Assembly: GCA_003249035.1 (NCBI GenBank)
Contig: QBMK01000009.1
Location: 1-49,260, forward strand
From: Pseudanabaena sp.
GTDB taxonomy: Bacteria > Cyanobacteriota > Cyanobacteriia > Pseudanabaenales > Pseudanabaenaceae
Direction: 5' to 3'
DNA length: 49,260 bases
In this document: one piece after another, positions 1 through 49,260 of the stretch
Position numbering within the stretch: position 1 is the stretch's first letter
Layout: every line of letters begins with the position of its first letter
Program-made: the position numbers and the translations under genes
Notes under the pieces: generated by a model
The model's database searches: none
Seen by the model: only the letters and a program-made list of their open reading frames with translations
What the model was told of the DNA's origin: nothing

Positions 1-23
1 GCCGAACCAATTTTGGGTTTTAT
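1..23. repeat. 3' half of an interspersed hairpin repeat at the window edge
   Basis: The first 23 bases are the exact reverse complement of 49221-49243. At the far end the same sequence forms the left arm of a hairpin with a GGCGGGC-TTC-GCCCGCC core. Here only the right outer arm is present, so the window begins inside one copy of the repeat. It belongs to the AAACCC-framed hairpin family seen elsewhere in the window. Confidence 0.75.
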
Positions 24-82
24 ATGCACTTGTTATTTAATTTTCATTCCTTAGCGATTAATAAAGATTGCTACTTTATAAC

Positions 83-118
83 CAATTAACAAAAGTGTGA
101 CAACACTTTTGTTAATTG
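83..118. repeat. Perfect 16-bp inverted repeat
   Basis: CAATTAACAAAAGTGT and its exact reverse complement are separated by a 4-base loop (GACA). It sits 68 bases beyond the stop of the minus-strand aldolase/dehydrogenase gene, after a second hairpin. It may be a back-up terminator or a member of the dispersed hairpin family. Nothing else is visible in the first 185 bases. Confidence 0.7.
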
Positions 119-142
119 AAAAGCAAATCCATCAAGGGTTTG

Positions 143-177
143 CAAATCACAAAATGACATAGCCATTTTGTGATTTG
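143..177 (-). terminator. Hairpin terminator after the aldolase/dehydrogenase gene
   Basis: A 14-bp perfect stem with a 7-base loop starts 8 bases past the stop codon of the minus-strand gene. The stem is AT-rich and no long T-run follows, so it could also be a 3'-end stabiliser. The position supports termination or processing of the upstream transcript. Confidence 0.55.
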
Positions 178-185
178 GCATAGGA

Positions 186-2159
186 CTAAATCACGCGATC
201 GTTACCGCCATCTATGGGAACTTGTGCTGCAGTCGTACATGCAAACAACGCACCACACATCTCAGCAGCTAGTTCGGCAACATGACGACTGGTAACTTCC
301 ACTTTGAGCAGATTATTTGTTTTATAATCCTCAACGGTTAATCCATAATGCTTAGCGCGAGATGTCAACACATCTTCTGTCCATATACCAGTGTCAAAAA
401 CTGCATTGGGATGTAAGGTGTTGATGCGAATGCGATCGCTACTCCATTCCAGAGCCGCCACCCGCATCAGTTGGGTTAATGCCGCCTTTGAAGCAGAATA
501 TGCCGCTGCTGCCGGTCCAGGGGCAGGAACATTCTTTGAACCGATCGCGACAACGCGACCTCCGTTGGGCGCAAGTTTTAGCAATGGATAACATTCACGC
601 ATCAGAATTAAATTTGCATCAAGATTGATATGCATCACCTTTTGCCATGTGGCTATATCAAGATTCTCAATACGGCATCCAGATGGAAATATTCCTGCAT
701 TAAGAATGAGAATATCTAGACCTCCAAAGGCTTTTACGGCTTGGTCAAGTGCTTTTGCGATCGCACCTTCATCACTGACATCACAAGTAATACCCACAAA
801 ATCAGGACGCTCATAAAGATTCTCAATCTCAGGATTGATATCTAAGCCCACGACGGCTGCACCGCGTTTTAATAGAGAGTCAACGCAGGCTTTGCCAATA
901 CCTGAAGCTGCACCCGTAACTAAGGCGATTTCACCAGTAAAAGCGGGAGATGAACCACTTTTTTTGAGTTTAGCCTGTTCTAATTCCCAATATTCCACTG
1001 CAAAGATATCGCTGGCAGGTAATGCTTGATAGCCTCCCAAAAGCTGCGATCGCTGGATGATTTCGATTGTATGTTCATAGATATCCGCGACGATTGCTGC
1101 ATCTTTAGCAGATTTGCCAACTGTGACTAGTCCTAATTGGCGATCGACAATTACACGGGGAGCAGAGTCAAGTATCGTGACTGGTTGCGTGGATTTAGAA
1201 GATTCTTCCGCAAAATAGGTGCGATAGGATTTAGCATAAGCCTTGACATCTCGTCCAAACAAGGGCAAGCGCTTAGTCCGAATGACGTGATCTGGAGTTG
1301 CACAGCCCTGTTGCGAAATGATATTGACATCTTCCCTTTGTGCAAAGGCTAAACTTTTTCCGTCGGTGTGGGAACTTAAAACTACGGGAAAATCTGCAAC
1401 TTGAGAAACTTCAGAGCGAAGTTTGGCGATCTCTAATCTTGCAACGCTTTCCATAATTAGAGAAGTTGGTGGCGAGATTTCCCAAGCTTGATGTTTCTGC
1501 AAATAAACTTCAGCACGATCAACTAACGCAATCATTCGTTCATAGGATTCGTGAGCCGTTTCGCCAAAAGAGAAAATACCATGATTCATTAACACCATGC
1601 CGATGGTGCGATCGCTTGCTTCTGCCGCAAACTTCTCTGCACAGACACGCGCTAGGTCAAAACCTGGCATCACGTAGGGAATAATCACCACATCATCGCC
1701 ATAGATTTCTTGAATTCGTTCCCATCCATTCGCCGTATTCGTCACCGAAATGACCGAATCAGCATGGGTGTGATCGACAAATTTATAGGGCAAACTCGCA
1801 TGGAGAATCGTCTCTACCGATGGTGCAGGCGCGCTTGCTTTCGTCATCTGCGTTTTCAGTTCATTCACCATTTGTGAATCAGAAAGAACTTGCAACTTGG
1901 CTAATTTCAACAAATGCGCCATACGGACAGGGGCAAAACCGGCCTCTGCGATCGTTTCTAGATCCCAGCCGCTTCCTTTAACATAGAGGATTTCTTCTTC
2001 TTCACCAACAAGATTCTGCTCAATAATCTTGACAGAAGTATTACCACCACCATGCAACACCAACGATGGATCGCGTCCCAATAGTCTTGATGTATATACC
2101 CTTAATCCCAAATCACCTTTATATTCCGCAGCTTCGCGATCGCTCCACAAACTTTTCAC
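186..2159 (-). CDS. Bifunctional class II aldolase / short-chain dehydrogenase (RhaEW-like)
   Basis: Cytoplasmic two-domain enzyme. The N-terminal part is a class II (zinc) aldolase of the rhamnulose/fuculose-phosphate type, with a GGGNTS phosphate-binding motif near the start and a HTHAD metal motif around residue 130. The C-terminal 240 residues are a Rossmann short-chain dehydrogenase with TGAASGIG and a YSASK active site. This order matches the RhaEW family (sugar-1-phosphate aldolase plus lactaldehyde dehydrogenase), which would split a deoxy-sugar phosphate and oxidise the aldehyde; the substrate here is not known. I start at a GTG (2159), which has GAGG 5 bases upstream and gives the MKSLWSD-type N-terminus I recall for the family. 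A longer reading to 2192 starts with TTG inside a repeat and looks wrong. No rhamnose pathway genes adjoin it. Confidence 0.85.
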   Translation of the reverse strand: MKSLWSDREAAEYKGDLGLRVYTSRLLGRDPSLVLHGGGNTSVKIIEQNLVGEEEEILYVKGSGWDLETIAEAGFAPVRMAHLLKLAKLQVLSDSQMVNELKTQMTKASAPAPSVETILHASLPYKFVDHTHADSVISVTNTANGWERIQEIYGDDVVIIPYVMPGFDLARVCAEKFAAEASDRTIGMVLMNHGIFSFGETAHESYERMIALVDRAEVYLQKHQAWEISPPTSLIMESVARLEIAKLRSEVSQVADFPVVLSSHTDGKSLAFAQREDVNIISQQGCATPDHVIRTKRLPLFGRDVKAYAKSYRTYFAEESSKSTQPVTILDSAPRVIVDRQLGLVTVGKSAKDAAIVADIYEHTIEIIQRSQLLGGYQALPASDIFAVEYWELEQAKLKKSGSSPAFTGEIALVTGAASGIGKACVDSLLKRGAAVVGLDINPEIENLYERPDFVGITCDVSDEGAIAKALDQAVKAFGGLDILILNAGIFPSGCRIENLDIATWQKVMHINLDANLILMRECYPLLKLAPNGGRVVAIGSKNVPAPGPAAAAYSASKAALTQLMRVAALEWSSDRIRINTLHPNAVFDTGIWTEDVLTSRAKHYGLTVEDYKTNNLLKVEVTSRHVAELAAEMCGALFACTTAAQVPIDGGNDRVI

Positions 2160-2179
2160 TGTTACCTCAAATTCTGAAT

Positions 2180-2238
2180 GTAGGGTGGGCAATGCCCACC
2201 AATTGAAAACTGATTGAGGTGGGCATCGCCCACCCTAC
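2180..2238. repeat. GTAGGGTGGGC-type inverted repeat
   Basis: Two 21-base arms (2180-2200 and 2218-2238) are inverted copies with one mismatch, and each arm is itself nearly palindromic (GGTGGGCA..TGCCCACC). It fills the gap between RidA and the downstream aldolase/dehydrogenase gene and touches that gene's 5' end. The motif resembles a repeat I know from intergenic regions of many cyanobacteria. It could act as a RidA terminator. Confidence 0.75.
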
Positions 2239-2256
2239 GTTAGATGGCAACTTTGT

Positions 2257-2649
2257 TTAAATTGCGACGATGCACTCAATTTCTACGCGAACGTCAAGGG
2301 GTAATTTGGCAACTTGAATTGAGGAACGCGCAGGATAGGGAGCCGTGAAATATTTGCCATAGATGGCATTCATTGCCGCGAAGTCTCCCATATCTACCAA
2401 GAAGACTGTGGTTTTGACGACATTGCTAAAATCTGCCTCCGCTTCAGCCAGAACAGCTTGAATATTCTTGAGAACCTGCTCAGTTTGCTCTTCAATTGTG
2501 GTAGCGACAACCTTACCCAAGGCAGGATCGATCGCAATTTGTCCCGCCATGAAAACTAACTTGCTGGTGGCAGGAACTGCGATCGCTTGGTTATATGGAC
2601 CAACTGGAGCAGGCGCCTTGTCGGTCAGGATTACTTCTTTTTGAATCAT
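2257..2649 (-). CDS. ridA: RidA family enamine/imine deaminase
   Basis: A 130-residue protein of the YjgF/YER057c/UK114 family, which hydrolyses reactive enamine/imine intermediates (such as those released by PLP enzymes) and usually acts as a cytoplasmic trimer. The full length matches the family. Visible family marks are GPYNQA (residues 17-22), SGQIA-like MAGQIAID (35-41), the catalytic-site arginine in PARSS (residue 108) and the C-terminal VEIECIVAI. ATG start. It lies 271 bases downstream of glcF, separated by a strong hairpin, so it is probably transcribed separately. Confidence 0.95.
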   Translation of the reverse strand: MIQKEVILTDKAPAPVGPYNQAIAVPATSKLVFMAGQIAIDPALGKVVATTIEEQTEQVLKNIQAVLAEAEADFSNVVKTTVFLVDMGDFAAMNAIYGKYFTAPYPARSSIQVAKLPLDVRVEIECIVAI

Positions 2650-2806
2650 GCTTGATAAATTTTTTAATTAATTTAATGCTAAGTATAAATTTGTTTGGTG
2701 ATCGCCTTACCAAGTTCGCGCCTTAAATTTTTCCCTAATAGGAAAGTAGCTAAACATTTTAAGTCAGGTGAAATATCTATAGCAATGAAAGTTTTGCTTA
2801 GGACAT

Positions 2807-2861
2807 AAAACCCAAATAAATGAAGGCGGAGCTTCGCGCCGCCTTCATTTATTTGGGTTTT
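2807..2861 (-). terminator. 23-bp perfect hairpin with AAAACCC frame, downstream of glcF
   Basis: A 23-bp perfect stem has a 9-base loop (AGCTTCGCG). The outer arms are AAAACCCAAAT/ATTTGGGTTTT. It lies between the stop of glcF (2921) and ridA, where it can act as a glcF terminator. The arm frame recurs at 8.5, 15.6 and 49.2 kb, so it is also a dispersed repeat. Confidence 0.65.
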
Positions 2862-2920
2862 GCCGTGCTCATCTAAACTAATTCAACAAGTTTGAAACAC
2901 TACCCAACTGCCATACAACA

Positions 2921-4303
2921 TTATTGATTCAGCTTCTTTCCACGAATGGAATAATCTAACAGTTCCATTGGATGCATGAGGAGAACATTTTTGCTTTGCA
3001 ATTTCAAATGCTTGCGAATTTGAGTAATACAACCCACATTCGCTGAAGCAATTAACTGAGCCCCTGTATCTGTAAGATTTTCCACTTTCTGTTCTCCCAA
3101 CTCATGGCCAATTTCTGGCTGTAAGATGTTATAGATTCCTGCACTACCACAGCATAGAGAAGCATCAACTGATTCCCTTAATTGCACATTAGGGATTTGA
3201 CGAAGTAACCGTCGTGGTTCGAGGCTGATCTTTTGTCCATGTAGCATATGGCAAGCATCTTGATAGGCGATCGCTAAAGGTTCATCTTGCAAAGGCGAGA
3301 GTTTCGCTGTCAATCCAACCTGATCGAGAAACTCCTGTACATCCTTCACTTTTTGAGAGAACAACTTCGCTTTCTCGGCATACTGTCGATCATCTTTCAA
3401 AATATGACCATAATCCTTCAGTGTATGTCCACAACCCGAGGCATTCACGATTACGGCATCAAGATTTAAGTCTGAGAAAGCATCAATAGTTTGCTTGGCG
3501 AGTTCGAGGGTTTGTGCTTCCTGCCCTTGATGATGTGACAAAGCACCGCAACAACCCTGTATTTTCGGAACGACAACTTCGCAACCATTTGCCGTCAATA
3601 CGCGCACTGTCGCATTATTCACTTCTGGCAAAAACACTCTTTGCACACAGCCCAAGAGCATGCCAACGCGATAACGCTTCTCGCCTTGGACAGGAATCAC
3701 TTCAGGCAAATTATCCTGAAAAGCTTGGGGAGTGAGTTCGGGCAGTACTGATTCCATAGCAGCAATTTGCTTGGGCAGAAATTTTTCAAGCCAACCTGTT
3801 GATCGCATCAATTTCTGTAAGCCTAGTTTCTGATAAGCCAATAGAGGCGCAAGCAAAATCCTCAGACGATTAGGATAGGGGAAAGTTGAGAAGATAAATT
3901 GACGCAATAGTTTTTCTGGTAGCGATCGCGGATGATTTCTTTCGACTTGTGCGCGAGTTGCCTCGATTAGCTGGTCATACTGCACACCTGATGGACAAGT
4001 GGTTACACAGGCAAGACAGCCTAAACAAGTGTCAAAATGTTGTGCGATCGCAGGAGATAGAGGGATATCTCCTTCATTAATCCCATCCATTAAATAAATT
4101 CTGCCCCTTGGTGAATCGGTCTCTTTGCCAATCACGCGATAACTAGGACAAGTAGATAGACAAAATCCACAATGAACACAAGCATCGATCAGTTGTGGAT
4201 TTGGAGGATTCTTAGCATCAAAGGGTTGCAAAAAGATTTGGGGATCTGGCGCATTCAAATTTGGAGTTGGGTTTTCAGAGTTGGGCTTGTCAGAAACTTG
4301 CAT
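2921..4303 (-). CDS. glcF: Glycolate dehydrogenase iron-sulfur subunit GlcF
   Basis: Electron-transfer subunit of glycolate dehydrogenase, which oxidises photorespiratory glycolate to glyoxylate. Two classical 4Fe-4S motifs are present: Cys42/45/48 with Cys52-Pro, and Cys93/96/99 with Cys103-Pro. Two CCG (cysteine-rich) domains follow, shown by CVQRVF..GCCGALSHHQG and DACHMLHGQ..LCCGSAGIYN. The 460-residue length is normal. The N-terminal 35 residues are Pro/Asn-rich linker. ATG start. The gene is 45 bases downstream of glcE on the same strand, so the two subunits are most likely cotranscribed. The catalytic glcD is not in the window. Confidence 0.93.
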   Translation of the reverse strand: MQVSDKPNSENPTPNLNAPDPQIFLQPFDAKNPPNPQLIDACVHCGFCLSTCPSYRVIGKETDSPRGRIYLMDGINEGDIPLSPAIAQHFDTCLGCLACVTTCPSGVQYDQLIEATRAQVERNHPRSLPEKLLRQFIFSTFPYPNRLRILLAPLLAYQKLGLQKLMRSTGWLEKFLPKQIAAMESVLPELTPQAFQDNLPEVIPVQGEKRYRVGMLLGCVQRVFLPEVNNATVRVLTANGCEVVVPKIQGCCGALSHHQGQEAQTLELAKQTIDAFSDLNLDAVIVNASGCGHTLKDYGHILKDDRQYAEKAKLFSQKVKDVQEFLDQVGLTAKLSPLQDEPLAIAYQDACHMLHGQKISLEPRRLLRQIPNVQLRESVDASLCCGSAGIYNILQPEIGHELGEQKVENLTDTGAQLIASANVGCITQIRKHLKLQSKNVLLMHPMELLDYSIRGKKLNQ

Positions 4304-4348
4304 GGTTACTTGTTTATTATCTTGATTGATCTACAAAAAAAGGATTAT

Positions 4349-5698
4349 TTACGAAAACATTCGGTCTGGACTCAGTAAGCCTCGTTCATCAAACTGTTGG
4401 CGAATTTTATTCATCACATCGTTTGCATTGCCTGTATATCCCCAAACATTAGCTTTAAATTTCAATTCATGGGGAGCTTCAAGAATCGTCAAAAAACCAC
4501 TATGAGATTCTGCAATACTTCTCAATTTGGCAACCTGCTCTGAGAGCGTAGCTAAATCCTGTCCATCCTCTACTCGCAAGACACCTAAACCACTACCAGC
4601 ATGTATTTGCAGATAATAGGATTGCAGTTTAAAAATATGTTCGCATTCGAGCAAAAATGAGACACTAGCAGATGGCAATACACCGAGTTTGCAAACCACC
4701 TGAACTTGCTCTTGAGCAATATTCCGAAGCTCATCTTGCCAGAACAATATCTCCAACAATTCCCAAAATTCCTGAGCCTCACCCAGTATCTGCACTTCTA
4801 AATTTAGTTCTTTGGCAAGCACCGCAATGCGATCGCATTGCTCGATTACACTAGCCTTAAGACTAGCAAATTGCAGGACTAAACCAATCTCCTTTCCCAA
4901 CCCAAGATCGGCGATCGCAGTTGCCGACAGTAAATCGCAAGCAGTAGGCGTAAGTACGGAGGAGCTAATTTTTTGCTGCGCTTGGGCGATCGCCTCAGCA
5001 GTTCCAGTAACAACAACAACTTGCGTATACTCAGGCAAAGGGTAAAGCCGAAAGGTAATACTTGACGCAATTCCCAAAGTTCCGTAAGAACCTGTCAATA
5101 ATTTCATCAAGTCATAACCAGCTACATTTTTGACTACACGTCCACCAGCTTTAACTAATTTGCCATCAGCTCGGACAAACTCAATGCCCAGACACATATC
5201 GCGCACACTATTGTAACGATGTCGCAATGAACCTGCACTGCCTGTCGCTAAAAGTCCGCCAATTGAAGATTTAGCGCTGTAAGGTGGATCGATCGCTAAA
5301 AATTGTCCCGCCTTTGCTAAAACCACTTGCAAATCCTGATACTTCACACCCGACTCAACTGTGACTGTCAGATCGCCCACACAGTGCTCAATCACCCGAT
5401 TTAACTTGGATGTACTGATCACCAGATCGGCTCGACTTACCAAGCCACCCCAATCCAACTTTGTGGCATGACCACAGGGCAAAACTCGTAAACGATGTTC
5501 GTAGGCTAAAGCCATCGCACCAGATAGTTGCGCGATCGTCTGGGGATAAAGGACACAGGCTGGGGCTAGACTATCAGGTGTGAGACTACTTACTATCCGA
5601 TGATGCAAACTTGGTGATAGACGATCGAATAAAACAACATTATCGACCCCGAGCAAGTCAATGAATAATTCAATCAGTTGATTATCAGCAAGTCTCAC
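4349..5698 (-). CDS. glcE: Glycolate dehydrogenase FAD-binding subunit GlcE
   Basis: FAD-linked oxidoreductase of the PCMH/FAD_binding_4 type, a partner of GlcD and GlcF in glycolate oxidation. Visible are the N-terminal FAD-binding half with LRVLPCGHATKLDWGG (about residue 73-88), GGLLATGSAGSLRHRY, and the GlcE signature GGRVVKNVAGYDLMKLLTGSYGTLG near residue 185-210. The C-terminal half is a less conserved substrate/cap domain. Start is GTG (5698); no in-frame ATG fits better. It precedes glcF by 45 bases and follows the kinase gene by 65 bases, so glcE-glcF form one unit, possibly with the kinase upstream. Confidence 0.9.
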   Translation of the reverse strand: MRLADNQLIELFIDLLGVDNVVLFDRLSPSLHHRIVSSLTPDSLAPACVLYPQTIAQLSGAMALAYEHRLRVLPCGHATKLDWGGLVSRADLVISTSKLNRVIEHCVGDLTVTVESGVKYQDLQVVLAKAGQFLAIDPPYSAKSSIGGLLATGSAGSLRHRYNSVRDMCLGIEFVRADGKLVKAGGRVVKNVAGYDLMKLLTGSYGTLGIASSITFRLYPLPEYTQVVVVTGTAEAIAQAQQKISSSVLTPTACDLLSATAIADLGLGKEIGLVLQFASLKASVIEQCDRIAVLAKELNLEVQILGEAQEFWELLEILFWQDELRNIAQEQVQVVCKLGVLPSASVSFLLECEHIFKLQSYYLQIHAGSGLGVLRVEDGQDLATLSEQVAKLRSIAESHSGFLTILEAPHELKFKANVWGYTGNANDVMNKIRQQFDERGLLSPDRMFS

Positions 5699-5763
5699 AA
5701 AATTAATTTCCGTTCATAAACTGTATTGAGAAATCACAAAGTGCTTCATCAATACATAAAATT

Positions 5764-7374
5764 TTAAAATAATCGTTGGCTACCATCAGGGCGAATCGTA
5801 CCCCAATTGGTTTTGGCTTGAGCTAATTGTTCATCGGATATCTTAGCCCCTGTTAAATCGGCACTACATAAATTTGTGCCCCTTAAATTTGCTTGACTTA
5901 AGTAGGCTCCTTTTAAATTAGCCTTGGTTAAATTAGCTCCAGATAAGTCAGCCTTGCTCATGTAAGCCGACTGTAGATTAGCCTCGCGTAAATCTGCGCG
6001 GATCATCACAGAACTACCCAAATCGCATTTGATCAAGATGGTACGTTGCATTTTGGCTTCCTGTAAATTGGCACTATTCAACTTAGCTTGCGATAAATTG
6101 GCACCTTGAAAACTTGCCCCTGACAAGTCACAATGACAAAAATCTGCCTCAACTAATTTAGATCGACTCATCACAATGCCCGAAAGTGTTGCACTTCCAA
6201 ATGCAGCTTTTGAGTAATCTTGGTTGGCAAAGTTGCGTTTACCTTGGTTATATTCAACTATAACTCTACGTCCTCCTTTCAGCTCACTAGTAACACGACT
6301 GGTATTACCTGATGTGATCATGCCAGTATTGTCAAATTGGCTTCCGCTTCCATATTTCTGCGATTGAATGCGTGAGTTAGGAGTCTGTGGAGCTGGCCTC
6401 ACGGTTACCGAAGAAGGAGCAGCAGGAGGTGGATAATTTGCAGTTGGGGTAGGGGATTTAGGCGGTTCCTCAGAAATACTGCCAGATTCTAATGCGCGCA
6501 ATGCTTCTTCAGATGAGCGAAATCGCTGTGATACTGATTGCTGAAGCAGTTTTTCAAAAACGACTCTGAGGCGATCGCTAAGGGTAACCTGCGATTTCCA
6601 CATAATTTCCCCTGTAAAGGGATCGTGAGGCAAGTCCTTGGGCGATCGCCCTGTCATCAGATACAGACAACTCATTGCCGTAGCGTATAGGTCGCTTGAA
6701 TAAACAGGACGCATTGCCATCTGCTCTGGTGGCGCAAAACCAGGTGTACCGATCGCAAAGTTAGTTAATAAACCACTGGGATCATCATCCGCCGAAGGTT
6801 TGTTAATTTGGCTAGAAACTGCACCAAAATCAATTAATACCAATTGTCCATCTTGTTTTCGACGCATGATATTCGCTGGTTTTATGTCACGGTGAATGAC
6901 ACCGTTTTGATGCATAAAACCAAGCGCAGGGAAAATCTCTGCTAGAACTTTCCGAATTTCAATTTCATTAAATACCCCACGACGCTCAAATTCTTGCTTT
7001 AAAGTTTCCCCATCAACAAATTCTTGAACCAGATAAAAATTACCATCTTCTTCAAAATAATCTAACAAACGTGGAATCTGCGGATGACTTCCAATTTTGC
7101 CAAGAGTAAAAGCTTCTCGTTCAAATAATTCTCGCGCCATTTTCATAACGCTGGCGGATTGCGTATTTGGACGCAATTGCTTAACAACACAAGATGGGAA
7201 TCCGGGCAATCCTTCATCGGCAGCTAAAAATGTCGCACCAAATCCTCCCTTGCCTAAAGGACGACTTGCTCTGTAACGATTGCGCAGCTTTAAGCTAGAA
7301 CCACAGGAAGCACAAATAATTGCAAATGGTTCGTTATTAGGATTAGTACAATTCGGATTAACGCAATAACTCAC
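5764..7374 (-). CDS. SpkB-like Ser/Thr protein kinase with N-terminal Cys motif and pentapeptide repeats
   Basis: Eukaryotic-type protein kinase. The N-terminus carries four cysteines in a CX4C..CX2C zinc-ribbon-like arrangement. The kinase domain follows: glycine loop LGKGGFGATF, VVKQL lysine, HRDIKPAN catalytic loop (Asp about 163) and DFG (about 182-184). A Pro/Thr-rich linker leads to a C-terminal right-handed beta-helix of A(D/N)LXX pentapeptide repeats. This order matches SpkB of Synechocystis, in which the cysteine motif is reported to link kinase activity to redox state. I prefer the GTG start (7374), giving MSYCVNPNC; a TTG at 7407 adds 11 residues. The gene lies just upstream of glcE-glcF on the same strand; a link to glycolate metabolism is only suggested by position. 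Confidence 0.88.
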   Translation of the reverse strand: MSYCVNPNCTNPNNEPFAIICASCGSSLKLRNRYRASRPLGKGGFGATFLAADEGLPGFPSCVVKQLRPNTQSASVMKMARELFEREAFTLGKIGSHPQIPRLLDYFEEDGNFYLVQEFVDGETLKQEFERRGVFNEIEIRKVLAEIFPALGFMHQNGVIHRDIKPANIMRRKQDGQLVLIDFGAVSSQINKPSADDDPSGLLTNFAIGTPGFAPPEQMAMRPVYSSDLYATAMSCLYLMTGRSPKDLPHDPFTGEIMWKSQVTLSDRLRVVFEKLLQQSVSQRFRSSEEALRALESGSISEEPPKSPTPTANYPPPAAPSSVTVRPAPQTPNSRIQSQKYGSGSQFDNTGMITSGNTSRVTSELKGGRRVIVEYNQGKRNFANQDYSKAAFGSATLSGIVMSRSKLVEADFCHCDLSGASFQGANLSQAKLNSANLQEAKMQRTILIKCDLGSSVMIRADLREANLQSAYMSKADLSGANLTKANLKGAYLSQANLRGTNLCSADLTGAKISDEQLAQAKTNWGTIRPDGSQRLF

Positions 7375-7465
7375 AGTTGATCGAATGCCCAAGTAATGGT
7401 TGATCAAATCAAATTGTAGGAATGATAACAGTTTAATATGTCACTGTCCAACCTAGACTGATAGC

Positions 7466-7510
7466 TTATACCAAATTCAAAAATTCTGTAAATTATTGAA
7501 TTTGGTATAA
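7466..7510. repeat. 15-bp inverted repeat TTATACCAAATTCAA
   Basis: Perfect 15-bp arms flank a 15-base AT-rich centre. It lies between ycf66 and the SpkB-like kinase gene, both on the minus strand, so it could be a weak terminator for ycf66 or a small mobile repeat. Confidence 0.6.
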
Positions 7511-7619
7511 GTTGCTGATTATGTCTGAAAATATTACCAAACTTATAATACAGCTTTAATTCAAGCGAATCTGGCGTAAGTATCAAAAGTATAATTGTGA
7601 ATAACTCTAGCAAATAAAT

Positions 7620-8369
7620 CTAAAAATCGTCAGTATTTAAGCCATCGTTATTAGGATAGGGTGTAGGACGACCCGATGGCCTTCTTCTTCGCCCAGATGT
7701 AGCAGTATCTCTAGCAGAATCATCATTACCCAAGCTGTCAGATTCACCATTGCGATTTCTGGGTCGATCTCTGTTTATATTGTCACCGCTAGGTCGAGGA
7801 CGGCGCTTTGGATTAACAGGGCTAATATCGCTTTCGTCAATATCAATCACTGAGTCATTTACATTATTTTCACTGCTACTCCGCTTTGGACGGCGTGAAC
7901 GACGAGTATCAGTGGTGTCTCCGCGTAGCTCGCTGGCTTCAGCACTATCTGAGATAGAACCGCGCATCCGACGGGAAGGATCGCGATCGCGGCGAGGCGC
8001 AATTTCACGAGTGGGATCAATTTCAACTCGATAATCTGAACCGATGGGTTCTTCATCTTCAACCAGAGGGTTGAAGGAAGGAGATTTTCGGGCTTGATTT
8101 GCTAAGGCTTGGCGAAGTACTAAAGACTCCACAGCAAACCAGCCGGCAAAGCCTACTACTAATACCTGTGCTAGCTGCGTAGTAATTTCCATCCGAAAAT
8201 TAAAAGCAAGCAAGATGATGCCATAGACTAAGGCGATCGCCGAGAAAAAAATGTCATGGTCACGGGCTAGTTCAGGGCGAAAGTTCCGCACAAAATATAA
8301 ACCCACACCTCCCAATGCGGCAACAATTGCCAAAAGAATCATTAGTGGGTTGCCACCGATGTTGATCAT
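7620..8369 (-). CDS. ycf66: Ycf66 family membrane protein
   Basis: 249 residues. The first ~95 match the Ycf66 family: three hydrophobic segments (about residues 7-27, 40-58 and 65-85) with the conserved FRPELARDHDIFFSAIALVYGIILLAF and FAVESLVLR. The rest is a highly charged, Arg/Ser/Asp-rich tail that looks disordered. The function of Ycf66 is unknown; it is encoded in some plastids and in cyanobacteria and is thought to be photosynthesis-linked. It follows psbX on the same strand. ATG start with AGGAG about 12 bases upstream. Confidence 0.88.
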   Translation of the reverse strand: MINIGGNPLMILLAIVAALGGVGLYFVRNFRPELARDHDIFFSAIALVYGIILLAFNFRMEITTQLAQVLVVGFAGWFAVESLVLRQALANQARKSPSFNPLVEDEEPIGSDYRVEIDPTREIAPRRDRDPSRRMRGSISDSAEASELRGDTTDTRRSRRPKRSSSENNVNDSVIDIDESDISPVNPKRRPRPSGDNINRDRPRNRNGESDSLGNDDSARDTATSGRRRRPSGRPTPYPNNDGLNTDDF

Positions 8370-8506
8370 GGCTCTATATTTCTCCTAAAGTACCTGCATT
8401 TTTTGTTTCTAACACCGAATGTATAACTAGTTCAGTGCTTTCAGACTTTCTACGTCATTCAGTATAACAATACAGCGCTTTGCCCTAGCGCAAATTTCTC
8501 TAAATC

Positions 8507-8547
8507 AAAAGACAAGAGGCGGCGCATAGCGCTGCCTCTTGTCTTTT
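8507..8547 (-). terminator. Hairpin after psbX
   Basis: A 14-bp perfect stem (AAAAGACAAGAGGC) has a 13-base loop that is itself self-complementary (GCGCATAGCGC). It starts 9 bases past the psbX stop, and TTTTGGG outer bases relate it to the dispersed hairpin family. It probably ends or attenuates psbX transcription before ycf66. Confidence 0.6.
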
Positions 8548-8556
8548 GGGTTTTGA

Positions 8557-8676
8557 TTAACCTCGGCGGATAATGCGATCCTTACGGCTAACGAGCAAAA
8601 CTGCTGCGAAGATTAGACCAAGAACTACGCCACCAGCAACAAGGCTGCCTAGAAAATTAGTTAATGATTGTGTCAT
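8557..8676 (-). CDS. psbX: Photosystem II reaction centre protein PsbX
   Basis: A 39-residue protein: a short polar N-terminus (MTQSLTNFLG), one transmembrane helix (SLVAGGVVLGLIFAAVLLVS) and a basic C-terminus (RKDRIIRRG). Length, single helix and the ..FL.SLVAG.VVLG....SRKD.. pattern match cyanobacterial PsbX, the low-molecular-weight PSII subunit near cytochrome b559 that affects plastoquinone exchange. ATG start, TAA stop. The neighbour is ycf66, a pairing I associate with cyanobacteria, which supports the call. Confidence 0.92.
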   Translation of the reverse strand: MTQSLTNFLGSLVAGGVVLGLIFAAVLLVSRKDRIIRRG

Positions 8677-8759
8677 ATAGATATTTCGGTAAAGTTTTGA
8701 TATACAGGTTAAATTCTAAACATAATTTTAGCTTAAAAAGCTATGGAGTCAGCTTTTCG

Positions 8760-8824
8760 CATTAAAACCAATTTTTATGTTTGCGGCGCTGTAAGCCCCG
8801 CAAACATAAAAATTGGTTTTAATG
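8760..8824 (-). terminator. 27-bp perfect hairpin overlapping the stop of the PsiE-type gene
   Basis: Two perfect 27-base arms are separated by an 11-base loop (CGCTGTAAGCC). The promoter-proximal arm includes the TAA stop codon of the minus-strand gene. One of the longest stems in the window and GC-rich next to the loop. It may end transcription before psbX, and it belongs to the dispersed hairpin class. Confidence 0.65.
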
Positions 8825-9337
8825 TTTGTGAATTTTGTTTTGGCTACGGACGATCCAGTAACTAATTGATAGTGAAAGTACTGCGATCGCAAGTCCTGTG
8901 AGATCACCATCGACTTTGCTATCAAAAATGACAACTTTACGAGCTACCGCAGTCAACGCGGTAATAATTACTAGCTCTAACTGAATTACATGCTCTCGCA
9001 GATAAGCCGTTATATTTTCCATGAGTTCTAAAGCAATCAGCACATTTAGAAACATGCCAAATATTTTCAGGAGTGGGGCGGCTAAGGCTGATTTAGGGTC
9101 TGTGAAAAACAAATCAACTGTCAAAAGCTTTAATAGATCGAAAAGCGCAATAAAAATCACGAACATTAGGGCAATCGACAGTATTTTAGCAACAATATTT
9201 TCGACTCTACTAATTACTCCTAAAAAGCTCTCGTCTTTGCATATATTTTTCAAAAATATATATAAATTTTTAACTTGTTGCCTTAATCTCATCACCAGAA
9301 CCACACCATTGAATTTTTTGATCGCCAGAACAATCAT
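8819..9337 (-). CDS. PsiE family (phosphate-starvation-inducible) membrane protein
   Basis: 172 residues with an amphipathic/basic N-terminus and four predicted transmembrane segments (about 48-68, 84-104, 116-135 and 146-163). The sequence LIALELMENITAYLREHVIQLELVIITALTAVARKVVIFD matches the PsiE family, small inner-membrane proteins named for phosphate-starvation induction in E. coli but of unknown biochemical role. ATG start at 9337; an internal ATG at 9292 is an alternative. Divergent from the LysR-type gene at 9476. No Pho box was recognised. Confidence 0.8.
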   Translation of the reverse strand: MIVLAIKKFNGVVLVMRLRQQVKNLYIFLKNICKDESFLGVISRVENIVAKILSIALMFVIFIALFDLLKLLTVDLFFTDPKSALAAPLLKIFGMFLNVLIALELMENITAYLREHVIQLELVIITALTAVARKVVIFDSKVDGDLTGLAIAVLSLSISYWIVRSQNKIHKH

Positions 9338-9436
9338 CTAGAGATAGATGTCAAAACACTATCTATGAATTTACCCGTAATCGCGACAGCAAAGATTATA
9401 TAGATCAAAGGTATAGAATAAAAGCATATAAGAGTG

Positions 9437-9461
9437 CTATGATCATAGAACATAATCTATG
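9437..9461. promoter_or_regulatory. Candidate LysR-type operator with three CTATG/CATAG half-sites
   Basis: CTATGATCATAG is a perfect 12-bp palindrome (9437-9448), and a further CTATG (9457-9461) gives the inverted pair CATAG-N8-CTATG. The two direct CTATG copies are 20 bases apart, about two helical turns. It ends 14 bases before the regulator's ATG, where autoregulation by a LysR protein is typical. Function is inferred from symmetry and position only. Confidence 0.45.
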
Positions 9462-9475
9462 GTTGTATTGCTCTT

Positions 9476-10420
9476 ATGAGTTACCGCTTATCTGATGCTC
9501 AATTAGCTACTCATATCACCCTGCACCAGTTGCAGGTCTTTGAAGTGGCGGCTAGACACGGCAGTTATACCCGTGCAGCTGAGGAACTATATCTAACACA
9601 ACCCACTGTTTCGATGCAGATTAAGCATTTGACAAAGGCGATCGGAATGCCTTTATTTGAGCAAGTGGGGAAAAAACTTTTTTTAACTCATGCTGGCCGA
9701 GAGTTGTTTGCAACTTGCCAAGAGATTTTTGGGCGAATATCTCAATTTGAGATGAGTGTTGCCGACATGAAGGGGCTAAAACAGGGATATTTAAAGATTT
9801 CGGTGGTAACAACGGCGAAATATGTAATCCCGCGTTTATTAGGTCCTTTTTGTCAGCGCTATCCAGGGGTAGAAATATCGTTGAAGGTAACTAACCATAG
9901 CGGCATTTTGGAAAGACTAGCAGTGAATAAAGACGATTTATATATCCTAAGTCAAGTTCCTGATGAACCTGATGTAAAGTCACACCAATTTTTGTCAAAC
10001 CCATTAGTGGTACTAGCAAATCACGATCATCCCTTGGCTAACGAAAAAAATATTCCCATTCAAAAATTAGCCGATGAGCCGTTTATCACGCGAGAGTCTG
10101 GCTCTGGTACAAGGGGATATGTGAAGAAGCTGTTTGATGAACACCAAATTACGCCCAAAGTAAAAATGGAACTTTCTAGCAATGAGGCGATTAAACAGGC
10201 GATCGCAGGTGGTTTAGGTATCTCAGTTTTGTCTCGACATACAATCGCTTTAGAGGGTGCTTCTGGGCAGATTGCGGTTTTGGATGTAGAGAATTTTCCA
10301 ATTCCTTGCAATTGGTATGTTATTCATCTTGCTGGTAAGCAGCTATCGGTGGTCGCGCAGGCTTTCTTAGAATATTTACAAACCGAGGGTAAACAAATTG
10401 CCGAAGCTACGACTTGGTAA
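9476..10420 (+). CDS. cmpR: LysR-type transcriptional regulator, CmpR/CbbR type
   Basis: A 314-residue DNA-binding regulator. The winged helix (about residues 15-75) contains LHQLQVFEVAARHGSYTRAAEELYLTQPTVSMQIKHL, and the rest is the type 2 periplasmic-binding-fold effector domain. The run VTTAKYVIPRLLGPFCQRYPGVEISLKVTNH and the ending SNEAIKQAIAGGLGISVLS are characteristic of CmpR/RbcR/CbbR proteins, which activate bicarbonate-transport or carbon-fixation genes in response to carbon-status metabolites. CmpR is the closest family I recall; a sister CbbR paralogue is possible. No cmp genes are adjacent. It is followed by a strong terminator. Confidence 0.82.
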   Translation: MSYRLSDAQLATHITLHQLQVFEVAARHGSYTRAAEELYLTQPTVSMQIKHLTKAIGMPLFEQVGKKLFLTHAGRELFATCQEIFGRISQFEMSVADMKGLKQGYLKISVVTTAKYVIPRLLGPFCQRYPGVEISLKVTNHSGILERLAVNKDDLYILSQVPDEPDVKSHQFLSNPLVVLANHDHPLANEKNIPIQKLADEPFITRESGSGTRGYVKKLFDEHQITPKVKMELSSNEAIKQAIAGGLGISVLSRHTIALEGASGQIAVLDVENFPIPCNWYVIHLAGKQLSVVAQAFLEYLQTEGKQIAEATTW

Positions 10421-10421
10421 T

Positions 10422-10456
10422 AAAAAAGATTGATTGCTCAGCAATCAATCTTTTTT
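10422..10456 (+). terminator. Intrinsic terminator after the LysR regulator
   Basis: A perfect 16-bp stem (AAAAAAGATTGATTGC) with a 3-base loop (TCA) ends in a T6 run and lies directly after the TAA stop. It can serve both strands, ending the convergent tRNA-Cys transcript as well. Confidence 0.88.
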
Positions 10457-10461
10457 GTACA

Positions 10462-10532
<71 letters not shown>

Positions 10533-10613
10533 GAACGGAGGACGATTATAACAAACTAAAGTAATTTGTTGCAAATTTTCTTTCCAGAATTGCTGCAAAG
10601 CAATGATTCAGCT

Positions 10614-10883
10614 TTAAAGAGATGTATTTATATCAGTACGATCTTGCCAAATCTCAATATCTAGATCGTTGAGATAGGCGATCGCTGTTTGAATTTGGGC
10701 TTGATTACCTGTAATGCTCAGGTGAAACCAACCGCTGCCAGCATTGATGCCCAAGGTCGCACTAACAATGTTTACCGTTAAGCCATGTTGCGAAATTAAG
10801 TTTGAAATCACAGGTTCGTTGTTCAATTCTTCGGGAATACGAATCTTGATATCTTGCGTTACGGAACGTGTATCGACAGTCAT
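10614..10883 (-). CDS. NIL-domain (ACT-like) small protein of the sulfate uptake operon
   Basis: 89 residues. It is a single beta-alpha-beta domain of the NIL type (IKIRIPEELNNEPVISNLISQHGLTVNIVSATLGINAGSGWFHLSITGNQAQIQTAIAYL), a fold otherwise attached to methionine-transporter ATPases (MetN) where it binds substrate and regulates. Stand-alone copies occur in cyanobacterial sulfur-transport clusters; here it probably binds a sulfur metabolite or regulates the transporter (inference). The ATG at 10883 has a perfect AAAGGAGG site 7 bases upstream; a TTG two codons earlier is too close to it. It follows cysW by 69 bases with a hairpin between. Confidence 0.78.
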   Translation of the reverse strand: MTVDTRSVTQDIKIRIPEELNNEPVISNLISQHGLTVNIVSATLGINAGSGWFHLSITGNQAQIQTAIAYLNDLDIEIWQDRTDINTSL

Positions 10884-10915
10884 GATCAAACCTCCTTTTT
10901 ATTAATGTTTTTGCG

Positions 10916-10948
10916 AATTTAAAGAATGGCAATGCCATTCTTTAAATT
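10916..10948 (-). promoter_or_regulatory. Intercistronic hairpin between cysW and the NIL gene
   Basis: A perfect 15-bp stem (AATTTAAAGAATGGC) with a 3-base loop begins 4 bases past the cysW stop. No T-run follows, so read-through or RNA processing/stabilisation is as likely as termination. Confidence 0.55.
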
Positions 10949-10952
10949 ATGA

Positions 10953-11834
10953 CTATTCACGAGCATTAGAATTATGAGTTCTACGTTCCAAAATCTCTTT
11001 TAAAACAAGGGTAACGACTGCTATCAATGCTAGTAGTACTGCGGCAGAATAGGCAACTTCCGTTTCATATTGCTTGTAAGATTCTTCAACAAATAAAGGT
11101 AAGCTCTGAGTCTTATTGGCGATATTTCCTGAAACTACAGATACAGCACCAAATTCGCCCATGGCTCTGGCATTGGTTAAAACTAAACCATAGAGCAAAC
11201 CCCAACGAATATTTGGGACAACCACTCGCCAAAAGATTTGCCAATCGTTTGCGCCAAGCGTACGTGCGGCTTCTTCTTGGTCGGTACCCATTTCGTCAAG
11301 AACGGGAATTACTTCGCGAGCAATAAAGGGCATACTCACAAAAATGGTGGCAAGTAACATGCCAGGGAAAGCGAACACGATTTTGATGTCATTTGCTTCT
11401 AGCCATGAGCCAAACCAGCCTAATCTGCCATATAGCAAGACGATCATTAAACCAGCAACTACTGGGGAGATAGAGAATGGCAGATCGATGATGCTCAGTA
11501 ATAGTGCCTTCCCTGGAAATTTGTTACGGGCGATTGACCAAGCTGCACATAGTCCAAAGATCGTATTTAAAGGCAAGGAAATTACTGCCAAACTGACGGT
11601 TAGCTTGATCGCATTTTGGAAATCAGGACGTTTTATTGCATCCAGTATGGGACCAAAGCCTTTGCTAAATGCGGTGACAAATACATTTGCAGCAGGTATG
11701 AGTAGAACTAGTACCAGATAAACAAAAGAGATCGCAATTAATATTGTCGGCACCCAACTTTTCTTTTGCGTGATTTTGACTGGCTCAGGTGGAGTTTGAG
11801 GACTATCTCCAATGTAACTATCGAGATTAGCCAT
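10953..11834 (-). CDS. cysW: Sulfate ABC transporter permease CysW
   Basis: 293 residues with about six membrane helices and the binding-protein-dependent permease loop [30 protein letters not shown] (EAA motif) that contacts the ATPase. [28 protein letters not shown] is typical of CysW. It pairs with CysT to form the membrane channel for sulfate/thiosulfate. ATG start; it overlaps the end of cysT by 8 bases, showing translational coupling. Confidence 0.94.
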
Positions 11835-12687
11835 AGCGTTTGCTCCATGCTTGTATTAAGTTAATTGCGAGTAGGCTGACAAAGGAAATAGCTAACATCA
11901 CTACACCAATTACGGTTGCACCCACATAGTCGTATTGCTCTAAGCGTTGGAAAATTAAAATTGGGGTGATCAGATCTTTAAAAGGAGTATTGGAAGCAAT
12001 AATTACCGTTGAGCCAAATTCACCAACGGCTCGTGAAAAGCCTAGGGCAACTCCTGTCAGGATGGCAGGTGTAAGTGGCGGAAGGATTACCTGAATAAAG
12101 GTTTGCAGCTTCGATGCGCCTAGCGACCATGCGGCTTCTTCCATTTCTTTTTCTAATTCTGTAAGTACGGGTTGGACTGTTCTCACGATGAAAGGTAATG
12201 AGATAAACACCATGGCAATCCAAACACCAAGACGGGTGAAGGAAATTTTGATGCCAAATGGTGCAAACCATGAGCCGATCCAGCCTTTTTCACTATAGAC
12301 AGTTGCTAATGTTAAACCCGCAACGGCGGTCGGAAGTGCAAAGGGCAAATCGACCACAGCTTCCAGAAACCTCTTGCCAAAGAAATCGTAACGAACTAGA
12401 ACCCATGCGATCAAAGTACCAAAGACACCGTTAACGGCGGCGGCGGCGAAAGCGGTTACAAAGGTAATTTCATAGCTGGATATGGCAATTGGACTAGTGG
12501 CAGTTTTCCAGAAACTAGCGAAAGGCTCACTTGCAGCTTTGGTAAGCATGGCGGCGATCGGTAAAATCAGTAAAAATGCCAGATAAGTAAAAGTGACTAC
12601 CCATGTCCAAGGTATTTTGCCAAGAAATTTTAGAACGGGATTAGCCTTTTGTTTTCGATCAGGTAGAGAAGAAGGTGTTGTTACCAT
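11827..12687 (-). CDS. cysT: Sulfate ABC transporter permease CysT
   Basis: 286 residues, six predicted transmembrane helices, EAA loop [31 protein letters not shown], and [38 protein letters not shown], diagnostic for the CysT (CysU) subunit. It lies between sbpA (80 bases upstream) and cysW (8-base overlap). Together with SbpA and an ATPase from elsewhere it imports sulfate across the plasma membrane. Confidence 0.94.
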
Positions 12688-12716
12688 GTTGTCTTTGAAT
12701 TTTAAAAAGCTTGTTT

Positions 12717-12752
12717 ACCATAAGCAAGTGGCTGAAGCCATTTGCTTATGGT
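12717..12752 (-). promoter_or_regulatory. Intercistronic hairpin between sbpA and cysT
   Basis: A 17-bp stem with one mismatch (ACCATAAGCAAGTGGCT against AGCCATTTGCTTATGGT) starts 15 bases past the sbpA stop. Binding-protein genes often carry such a hairpin before their permease genes, giving partial termination or mRNA protection and so more binding protein. That role is inferred. Confidence 0.6.
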
Positions 12753-12767
12753 TGTTTTATTCAAGGT

Positions 12768-13895
12768 TTAACGCTTAATTTTTGATTGAATTTGATCGAA
12801 TATAGCGTCATCAGCAAAGAACTTTTTGTTTATTGCTGACCAGCCACCAAGATCTTTAACGGTTGAGAGATCTTTGACTTTAGGGAAAAGCTCAACAAAT
12901 TGTTTTTCTTTTGCCACAGTCTCATCTACTGGACGGAAACCGACCTTGGCAAATTCAGTTTGAGCTTCAGTCGAATAAAGGAATTTCACAAAAGCTTCGG
13001 CTACTTCTTTGGTTCCATGTTTTGCAACATTCTTATCGACTACAGCGATCGGATTATCAATCGAAAAGTTGACATCAGGAATAAGATAGTTAACCTTTTG
13101 ACCTTTCTGAGAAGCAAGAATAATTTCGTTTTCATAGTTAATCAATGCATCGCCTTGACCTTGCTTAAAGAAGGCATCGGTTGCTTCTCTAGCGTCTTTG
13201 GTCAGAATTGGCACGTTTGTATATACCTTAGTCAAAGCCTCTACAGCTTTTTCATCGCTACCGCCTTTCTTGAATGCAGCATTCCACAGCGCGAGAAAGT
13301 TCCAACGAGCTACACCCGATGTTTTTGGGTCGGCAGTAATTAAGCTAATGCCAGCCTTTTCTAAATCCGACCAGTCCTTAATACCTTTAGGGTTTCCTTC
13401 GCGGGTCACTAGAACTGGAATAGATTTAGTGACAATTCCATCGTTAGGATATTCTTGTTCCCATCCTTTATCGATCAATCCTGCTTTTTCAATTTTGCTG
13501 GTATCCGCAGCAAGGGCGAGGTGGACGACATCAGCTTCTAAACCATCGATAACTGCACGGGTTTGAGAACCCGAACCACCATAACTTTGTTTGAAAGTAA
13601 CTTTTTGATTTTGTTCTTTTTGCCACTTTTCGACAAATTTAGGAATAATTACTGCATGAGCCTGTTTTGTGACAGCAAAGGAAACAAGGGTTAATTCAAC
13701 ATCCTTTTTGGCGTTACCTGTTGAATTACCATCACCGCAGGCTACCAATGCGACGCTAAGAAGTATGCCTGCCATGAAGCAAGAGATAAATTTACTTGCC
13801 AGTTTGTGGTTGCATTTATGCCAACATTGACGTGCGATCGCATTTATCCCTGATTTGGCACCGTTTACTTTTAAAGGATGTTCCCTTGAACTCAT
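12768..13895 (-). CDS. sbpA: Sulfate-binding lipoprotein SbpA
   Basis: 375 residues. A long basic N-terminal region precedes a hydrophobic stretch ending in the lipobox LVAC (Cys53), then the mature periplasmic protein. Motifs of the sulfate/thiosulfate-binding family include QSYGGSGSQTRAVIDGLEADVV, ADPKTSGVARWNFLALW and NYENEIILA. It captures sulfate for CysT/CysW. ATG start gives an unusually long n-region (about 35 residues), and a start closer to the hydrophobic core cannot be excluded. First gene of sbpA-cysT-cysW-NIL. Confidence 0.93.
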   Translation of the reverse strand: MSSREHPLKVNGAKSGINAIARQCWHKCNHKLASKFISCFMAGILLSVALVACGDGNSTGNAKKDVELTLVSFAVTKQAHAVIIPKFVEKWQKEQNQKVTFKQSYGGSGSQTRAVIDGLEADVVHLALAADTSKIEKAGLIDKGWEQEYPNDGIVTKSIPVLVTREGNPKGIKDWSDLEKAGISLITADPKTSGVARWNFLALWNAAFKKGGSDEKAVEALTKVYTNVPILTKDAREATDAFFKQGQGDALINYENEIILASQKGQKVNYLIPDVNFSIDNPIAVVDKNVAKHGTKEVAEAFVKFLYSTEAQTEFAKVGFRPVDETVAKEKQFVELFPKVKDLSTVKDLGGWSAINKKFFADDAIFDQIQSKIKR

Positions 13896-13975
13896 TAGCT
13901 TATATCTCCAAAAAACAATCTACGATATCTTGATGGGGATACCGTACTTAAATAATACAATACTTTCTCTCTAAA

Positions 13976-14031
13976 AAATCCAAAAAAAAGAAAATGCGAC
14001 GCAGAGCGTCGCATTTTCTTTTTTTGGATTT
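13976..14031 (-). terminator. Long hairpin terminator between the CNNM gene and sbpA
   Basis: Arms of 25 and 24 bases, identical except for one extra A/T in the homopolymer run, enclose a 7-base loop (GCAGAGC). The stem is GC-rich at the loop (AATGCGAC) with A/T runs on both sides, so it is a plausible rho-independent terminator for the CNNM gene. Confidence 0.78.
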
Positions 14032-14072
14032 ACCTAACCATAAAAAATCATGCCATTGTTGGAAATACCCTT

Positions 14073-15419
14073 TTATAGTCGCTTAGGATTATTTTTTGGT
14101 TCTTCTTCAGTTACTGATGGTGGTGCAGAAATATTAACTAGTACTTTATCTACTCGATTGCCATCCATATCCACGACTTCAAAGCGCATTCTATCCCAAG
14201 TAAAGTGTTCGCCAACCATGGGAATATGCCGAAGATAAGTCATCATCAGTCCGCCGAGAGTATGGTAATTATGCTCTTTTTCATAGGGTAGCTCTTCGAC
14301 TTCGAGAATCTCTCTGAGACGATCGCTAGAAATCATGCCATCGATCAGCCAAGAGCCATCTTCTCGCTGCATTGCATCGGGATCACCTTGCCGATCGCTA
14401 GATGGCAAATCTCCAACGATCGCTTCGAGCAGATCTGTAAGGGTTACCAACCCCTCAACACCTCCATACTCATCAGTCACCATTGCAACGCGATCACCTG
14501 ATTGTTTGAACTGTTCCAAAACACTTAAGGCACTCGCAGTTTCAGCAACATATAAAGGAGGGCTGCTAACTTTAACGAGATCGATTTGCTTACCATTAAG
14601 ACTGGCATTGAGAAACTCTTTTATTTCGACAATTCCGACGCAATTATCAAGGTTTTCTCGCGCTACAGGAAATCTTGAATGTCCACTGTTCAAAACTTCG
14701 CGCTGTGTTTCTTCAAAAGGTGCATCAACATCGAGCCAATCTATCTCGGTGCGCGGAGTCATCAGAGATTTAATGGGGCGATCGCCTAAACGAAATACTC
14801 GCTCAACCATGTCATGTTCTGCCTCCTCAAACATGCCCGATTCGGCTCCCTGAGCAATCATTACCTTGATTTCTTCTTCAGTTACTTGCGACTCTTCAGT
14901 TACCTGAATTCCCAGTAAGCCAAGTAAAGCTTCGGTTGAAATACTTAGCAAATAAACGACAGGAGTACCAATATTGGCAAGAAATCGCATTGGTGGCGCA
15001 ACTGCACAGGCAATTTTTTCAGCATTGCTCATAGCCAATCGTTTAGGGACAAGCTCGCCAATCACCAGTGACAAATACGTTATCGTACCAACTACGACCG
15101 CAAAGCTAAGAGTTTTGCTATAGGGCTGAAGAAAAGGGACAGTCTCGAAGGATTGTTGCAAGGTTTGGGCTACGGTTGCTCCACCCAATGCACCGCTTAA
15201 AATCCCGATTAAGGTAATCCCAATCTGCACGGTTGACAAAAAATTTGTGGGTGAAGCGATCAATCTTAAAGCTGCTCTGGCTTTTGCATTTCCTTCCTTT
15301 GCCCATTGCTCTAGGCGCACTTTGCGAGCAGATACGATCGCTAGCTCGGACATCGAAAAAACACCATTGACAAGAATTAGTAAAATGATGAGTAAAGCTT
15401 CAGAAGCGACGGAAGACAT
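14073..15419 (-). CDS. CNNM/CBS-domain (hemolysin-related, CorC/TlyC-like) membrane protein
   Basis: 448 residues. Three parts are visible: an N-terminal CNNM (DUF21) membrane domain of about four helices with FSMSELAIVSARKVRLEQWAKEGNAKARAAL; a CBS pair (about 205-335) with PIKSLMTPRTEIDWLD and VAMVTDEYGGVEGLVTLTDLLEAIVGDL; and a C-terminal CorC_HlyC domain (DGMISSDRLREILEV..YHTLGGLMM). Family members are linked to Mg2+ or other divalent cation efflux; the name hemolysin is historical. Standard length, ATG start, monocistronic. Confidence 0.92.
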   Translation of the reverse strand: MSSVASEALLIILLILVNGVFSMSELAIVSARKVRLEQWAKEGNAKARAALRLIASPTNFLSTVQIGITLIGILSGALGGATVAQTLQQSFETVPFLQPYSKTLSFAVVVGTITYLSLVIGELVPKRLAMSNAEKIACAVAPPMRFLANIGTPVVYLLSISTEALLGLLGIQVTEESQVTEEEIKVMIAQGAESGMFEEAEHDMVERVFRLGDRPIKSLMTPRTEIDWLDVDAPFEETQREVLNSGHSRFPVARENLDNCVGIVEIKEFLNASLNGKQIDLVKVSSPPLYVAETASALSVLEQFKQSGDRVAMVTDEYGGVEGLVTLTDLLEAIVGDLPSSDRQGDPDAMQREDGSWLIDGMISSDRLREILEVEELPYEKEHNYHTLGGLMMTYLRHIPMVGEHFTWDRMRFEVVDMDGNRVDKVLVNISAPPSVTEEEPKNNPKRL

Positions 15420-15592
15420 TGTTTTGGGTCAGAACGACTTTATAGGAATCGTTTGTGAAATTTATTGATAGTAGATATATATTCTCATACCAAATTTTGT
15501 GTCAAGTTTCTTAAGACTAATAATAAAGGGCAAAAATTCTACTTACAAAACCCAAAATTGGTTTTGCAAGTAGCTCAGCATAATTAAAACCC

Positions 15593-15645
15593 AAACCCAG
15601 AAGTGTGAGTCGCCCGCTAAGCGGGCGACTCACACTTCTGGGTTT
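15593..15645. repeat. 25-bp perfect hairpin of the AAACCC-framed family
   Basis: Perfect 25-base arms with a 3-base loop (TAA); the core is GTCGCCCGC/GCGGGCGAC. A related AAAACCCAAAATTGG fragment lies 40 bases upstream (15547-15561), matching the arm of the repeat at the window ends. It sits 44 bases past the malQ stop and can terminate that gene. Confidence 0.75.
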
Positions 15646-15689
15646 CAATGGATCTACTTAGCGCCGTAGGCGCTGCAAAACCTTTTTTT

Positions 15690-17219
15690 CTAACGGCTAT
15701 AGAGTTGGGTAATTTCGAGTAGGCGATCGCTAAGCTCCTGATTGAGTAAATCGGGATCGCTATATCGCCAGCCCCAATTTCCAGTCGCTGTACCTGGGGT
15801 ATTCATGCGTCCACTGTTGTCTAAGCCAAGGACATCTTGTAAAGGTACGATCGCAATTACTGATACTGCTGCCATCGCCATACGGATCAGCACCCAGTTA
15901 ATCGGCTCACCTGCGGCGAAGCCCACTATATATTTATAAAACAACTCCTTTTCGTATCTGCTTGACCTTTGCCACCAACCCACAGCCGTGTCATTGTCAT
16001 GGGTTCCTGTATAAACGGCACTGTTGCGGACATAGTTGTGGGGCAAATGAAAATTGTCGGATCCACCACCAAAGGCAAACATGAGGACGCGCATCCCAGG
16101 AAAACCAAAATCATCGCGCAATTTATCGACTTCAGGGGTGATCACGCCCAAGTCTTCAGCAAGAATTGGTAACTCTCCCATCACCTCATTTAGCTTTGTA
16201 AATAGCTCAGTGCCCGGCGCTGTTTCCCATTCGCCATTAATGGCAGTTTCCTCACCTGCGGGGACTTGCCAAAAAGCCTCAAAGCCACGAAAGTGATCGA
16301 TGCGAATAATATCTACATAACGATTTAAAAATCGGAAGCGATCGATCCACCATTCAAAGTGAGTTTCTTGGAGATATTCCCAGTTATAGACTGGATTGCC
16401 CCATAACTGACCTGTGGCGCTGAAATAGTCGGGTGGCACTCCAGCCATTTGGGCGACTTCATAGGTTTCAGGATCGAGAACAAAGTTTTCAGGATTTGCC
16501 CAGACATCAGCACTATTGTGAGATACATAAATGGGAATATCGCCAATAATCTGGATATTTCGTGTATTGGCATATTGCTTTAATTTCAGCCATTGATCGA
16601 AAAAGATGAACTGCACAAATCTCTGAAACTCAATTTGGTCATGCAATTCTTCGCGCTTTTGTTGTAAAGCTTGGGGTTCTCGTCTGGCGATCGCAGGTTC
16701 CCAATTATTCCAAAGGATTTTAGGGTCTTGCTCATGCAAAGCCATGAATAGCACATAGTCTTCGAGCCAATCAGCTTCTTCGTAGCAAAACTTTTTAAAC
16801 TGTTCTTGCAATAGATACAGATCGTGATGGTGCTTAAGATCTTGATCGACATATCCTTGTTTGAATCGACTAAAAGCAATCTCAAGCAATTTTCGTTTAT
16901 ATGGCATCACTGCCTCAAAATCAATGCTATCTTGATTAAAATCAGGAATATCCGCCCAATCCTCTTCTTTGAGTAAATATTGCTTAGCTAAAAGTTCTGG
17001 GCTGATCATATACAGGCTACCTGCGATCGCACTAAAGCTCATATAGGGCGAGTTTCCATATCCCGTGGGGCCAAGGGGCAGCACTTGCCAAAGCTTTTGA
17101 CCACTACGCAATAAAAACTCAATAAACTGATAAGCCGTCTCTCCTAAGTCCCCAATCCCAAATTTGCTGGGTAAGGAGGTTGGATGCAACAAAATTCCAC
17201 TAGCACGTTGAAAAGCCAT
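15690..17219 (-). CDS. malQ: 4-alpha-glucanotransferase (disproportionating enzyme, GH77)
   Basis: About 509 residues, normal for bacterial amylomaltase. It transfers malto-oligosaccharide segments between alpha-1,4-glucans in glycogen and maltose metabolism in the cytoplasm. Visible motifs: N-terminal ASGILLHPTSLPSKFGIGDLG, WQVLPLGPTGYGNSPYMSFSAIAG, the nucleophile region IIRIDHFRGFEAFW, acid/base region LPILAEDLGVITPEV and YTGTHDNDT. The ATG at 17219 is preferred over a GTG two codons upstream. It stands alone between convergent or divergent neighbours. Confidence 0.95.
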   Translation of the reverse strand: MAFQRASGILLHPTSLPSKFGIGDLGETAYQFIEFLLRSGQKLWQVLPLGPTGYGNSPYMSFSAIAGSLYMISPELLAKQYLLKEEDWADIPDFNQDSIDFEAVMPYKRKLLEIAFSRFKQGYVDQDLKHHHDLYLLQEQFKKFCYEEADWLEDYVLFMALHEQDPKILWNNWEPAIARREPQALQQKREELHDQIEFQRFVQFIFFDQWLKLKQYANTRNIQIIGDIPIYVSHNSADVWANPENFVLDPETYEVAQMAGVPPDYFSATGQLWGNPVYNWEYLQETHFEWWIDRFRFLNRYVDIIRIDHFRGFEAFWQVPAGEETAINGEWETAPGTELFTKLNEVMGELPILAEDLGVITPEVDKLRDDFGFPGMRVLMFAFGGGSDNFHLPHNYVRNSAVYTGTHDNDTAVGWWQRSSRYEKELFYKYIVGFAAGEPINWVLIRMAMAAVSVIAIVPLQDVLGLDNSGRMNTPGTATGNWGWRYSDPDLLNQELSDRLLEITQLYSR

Positions 17220-17402
17220 AAACACAAATTATTAAATCTAATTTTACTTTAGCGCTTTATGTAGCCATCACCAAAAACCAGAGCTTAGAGTTCTTATGAG
17301 GTGGCGATTATATATGATGTGTGATCTTTGTTGCCTAAGCTAAAATGAGCTATAAGCCTTTAGTTTAACTAAACCACCACAAACCAGTATGGTGATACTT
17401 TG

Positions 17403-18986
17403 ATGAGCAATTCTCAACCATCAAATCAAAAATCGAACTCTTGGATTGGGCAAACTGTCGGAGACAGAAACAGATATCACATTACCAATCGCTTGGGTGG
17501 TGGTGGGATGGGAGAGGTCTTTTTAGCAACTGATATGCTGTTGGGGCAGCAAGTAGCCCTAAAAATGCTCAAAGAAAAGCTTCTACAGGAATCGGAAGTT
17601 AGAAAACGTTTTGAGAGAGAAGCATTATTATGTGCAGCGATCCAAGGCGAGCATGTTGTGGAAGTGAAAGACTATGGATTAACAGATGAAGGCTATCCAT
17701 TCTTTGTGATGGAATATTTGCGAGGTCAAACTCTAGGATCGCTTCTGCATAAAGAGCATCGGCTTTCTATTGAACATACGGTAAAAATCATTAGTCAGGT
17801 CTGTGACGGATTGTATAAAGCGCATTCTGGCGTAATTATGTCCCATGAAGGGGCGAAATCTGGAGAAAGAGTTTATCTTGTCCATCGGGATTTAAAGCCT
17901 GAAAATATTTTTTTAGTCAACACTTCTTTAGGTGAGCTAGTCAAAATTCTAGACTTTGGCATTGCCAAAGTTTTTAGCAACGAAATGCAAGCCACAAATA
18001 CAGGCTTGTTTATAGGCACTTTTCAATATTCATCACCTGAACAAATTGAAGCTAGAAAAGATTTAGATCTGCGTGCTGATATCTATAGCCTTGGCATGAT
18101 CCTCTATGAAATGCTTTGTGGAACTGACCCATTTGGCTGCCTTGCTGAAGGAAGAGGCGGCTCGAATTGGTTGCGATCGCATATCTCTGATGCACCGCGA
18201 TCTCTAAGATCTCAACCAAACTGTAAAAATATACCGCTCTCATTAGAATCTGTGGTGATGAGATGTTTAAGTAAATCACCTAGCGATCGCTTTGAATCTG
18301 TATTATCACTCTATCAGTCTTTGCAAGAATCTACAGGCATAAAGATTGATGCAGGAATGATGCGAGCAATTGCGGCATCTGCTGAAACTACGATATCCAC
18401 ATCAGATTTACTACAAGCAAAAATAACTGGTCAAACTCCACCTAGTAATGAATCCAGCAATCCACCTAGCAATCCATCACAACCACAAACGAAATCGTCA
18501 CAGCTTAATGATGATACTACTTCTGAAATTAAAGAAAAATTGGTAAATGTGTTACTCAGTTACGTTGGACCAATTGCCAAATTTTTAGTCAAACAGACCA
18601 AAATAGACTCTGCTAGCTCTTCAGATACGATTGAGCGGCTGAGTCATCATGTACCGCCTTCTCAACAGACTGAATTTAAAGCCAAAGCTCAGACTGCGTT
18701 CTTAGAGATCGAGCGTAAAATTACTAGCTCAAAGAGCGATAATTCAAAGAGTGGTAATACTCCAGCACCAGAAACTCCGACTGCAAATAACCCTAACAGC
18801 CAAATCAGTCAGATTTTTATAGATCGATGTCAACAAGAACTATCGGAAATCATTGGACCTATGGCAAAGTTGATTTTAAAGAAAGCTTTAGCTCAAAATC
18901 CATCCCAAAGTCAGTTGATTGAAGCGATCGCTAAACAGATTCCCGAGCCCAACTATGCAGAGCAGTTTCGCAAAAAGTTTAATTAG
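17403..18986 (+). CDS. Ser/Thr protein kinase with duplicated C-terminal domain
   Basis: 527 residues. The kinase domain (about 25-310) has LGGGGMGEVFLATD, VALKML, HRDLKPEN (161-168), DFGIAK (184-189) and GTFQYSSPEQ. An insert before the catalytic loop (GVIMSHEGAKSGERVYL) is typical of a cyanobacterial subfamily. After a Pro/Ser/Asn-rich linker (about 345-370) come two related helical modules, each with an IGPxAKxLxKK-like core (YVGPIAKFLVKQTKI and IIGPMAKLILKKALA) followed by a PxxxxxxFxxK ending. No transmembrane segment, so it is cytoplasmic. ATG at 17403 preferred over TTG at 17400. It is convergent with the heme-sensor gene and may be the kinase for the FHA protein at 22978. Confidence 0.87.
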   Translation: MSNSQPSNQKSNSWIGQTVGDRNRYHITNRLGGGGMGEVFLATDMLLGQQVALKMLKEKLLQESEVRKRFEREALLCAAIQGEHVVEVKDYGLTDEGYPFFVMEYLRGQTLGSLLHKEHRLSIEHTVKIISQVCDGLYKAHSGVIMSHEGAKSGERVYLVHRDLKPENIFLVNTSLGELVKILDFGIAKVFSNEMQATNTGLFIGTFQYSSPEQIEARKDLDLRADIYSLGMILYEMLCGTDPFGCLAEGRGGSNWLRSHISDAPRSLRSQPNCKNIPLSLESVVMRCLSKSPSDRFESVLSLYQSLQESTGIKIDAGMMRAIAASAETTISTSDLLQAKITGQTPPSNESSNPPSNPSQPQTKSSQLNDDTTSEIKEKLVNVLLSYVGPIAKFLVKQTKIDSASSSDTIERLSHHVPPSQQTEFKAKAQTAFLEIERKITSSKSDNSKSGNTPAPETPTANNPNSQISQIFIDRCQQELSEIIGPMAKLILKKALAQNPSQSQLIEAIAKQIPEPNYAEQFRKKFN

Positions 18987-19125
18987 GAATTTTTTAGCAA
19001 ATTAAGACTTAAGTGGAGAGAATCCCTGCGATCTTAATCACATAATGCTAGCAAGATTAACATAGCCCAAAAAGAAATCAGAATTATTCATGTATGAGAA
19101 AGCCTCTAGAGGTTTCTACTGGTCA

Positions 19126-20025
19126 TTATTCAGGATTATTTAGCATTTCCATTGCCATTGACAGGCTTAGCTTCATGCGATTAAACGCATTTGCTAAAAC
19201 TCCAATCTCATCATGAGAAGTTTGTTTAAATTCAGTATCCATTTTACCAATGCTGACATCATGAGCAACTTGAGCCATTTGATTAAGTGGCTTGATCACT
19301 GTGAACCTTAAAAATAGGTTGACTACTAAAATCGCGATCGCGAACATCCCACATACAGCCAGCATCACAAACAACAAAATTTGTCTGCCACTATTAATAA
19401 CATCTTGTGAAGGCACGGAAATTATCTGAGCACCAACAATTTCATTGAGTTTCCATCCGAAGCCATTATCTCTTCCATAGGTAGCCAACATACTTTTAGG
19501 GGCGGCTTCAGGAGTGCTATGACAGCGCAAACAACTTTCTTTGCTAACGCTTATCGGACGCGCTATATAAAATAAATCGCCACCTGTAAAAGAACGAAAT
19601 CCTGTAAGTTCTTTTGTATTAGTATCATTCCGAAAGCGTTGCACTAACTCTGTTTCAAATCCGTCGGCTTGATCGCGTAAATTCGTTGGATTTAGTGTCG
19701 CTTCTTTATAGAAAAAGTCAGCATATTCTTTTTGTGTGCGAAAATGTTCAAATACTTCCCTTGCTGAATAACCAGGTACTGTTTGAGGCAAAAATTCTGC
19801 TTCTTGTTCTATTCTAGGTGCTAGTTGTGGTCCTACTTGTGTACTAGTATAGTTGCGAATTGAATTCATTGTCTGGAGCATAATCTGTGCTTTAGAGACA
19901 GTTTGAGATTCAGTGTTGCGATTCAAAATCACCGATAAAGTCACGCCACTAAATATAATACATATCAAAAAAGCAGCTAGTAGAAGTAGGTTAAATTTTG
20001 CACTAAGACGCAGATTATTCAGCAT
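19126..20025 (-). CDS. Membrane c-type heme sensor (DUF3365/Tll0287-like) ending in HAMP
   Basis: 299 residues. Transmembrane helix 1 is at about 12-33, followed by an extracytoplasmic DUF3365 domain with a single covalent-heme motif CLRCH (Cys165, Cys168, His169), transmembrane helix 2 (214-239) and a HAMP domain (about 240-290). The protein stops there, with no kinase, cyclase or methyl-accepting domain. The periplasmic part resembles Tll0287, a heme protein proposed to sense redox state. It would have to signal through a partner; the convergent Ser/Thr kinase and the divergent lipoprotein are candidates. ATG start; 56 bases from the divergent gene. Confidence 0.85.
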   Translation of the reverse strand: MLNNLRLSAKFNLLLLAAFLICIIFSGVTLSVILNRNTESQTVSKAQIMLQTMNSIRNYTSTQVGPQLAPRIEQEAEFLPQTVPGYSAREVFEHFRTQKEYADFFYKEATLNPTNLRDQADGFETELVQRFRNDTNTKELTGFRSFTGGDLFYIARPISVSKESCLRCHSTPEAAPKSMLATYGRDNGFGWKLNEIVGAQIISVPSQDVINSGRQILLFVMLAVCGMFAIAILVVNLFLRFTVIKPLNQMAQVAHDVSIGKMDTEFKQTSHDEIGVLANAFNRMKLSLSMAMEMLNNPE

Positions 20026-20081
20026 AATGGCTTTACAGTTCTTAGAATAATTAAATTTAGATTGTAAGCTAAGAAGAACCT

Positions 20082-20969
20082 ATGCTATTGATGCTTTACA
20101 AAAATATGTTTTCCCGCCGTTCATTTCTTAGTCAATTTTTAGTAGGATTACTAATTGGCTGTACTCCCAAAAAGACGATTGGCGGCGATAAACTCGTCAT
20201 TGGGATAGTTGGCTATGGCGAAGAAAAAAAGTCAATTGAACAATATCAACGATTTAAAGAGCATATGTCTGCGATGACTAACTCAATAATTGAGTTGGAG
20301 CCTACCTTTAATGAGGTAAAAGCGCTGGAACAAATCAAACGGCGGGCATGGTCATTGGTGTTTGCTCCACCCGGCTTAGCGGCGATCGCAATGTCTAAAG
20401 AGCAATATACACCGATATTTGCGCTGCAGGGCCCTGTTAATTTGCATTCTGTACTGGTAGTTCGCGCTGACAGCCCTGTCACAAAAATATTAGATCTCCA
20501 AAATCGGGCAGTTGCCTTAGGGCAGGTTGGCTCAGCTACAGGCTACTATCTACCTATTTACGACCTTTATGGCTTAACACTTTCTGAAATCGTATTTGCT
20601 TCTACACCCAAAAATGTACTTGAATTGATTGAAAATGGAACCGTAGCCGCAGGTGCACTATCCAAGGTCGAATTTGAATCTTTAAGTCGTCAGATTGGCA
20701 AAGAAAAGTTTCGGATTCTTTCTACTAGTACTCAGAGTGTCCCATCGGGATTAGTTTTACTGGCTCCTACGGTTGAACGAAATCAAGCAGAATTAATTGT
20801 TAATGTTATGAAATCGGCTTCTCCTACAGTTATTAATGAAGCAGGTTATATTCCCAATGTGGCAATTCCTGACTATACGTTCTTAATTAAAGTAGTTGAA
20901 AGAGTCAGACCGATTGTCACCCGTATTAAGCAAAAGCCTGCACCACTTTTCGAGGAAATTCAAAAATAA
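20082..20969 (+). CDS. PhnD/SsuA-type substrate-binding lipoprotein
   Basis: 295 residues of a type 2 periplasmic-binding fold related to phosphate/phosphite/phosphonate-binding proteins (KLVIGIVGYGEEKKSIEQYQRFKEHM..; ALGQVGSATGYYLPIYDLYGL; VAAGALSKVEFESL). The N-terminus has a twin arginine (Arg12-Arg13) followed by a hydrophobic stretch and a lipobox GLLIGC (Cys27). A second ATG at codon 9 (20106) is an alternative start giving a shorter signal peptide. No permease or ATPase genes are near, so it is more likely a sensory binding protein feeding the divergently encoded heme/HAMP sensor than a transporter part (inference). Confidence 0.82.
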   Translation: MLLMLYKNMFSRRSFLSQFLVGLLIGCTPKKTIGGDKLVIGIVGYGEEKKSIEQYQRFKEHMSAMTNSIIELEPTFNEVKALEQIKRRAWSLVFAPPGLAAIAMSKEQYTPIFALQGPVNLHSVLVVRADSPVTKILDLQNRAVALGQVGSATGYYLPIYDLYGLTLSEIVFASTPKNVLELIENGTVAAGALSKVEFESLSRQIGKEKFRILSTSTQSVPSGLVLLAPTVERNQAELIVNVMKSASPTVINEAGYIPNVAIPDYTFLIKVVERVRPIVTRIKQKPAPLFEEIQK

Positions 20970-20994
20970 GAGACAAGGAATGGGTTAATCTGCT

Positions 20995-22254
20995 TTAGAT
21001 AATTCCATCATCTGCCATTTCTTCACGGGTATATGTAATCGAAAAATCTAAGAAAAAGCCATAAAGTTCAATCTCAGCGACAGCAGGGAAAAGACGCAAA
21101 GTACTGATTCCTAGGGCTTTAGGATTGTCGGCAAGCCAACCGAAAGCCTCTTTAGTATGAGCTTGCACGATTAACACTTCACCATCTACGGTATGGCTAA
21201 GAGATAGATCAGCATCACCTGGTTTTAAATGCAATTCATTGTAAATTTGTCCGAGCATCCGCCATTGATGCCGCCAATAAGTCATACCTTGTCTTTCGAG
21301 CTTAATCGCATACTCAGCTAGAGTTACAATATTGCGCCAAGTAATATCTTTCCTTTGAAAAACTATACGTAGTTCGCTCATAGCTTGTTCACAGGCTTCT
21401 TCAAATTTAAGCAATGGTATTGGATCAGCTAAACGACGTGGTGTTTTACCCAAAATCATCAGCGATTGAATGACAGTTGTTTCAATCTGTCGGGATAGCT
21501 GTTCTTTCGCTTTTTGAGTTTGCCATATAACGCCTTGTTCAGTTGTGGCATACATCGCTGGCAGCCGATTCAGAACATAGGCACAAACATCATCAGCGCC
21601 AACTTTGCGTGGCAAAATATTTGCCATATGGAGTAATTGATTTTTTACTTCTTGTTCTACTAGATCTTCTAAAACATTGGTTAAGAAATAAGAAGCTGAA
21701 AGGATATAGGAGTCAAGTTCAGGATTAGGTAGTTCAGAGTTATTATGCCAATCTCGATTTTCATGCTGATGAGTGTCTTTACGCCGTAGATAACCTTTAG
21801 TTTCTCGTAATCGATGGCGATCGTTAACACTCAAACTTACATATTCTGGTGTGTGGCTGACTAGAGTAAGCGTTTCCTGAAAAGCCTGCGGAACATGTTG
21901 CCATTGCATTGAAGGCTTACTAAAAAGTTTTTGTAACCTAGTCAAAACATGAGCAGGGGTCTCTACTTTACTAGCTGCAATTTTGGTGTATTTCCGCAAA
22001 GGATCACGCTTTACCCCTAAAAGAGCTTGTTGAACAGCGCTTACAATCTGATTTTGTAGTTCATTGTGAGCACGTTTGCGCTGCTGTAACCATCCTCGAC
22101 TAGTACTAGCGTAAAGTACTGGCAATCGATTTAGTGCAAAAGCAACCACATCGCTAAGGTTAATTGCTTCGCGGGCGATTGGGGTGAAATACTTGAGTTG
22201 CTCTTGCACTTCTGTGACAACGATTTCCTCAAGGACATTTTTGAGGCTAGTCAT
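20995..22254 (-). CDS. Protein with two ComFB (late competence) domains
   Basis: 419 residues. Two copies of the ComFB domain are visible: residues ~5-80 (NVLEEIVVTEVQEQLKYF..DVVAFALNRLPVLYATS-like) and ~190-270 (NVLEDLVEQEVKNQLLHM..DVCAYVLNRLPAMYATTEQG). Cyanobacterial ComFB proteins have been reported as cyclic-di-GMP and cAMP receptors. A Cys-poor linker separates the copies, and the last ~130 residues (from about 290) contain an unrecognised alpha/beta segment ending in acidic residues. No membrane segment. ATG start. It is convergent with the PhnD-like gene (26-base gap) and has 723 bases of non-coding DNA upstream. Confidence 0.82.
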   Translation of the reverse strand: MTSLKNVLEEIVVTEVQEQLKYFTPIAREAINLSDVVAFALNRLPVLYASTSRGWLQQRKRAHNELQNQIVSAVQQALLGVKRDPLRKYTKIAASKVETPAHVLTRLQKLFSKPSMQWQHVPQAFQETLTLVSHTPEYVSLSVNDRHRLRETKGYLRRKDTHQHENRDWHNNSELPNPELDSYILSASYFLTNVLEDLVEQEVKNQLLHMANILPRKVGADDVCAYVLNRLPAMYATTEQGVIWQTQKAKEQLSRQIETTVIQSLMILGKTPRRLADPIPLLKFEEACEQAMSELRIVFQRKDITWRNIVTLAEYAIKLERQGMTYWRHQWRMLGQIYNELHLKPGDADLSLSHTVDGEVLIVQAHTKEAFGWLADNPKALGISTLRLFPAVAEIELYGFFLDFSITYTREEMADDGII

Positions 22255-22323
22255 AAGTTTTTACTTCTAGACATTTTATGTTTGATAGCCCTTATATATA
22301 TGATCTGCTGGGAAATAGTGACT

Positions 22324-22359
22324 AAAATCGCTGTAATCCCTAAACAGGTCAGCTTCCAA
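22324..22359. promoter_or_regulatory. 36-bp block shared with 27945-27980
   Basis: It matches 30 of 36 bases, without gaps, with a block upstream of the membrane Fe-S gene. Both blocks start AAAATCGCTG and end AGCTTCCAA and lie in the same orientation relative to a minus-strand gene. Here it is 70-105 bases upstream of the ComFB gene start. It could be a shared operator or a remnant of a dispersed repeat. Confidence 0.45.
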
Positions 22360-22529
22360 ATCCAAATCAAGATCCTTAAAAACATTGCCCAGAATATGTT
22401 GTAAGGATTTCAGGGATTATCAATCAACAGGCGCTACTCATCTTTAGCTCTGTAAGGATTGTCTCTTCCCCAACATGAATCTAGCAATTGATTCTCCCCG
22501 ACTTGGGCTAATGAGCAATCTTAAAGTTA

Positions 22530-22922
22530 AACAACTAAATAGTACTCCCATCAGGTCAAATATTAAGTAGCTTTTAATTTACATCAAGATGTATAACAAC
22601 TTGTCTAATATACGCGATGTGCAACTATTTTTGAGCCATCGCCATGAGGTTGTTTGAGACATAGAAAATTCAAACCCCTCATTAGTGCATTACGATGAAT
22701 CAAGGCTTTCAGACTTTTAGTTGCACATCGCGTCTAATATTGTACTTAATATGTTTTTTCTTCCCCTTACCAGTTGCCTTTTTCGCTTTTTTTTAGCCTT
22801 GGTTGGACTTTGCTTATATGCCTCCTCAAAACTTGACACCAAGTCTTTAAATACTTTTAGGTTTGTCCTGTCATTGTCCTCACTAGACGATCTTGCTTCA
22901 GGATGCGTTCAATGTTTAACAT
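22530..22922 (-). pseudogene. Decayed transposase (IS5-group, DDE_Tnp_4 type) N-terminal remnant
   Basis: On the minus strand an ATG at 22922 gives MLNIERILKQDRLVRTMTG. After a frameshift the reading continues NLKVFKDLVSSFEEAYKQ and then GRKKHIKYN, the usual N-terminus of a cyanobacterial IS5-group transposase (MLxIxxxLKxDRLxRAxTGLN..F..L..SFxxAY). The reading is then cut by a 122-bp inserted element and resumes on its other side as DKLLYILM-stop-IKSYLIFDLMGVLFS, matching the expected KLLFILxYxKxYPTFDLMG. At least two frame changes and one stop make it non-functional. The catalytic C-terminal part is not recognisable. Family assignment is from memory of the pattern. Confidence 0.75.
22612..22733. 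mobile_element. 122-bp MITE-like element with 16-bp terminal inverted repeats
   Basis: The ends are ACGCGATGTGCAACTA (22612-22627) and its exact reverse complement (22718-22733). The element is flanked by a direct repeat CTAATAT (22605-22611 and 22734-22740), i.e. a 7-bp target duplication (8 bp if the shared T is counted). The interior is too short to code. It interrupts the decayed transposase gene, so it inserted independently. Confidence 0.88.
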
Positions 22923-22977
22923 TATTTCTAAGCCTTAAAACCTGGTTTTTATATTAACTTATTAACCAACGGGTCTA

Positions 22978-24654
22978 TTAAACATCGATCGCAACTTTTC
23001 CTTTGGGGAAAGCGACACAGCAGAGGATATACCCAGCATCTATTTCTGAAGGTTCGAGAGCTTCTGGATCGTATTCTTCCATTTTTACCTCACCCTCTAA
23101 TTTTACCTTCTTGCAACTACCACAACTACCAACACGGCAACTATTACGGATTTTGACACCTGCTTGCTCGGCAATTTCTAGGATCGATTCTTCGCCATCA
23201 CAAGGGACTTCTTTTGCTGATTTAGTAAAAATCACAGTGGCAACAGGTGCCTTGCTAGTTATAGGAGCATTTGGCGATCGGCTAGTTACGGACATCGCTT
23301 CTATAGGTAGTTGTAACTTACCAAGCCACGCCTTGATTCCAAAAGCTGGATAAAGTTCGCTTGCTGGTTCCTCTTTAACTGATTTTGGTGACTTTATCGC
23401 ACCGCCAAAACTTTCTTCATGATATTGCTGCATCGGAAAGCCGATTCCTTCTAACAAAGATTTCGTGCTTTGCATGAAGCTTTCAGGGCCACAGACAAAT
23501 ACAGTACGATCTCGCCAATCGGAGGCAATCATTTCCAGCATAGATGGTGTCAGTCTGCCACGCATTCCCATCCACGATTGTTGAGGAGTGGAACGAGTAA
23601 TTGTTACAGCCAGATGAAATTTTGGAGATCGCACTGCCATCATTTCTAATTCTTGGCGATAGATAATATCTTCTGGACTCCGCGCACAATGAAAAAAGAC
23701 AACGTCACAGTCCGAATGTGTGTCATAAATCCAACGTGACATCGACATCATCGGGGTAATGCCACTCCCCGCCGAGAGAAACAATAACTTTTGAGAAGGA
23801 TACTCAAAACAAGAGAACTTGCCAAATGCCCCACTTGCCTGAATCTGACTACCAATTTTTAGATTGTCATGCAGCCAATTGGAAACCAGACCCGCAGGAA
23901 TAGTGGGATCTTCTGGATTAGCAGAGGGAACACGCTTAACAGTAATTTCTAGAGAATGGGGGCGGGACGGTGATGACGAGATGGAATAAGAACGCAATAT
24001 TTCTACACCATCGATTTCAAGTTCAAGTGTAATAAACTGTCCCGCCTTATAGGTAAAGAGATGGGGAGGGGTAGTGCCAAAGCAAAAGGTCTTGACATCG
24101 ATGGTTTCTTCAATGATTTTGAAGCATTCCAAAGTGAGAGTTCCCTTTGTCCAACGAGTAATTTGGCTGGGGTCAATGGTGGCAAGTGGCATATATTGAC
24201 TGGGCACTGCTGGAGCTTTAGCAATCTCTGCGAGGCGATCTAGATCTTTGCCTGCATTAAATGGGCTATTTAAGTGGGCAAGAGATGGCTCGGTCGGATC
24301 TTCTTTCTCTTCTAAAGATTTTGTCAGGGCATGGGGTGTAATCTCTTCGATTAGAATCGCAAAGTCGCCTAGTTGAATAATATCTTTTGCTGAGAGTTGA
24401 ATAGCGTGCAAAGGTTTGATTTGCATATCATTAATTTGCACTCCATTGGTACTTTTCAGATCGACAAAGTGATATTGATGTGCTTCAAAAGAAATTTTGC
24501 CATGTTCGCGGCTAACGGTCCCATTATTGAGGACTACATCACAATGAGGCGCACGACCAATCAGAAAATCGTTCTTTTTACTGATTTCAGTTGATAGTTG
24601 AATTGGTTCTAGTTCTTGAGAAATCTGTACATTGAAAATTCTAAGTTTTAGCAT
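22978..24654 (-). CDS. FHA domain - flavin reductase - 2Fe-2S ferredoxin fusion protein
   Basis: 558 residues in three parts. (1) FHA phosphothreonine-binding domain, residues 1-103, with Gly33-Arg34, SREH (48-51) and STNG (68-71). (2) After a ~65-residue linker, a ferredoxin-NADP-reductase-type module (about 165-415) with RSYSISSSPSRPHS (FAD), LSAGSGITPMMSM (nicotinamide) and VFVCGPESFM. (3) C-terminal plant-type ferredoxin with CRVGSCGSCKK and a last Cys in ILCCVAF, the CX4CX2CXnC 2Fe-2S set. Modules 2 and 3 resemble Hcr-type reductases that pass electrons from NAD(P)H to a partner. An FHA in front suggests docking to a phosphorylated protein. ATG start. The membrane Fe-S protein gene lies 135 bases upstream on the same strand. 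Confidence 0.9.
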   Translation of the reverse strand: MLKLRIFNVQISQELEPIQLSTEISKKNDFLIGRAPHCDVVLNNGTVSREHGKISFEAHQYHFVDLKSTNGVQINDMQIKPLHAIQLSAKDIIQLGDFAILIEEITPHALTKSLEEKEDPTEPSLAHLNSPFNAGKDLDRLAEIAKAPAVPSQYMPLATIDPSQITRWTKGTLTLECFKIIEETIDVKTFCFGTTPPHLFTYKAGQFITLELEIDGVEILRSYSISSSPSRPHSLEITVKRVPSANPEDPTIPAGLVSNWLHDNLKIGSQIQASGAFGKFSCFEYPSQKLLFLSAGSGITPMMSMSRWIYDTHSDCDVVFFHCARSPEDIIYRQELEMMAVRSPKFHLAVTITRSTPQQSWMGMRGRLTPSMLEMIASDWRDRTVFVCGPESFMQSTKSLLEGIGFPMQQYHEESFGGAIKSPKSVKEEPASELYPAFGIKAWLGKLQLPIEAMSVTSRSPNAPITSKAPVATVIFTKSAKEVPCDGEESILEIAEQAGVKIRNSCRVGSCGSCKKVKLEGEVKMEEYDPEALEPSEIDAGYILCCVAFPKGKVAIDV

Positions 24655-24739
24655 AAAGGTTCCTAAAACAATAATCCTTAAACAAAGAAATAATAGTTTT
24701 TAATGATGTTACTTGGAAGTTTTAAAAACTCAACCCTAG

Positions 24740-24759
24740 CTCCTCTGCATGCAAAGGAG
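24740..24759. promoter_or_regulatory. Near-palindrome CTCCT-TGCATGCA-AGGAG upstream of the FHA-reductase gene
   Basis: The 20 bases are symmetric except for one mismatched pair. It is centred about 95 bases before the FHA-reductase ATG and 30-50 bases past the stop of the upstream gene. It may be an operator or a small terminator. A short match to the 36-bp block (TAATCCTTAAACA, 24672-24684) is nearer the ATG. Confidence 0.35.
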
Positions 24760-24789
24760 AATGGCATTTTTCTTCCCATGTAACATGAG

Positions 24790-27729
24790 TTATTGTCGAT
24801 TCACAGACATTTGTGACGAAAGCATACTTTGGAGGGAAGTACTGACAGAAATTAGTAAATGTTGTGTATACATGGGATCTTCACTTAGGGCTTGCATAAA
24901 CACTTTGGCATTAATCACTAAGATCAAGGTTTGGGGTGATGTGGCGATCGCTAAATTTGTAAAGGGAGTTTGAGTTAATACTTCCAATTGTCCAATCGTT
25001 TGATTGGGAGTAATCTTTTTGACGAGCTGATGGCGATCGCCACCATTAGAACGAATCTCTACTGAACCATTGACTATCGCCCAGATTGTCTTTGGTATAT
25101 CTCCTGTTTGATAGATCGCTTCACCTGTGTTATAAATCCTGATCACTGATTGTTTCGCTATTTCTGCAAGGGCATCAGTTTGGAGAGGACGAAACAGACT
25201 GTTGCGAAATAACAGTAATAGCTTGTCAAAGGTGTCTAGAACTTGATTATCATCAGAGCTTAATAAATTAGTTGCTAAATTATCGCTTGAGATTTTGTTG
25301 GATGTATTTTGGGATGTCCTTTTAGAAGCAGGTTGTCTGATAGGAATAAAGGATTTCGCTTCTTCCGATAACAATGCATGTGAATGGGGATCTCTCAAAA
25401 TATGTTGGGCTTCTTCTGTGGCTTTCGGCATATCAATCTGCTTTAAAGCATACAGGCTAGCCGCTCTCACTAAAGCATCAGGATCTTCCATTAATTGAAT
25501 TAATACAGTGAAGACTGATTCTCTACTCGTCGGTGGTAAGAGCAACTCTGTAACAGTCTTGATCGAGTTAAAAATTTCGATTATTTTAGGTGGCAGACGA
25601 TCGTGCCAAGGGGGAGTCTCGGTTTCGTCATCAAGTAAATCGCTCAAAATATTTGCTGCTAGACCTTTATGGGTAAGAGATTCGATATCTTTAGCAATTG
25701 TGTAGGCTTCAGGCGCATCACCGAAAATTTCGAGAATTCGTAGGAGCTTAATGACTAGAGATCGCTGCTGTTGTTGAAGTTTGAAAACTAGCAAACTAAT
25801 AACATCTGTTGGCAAATCAGCTGCTCTTTGTAGGATATGCGCGTAGCGAGCGAGAGTCTGAAGCTTTTGATAGGCATCTTTTGCAATTGAATCTAAAAGA
25901 CTACCTTGCTCGCAAATACTAGCTAAAATTGCCGCCTCTTCTTGCGCTGTGACATTATATTCTTGACGAAAAATTAAAATTTGTTCCTCTTTAAGTTGCA
26001 TCAATTTATTTAAAGGTAAATTCCTCTCAACTAACTCTTGTAACATCAGTTCTAAGGAGCGGCGATACTTACCCAATCGAGATTCATTTTCTTGGATAAT
26101 TTGTCTGGAAGTACTGAGTATTTGAGTGTCGTTAATTCCCATCTCTCCAAGAATCTGATTATGCTCTTCCTCATTAATATCTAACTGCTGACGCATTAGG
26201 TCGAATACTTCCAAACTACTAGAGGAATTCATATTGCCTGCACTCAGTGACTCTTTGAGGACATCTTTATACATTTGCACACGTTTTTCATGGGTGAGTT
26301 CGGGTAGGGTTTTCGCCAAGACGTAGACTTCATCTGGCTTGAGATCTGCAAGCGATCGCCCTTCTAAAACTTTAGAAAAATCAAAGGCTAACTTGCTGAG
26401 TTGGCGGCGTAAACTCGTAGCCAGACTCTCGCGAGCATACATCTGCGAAGTGCGCCAAAAGGTTCTATAAAACCACAAGGTCGAAGCAATCACAGCCATC
26501 CAGCCAATAAACTGTTGCTCAAAGGTTGGTAGCCAGCCTAATGTGGGGTTTACTCCCATCCAAAACAGCAGATTAAAGGAAATAAACGCACATAGCGTAA
26601 AAGCGCGGTGTTGGATTTGAGAGGCAGTTAAGACAAGGTTGTGGCGCTTGCTGTAACGCTTGTAAGAGCGTTCTATTTGTCTCCCAATTACATAGGTAAT
26701 CAGGGTTGTAGTCGTCAGAGTTAAAGGAACTGCAAAAATTTTGGGTATGGGAATTGCTTGCCCTGATATATAAAAACCCGGTTGTAGGAGCATGGAGAAT
26801 TGATCGGTCTCGTCCCATACGCCACCAGCCAAGAAGTTGGGATTGCCAGAATATAAAGTGAAGTAAGCGTAAAATCCAATTACTAAACCGAGATAGCTAT
26901 AATAAAGAAATTTGCGATCGCTACGATAGATACCATCCCAATAGGAGCGCTCGGCATCAATATCAAAGCAAGGTGACTGGCAGCTTACACAGGCGCTTTT
27001 CTCTTTACCAGCTCGATCGACAGTGCGACACATCGATTGGGTAATCCCAGATTCTTGATTTTGGTGAGCTTCGCTTGCCAGTAAACCGCGTGGTCCGGTG
27101 TACACTACCTGTACTGGAGCCATCGGACAAAAATAATGACACCAAGATTTCCCTCCATAGAGAAATCCTATAGTCACAGCCACTAGTATGGTCAGACACA
27201 AAAAGATGCCGAGGGCAAGGCGATCGGAGTTAACAAATAGTAAGCGTACATTCAATCCGAGAAATAACAATCCAAACTGCACATACAGAGAATTACGCCC
27301 CAGCCATGAATTTTTAGAGATTGTTACAGGCTCGGAGCGGACAATATTAGTTAGCGGATCAACAACACGACGACGACGTTGCCATCCCAATGCTCTAGGG
27401 ATTTGTGACACAAACATTAACGGACAGATACGCCTCCATGCCTCATGTCCGAATATTAAAACCATAAAAATAACAAGCGGGACAATTATGCCCCAAAAAA
27501 GTCTTGCCCCCATAGCGTAAGGTTCGAGATTATCGCAAGTATCTTGAAATTGCACACATCCCAACTCCTTTTTGATCCGAAATGGACTAAGTAACATATT
27601 TGGATCGTTGGGATCGGTCAAATGGTAGGAGATGGGGTCATAAAACATCGAAAAGATGAGAATTAGCCATCCGATTGCGAGTAGCCACCGAACATAATGC
27701 ATCTGCTTTTCTGAGACCTTTTGGAACAT
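24790..27729 (-). CDS. Polytopic membrane Fe-S protein with helical-repeat region and C-terminal cyclic-nucleotide-binding-like domain
   Basis: 979 residues. The N-terminal ~430 have about ten membrane helices with cysteine motifs of the NapH/NosR/CcoG membrane-ferredoxin type: RRICPLMF, SWCHYFCPMAP and CRTVDRAGKEKSACVSCQSPCFD. The middle (about 430-830) is a long helical cytoplasmic region with a HEAT-like repeat (DPDALVRAASLYALKQI). The C-terminal ~125 are a CNB/Crp-type domain, but the phosphate-binding cassette reads IGQLEVLTQTPFTNLAIA, lacking the usual Glu and Arg, so canonical cAMP binding is doubtful. The ATG at 27729 has GGAGGG 10 bases upstream; a TTG at 27747 overlaps that site. 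Likely partner of the downstream FHA-reductase, moving electrons across or into the membrane (inference). Confidence 0.82.
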   Translation of the reverse strand: MFQKVSEKQMHYVRWLLAIGWLILIFSMFYDPISYHLTDPNDPNMLLSPFRIKKELGCVQFQDTCDNLEPYAMGARLFWGIIVPLVIFMVLIFGHEAWRRICPLMFVSQIPRALGWQRRRRVVDPLTNIVRSEPVTISKNSWLGRNSLYVQFGLLFLGLNVRLLFVNSDRLALGIFLCLTILVAVTIGFLYGGKSWCHYFCPMAPVQVVYTGPRGLLASEAHQNQESGITQSMCRTVDRAGKEKSACVSCQSPCFDIDAERSYWDGIYRSDRKFLYYSYLGLVIGFYAYFTLYSGNPNFLAGGVWDETDQFSMLLQPGFYISGQAIPIPKIFAVPLTLTTTTLITYVIGRQIERSYKRYSKRHNLVLTASQIQHRAFTLCAFISFNLLFWMGVNPTLGWLPTFEQQFIGWMAVIASTLWFYRTFWRTSQMYARESLATSLRRQLSKLAFDFSKVLEGRSLADLKPDEVYVLAKTLPELTHEKRVQMYKDVLKESLSAGNMNSSSSLEVFDLMRQQLDINEEEHNQILGEMGINDTQILSTSRQIIQENESRLGKYRRSLELMLQELVERNLPLNKLMQLKEEQILIFRQEYNVTAQEEAAILASICEQGSLLDSIAKDAYQKLQTLARYAHILQRAADLPTDVISLLVFKLQQQQRSLVIKLLRILEIFGDAPEAYTIAKDIESLTHKGLAANILSDLLDDETETPPWHDRLPPKIIEIFNSIKTVTELLLPPTSRESVFTVLIQLMEDPDALVRAASLYALKQIDMPKATEEAQHILRDPHSHALLSEEAKSFIPIRQPASKRTSQNTSNKISSDNLATNLLSSDDNQVLDTFDKLLLLFRNSLFRPLQTDALAEIAKQSVIRIYNTGEAIYQTGDIPKTIWAIVNGSVEIRSNGGDRHQLVKKITPNQTIGQLEVLTQTPFTNLAIATSPQTLILVINAKVFMQALSEDPMYTQHLLISVSTSLQSMLSSQMSVNRQ

Positions 27730-27835
27730 GCTGTGATTGCCCTCCAATGATTTCTTATGCTTAATTTGATTCTCACGGCAAGAAGATGTACTTATGCTTA
27801 AGTGTCCTTACCTTAGCGCAGATACTACCCAAAAA

Positions 27836-27865
27836 AGTAACTAAAGATAACTAAAAGTAACTTTT
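27836..27865. promoter_or_regulatory. Three 10-bp direct repeats (AGTAACTAAA type)
   Basis: AGTAACTAAA, GATAACTAAA and AGTAACTTTT follow one another exactly, one per helical turn, 107-136 bases upstream of the membrane Fe-S gene. Such phased repeats are typical of activator or response-regulator sites; no specific regulator is recognised. Confidence 0.45.
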
Positions 27866-27873
27866 GATTTAGA

Positions 27874-27893
27874 AAATGTCATATGACATTTTG
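27874..27893. promoter_or_regulatory. Perfect 20-bp palindrome AAAATGTCATATGACATTTT
   Basis: A perfect dyad with no loop, 145-164 bases upstream of the membrane Fe-S gene and next to the phased 10-bp repeats. With no spacer it is unlikely to form an RNA hairpin and fits a dimeric repressor or activator site. Confidence 0.5.
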
Positions 27894-27944
27894 CTGTCAC
27901 ACAAAAATATTAGAATTTAATAGACCTGTTTGGACGTATCGCAC

Positions 27945-27980
27945 AAAATCGCTGCAATCCTTATGCAGATTAGCTTCCAA
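27945..27980. promoter_or_regulatory. 36-bp block shared with 22324-22359
   Basis: Ungapped 30/36 match with the block upstream of the ComFB gene, same orientation relative to its minus-strand gene, here about 215-250 bases upstream of the membrane Fe-S protein start. The rest of the 404-base gap (27730-28133) to mutS shows only the palindrome and phased repeats listed above. Confidence 0.45.
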
Positions 27981-28133
27981 GACTTTGATTTAAAACACTT
28001 AAAATTATCGCTCAGGCTAAGCTACAAGACTTTCACAGATTATTCCAACAGGCTAATTAGTTTCCCAAATTTAAGGCAATTTAAGGCTATTTATAGCAAA
28101 CGTTTAAAAACTCGAAAAATAGAGAATATTGAA

Positions 28134-30806
28134 CTAAGGAGAATTAGTATCAAAAATTGTCATTTGTGCTTGATTTCGTGAATCTTTCGTCGTTTTGGAT
28201 GTTGACTTTGGTAAGCGATCGCCTTTAGTCGATCCGCTCGATCGTAAGCCCGTGGCAATATGACTATTTTTTGCAATTTGTTCTAATACTTGCTTAGCAC
28301 GACCGATCACACTTGCTGGCAAGCCAGCTAAGCGACCCACTTCAATTCCATAGGAGCGATCAGCGCCGCCTTCTTGGACTTGGTGCAAGAAAATAATTTC
28401 ATCTTCCAGTTCTTTGACGGTCACTTGGAAATTCGCCACATTAGGGAGTAAGCTAGCGAGTTCATTAAGCTCATGGTAATGGGTTGCAAAAATCCCGCGT
28501 GCTTTGATTTTATTGGCGATATACTCCGCAACTGACCATGCGATCGCCATGCCGTCAAAAGTTGAAGTGCCTCGCCCAATTTCATCTAGTAATACTAGGG
28601 AATGATCCTTAGCATGATTGAGGATATTTGCAGTTTCATTCATTTCTACCATAAACGTAGATTGACCTGTGGCGAGATCATCGACTGCCCCAACACGGGT
28701 AAATATGCGATCGCAGATTCCCAAAGTCGCCGATTCCGCAGGAATAAAACTGCCTACTTGCGCCATTAATTGAATTAATCCGACTTGGCGCAAATAGATA
28801 CTTTTGCCGCTCATATTCGGCCCAGTTAGCACGATTAAATCTGGACATTCAGGCGCTTGATCGTCATGCCCTAAATAGGTGGAATTGGGAACAAAGAAAC
28901 CTGCGGGGAGTGACTGCTCCACCACTGGATGGCGACCATTGTGAATTGAGATCGCGCGATCGCTAGTAATTTGCGGACGGCAATAATTATAGGTGACGGC
29001 TACTTCTGCTAGGCTACACAAGACATCGGCTGCGGCGAGGGCAGTAGCGAGGATTCGCATCGGTTCGATATGCTTGGCTGTAAGTAATCTCAACTCCACA
29101 AATAGATCATATTCCAACTGCTTTAATTCACTATCAGAATTGAGAATTCTTGTTTCTCGTTCTTTTAGTTCTGGCGTAATATAGCGTTCTTCATTTGTAA
29201 GAGTTTGTTTGCGAATATAATCAGCTGGAGCCTGTTCACTTTTGCCCCGTGAGATACTAATGTAATAGCCAAAAGCTTTGTTAAAGCCAACTTTGAGCGT
29301 GTTTATACCCGTACGTTCTTTTTCCTGTTTCTCGAAAGCCGCTAGCCATTCCACATCATCTCGACTCTGTTGACGCAGATGATCAAGTTGCTCATTTACT
29401 CCTGAACGAATGATATTTCCTTCGGTAATATAAATTGGCGGCTCTTCAACAAGCGTGCGTTGTAACTGCGAACCCAGTTGTAATAGTTCCGATGGCACGG
29501 ACTGTAAAGCTTTTAAATAGCGAGAACTAGATTTGGCAACAACATCAGAAACATCGCGCATTCTTTCTAGTGACATTGCCACAGCAATTAGATCACGCCC
29601 ATTTGCCGTGCCTGCTCCAATGCGACTGCATAGACGTTCGATATCATAGATTTGGCTCAAACAACTTCGCAAATTTTTGCGGAGAGAATGTTGTTTGAGT
29701 AATTCTGTAATTGTATCAAGGCGTTCATTAATGGCGGCGATATCCTTGAGAGGTTGTAATAGCCAACGCCGTAAAGCACGGCTCCCCATGCCTGTTGTAG
29801 TTTTATCGAGAGCCCATAATAGCGAACTATAGTAAGTGCCATCGCGCACAGTTTGGGTGATTTCTAAATTGCGACGTGTTTGGTTATCGAGAATTAGATA
29901 ATCGGCGATCGCATAGGTGGAAATTCCTTGCAATGGCATTTTAGCACTTTTTTGAGTGGATTCTAAATATTCTAAAATGCCACCTGCCGCCCTAATTGCC
30001 AAAGGTAGAGCTTTACAGCCAAAACCCTCAAGCGATCGCACTCGAAATGTATCAAGAATACGCTGCTTGGCTTCTGCTAGGGCAAAAGGAGCTTGCGATC
30101 GCGGTGTATAGCAAAAGCTCTCAGGCAATGCGCTATAAGGCTCAGGCAAAATCGATTGTTTTTTCTGCGAAATCCCTTCCCAAAATGCTCCAGCTTTCTC
30201 AGCTTTGGAACCGCGAAATAATTGCGGATTTGGGACATCAATAGGAATTAGAACTTCAGCAGGTTGCAAGCGTAATAGTTCTTGAATTAGATAATCGGTA
30301 CTATTCAGCTGTGTGACTGAAAACTCGCCTGTAGAAATATCAGTGTAAGCCAAGCCCCAATTCTCGCCGCCATTGGCGATCGCTACCAAGAAATTATTTT
30401 TCTTAGCCGCCAGCATTCCCTCTTCGATCACTGTCCCTGGAGTGATTACTCTAGTAACTTCGCGACGTACTAGTCCCTGAGCTTCTGAAGCGGATTCCAT
30501 TTGATCGCAAACAGCGATCGAATAGCCCTTTTCGACTAATTGATTGGCATAGCGATCGAGGGCATGGTGAGGAATTCCTGCCATGGCAATTCGTCCGATC
30601 ACCTTGCCTCCATCGCGACCTGTTAGCACTAATTCCAATTCCCGTGAAATTAGCTCAGCATCTTCAAAAAAAGCCTCAAAAAAATCTCCCAATCGATACA
30701 ACATCACCGCGTGGGGATACTGCTCTTTCATCTCAATATAGTGCTGCATCATTGGTGTGAGATCAGCGCGATTAACTAGAGCCGACGATAGAGCTAATTC
30801 AGCCAT
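28134..30806 (-). CDS. mutS: DNA mismatch repair protein MutS
   Basis: 890 residues, all MutS domains present. The N-terminal mismatch-binding domain begins [35 protein letters not shown], with the Phe/Glu mismatch probe in GDFFEAF. Connector, core and clamp follow, then the ATPase with [14 protein letters not shown] (Walker A), [16 protein letters not shown] (Walker B/signature) and FATHYHEL. It recognises mispaired bases after replication; no mutL is nearby. ATG start. The C-terminal ~40 residues are a Ser/Lys-rich tail. Many HIP1 sites in the gene, as in its neighbours. Confidence 0.97.
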
Positions 30807-30904
30807 TCCAGTTTTGGTCGTAAAACAATGTTGTCAAACCATTGTAAATGGCATTTTGCCTCTATTACATAGCAATTACAGCGCTTTGCGCTCAAACCCA
30901 AACC

Positions 30905-30953
30905 AAGAAACTTTTTGAAAGCGTTGCTTCGCAACGCTTTCAAAAAGTTTCTT
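30905..30953. repeat. 23-bp perfect hairpin, with a second weaker hairpin behind it
   Basis: AAGAAACTTTTTGAAAGCGTTGC and its exact complement flank a TTC loop. It is preceded by AAACCCAAACC and followed by a second hairpin (30970-30996, GAGATATGGC/GCCACATCTC, one mismatch) and then GGGGTTTT, so two stems nest inside the AAACCC/GGGTTT frame. It lies between the divergent mutS and phosphodiesterase genes, where a terminator is not needed. This argues that it is a mobile or structural repeat. Confidence 0.75.
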
Positions 30954-31060
30954 GTGGATTGCTACTGCGGAGATATGGCACGAAGCGCCACATCTCATTT
31001 TGGGGTTTTACCTAGCTATAGCCTATAATCAAAAGGTAATTATTCATGGTTTGGATCTAG

Positions 31061-32143
31061 GTGGCACTTAAGTTTAAATTTGCGATCGCCTCCGATTTGC
31101 ACATCGCATTGCCCCACACGATTTGGCATCATCCTTCGCGATTTCATCTCGTTGAGTACAGTATCCCCGTATTTGAAGAAGTGCTGTCGCAACTTGCTAC
31201 CCTAGATTTAGACTTTCTGCTTTTACCCGGAGATCTTACACAGCATGGCGAACCAGAGAACCATCAATGGCTATCTGAGCGGCTAGCCCAACTTCCCTAT
31301 CCTGTTTATGTGATTGCTGGCAACCATGATGTTCCAAGAATAGAAACTTTCAATCAATTCACTCCTTACTATACCAAATTTGGCTTTGAGTCTGGTCTAA
31401 GCGAACCAAATAAGCTCTACTATGAATGCGAAGTATTGCCTAATGTCCGCCTAATTGGATTAAATTCCAATCAATTTGATGACAATGATCAACAAATTGG
31501 CTGGATTGATGACGAGCAGTTAGACTGGTTGCAATTGGTTCTAGAAAATCAAAATTATGAATTGAATCTAGTAACCATTCATCATAATGTGTTGGAACAT
31601 ATGCACGATCAGTCGCGCAATGCTCTCGGCAAGCGCTATATGCTCGGAAACTCAGAACGATTGTGCAAAGTACTACATCAGGCAAATGTAAAGCTAGTCT
31701 TCACTGGACATTTGCATGTGCAAGATATTGCCTATAGCGATCGCTACGATCTTTATGACATCACCACCGGTTCTCTGGTCAGCTATCCCCATCCCTACCG
31801 CGTTCTAAATTATATGTCTGATGATTCAGGCGATCGCTTAGAAATTGAATCTTTTCGAGTAAAATCAATTCCTGAAGAAGCTGATTTGTTGCATTTCTCT
31901 AGGGAATGGATGGGCAGTCACTCACATCCATTTGTCCTAAGATTATTAATGCATCCACCTCTTAATTTACCTCTAGAACTTGCCGAGACGCTTACTCCTG
32001 AACTTCGTTACTTTTGGGCATATATTGCCGATGGCGACGCTAAGTTTGAGTTTCCCAATTTCCCCACAGTAGCGAAGGAATATTTTGAAGCGTTTAGTGA
32101 TATTCCTCCAAAGGATAATAATATTACGCTAGTTCTCAAATAA
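31061..32143 (+). CDS. Calcineurin-like metallophosphoesterase (CpdA/Icc-like)
   Basis: 360 residues. All dimetal phosphoesterase motifs are in order: ASDLHI (about residue 10), LLPGDLTQHG, AGNHDVPR, VTIHHNVL and FTGHLHVQD. It is closest to class III cyclic nucleotide phosphodiesterases (CpdA/Icc type), so cAMP hydrolysis is possible but other phosphodiester substrates cannot be excluded. The C-terminal ~90 residues are a family-variable extension. Start is GTG (31061); the upstream ATG is out of frame. A Crp/Fnr-family gene follows 149 bases downstream on the same strand. Confidence 0.83.
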   Translation: MALKFKFAIASDLHIALPHTIWHHPSRFHLVEYSIPVFEEVLSQLATLDLDFLLLPGDLTQHGEPENHQWLSERLAQLPYPVYVIAGNHDVPRIETFNQFTPYYTKFGFESGLSEPNKLYYECEVLPNVRLIGLNSNQFDDNDQQIGWIDDEQLDWLQLVLENQNYELNLVTIHHNVLEHMHDQSRNALGKRYMLGNSERLCKVLHQANVKLVFTGHLHVQDIAYSDRYDLYDITTGSLVSYPHPYRVLNYMSDDSGDRLEIESFRVKSIPEEADLLHFSREWMGSHSHPFVLRLLMHPPLNLPLELAETLTPELRYFWAYIADGDAKFEFPNFPTVAKEYFEAFSDIPPKDNNITLVLK

Positions 32144-32292
32144 ATCTAAAGATTAAAAGACGACACGAAATTTTGCCATTTAATCTTTGGATTTACTGAT
32201 GATTTAAGAAAAATTTATTGATTAGATAAACAAAGCTTAACCCGATAGTGTCGAAAAGCACATAGGATTACTAATGTGTACCTCACGCTTTT

Positions 32293-32922
32293 ATGACATA
32301 TACGTTCTCAAGTTTCAATCTTAACTCCGCAACTTCAGTAACTGACTGGCGTCGATCGCTTGAAGAAATTTATCGCGGTCGCACTATGCACACTTACAAA
32401 AGCGGGCAAATCATTCCCATGTATTCCCATGAAGTATGGGTGGTTTGTCGCGGCGTTGTGCAGCTTAATACCTTGCATCCCTCAGGTGATGAAGTTTTGG
32501 TTGGCTTTGCAGTTCAAGCAATGCCATTCGGCTTACCTCTAACAAACCTCGACCCATATCAAGCGATCGCCCTATCAGATATTGACTTGATGCGCTTCAC
32601 TTTGATCGAGTTAGAGAATTCGCCATTGCTTTATCAAGGAATTTTGCAACATCTCAATCGTCGTCTTCAGCAAACTGAGTCTTTGTTAGCGCTAGTTAGT
32701 AACAAGCGGGTAGAAGAGCGTCTCCGCCAGATCCTGCTTTTGCTTAAGCAAGAAGTAGGTATTCCTGTCGAAGGCGGAACTCGTTTAACCGTGCGCCTTA
32801 CGCATCAACATCTTGCCAGCGCCATTAGCAGTACACGAGTCACGGTAACAAGAGCAATGAAGTTATTACAAGATGAAGGATGGCTAAAGGTTGACCGCGA
32901 TCGGCATATAGTTCTTGTGTAG
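32293..32922 (+). CDS. Crp/Fnr family transcriptional regulator
   Basis: 209 residues. An N-terminal cupin/CNB-like domain (about 25-120) leads through a dimerisation helix to a C-terminal winged helix with LTHQHLASAISSTRVTVTRAMKLLQDEGWLKV. The recognition helix SSTRVTVTRAM resembles that of NtcA, but the sensory domain differs and lacks the PRxAx cAMP cassette, so the ligand is unknown. No Cys cluster for an Fnr-type Fe-S centre. ATG start. It may be controlled with the phosphodiesterase upstream. Confidence 0.88.
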   Translation: MTYTFSSFNLNSATSVTDWRRSLEEIYRGRTMHTYKSGQIIPMYSHEVWVVCRGVVQLNTLHPSGDEVLVGFAVQAMPFGLPLTNLDPYQAIALSDIDLMRFTLIELENSPLLYQGILQHLNRRLQQTESLLALVSNKRVEERLRQILLLLKQEVGIPVEGGTRLTVRLTHQHLASAISSTRVTVTRAMKLLQDEGWLKVDRDRHIVLV

Positions 32923-32953
32923 ACTTACAGAGCTTTACGCCCACATCCAAATC

Positions 32954-33002
32954 AAGAAAATTTTTAAAAGTGTTGCAAAGCAACACTTTTAAAAATTTTC
33001 TT
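32954..33002. repeat. 23-bp perfect hairpin like that at 30905
   Basis: AAGAAAATTTTTAAAAGTGTTGC and its complement flank an AAA loop. Same stem length, same opening AAGAAA and same GTTGC-N3-GCAAC core as the hairpin at 30905-30953, 2 kb away, but a different middle. It follows the Crp/Fnr gene by 31 bases. Confidence 0.75.
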
Positions 33003-33013
33003 ATTACTGTAAT

Positions 33014-33052
33014 AAAAAAGGGTTGTGACGCTTTGCGTCACAACCCTTTTTT
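33014..33052. terminator. Bidirectional terminator between the Crp/Fnr gene and rplY
   Basis: A 17-bp perfect stem (AAAAAAGGGTTGTGACG) with a 5-base loop and A/T runs on both sides sits between convergent genes and touches the rplY stop codon. It can serve as an intrinsic terminator on both strands. Confidence 0.85.
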
Positions 33053-33603
33053 TATTTCTTGAGAATCGTAATAACAAGCGCAGTGCTCTCAGTTACGGGC
33101 TTAACACCTTCAGGGTAGGCAATTTCGCTAACATGAACACCCTTGCCGATATCAAGATTAGTAATATCGATTTCAAAGCTTTCAGGAATATTGTTAGGCG
33201 CACAAGCTACACGCACATAGTTCTTGATTGTGTCAACAGAACCACCACCAACTTTTACGCCAACTGGCACACCTACGAAGTGCAAAGGAATGTCTACCTC
33301 AATCGAAGATTGAGACTCGATCGCAAAAAAGCTGAGGTGATAAATAGCATTTTTGTAAGGATGATTTTGAACTTCGCGTAATAGTGTTTTGCCTTTGAAG
33401 TCGCCATCAGTTACATTTACTTCGATCATTGTGTTATTGATCGTTGCTTCACGTAATAGAGTAGTTGCTTCTTTGGCATCTAAAGTAATCGAGATCGACT
33501 CAGCTCCTTTGTGTCCATAGACGGTTGCAGGAATTTGACCACCGCGACGTAGGGTGCGATTGTTAGCTGGAGGACGAGTAGTAGCGTTTATTTGTAGTTG
33601 CAT
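33052..33603 (-). CDS. rplY: 50S ribosomal protein L25 (CTC/TL5 type)
   Basis: 183 residues: an N-terminal L25 domain that binds 5S rRNA (RTLRRGGQIPATVYGHKGAESISITLDAKE..LREVQNHPYKNAIYHLSFFAI) and the C-terminal TL5/CTC domain ending KPVTESTALVITILKK. Standard length for the two-domain form. ATG start. It lies 75 bases downstream of purA on the same strand, so the two may be cotranscribed. Confidence 0.94.
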   Translation of the reverse strand: MQLQINATTRPPANNRTLRRGGQIPATVYGHKGAESISITLDAKEATTLLREATINNTMIEVNVTDGDFKGKTLLREVQNHPYKNAIYHLSFFAIESQSSIEVDIPLHFVGVPVGVKVGGGSVDTIKNYVRVACAPNNIPESFEIDITNLDIGKGVHVSEIAYPEGVKPVTESTALVITILKK

Positions 33604-33678
33604 TTTGATAATTTAGTGATTGGTAATATGGTGACTATTTTTTGATTAGCATTTTTCATGAAAACGCCAACCAAAAAA

Positions 33679-34998
<1,320 letters not shown>

Positions 34999-35157
34999 TT
35001 ATGCTCAATCAATAAAATCTCACAATCATCAATCATCTCAAAGGATTGTGTTGATTGTCAATCACTTTCTTCAAAATCTGGAATTCTCATTGTTTAAGTT
35101 GTGACAGCCTTCTAGTCAAACAAGAGATTTTCGAATTACGCCATTTTATTTTTAGTT

Positions 35158-36174
35158 TTAAATTTTTAGTAATTCGATCACAGATTCGGCTGCTGCAAGT
35201 CCAGAATGATAGGCAGCTTCGATATTTTTGCCAGCACACCAATCGCCTGCACATACGAGAGGAAAAGGTATTGATGTGGATAAGCAAGAAACACCTAAAG
35301 ACTCTTCGGCAAGGGCATAGCGCCAACGATGAACTTGCCACCATTCAGGGCTAGATAACCATTTTGCTAATAACCTTCCCACTTGATTGAGCAATGGTCT
35401 ACCTGCAATTTCTAGATCTGGCTCCTCCATAGATTGCTTGGCAAATTCAGCAGTGCTTTGCAATACAAATACTGGTTGTATGGATTGGTCTGGATGTTTG
35501 CTACTGTCATAGCTAATCCAGTCAAGAATCGGATCATCGATGCATCGGATTGCTTGCCATTCTATTGGCACAGAATTACTAGCATTGTAGCCAGCCATGA
35601 TCGTTACGCTGGGTGCAAATTTAACTGATTGTAAAGCTTGTAAAAATGTTGGAGCAGAAGCTAAAACTCCTTCAAATACTGGTAAAAACTGGGGCGCGGG
35701 GATCGTTGAGACAATCGCTGAAGTTTCTAAGACTTCTTGGCGATCGGTCACTAGCTGCCATTTGATGTCGTTATGACTAACATCCACAATACGAGCATTG
35801 TTAATAATTTGAATTTCATTAGCCAGATATTTGGCGATCGCGGTCATACCCATTGGACAGCAATATCTAGGGTGACGTTCTTCAGCTTCAGGAGGGCGCA
35901 ATCCAGAGGATGACAACTGGTAGACATTACGAGTCCATTCTTGGACTATGCCTTTTTCTTGCAGTTTACGGACAAACCTGCCAAAGCTATCGCTCTTAAC
36001 TGAAAGCAGTTGTGCTCCATGATCGACCCAAGTACCTTGCAAACGTCTAGTTGCCATACGCCCACCCACACCTGCGGATTTTTCGACGACGGTGGCATCT
36101 AGCCCTGCTTGCTTTAGTTGTTGAGCACAGGTTAAGCCTGCCAAACCTGCGCCAATCACGATTACATCTTTCAT
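35158..36174 (-). CDS. FAD/NAD(P)-dependent amine-oxidase-like oxidoreductase (renalase-like)
   Basis: 338 residues. The N-terminal dinucleotide-binding motif VIGAGLAGLTCAQQLKQAGLDATVVEKSAGVGGRMATRR is of the amine oxidase/renalase type, and the C-terminus CAGDWCAGKNIEAAYHSGLAAAE closes the FAD site. The small size fits renalase-like bacterial flavoproteins, some of which oxidise aberrant dihydronicotinamides; the substrate here is not evident. ATG start; monocistronic, followed by purA 165 bases on. Confidence 0.86.
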   Translation of the reverse strand: MKDVIVIGAGLAGLTCAQQLKQAGLDATVVEKSAGVGGRMATRRLQGTWVDHGAQLLSVKSDSFGRFVRKLQEKGIVQEWTRNVYQLSSSGLRPPEAEERHPRYCCPMGMTAIAKYLANEIQIINNARIVDVSHNDIKWQLVTDRQEVLETSAIVSTIPAPQFLPVFEGVLASAPTFLQALQSVKFAPSVTIMAGYNASNSVPIEWQAIRCIDDPILDWISYDSSKHPDQSIQPVFVLQSTAEFAKQSMEEPDLEIAGRPLLNQVGRLLAKWLSSPEWWQVHRWRYALAEESLGVSCLSTSIPFPLVCAGDWCAGKNIEAAYHSGLAAAESVIELLKI

Positions 36175-36236
36175 ACAGTTTCAGTTCATGCCTCTTGAAG
36201 AGCTTAGCTCATCTTTAATTAATCGCAACAACTCAA

Positions 36237-36274
36237 AAATAGTTTTTCGATGCCGTAGCATCGAAAAACTATTT
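36237..36274 (-). terminator. 17-bp hairpin after the isoaspartyl peptidase gene
   Basis: AAATAGTTTTTCGATGC with its exact complement, loop CGTA, begins 4 bases past the stop codon at 36279. Stem and position suit a terminator; it is also in the size range of the dispersed hairpins. Confidence 0.7.
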
Positions 36275-36278
36275 ATTT

Positions 36279-37151
36279 TCAAAGTGTATCCTGCATTTTC
36301 TCTCCATCATGATACGCAGCAAACAAGACAGGACAGGTTTTACCCCACGCTATCTCCCCAGTGGCATCAAGACAAATTGCCCCAAAATCGCGATCGCGGC
36401 TTTTCGCCTCATTGATTGACTTCTCGACTGCCTGCTGGAGTGTCATGCCATCGGTGACTCGAACAACAACTCTAGTCGCAAAGCCTTCATCGAGAATATC
36501 TTCGCCCACACCAGTGCAACTAACCCCTGCGAACTTAGTCGCATAGTTGCCCGCAGGAGTGGCGGAGTCGCTGACTCGTCCGATGCGCTCAAAGCCACGT
36601 CCCCCTGTTGATGTACCCGCACAAATGCTGCAATATCGATCGAGAACGACTACACCGATTGTCCCCATCGCCACATCTGCCATTTTGCGCGTGAAGTTGG
36701 TCTTGCGTTCCTCTACCCATTCAGCGAGTCGCTCGTCCGTGAGGGGATTATAAATTGGGATACCAAGTTCGCGGGTGAGTTCCGCCGAGCCGTAATCAGA
36801 TAACACGCGGTCATCACTAGTTTGAAGGTGCTTAGCCAGATCAATAGGGTTTTTGACCCTTGCTGTATTAATCACGCCGCTAAAACTTTGGCGATCGCCA
36901 TCCATGATCGAGGCACTCATCCGCACCTGTCCATCGGACTGCAATACAGAGCCAGTCCCCGCATTGAAACGAGGATCGTCTTCGAGCATTTGACAAGCTT
37001 TGACTACTGCATCAATCGCCTTTGCGCCATCAAGAAGCATTGGATAAACGGTTTCGAGAACAGCAAATAGCGATTTGCGGACAGGTTCATAGCCGCCTTT
37101 ACTTTCGACTGTGCTACCTGCACCGCCATGAATAATGATTTTTGGTTGCAT
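36279..37151 (-). CDS. iaaA: Isoaspartyl peptidase / plant-type L-asparaginase (Ntn hydrolase)
   Basis: 290 residues, a self-cleaving N-terminal-nucleophile hydrolase. Visible marks are IIIHGGAG at the N-terminus, ARVKNPIDLAK, and the autoprocessing site with the catalytic threonine in MGTIGVVVLD (about residue 164). STGGRGFERIGRVSDSATPAGNYA and CTGVGEDIL follow. The alpha and beta subunits form after cleavage before that Thr. It removes isoaspartyl dipeptides and some asparagine, recycling nitrogen, including products from cyanophycin (family knowledge). ATG start. Confidence 0.93.
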   Translation of the reverse strand: MQPKIIIHGGAGSTVESKGGYEPVRKSLFAVLETVYPMLLDGAKAIDAVVKACQMLEDDPRFNAGTGSVLQSDGQVRMSASIMDGDRQSFSGVINTARVKNPIDLAKHLQTSDDRVLSDYGSAELTRELGIPIYNPLTDERLAEWVEERKTNFTRKMADVAMGTIGVVVLDRYCSICAGTSTGGRGFERIGRVSDSATPAGNYATKFAGVSCTGVGEDILDEGFATRVVVRVTDGMTLQQAVEKSINEAKSRDRDFGAICLDATGEIAWGKTCPVLFAAYHDGEKMQDTL

Positions 37152-37188
37152 TTGCTTTGGTAATTGATGATTGATTTAAGATATTTAT

Positions 37189-37373
37189 GTAGGGGTAAAG
37201 CATTCCCGCAGAAACTTAATAAATTCTCAGCTCCTTTGAATTTGGGTATGCTTTGCCCTTAATCTCAAAACGCAGGGAAAATTGATCGGTTAAAGCCAAG
37301 AGGGTCTAGCATTTGCGGATTGAGATTTTGGTGGAGAGCTTGGAAATGTTGGCGCAAATGCTAAACCCCTACA
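37189..37373. repeat. 185-bp nested inverted-repeat element
   Basis: The outer arms TGTAGGGGTAAAGCATT (37189-37205) and AATGCTAAACCCCTACA (37357-37373) are inverted with two mismatches. Inside, GGGTCTAGCATTTGCG (37302-37317) pairs with 37353-37368, and a similar weaker pair occurs in the left half. It fills the 232-base gap between ffh and the asparaginase gene. It looks like a non-coding mobile or structural repeat; no promoter can be singled out. Confidence 0.65.
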
Positions 37374-37383
37374 GATTTACAAC

Positions 37384-38817
37384 CTATAATTCCCCAAATC
37401 CCTTTTTCTTTTTCTTTTTCTTGCCATAAACTGGATTTCCCTCTGGAGCTTGGTTTCCCATACCGCCCATTCCAGGGAAACCTCCGCCACCCATGTTAGG
37501 CATTCCAGGGAAGCTTGGCATTTTACCCTGTCCCATTTGTTGCATTAGCGATCGCATTTTTTGGAAATCAGCCACAAGCTTAGTCACATCTTGAAGTTTG
37601 TATCCAGCACCACTAGCAATCCGTTGTTTGCGGCTAGGACTTTTAGCAATAAGGTCAGGATCTTTGCGTTCTTGTTTGGTCATCGAAGAAATCATCGACT
37701 CACAACGCTTGAGTTGCTTTTCAGCCTCTTGAATTTGCGCGTCATTGATTTTCATTCCCGGAAGCATCTTCAACATTCCACCGAAGGAACCCATGTTTTT
37801 CATCATACGGGTATTCTTCAGGAAGTCGTCAAAATCAAACTTGGCGCTCATGATTTTTTCTTGAAGCTGCGCCGCATCAGTGAGATCGATTTCTTCTTGA
37901 GCTTTCTCAACCAGTGTTAGCACATCACCCATGCCCAAAATCCGCGAAGCCATGCGTTCGGGATAGAAGGGTTGTAATGCCTCAACCTTTTCGCCAACAC
38001 CAATAAATTTAATTGGCTGTCCCGAAATTTGCCGCACCGATAGCGCCGCACCACCACGAGTATCTCCATCCATCTTGGTGAGAATCGCGCCCGTAATCCC
38101 AATCTCATCATGAAAAGTACGGGTCAGCGTTGCTGCCTCTTGTCCTGTCATCGCATCAACAACTAACAGCACTTCATCAGGATTAATAACATCCTTGACA
38201 CGCTTGAGTTCATCCATCATGTCGCGATCGATCTGCAAGCGTCCAGCAGTATCGATAATCACGGTGTCAACGCCTAATTCCTTTGCCTTTGCCAATCCCT
38301 GACGTGCAATCTCCACGGGGTCAGCATCTGCTCCCATTTCAAAGACTGGGACATTAATTTGCTTGCCGAGGGTGAGTAACTGGTCGATCGCCGCAGGTCG
38401 ATATACGTCAGTCGCTACGAGTAAAGTCGTGCGCTCTAGTTTGCGTAAATGCAAAGCTAATTTTGCAGTTGCAGTTGTTTTACCCGTACCCTGCAAACCT
38501 GCCATCAAAATTACAGTGGGGGCGTTGGCTGCCTCGGCGAGTGGCACATTTGCCTCGCCCATCGTCCTGACTAATTCGTCATAGACGATCTTGATAAATT
38601 GCTGATCGGGGCGCACACCTGCGATCACATCAGCCCCTTGCGCCTGTTTGGATATTTCTTCGACAAATTCCTTGACAACCTCTAAGTTGACATCTGCCTC
38701 TAATAGCGCCCTGCGTACTTCACGAATCGCACCTTGGATATTAGAGTCAGAGATTTTGTCCTGTCCGCGTAACTTTTTCCAAGCCGCCTCAAATTTATCG
38801 GCGATTTCATCAAACAT
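37384..38817 (-). CDS. ffh: Signal recognition particle protein Ffh (SRP54)
   Basis: 477 residues. N domain (MFDEIADKFEAAWKKLRGQ..), G domain with GLQGTGKTTATAKLA (P-loop), TDVYRPAAIDQL, DTAGRLQIDRDMMDELK and TKMDGDTRGGAALS, then the methionine-rich M domain that binds 4.5S RNA and signal sequences. The C-terminus is an unusual Gly/Met/Pro-rich stretch closing in a run of seven lysines and GFGEL. Delivers nascent membrane proteins to FtsY/SecYEG. ATG start. Confidence 0.97.
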   Translation of the reverse strand: MFDEIADKFEAAWKKLRGQDKISDSNIQGAIREVRRALLEADVNLEVVKEFVEEISKQAQGADVIAGVRPDQQFIKIVYDELVRTMGEANVPLAEAANAPTVILMAGLQGTGKTTATAKLALHLRKLERTTLLVATDVYRPAAIDQLLTLGKQINVPVFEMGADADPVEIARQGLAKAKELGVDTVIIDTAGRLQIDRDMMDELKRVKDVINPDEVLLVVDAMTGQEAATLTRTFHDEIGITGAILTKMDGDTRGGAALSVRQISGQPIKFIGVGEKVEALQPFYPERMASRILGMGDVLTLVEKAQEEIDLTDAAQLQEKIMSAKFDFDDFLKNTRMMKNMGSFGGMLKMLPGMKINDAQIQEAEKQLKRCESMISSMTKQERKDPDLIAKSPSRKQRIASGAGYKLQDVTKLVADFQKMRSLMQQMGQGKMPSFPGMPNMGGGGFPGMGGMGNQAPEGNPVYGKKKKKKKGFGEL

Positions 38818-38970
38818 ATCTAGTTTTGCTTTTGCTTTTGGTTCTAACTACTAATTTACCGTTACCGCTGTTACATTGATCCTGATCTGAGAAAATTATG
38901 GCTGCGATCGCCTTACAGCACTTAAAAATTCAAGCTAAAATCGTGATATTAAGCCGTGAGTCTCCAAGCC

Positions 38971-39552
38971 ATGATCCAAACTTTAACTGAGGGCGATCGC
39001 GAACATATTGTTAGAGAATTCGTAACGTGGGAGCAGTTCCAAGCGTTAGAGTCTGCTTTTGCAGATATTGATGGTGTGCGGTTAATCTATTGTGAGGGAG
39101 TTTTAGAAATTGTGGGTATTGGACGACTGCATGAAATGATCTGTACTTTGCTTGGGGCATTGTTAATTTCATATTTCACGCTCAAGCGCATTAGATTTGT
39201 TTCTACTGGTGCATATACCCAGTCATTGCAAGGACGTGCAAAGTTTCAATCAGATTTGTCCTACAACTTTGATACGGAGAAAGAGATTTCGGATTTGTGT
39301 ATTGAGGTGGTGGTGACGAGTGGTAATGTCGCTAAGCTCAGAAAATATCAATTACTAGAGGTTCCTGAAGTTTGGTTTTGGGAAGATGGGAAGATTAGTA
39401 TTTTTTGCTTTCAGGATGGGGATTATGTGCAGAGTTCCAATAGCTTATGTTTGCCTGATTTGGATATTGAGCATTTGGAGCAATGTCTATTAATGGATTC
39501 TCAGTTAGATGCAATGTTAGCTTTGGCTGACAGATACAAAAATTCTGATTAA
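38971..39552 (+). CDS. Uma2 family (DUF820) PD-(D/E)XK-fold protein
   Basis: 193 residues from the ATG at 38971 (a GTG at 38956 would add five). Uma2/DUF820 marks: YCEGVLEIVGIGRLHEMICTLLGALL near the N-terminus, then FQSDLSYNF, IEVVVTSGN and KYQLLEVPEVWFWEDGKISIFCF, the restriction-endonuclease-like core D..(D/E)xK-like strand order. The family is greatly expanded in cyanobacteria, of unknown role, with a putative nuclease fold. It marks the start of an accessory stretch before the DUF4238 and toxin-antitoxin genes. Confidence 0.88.
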   Translation: MIQTLTEGDREHIVREFVTWEQFQALESAFADIDGVRLIYCEGVLEIVGIGRLHEMICTLLGALLISYFTLKRIRFVSTGAYTQSLQGRAKFQSDLSYNFDTEKEISDLCIEVVVTSGNVAKLRKYQLLEVPEVWFWEDGKISIFCFQDGDYVQSSNSLCLPDLDIEHLEQCLLMDSQLDAMLALADRYKNSD

Positions 39553-39651
39553 CAAATCATGACAGAAGAACTATTTGTTAGTATGGCAAATAAAGTATTA
39601 CTAAATATTTCATTTATCAAAAAAAATATTATTCAAGGACACTTGCAGAAA

Positions 39652-40579
39652 ATGAAAAAGAAAAGACATCACTATGTATGGAGAGATTATTTAAGAGCTT
39701 GGTCAGTGAATGAATTCATATGGTGCTATAGGGAAGGAAAGATTTTTAATTCAAATTTAATGGGTGTAGGACAAATTAAATATTTCTACAAGTTAAAAGA
39801 GATGACTGTTCAAGATATGGAGTTTATACGCATGGTTGCGATAGAGCCGTGTAGTCCACATTTACAAGAATTAAATGAAGGATGGCTAAATTGGTTCAAT
39901 TATGTCTTTGACCTAAAAAAGAATATTGAAAGCCTAAATAATAGTTAGTCCTATCATAGATAATGCATTGGAAGAAGCAATATTTAATTTTGAAGAAGAC
40001 TTACACACTAAAATTGAAGCTAATGCTATAGAAATCATTGACCTACTCTTAAAAGAAGATGCATCCTTCTTCAAGAAAGATGATGATTGCATAAAATTTA
40101 TATACTATGTGTGTGTTCAGTATATGAGAACACAAAAAATTAAAGCTAATGTATTGGATAGCTCAAAAGATTTCGATTTCGGTGATATGCCAGAAAAGAC
40201 TTGGAATGTAATTAGTCATATATTAGCCACAAGTCTAGGATATTCTATCTACTCTGATAGAAATTCTTTCAAAATAGTTTTTTTAAAGAATATGAACTCA
40301 GCTAAATTAATAACTGGAGATCAGCCAATTATTAATACATATGCTATTGGATTGAGTCCCAATCAAGTTGTCGAATATCTAGAGTTTTATTATCCTTTAT
40401 CCCCTGATTTAGCTATATTGTTAACACAAAATTATTCAAATGATGAATTTGGGATGGTATATCATCTATCCGAAAAAGAAGTTGATAAATATAACTTGAG
40501 TATTATCGAGCAATCACATAGTCAGATTTATGCTGCTTCAGAGGAATCCTTATCTAGATATTCTCTAACAAAAGTATAA
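39652..40579 (+). pseudogene. DUF4238 protein gene broken by a +1 frameshift
   Basis: The reading from ATG 39652 begins MKKKRHHYVWRDYLRAWSVNEFIWCYREGKIF, the DUF4238 N-terminus (KxHHYVPxxYLRxF type), and stops at 39948. The frame shifted by +1 continues without a break in sense (IVSPIIDNALEEAIFNFEEDLHTKIE..) to a stop at 40579, with the family's ITGDQPIINTY and FYYPLSPDLAILLT. One extra base near 39935-39945 explains it. Rejoined length is about 308 residues, normal for the family. A longer 5' reading from 39559 is less likely. The gene is AT-rich and free of HIP1 sites, unlike its neighbours, suggesting recent transfer. Function unknown. A sequencing error would also explain the frameshift. 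Confidence 0.75.
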
Positions 40580-40587
40580 CAATTGGG

Positions 40588-40656
40588 GCGATCGCTTTTT
40601 GATGAGATGTGATTAAGGCGATCGCAGGTTGTAGAGATTGAGTTGGGGGCGATCGC
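40588..40656. repeat. Left 69-bp direct repeat flanking the toxin-antitoxin pair
   Basis: It begins and ends with GCGATCGC and contains GATTGAGT and TTTTTGATG. The copy at 41496-41564 has the same length and is mostly identical. A further partial unit (GGTTGGGATTTAGGCGATC) follows at about 40665-40683. HIP1-rich, non-coding. Confidence 0.7.
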
Positions 40657-40728
40657 TTTTTTGTGGGTTGGGATTTAGGCGATCCACGTTAGAATGCTAT
40701 AAGTACCTGTAATTAGGACTATAAAATC

Positions 40729-41169
40729 ATGTCAACACAACAAGTCACCTTTCAAGAATGCAACACCCATTTCGCACAAATTTTTGAACGAGTATTAAAA
40801 AATCACGAAGTCATTTCAGTTTATAAAGAGCCAGAGCAGGGCATCGTCATACTAGACGCAAAAGAATATAGCAGTCTAGTCGAAACCTTGCACTTACTAA
40901 GCAATTCTGCCAATCGTGATCGCTTATATCAAGGCATCTTGCAACATCAACAAGCTCAAGTAAAAGAAGAAGAACAAAGTTTGACCATAGAACAACGCCT
41001 TGATTTTCTCAAACTACCGATCGCTGAACGTAGACAAATACTCGAAAGTCAAGCAGAGGAAATGCTTACCAACTATCAACAAGAAACTGAATGGAAAGAT
41101 TTAATGGCAGGTGACATCATTGACTATCAATCCCGAAACACCCAAGCGTGGAGAAATTTGGCTCGTTAA
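40729..41169 (+). CDS. Phd/YefM-like antitoxin
   Basis: 146 residues. The N-terminal ~65 are a Phd/YefM-type DNA-binding fold (VTFQECNTHFAQIFERVLKNHEVISVYKEPEQGIVILDAKEYSSLVETLHLL). The C-terminal part (about 85-135) is a helical toxin-binding extension, SLTIEQRLDFLKLPIAERRQILESQAEEML. The tail ending WRNLAR overlaps the toxin gene. It should bind and neutralise the toxin and repress the operon. ATG start. The toxin start lies 59 bases inside this gene. Confidence 0.85.
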   Translation: MSTQQVTFQECNTHFAQIFERVLKNHEVISVYKEPEQGIVILDAKEYSSLVETLHLLSNSANRDRLYQGILQHQQAQVKEEEQSLTIEQRLDFLKLPIAERRQILESQAEEMLTNYQQETEWKDLMAGDIIDYQSRNTQAWRNLAR

Positions 41170-41485
41170 CTTTGATCCTACAGTTGGCTCTGAAATCAAA
41201 AAAATCCGTCCTGCACTTGTCATTAGCTCAGATGCAGCAGGAAAATTACCGATCAAACTCGTTGCACCAATTACAGATTGGAAGCCATATTTTGCTAAAA
41301 ACTTTTGGCACGTTAAAATTGAACCAGAGATAGAAATTGGACTAACAAAGGCTTCTGCAATCGACACTCTTCAGCTTAGGGGTATAGATTTACAAAGATT
41401 TATTCGCAAATTGGGAAATATATCCAATTCTAAAATGGTAGAAATAACGATCGCTATTCTCACTATTATTGAATATGAGATTTAG
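41111..41485 (+). CDS. mazF: MazF/PemK family endoribonuclease toxin
   Basis: 124 residues, type II toxin of the MazF/PemK family. Motifs: PKRGEIWLVNFDPTVGSEIKKIRPALVIS at the N-terminus and KASAIDTLQLRGIDLQRFIRKLGNIS towards the C-terminus. Members cut mRNA at short sequence motifs. The start is GTG (41111), with GGCAGG just upstream, inside the antitoxin gene (59-base overlap in another frame), which couples the two translations. The neighbour and overlap support a working pair. Confidence 0.9.
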   Translation: MTSLTINPETPKRGEIWLVNFDPTVGSEIKKIRPALVISSDAAGKLPIKLVAPITDWKPYFAKNFWHVKIEPEIEIGLTKASAIDTLQLRGIDLQRFIRKLGNISNSKMVEITIAILTIIEYEI

Positions 41486-41495
41486 CAAGGTTATA

Positions 41496-41564
41496 GTGAT
41501 CGCTTTTTGATGGGTTGGATTTGAGACGATCGCGAGTTATTGAGATTGAGTGGGGGGCGATCGC
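41496..41564. repeat. Right 69-bp direct repeat flanking the toxin-antitoxin pair
   Basis: Direct, imperfect copy of 40588-40656 with GTGATCGCTTTTTGATG at the start and GAGATTGAGT followed by a G-run and GCGATCGC at the end. Located 10 bases after the toxin stop. The remaining 135 bases to aguA show no further feature. Confidence 0.7.
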
Positions 41565-41699
41565 ACAACCTAAAAAAATGAAATTAGGATAATTAGCGCA
41601 GTCCTCAAAGTAGCAACATCAATAGCGCGATCGCCCAAAATAAAGGTAGGATTCCCAATGGATTATTAAAAACACTTACACAGCTACACCACAAACGTC

Positions 41700-42713
41700 A
41701 TGGATCATCCCAAAGTTCTGGGCTATGCTCAGCCAGCCGAATGGCAACCCCACAGCGCCTGTTGGCTAGCCTTTCCCAGCCATCAAGACCTGTGGTTAGA
41801 ATATCTCGATATTGTCCAAACTGAATTTGTCGCCCTCGCCAAAGCGATCGCCCAATCTGAAAGGCTAGAAATCTTGGTACTACCCGAAACCGCAGAACTC
41901 GCTCAAAAACTATTGGGAGAGTTACCCGTGCGCTTCCATCAGATTCCCTTTGGCGATATCTGGATGCGTGACATCACGCCGATTTATGTCAAAAATACTA
42001 ATGGAAAAATCGGGGGATTACAATTCCAATGGAATGGCTGGGGCGGCAAATATCTGCTAGAACATGACGATCGCGTAGCCGATCAGATTCTCCAAACTCT
42101 TGATATCCCTATATTTGAATTTGACTGGGTACTGGAAGGCGGCGCAATCGAAGTCGATGGCGAAGGAACCTGTCTCACTACTAAGCAATGCTTACTAAAC
42201 CCCAATCGCAATCCAAGCATGAATCAAGAGATGATCGAGGCGGGCTTAAAATCGGCATTAGGCGTAGAGAAAGTCCTCTGGATCGAAGAAGGTTTGCTCA
42301 ATGACCATACCGATGGGCATATCGACACGATCGCGCGTTTTATTGCTCCTCAAACTGTCATGTGTATGCAGCCAACATCAGAGAAAGATCCCAACTATCA
42401 AGTTCTCAATGACATTGCCAACCAATTAGAATCCATGACCGATGCTAAAGGCCGCAAATTAAATGTAGTTAAAATCCCTTCACCAAATCTCGTTCTCGAT
42501 GATGAAGATGAAATTATGCCCGCTAGTTATCTCAATTTCTACATATCTAACGACAGCGTCATCATTCCTACCTATGGCTCAGCAAATGATGAGCTAGCAG
42601 TATCAGAAATTGCTAAACATTTTCCCAATCGCAAGGCGATCGGTCTGTCAGCCAAACATATTCTCCTAGGCGGTGGCGCATTTCATTGCATCACCTGTCA
42701 TCAACCTCAATAA
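41700..42713 (+). CDS. aguA: Agmatine deiminase (peptidyl-arginine deiminase family)
   Basis: 337 residues. It converts agmatine to N-carbamoylputrescine and ammonia in polyamine synthesis. Family marks: PAEWQPHSACWLAFPSH at the N-terminus, GDIWMRDITPIYV, NGWGGKY, LEGGAIEVDGEGTCLTTKQCLLNPNRNP, DGHIDTIARF and the catalytic cysteine region GGGAFHCITCHQPQ at the C-terminus. ATG start. Alone on the plus strand; the next gene is 358 bases on. Confidence 0.93.
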   Translation: MDHPKVLGYAQPAEWQPHSACWLAFPSHQDLWLEYLDIVQTEFVALAKAIAQSERLEILVLPETAELAQKLLGELPVRFHQIPFGDIWMRDITPIYVKNTNGKIGGLQFQWNGWGGKYLLEHDDRVADQILQTLDIPIFEFDWVLEGGAIEVDGEGTCLTTKQCLLNPNRNPSMNQEMIEAGLKSALGVEKVLWIEEGLLNDHTDGHIDTIARFIAPQTVMCMQPTSEKDPNYQVLNDIANQLESMTDAKGRKLNVVKIPSPNLVLDDEDEIMPASYLNFYISNDSVIIPTYGSANDELAVSEIAKHFPNRKAIGLSAKHILLGGGAFHCITCHQPQ

Positions 42714-43071
42714 AGACTTAGTTGTATCATTGCCTTTTGCTTATGATATCCAAAAAATAATAGATTGGCATCATCAATGGGTTTCATCATCTAATGTTTA
42801 TGGGAAAGTGTTGAAAGCAATTGCTTACCTTAGGTGCAGCCTCTGGCAAATGCTGTTAATTTGTTGTAAAGCAAAAAGATCAAAACCTAAGTTTATAATC
42901 TGCACTCCCAAACTGTAATTCTCAATACTAGAGTGGTACAGCCTAAATCATCATAATGTAAAAATATGTCGGAAATATAAGGCTATCAGCCTCGAACTTC
43001 CTACAAAAAGCTGTCACCACCAAAAGTAACTGCATTTAACCTTGAATATCCTCATATAAGGACAACAGCCT
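42714..43071. other. Intergenic stretch before the antiporter gene
   Basis: 358 bases between aguA and the antiporter gene. I see no convincing small gene, hairpin or repeat. It presumably holds the antiporter's promoter and leader; an AAGGACAAC just before the ATG may be its ribosome-binding site. Confidence 0.5.
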
Positions 43072-44463
43072 ATGTTCTCGATCACCGCGATCGCCAATTA
43101 CCTATCTGGATTTCAGATACCGCAACCTCTAATTGCTACTGCTGAATCAGAAAATGCGCCAATTATTCTTTCTGGGGTATTGCTCACCCTCGTTATTATT
43201 TACATCGCTAGCAAAGTTGGCAGTGAAATTGCTAAGCGACTAGACTTACCTCCTGTTTTAGGAGAATTAGTTGCTGGCGTGATTATCGGCGTATCCGCAT
43301 TGCGTCTAGTCATCTTTCCTGAAGGTGGTTTTGCCGCATCAGACTCCTTGATCATGTCAGGCTTGCAGTTGCTCAATAACCTATCACCCGAAGCTGTTAA
43401 CAATATATTTGCAGAACAAAGTGAAGTGATTTCGGTAATAGCTGAGTTGGGTGTGATTGTCCTCCTCTTTGAGATTGGCTTAGAGTCGGATATTCGCCAA
43501 CTCAAGGAAGTCGGTATCCAAGCCTTTGTGGTTGCCTTTATCGGAGTGACCGCTCCCTTTGCTGCAGGGACAATTGGGCTAATGTATTTCTTCCATGTTG
43601 CCGCGATTCCCGCCATTTTTGCAGGAGCGGCACTCACTGCTACCAGTATCGGAATTACTTCTAAGGTACTAGCAGAAATCGGTCAGCTAAAATCCAAGGA
43701 AGGACAAATCATCGTTGGTGCAGCCGTCATCGATGACGTACTAGGGATCATTGTTTTGGCAGTGGTAGCGAGTTTGGCTAAAACGGGTGAAGTCGATATT
43801 ACCAATGTTGCAATTCTATTAGTCAGTGCGAGCGCCTTCCTTCTTGGTTCAATTCTCTTAGGTGGTTTCTTTAACAAAACTTTTGTAGCATTAGTTTCCA
43901 AGTTTACAACTCGTGGCGGCATCGTAATGACCGCCTTTACCTTTGCCTATACAATGGCATTTATCGGCAATGCGATCCATTTGGAAGCAATTTTAGGCGC
44001 CTTCGCCGCAGGATTGGTACTTGATGAAACCGATGCGCGCAAAGAGTTAGATGAGCTGATTAAACCTGTTGCGGATTTGTTAGTTCCAGTTTTCTTTGTG
44101 ACTGTGGGAGCTAGAGCCGATCTCAGCGTTCTGAATCCGATGATTCCTGAAAATCGGAGTGGCTTATTGATTGCTGTATTTCTGCTGTTAGTAGCGATCG
44201 CGGGTAAAGTCATTACGGGTTGGGTAGTTTTTGGTATACCCGATATCAATCGTCTAGCGATCGGCATTGGTATGGTTCCTCGTGGTGAAGTTGGTCTCGT
44301 TTTTGCAGGTATAGGTACTGCTAGCGGTGCGATCAACAAACCTCTAGAAGTAGCAATTATCATCATGGTTATCTTGACCACCTTCCTCGCACCTCCGTTT
44401 CTAAGAATTGCCTTTGGCAAGACTGTCGAAGCAAATAGTGAACTAGTCAACGAAAAAGCATAA
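43072..44463 (+). CDS. CPA2 family Na+/H+ antiporter (NhaS3/NapA-like)
   Basis: 463 residues with about 12-13 transmembrane helices, Pfam Na_H_Exchanger type. Visible: LDLPPVLGELVAGVIIGVSAL (helix 2, KefB/NapA-type), LLFEIGLESDIRQLKEVG, and the ion-binding pair in VGAAVIDDVLGIIVL (Asp-Asp, typical of electrogenic members). GMVPRGEVGLVFAGIG lies near the C-terminus. No TrkA-N domain is attached. The sequence recalls Synechocystis NhaS3, an essential thylakoid Na+/H+ antiporter; orthology is likely but unproven. ATG start, own terminator. Confidence 0.88.
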   Translation: MFSITAIANYLSGFQIPQPLIATAESENAPIILSGVLLTLVIIYIASKVGSEIAKRLDLPPVLGELVAGVIIGVSALRLVIFPEGGFAASDSLIMSGLQLLNNLSPEAVNNIFAEQSEVISVIAELGVIVLLFEIGLESDIRQLKEVGIQAFVVAFIGVTAPFAAGTIGLMYFFHVAAIPAIFAGAALTATSIGITSKVLAEIGQLKSKEGQIIVGAAVIDDVLGIIVLAVVASLAKTGEVDITNVAILLVSASAFLLGSILLGGFFNKTFVALVSKFTTRGGIVMTAFTFAYTMAFIGNAIHLEAILGAFAAGLVLDETDARKELDELIKPVADLLVPVFFVTVGARADLSVLNPMIPENRSGLLIAVFLLLVAIAGKVITGWVVFGIPDINRLAIGIGMVPRGEVGLVFAGIGTASGAINKPLEVAIIIMVILTTFLAPPFLRIAFGKTVEANSELVNEKA

Positions 44464-44471
44464 AAGCATAT

Positions 44472-44514
44472 AAATAAAAAAGAAGCGACTCAATGAGTCG
44501 CTTCTTTTTTATTT
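44472..44514. terminator. Bidirectional terminator between the antiporter and DUF255 genes
   Basis: A 19-bp perfect stem (AAATAAAAAAGAAGCGACT) with a 5-base loop and A/T-rich outer ends lies between convergent genes and overlaps the stop of the minus-strand gene. It suits intrinsic termination on both strands. Confidence 0.88.
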
Positions 44515-46557
44515 AACCCTAGTTGTACTTCTCAGTAGCTGTAGATCGCACATATCCTTACTCATAGCAGGTGCAAGACAAGCCAATCCCTGACAAACGA
44601 TCGCGATCGCATCAGGATTGGGTAAATGTTTATCAAGACGTAACATCACCGAAGGCAGATATTGGCGGTTAAGATATTCATACTGCGTTGGCATAGTACG
44701 GACAAGGGTGTGATTGCGGAACCAGTCAAAAGCAACTAGTAGACTGGGGCAAATCACAGGATTATTCGTAATTACATGACCGAAGCGTTTGAGTGCTAAC
44801 TCAGCGCGATCGAGATATTCTAATTTTTCAGTTAGGCTAGCAAGACGGACTAGATTTGCGATCGCAATTCCATTGGGTGAAGGAGTAGCATTGTCTTGAT
44901 AGTTTCGCTCCCGCAACAGCAAATGCTCGCTATATTCACTGGTAGTGTTGAAATAACCACCCGATAGAGCATCCCAAAAATCGCGATCAAACTCAGATTG
45001 GACTGCAATCGCCTGTTGTAAATAAAAATCTGCATCTTCAGGAATGGCTTGATGCATATCGAGAAGGGCTTTAATTAAGAAAGCATAATCCTCGGATTGC
45101 GCCGCTACTGCCGCTTGACCTTCATAATTAATGCGTTGAAGCTGTCCTGCAATCCATTGATTTTCAAGAATGAATTTAACAGCGTTTACCGCGAGTAGTT
45201 TGTAAATAGGCTTCTGGAAAGCACGATAGGCAACACCCAAACCTGAAATCATTAACGCATTCCAAGCAGTTATTGCCTTCGTATCAGTCACAGGGGGTAC
45301 GCGCCCTTCCCAAGCAATTTCACGAATATCTGCTTGGCTTCGAGCAACAGGAAATGCATCAGTCGGACGCGAATATTCGCCGTAACGGAGGCGAAATAAT
45401 TTTGTTAAACAAGCTTCAACTGCTGGTGAAAGTTCGCCGCGCTTTTTACGCTGTAAAACATTGGTTTCTTCAAAATTACCAGCTTTGGAAATCGTAAATT
45501 CTTGAGCTAGTAGATCGAGTTCTATGGTACTAAAAATCTTTTTGAGTTCCGTATAACTCCATACCCAAAACTTCCCTTCCCTTCCTTCACTATCAGCATC
45601 TTGCGAAGCATAAAAACAGCCCTCTTCCGCTAGCATCTCCCGCTGAAGCCATGTGGCAGTTAGCTGGCAACTACGAGCGATCGCAGGTTCTTCTAATCCC
45701 GCCATCCAGAGATTGGCTAGATATTCCATGATTAAGCCATTGTCATAGAGCATCTTTTCAAAGTGCGGTACTGTCCAAGTATGATCGACTGTGTAGCGAT
45801 GCCATCCTCCTGCTACATGGTCAAAGATACCGCCTAAAGCCAAAGCCAAACCACGCTGTTGGGCTTTATCTTTGAGGATATTGTCACTAGATTCAGGATT
45901 TAGAGCTTCAAAACGACTCGCTCTTAATAAAAAATTGGCATAGGGAATCATTGGGAAGCAAGTTCCATAATCGCGATTAGTGACAACTTCTGCGCACTTG
46001 GCTATCCCATTTGCCAATACTTCATCACTAATAATTGGCACGGGCGTATGTTTATTAACTTGGTGCAGATTTCGGACTATTTGCTCCTTATAGTCTTGAA
46101 TATCTTGATTGCGATCGTGATAGATTTCTAAAATCGATTGCAATACTCGCAAGAAGCCTGGTCGTCCATAGCGCGGCTCAATGGGGAAATATGTCCCACC
46201 ATAAAAGGGAACTAAATCATCAGGAGCCAGAAACAAATTCAGGGGCCATCCACCACTTTCGCCCATGATCTGTATTGCCTGCATATAAATGCTGTCGAGG
46301 TCGGGACGCTCCTCGCGATCGACTTTAATCGCCACAAAGAACTCGTTCATGTGGTCGGCAATTAATGTATCTGAAAAAGCCTCATTCTCCATCACCGTAC
46401 ACCAATGACAACTGGAGTAACCTATTGATAAAAAGATTGGCTTGTTTTCATTTCTCGCTTTCTCTAAAGCTTCATCACCCCAAGGATACCAATTGATTGG
46501 GTTATCAGCGTGTTTACGGAGATAGAGACTTTGAGATTGCGCGAGACGATTGGACAT
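44509..46557 (-). CDS. DUF255 thioredoxin-domain protein (YyaL/SPATA20-like)
   Basis: 682 residues. The N-terminal ~170 are the DUF255 thioredoxin-like domain: [29 protein letters not shown], then [20 protein letters not shown] with a CHWC redox motif. The remainder is an (alpha/alpha)6 barrel of the six-hairpin glycosidase type with [21 protein letters not shown] and [18 protein letters not shown]. The family is conserved from bacteria to human SPATA20 but its substrate is unknown. ATG start, full length, no close partner. Confidence 0.92.
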
Positions 46558-46704
46558 AGGGCAAAATTCGATTGCAATATTTTAGGTTTACATAGCGAAG
46601 CTTCATAGAGTGTAACTGTTTCTGATAGTAGAACCAATGGGTATTTGTAGTAGGTTTTCAAGAAATGCGATCGCTTTAGAGCCCAAACAAAATCGAATAA
46701 AGTA

Positions 46705-46740
46705 ACTATATCTAAAAATCATTTATTTTTTAGATATAGT
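46705..46740. repeat. 14-bp inverted repeat ACTATATCTAAAAA
   Basis: Perfect 14-bp arms around an 8-base AT-rich centre, in the 280-base gap between the cyclase gene (stop 46838) and the DUF255 gene (start 46557), both on the minus strand. It may be a cyclase-gene terminator. Otherwise the gap shows nothing. Confidence 0.6.
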
Positions 46741-46837
46741 AAACTTCGGATAACATCTAAACCTAAACCAAATTTATAACAATGAAAGAGATAGCTATGA
46801 CAAATCAAAGCCTAACAATTGCGCCACCATTTACCAT

Positions 46838-49174
46838 TTAATTGTTAGGCTTGACAGCAATAGTTGCTGACTCAAGCCAAGCTTGGAGATTATTTGGTAC
46901 AGTCGTGAAATGTACATAGATTATTGTTTTAGTTTGTTGCGATCGCAGTTGGGGAATAGCTGCGATCACAAGCTTATTTTCTAAGATAAATGGCTCAGGC
47001 ATTACCTGTTCTAAACCAATTTGCCTAGGTTGTTGATACTGTAAAACTTTGGCATAGATTTCCCCCTCAATTTCCTGCTGTTGGGCTTGATCATAAACTT
47101 GGAGATGGATTTTGAGATTAGTTAAAACTGGAACATCCCGCTCGGAGCAAACCTCTGCTCCATAGGGAGATAAACGCCGTAATTCTCCTTCAAATATTTC
47201 TGTACCTAAATGCTTCTCTTCTAAAATGCGATAGGTAATCGGAATCGGTGTGAGTAATACCTGCAATGACTCACTAAGAGAAGGAAGCTCTAGATTATAT
47301 ATACCGCCAATGCCACAGATATCATAGATCGAGATTGGCTGTGATACGCCTTTAGGCTCTACTTCCATCGAGCCATTGGTCTTGGCGATGTCTTCGATTT
47401 CCTTATAAGTGGTTTCCGAAATTAAAATCTGTCCGCCCACCGTATACGATTCAATCCTTGCGGCGAGATTCACATGATTACCAACTACAGCATATTTGGC
47501 GCGAGACTGGGAGCCAATATTACCTGCCACGACTTCACCAGTATTAATGCCAATCCCCATCGCGATTGTTGGTAATTGCATTTGGGTCAGTTTCTCATTA
47601 ACCGATCGCATCGCCAACTGCATTGCGATCGCGCTAGCAACTGCCCTCGCTGCATCATCTTCACGATAGATGGGCGCACCAAAAAGTACTAGAATTGCAT
47701 CACCAATAAACTCATCAATTGTGCCTTCATAAGTAGCGACCGCCTCGGTCATTGTGCCAAGAAAAACATTGAGGATTTCTACAACTTTTTCAGGTGGCAT
47801 CTTTTCGGAAATCGTGGAGAAGCCGCGCAGATCAGACATTAGAATTGTAACTTTGCGGCGATCGCCTCCTAGTTTCAGTCCTTCAGGCGTTTCTAATAAA
47901 CTCTTGACTACGGCATCAGTTAAATAGCGACTAAAGTAAGTGCGAATTTGTGCCGCCGTGATTGCTAGATAGCTAGTAACGATCACGCCGCTACCAAAAA
48001 AGGCGATCGCTGCTGGGACAAAGGGTAACCACCATCCATAGGTTAACGCGATAAAACAAGATGCAATTAAACATGCCGCTAAAACTAATATGCTTAGAGA
48101 TCTTACAGCTAGTAACTGAATTTTTCGATTCTTGGTATTAGCATTGCGCCATTGCCAAATCAAGGTCGAGCCAGCTACTGCCCAACCAAAAATCCATAGC
48201 CATTCCCAATACTCCACCCATGACTGGATCGTGGGTCTGCCATCAAGAGTGCTGCTAAGTATATGACTGACAATCTGAGCGTGAACTTCCACTCCTGGCG
48301 TCAAAATTCTTGTACTACCAAAACCGCCATCAAGGGGAGTAAAGAACCAATCTCTCATACTTACGGCAGTTACACCAATCATCACCACGCGATCGCGTAA
48401 TAAGTTAGGCGATATCTTGCCTTCCAATACATCCGCCATCCTTACAGTCTGAAAACCTTGTAGCGATCGACGGTAGTTAATTACAAATTGATGTCCACCC
48501 ACATCAATGCGACTATAACCACCATCATTTAACCGTAACTTTGGCGGATTTAGAGCCTGTTCAAAGGGAACTGCTTTCTCACTATCAAGATAGAGCAAGG
48601 CTAACTGTAAACCAAAGCTAAGCCCAACTTTGCCATCAGGTAAGCTCAAGGATAATAATCCACGGCGAAGACGACCATCCCCATCATGGACAAGATTGAC
48701 CGCGCCAATTTGATCGACTTCTGCAAGGGCCGGCGGTGGTTTAATGTCTGAAGCTGAGAAATTTGAGTTAACTGCATCAGGTGTTTTATAAGCACCAATC
48801 AAATTTGGTGTAGTCTGAAATAGCTTTTTTAATTTTGGATAACCAGCATTATCGGTTTTGTCACGGGCAAGATCTAATCCGATCGCACGGGGCTTTTGTT
48901 GCCGCACTTTATCTAATAATTTAGTCAATAAAGCGTCATCAATTGGCCATTGATATTGGCGTATATCGTCTTCATCAATGCCAATAATCACGATCCGACG
49001 ATCTTCAGCTTCAGGCGATCGCCATCGAAAAAACTGATCGAGCATGGCTAATTCGAGCGATTCAAGCGCCCCAATTAGCCGTAACCCGATTACCAATAGG
49101 GAAATAGTTGGCGCTGCGATCGCAATTCCACGCCATTTCCACAAGCTGTTTTTCAATTGAGATCTAATCGTCAT
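46838..49174 (-). CDS. CHASE2-domain adenylate/guanylate cyclase
   Basis: 778 residues. One N-terminal membrane helix is followed by an extracytoplasmic CHASE2 sensor (LELAMLDQFFRWRSPEAEDRRIVIIGIDEDDI.. to about 310), then three membrane helices (about 325-435). The class III cyclase domain follows (about 440-620): VTILMSDLRGFSTISEKM, EGTIDEFIGDAILVLFGAP and AVVGNHVNLAARIES. The last ~140 residues include a segment (FEGELRRLSPYGAEV..) that resembles a PilZ-like barrel. It likely makes cAMP in response to an external signal. The ATG at 49174 is preferred; an extended reading begins with a TTG inside the terminal hairpin repeat. Confidence 0.9.
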   Translation of the reverse strand: MTIRSQLKNSLWKWRGIAIAAPTISLLVIGLRLIGALESLELAMLDQFFRWRSPEAEDRRIVIIGIDEDDIRQYQWPIDDALLTKLLDKVRQQKPRAIGLDLARDKTDNAGYPKLKKLFQTTPNLIGAYKTPDAVNSNFSASDIKPPPALAEVDQIGAVNLVHDGDGRLRRGLLSLSLPDGKVGLSFGLQLALLYLDSEKAVPFEQALNPPKLRLNDGGYSRIDVGGHQFVINYRRSLQGFQTVRMADVLEGKISPNLLRDRVVMIGVTAVSMRDWFFTPLDGGFGSTRILTPGVEVHAQIVSHILSSTLDGRPTIQSWVEYWEWLWIFGWAVAGSTLIWQWRNANTKNRKIQLLAVRSLSILVLAACLIASCFIALTYGWWLPFVPAAIAFFGSGVIVTSYLAITAAQIRTYFSRYLTDAVVKSLLETPEGLKLGGDRRKVTILMSDLRGFSTISEKMPPEKVVEILNVFLGTMTEAVATYEGTIDEFIGDAILVLFGAPIYREDDAARAVASAIAMQLAMRSVNEKLTQMQLPTIAMGIGINTGEVVAGNIGSQSRAKYAVVGNHVNLAARIESYTVGGQILISETTYKEIEDIAKTNGSMEVEPKGVSQPISIYDICGIGGIYNLELPSLSESLQVLLTPIPITYRILEEKHLGTEIFEGELRRLSPYGAEVCSERDVPVLTNLKIHLQVYDQAQQQEIEGEIYAKVLQYQQPRQIGLEQVMPEPFILENKLVIAAIPQLRSQQTKTIIYVHFTTVPNNLQAWLESATIAVKPNN

Positions 49175-49220
49175 TTTTAATTTGAGCTTGCTGAAAAAGT
49201 GACTTAGGAATGATAATTTA

Positions 49221-49260
49221 ATAAAACCCAAAATTGGTTCGGCGGGCTTCGCCCGCCGAA
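49221..49260. repeat. Hairpin repeat cut by the window end
   Basis: ATAAAACCCAAAATTGG leads into a palindrome TTCGGCGGGC-TTC-GCCCGCCGAA (49238-49260). The expected right outer arm is missing here but is exactly the first 23 bases of the window, so the two ends are complementary halves of the same repeat type. Confidence 0.8.

Follow-up and report, generated by a model that had tools for sequence, protein, structure and literature searches.

Several described systems resemble parts of the locus that we analyse here. FHA domains recognise phosphothreonine rather than phosphoserine. GarA and OdhI, acted on by their kinases, are switches in cis in which the FHA domain recognises a phosphothreonine located in a flexible tail. 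Eukaryotic NADPH oxidases join a membrane redox protein to an NAD(P)H module that is gated by phosphorylation or Ca2+. Among the NAD(P)H reductases, GbcB is typically found near its Rieske partner GbcA. The FHA domain of DgcB reads a phosphothreonine in the flexible tail of the same protein (PMC6733907). For membrane proteins, two CX3CP motifs define the NosR/NapH/RdhC type (PMC5928378), and CcoG is a cupric reductase (PMC8267372). A survey of cyanobacterial kinases includes FHA among the domains that kinases carry; the word 'ferredoxin' does not occur in its main text (PMC2176072).

In the locus described here, an FHA domain is fused to a reductase and this reductase is paired with a membrane iron-sulfur protein. 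Each component is of a known kind; the fusion, the pairing and a docking polarity that can be reversed are apparently undescribed in the open-access literature, as judged from titles and abstract openings. The preliminary description of this DNA mentions Hcr-type reductases and no standard one that bears an FHA domain.

The FHA reductase and its closest families

The following features of the reductase were annotated in the window, that is, the whole stretch of 49,260 nucleotides that was analysed.

22978..24654, minus strand: FHA-FAD-NAD-2Fe2S reductase (RED), 558 aa (ORF list and Pfam)
24367..24564, minus strand: FHA domain, residues 31-96, with GR, S48, H51 and STNG intact (Pfam, model and structure match)
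24160..24336, minus strand: linker behind the FHA domain, residues 107-165, low confidence (model)
23815..24105, minus strand: FAD_binding_6 domain, residues 184-280 (Pfam)
23461..23781, minus strand: NAD_binding_1 domain, residues 292-398 (Pfam)
23002..23220, minus strand: 2Fe-2S ferredoxin domain, residues 479-551, with C506, C511, C514 and C546 (Pfam)

The preliminary description had placed an FHA domain, a reductase and a ferredoxin domain at 22978-24654. These coordinates are exact and the strand is minus; the plus-strand reading was rejected, with stops throughout and a single ORF of at least 100 aa (116 aa). By eye, an SD-like AGGAA lies five bases ahead of the ATG. The domain search recovered the whole four-domain architecture above the curated Pfam cut-offs: FHA (2.5e-16, 60.3 bits against a cut-off of 20.7), FAD_binding_6 (1.2e-13), NAD_binding_1 (2.8e-19) and Fer2 (1.1e-13). 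Together with the four cysteines of Fer2, which confirm the reported ferredoxin motifs, this makes the protein an FNR-type reductase with a 2Fe-2S domain. The FHA key positions are as intact as had been stated (G33-R34, S48, H51, S68-T69-N70-G71), and all residues that contact phosphothreonine (R34, S48, H51 and N70) are present. Furthermore, the FHA fold is borne out by the Pfam match and by the predicted fold of residues 1-106, which matches FHA structures, among them 6hc1, a complex of the DgcB FHA domain with a phosphopeptide (Z 15.8, 2.2 A, 101 residues aligned, 23% identity). The model of the whole protein is of middling confidence (pLDDT 71.8), and pLDDT is below 50 across residues 108-159. 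The linker contains a conserved EDPTEPS-like stretch with Thr121 (24292-24294, minus strand), and this threonine is conserved in 9/9 aligned members of the genus, FHA proteins without Fer2 among them.

When comparing the reductase to named families, we find that the best NCBIfam match is GbcB (NF058606) with 378.9 bits, which is under the equivalog cut-off of 500. The match to NF007964 'NADH oxidoreductase', which we take to be Hcr, reaches 184.6 bits. The preliminary description had mentioned Hcr-type reductases; the best-scoring named family is GbcB instead. The catalytic chain and the domain order are common to the window reductase and to NAD(P)H reductases of the GbcB, Hcr and PaaE type. 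FHA-less reductases of Pseudomonas, which are taken as GbcB-like although their family placement is presumed, align over residues ~130-170 to 557 with ~40% identity. In contrast to these reductases, the window protein carries an N-terminal FHA domain and scores below the GbcB cut-off, and it pairs with a membrane Fe-S protein instead of a Rieske oxygenase. Rieske and hybrid-cluster domains are absent from the six proteins of the window that were scanned (17400-27747).

The reductase gene is separated from the gene of its membrane partner by a gap of 135 bp (24655..24789), with both genes on the minus strand. A scan for promoters and terminators gave 11 promoter-like sites compared to 14.5 in shuffles and 6 terminator-like sites compared to 4.9, and the Rfam scan returned a single tRNA and nothing else. 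Downstream of the reductase, at 22606-22739, lies an inverted repeat whose 22-nt arms are 91% complementary and 90 nt apart, which may be a small mobile element. Further downstream of the pair, at 20995-22254, a protein with two ComFB stretches is encoded, and a homologue occupies the same place in locus L009.

The membrane iron-sulfur partner and its distribution

The partner of the reductase has the following features.

24790..27747, minus strand: membrane iron-sulfur partner, 985 aa from TTG (ORF list)
26458..27711, minus strand: membrane module of the partner, residues 13-430 (alignment and model)
25381..25521, minus strand: HEAT-like repeats (HEAT_2, 27.1 bits, just below the cut-off of 27.7)
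24880..25140, minus strand: cyclic-nucleotide-binding (cNMP) domain (Pfam and structure matches)

Judging by the alignment, translation more likely begins at the ATG at position 27729, which gives 979 aa. In the model, which is weak (pLDDT 69.7), residues 13-430 form eight long helices that we read as transmembrane. The cysteines occur as Cys108-Pro, as Cys203-x3-Cys207-Pro and at positions 240, 253, 256 and 260, and all seven are invariant in the 14-row partner alignment. An additional pair, C64/C71, is near-invariant (13/14 rows), with Denitromonas as the row without it. Based on the helix count, and taking the C-terminal regulatory modules as cytosolic, the invariant cysteines would lie on the cytosolic face and C64/C71 on the opposite face.

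The membrane module remotely resembles CcoG and NapH, as far as sequence indicates. Six relatives of the partner (L018, L123, L134, L136, L138 and L142) match Fer4_5 (PF12801) above its cut-off of 22 bits; L010, L013, L126, L128 and L132 are below it, L130 is not among the matches listed, and neither is the window partner at E 0.001. With CcoG/RdxA, NapH and NosR, the family shares the Fer4_5 matches of these six relatives, one CX3CP motif and, on the side predicted to be cytosolic, a Cys-rich stretch. Of the two CX3CP motifs, however, the partner has the second only (C203-x3-C207-P); the first lacks its first cysteine and reads W104-x3-C108-P. In contrast to this group of proteins, the Pfam matches of the partner include no FMN-binding domain, and the partner family adds FHA, cNMP, EF-hand or tail modules. 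Compared to CcoG itself, the partner family scores far under the cut-off of TIGR02745 (316.7 bits): the best of five relatives scanned reaches 20.5 bits, and the window partner is not among the matches at E 0.001. A sequence search of the PDB with the membrane module returned no relative at E below 0.37, and the structure matches to the partner model fall almost exclusively on its cNMP domain, so that the fold of the membrane module was barely probed.

The two genes recur as a pair. Of the distinct loci whose fetched stretch holds both of them, with the reductase recognised by its FAD/NAD part, 67/69 have them on the same strand with a gap of at most 1 kb, and the membrane gene comes first in all 67. 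The exceptions are L020 (3.4 kb apart) and L170 (7.5 kb apart, on opposite strands). Of 86 distinct FHA reductases, 19 have no partner on the fetched stretch; some of these are at contig ends, and for some the partner is elsewhere in the genome (e.g. G143, G105, G280, G296 and G346). The partner also exists without a reductase, and then carries cNMP, EF-hand or fused Fer2 modules. Among 386 genomes drawn from the phylum, reductase matches (E 1e-60) were found in 15 and partner matches (E 1e-20) in 50; at E 1e-50, reductase matches were also found in 48/291 genomes of one order and in 11/38 genomes of the window's order, there in one genus exclusively. These genome counts rest on reductase similarity, with the in-frame FHA domain checked in the fetched loci only. 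Outside cyanobacteria, the pair was seen in Denitromonas only, among the best 80 of 232 relatives, and in 150 genomes of the Denitromonas family the partner occurs in that one genome only.

Several partner loci have other arrangements. The genome of the window holds a second copy of the cNMP type (L123, G000:C55:133894-136695), which sits between an alpha-amylase gene and an OprB porin gene and has no reductase neighbour. C-terminal EF-hands are present on two membrane partners without a reductase on the stretch (L142:6854-9025 by Pfam; L182:3128-5575 by eye), which are possibly a Ca2+-gated version. At L139:7478-9346, a ferredoxin (Fer2) domain is fused to the C-terminus of the membrane partner, as if the 2Fe-2S domain of the reductase met the membrane protein. 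At L141:2491-10700, a partner without a reductase is preceded by genes whose NMT1_2 and ABC_tran domains suggest an ABC transporter of the nitrate type.

FHA states, threonine motifs and kinases

To describe the FHA domain across the family, we used 86 distinct homologues with a full FHA domain (90% identity clusters). G33 is kept in 86/86, R34 in 82/86, S48 in 83/86, H51 in 85/86 and G71 in 78/86, and position 70 is Asn in 32 and Asp in 24. As N70 is variable, the complete set of key residues is found in the lineage of the window and in many of the relatives, but not in every one. The fusion itself recurs in cyanobacteria and Denitromonas and is thus well beyond chance. Among the fetched loci, the reductase ORFs of L161, L206, L207 and L220 have no in-frame FHA domain, and in L021 the reductase ORF is split between frames. 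The window's genus also has FHA-FAD-NAD proteins of 412-445 aa without Fer2 (L164, L233, L234, L235, L236 and L237), which keep the PTEPS linker and have no membrane gene on the stretch, so that the FHA domain may have other uses.

In tails of partners without FHA, we observed a threonine motif, T-x-[ILVMFYA]-[RK]. Examples from short partners beside a reductase are EADEPTVIRRKRY, QADLPTLIRRKPN, CAETQIRRKKR and DSDRTQVKRP repeats. The motif was initially defined on data already seen and then fixed before new genomes were tested. In the first set, from which tails shorter than 12 aa were left out (this removed L126 and L129), it occurs in 18/21 partners beside a reductase (4.1 expected by shuffling) and in 2/8 partners without a usable reductase alongside (1.6 expected), these two being L021, with the split reductase, and L151, whose reductase is elsewhere in the genome. 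From the new genomes, we excluded loci that did not have exactly one partner as well as 10 reductases with an identity of 90% or more to the first set; here, the motif was found in 19/26 tails (8.1 expected), with 36 occurrences compared to 10.4 expected (sd 3.0, maximum 20 in 500 shuffles). Pooling 32 representative tails, excluding tails below 10 aa, partners of at least 780 aa and partners with FHA, cNMP or Fer2, gave the motif in 27/32 (7.3 expected by shuffling) and 52 occurrences compared to 9.0 expected (sd 2.8, z 15.1). The motif is specific for threonine: Ser in the same frame occurs 12 times (9.3 expected, sd 3.1, z 0.9), and each of twelve other residues tried is under expectation. 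By eye, both Leptolyngbya boryana tails miss the strict motif (0/2; they end in KTIPYRPKPR and QTVPYQRK), and the window partner has no T-x-hydrophobic-R/K in the linker region where relatives carry an FHA domain.

Furthermore, the FHA states of reductase and partner are complementary in the 67 distinct reductases with a classified partner (the 19/86 without a partner on the stretch have no class). Where the partner has neither FHA nor cNMP, position 70 of the reductase is Asn (16) or Asp (21) in 37/41, and in the window's genus, where the partner has cNMP only, it is Asn in 5/5. Where the partner carries FHA, position 70 is neither Asn nor Asp in 21/21. In one group, consisting of L011, L172, L186, L189 and L247-L249, the partner FHA is degenerate and the reductase FHA is also without Asn or Asp at position 70.

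In reductases with an FHA-bearing partner, a second motif, T-x-[ILVMA]-[DE], is found just behind their own FHA domain (e.g. EEDKTLIESQ, NEDTIVEIP). Where R, S, H and N are retained in the FHA domain of the partner, 14/16 reductases have this motif, with L167 and L171 as misses, compared to 0/5 where the partner FHA is degenerate (Fisher p 0.001, not corrected for kinship). As an unconditioned rule this motif was rejected, as it failed the first new set (1/3 with an FHA-bearing partner, 1/26 without). Two of those three FHA-bearing partners have a degenerate FHA, which was noticed only afterwards; the conditioned rule is thus post hoc. In a further 15 loci of one family, close relatives that had not been examined before, the motif occurs in 12/12 with an intact and 0/3 with a degenerate partner FHA. 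On the tree, the state of the partner FHA changes only 4-5 times, with two changes forced by starred branches, which leaves two supported independent pairs (four on all branches). On average, position 70 is as expected in 1.9 and the linker motif in 1.1 of the two pairs, a test that cannot reach significance. On this unrooted tree, a starred branch of 26 rows unites the reductases of the window's genus with those that have an FHA-bearing partner. The genus nevertheless has the canonical STNG, which is consistent with a return of the reductase to the reader role.

Ser/Thr kinase genes are enriched beside the pair. Of 60 loci with sufficient flank, 15 have a kinase gene no more than 1.1 kb from the pair, on the same strand in 12. 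A density of one kinase per 150 kb predicts about 1.7 such loci and twice that density about 3.4; the loci are related to each other, so that a binomial p is a guide only. The density across 24 reductase genomes is at least about 1073 matches in 172 Mb, or roughly one per 160 kb as a lower bound, and ranges from at least 13 to at least 68 matches per genome. In comparison, a profile built from four kinases found no kinase gene in any of 19 control loci (membrane gene, no reductase) over 2.5 kb, or over the part of this distance that the stretch covers; at least L137 is shorter than this on one side. The kinases that were typed differ in build, with a WD40 type upstream in L016 and L023 and a CHASE2 type downstream in L010. 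On two L. boryana plasmids, the genes for a CHRD protein, a kinase, the membrane protein and the FHA reductase are consecutive, and a 2-nt gap or a 4-nt overlap lies between kinase and membrane gene; LBWT_RS30320, LBWT_RS30315 and LBWT_RS30310 are such a kinase, membrane protein and FHA reductase. For the proteins of the pair, RefSeq gives the names 'FHA domain-containing protein' and 'hypothetical protein', and no more. The CHRD-domain gene precedes the kinase in both clusters (L240:4355-5209 and L241:4433-5269) and is a possible extracytoplasmic link. The kinase gene closest to the pair in the window is on the opposite strand at a distance of 4 kb.

Proposed phosphothreonine docking and its alternatives

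We consider it probable that docking of a phosphothreonine to an FHA domain wires NAD(P)H electrons via the reductase into the membrane Fe-S protein. In the mechanism that we infer, two proteins would form a membrane redox system, with the reductase as the soluble half that oxidises NAD(P)H. Electrons would pass from NAD(P)H to FAD, to the 2Fe-2S cluster of the reductase and to one or more Fe-S clusters on the cytosolic face of the partner, which would hand them to an acceptor in or across the membrane; this acceptor might be a quinone, a disulfide on the extracytoplasmic side or, as for CcoG, a metal ion. Ser/Thr kinases would set whether the halves meet, with the FHA domain of one half binding a phosphothreonine on the other. 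For the majority of the classified relatives, this phosphothreonine would sit in the flexible tail of the partner with the reductase FHA as reader; in a largely Nostocaceae-like group, the polarity would be flipped, and the partner FHA would read a threonine of the reductase. The chances seem evenly balanced for the fuller version of a kinase-controlled electron plug, in which the contact flips polarity, the unused FHA domain loses its ligand site, and cyclic nucleotides and Ca2+ act as further inputs, the latter in other members of the family. Whereas GarA, OdhI and DgcB are cis switches, the contact here would mostly lie between the two subunits of a redox pair and, unlike theirs, would be reversed in one group. 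The pair resembles the eukaryotic NADPH oxidases only in how it would work, with EF-hands occurring in one partner; those oxidases contain haem whereas this pair is Fe-S, and the comparison extends neither to homology nor to superoxide output.

The preliminary description had proposed that the FHA domain targets electrons to a phosphorylated partner. At the family level, this fits the pairing, the kinases, the threonine motif in the tails and the complementary FHA states; its direction needs amending for the group with reversed polarity. In the window's own genus, the partner has no FHA domain and, by eye, no tail motif. As the partner lacks FHA and the reductase FHA is canonical, the reductase should be the reader here, with the cyclic-nucleotide domain of the partner as a second input. 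As putative ligand, we consider a so far unrecognised partner site or, alternatively, Thr121 within the linker of the reductase itself.

The latter would fit a cis switch, in which the linker phosphothreonine folds onto its own FHA domain and toggles the reductase, and the partner is not the ligand. This reading draws on the conservation (9/9) of Thr121, which follows directly after the FHA domain in an acidic stretch of low model confidence, and on DgcB as the closest FHA structures, one with its own phosphorylated tail peptide (PMC6733907). We regard it as rather unlikely, since beside FHA-bearing partners the linker motif tracks the state of the partner FHA (14/16 against 0/5) and the reductase's own FHA lacks Asn or Asp at position 70, and since in the other group the threonine motifs sit on the partner. 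The ranking of GbcB as top NCBIfam match and the FHA-less Pseudomonas reductases would also suit a GbcB/Hcr-like reductase that serves a soluble oxygenase or hybrid-cluster protein, with FHA bringing the reductase to another phosphorylated enzyme. The score below 500 bits, the six scanned genes without a Rieske or hybrid-cluster domain and the recurrent membrane Fe-S neighbour make this improbable. Finally, the FHA domain could act independently of phosphate, for structure or dimerisation, and the threonine motifs could be basic tail patches for the membrane surface, given that the FHA Asn is not conserved family-wide and that the partner tails are R/K-rich. We deem this very improbable, as the tail motif is specific for threonine over serine, kinase genes are enriched next to the pair, and R34, S48 and H51 are kept in nearly all homologues.

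If phosphothreonine docking is correct, there would be a direct link from Hanks-type kinases, which are numerous in these cyanobacteria, to NAD(P)H electron flow to the membrane, and redox traffic would be switched through phosphorylation-dependent docking and not through gene expression. Two otherwise anonymous protein families would gain a testable role, and the neighbouring kinases would get candidate substrates down to the residue level. Furthermore, the family would provide a natural experiment on the polarity reversal of a phospho-docking interaction.
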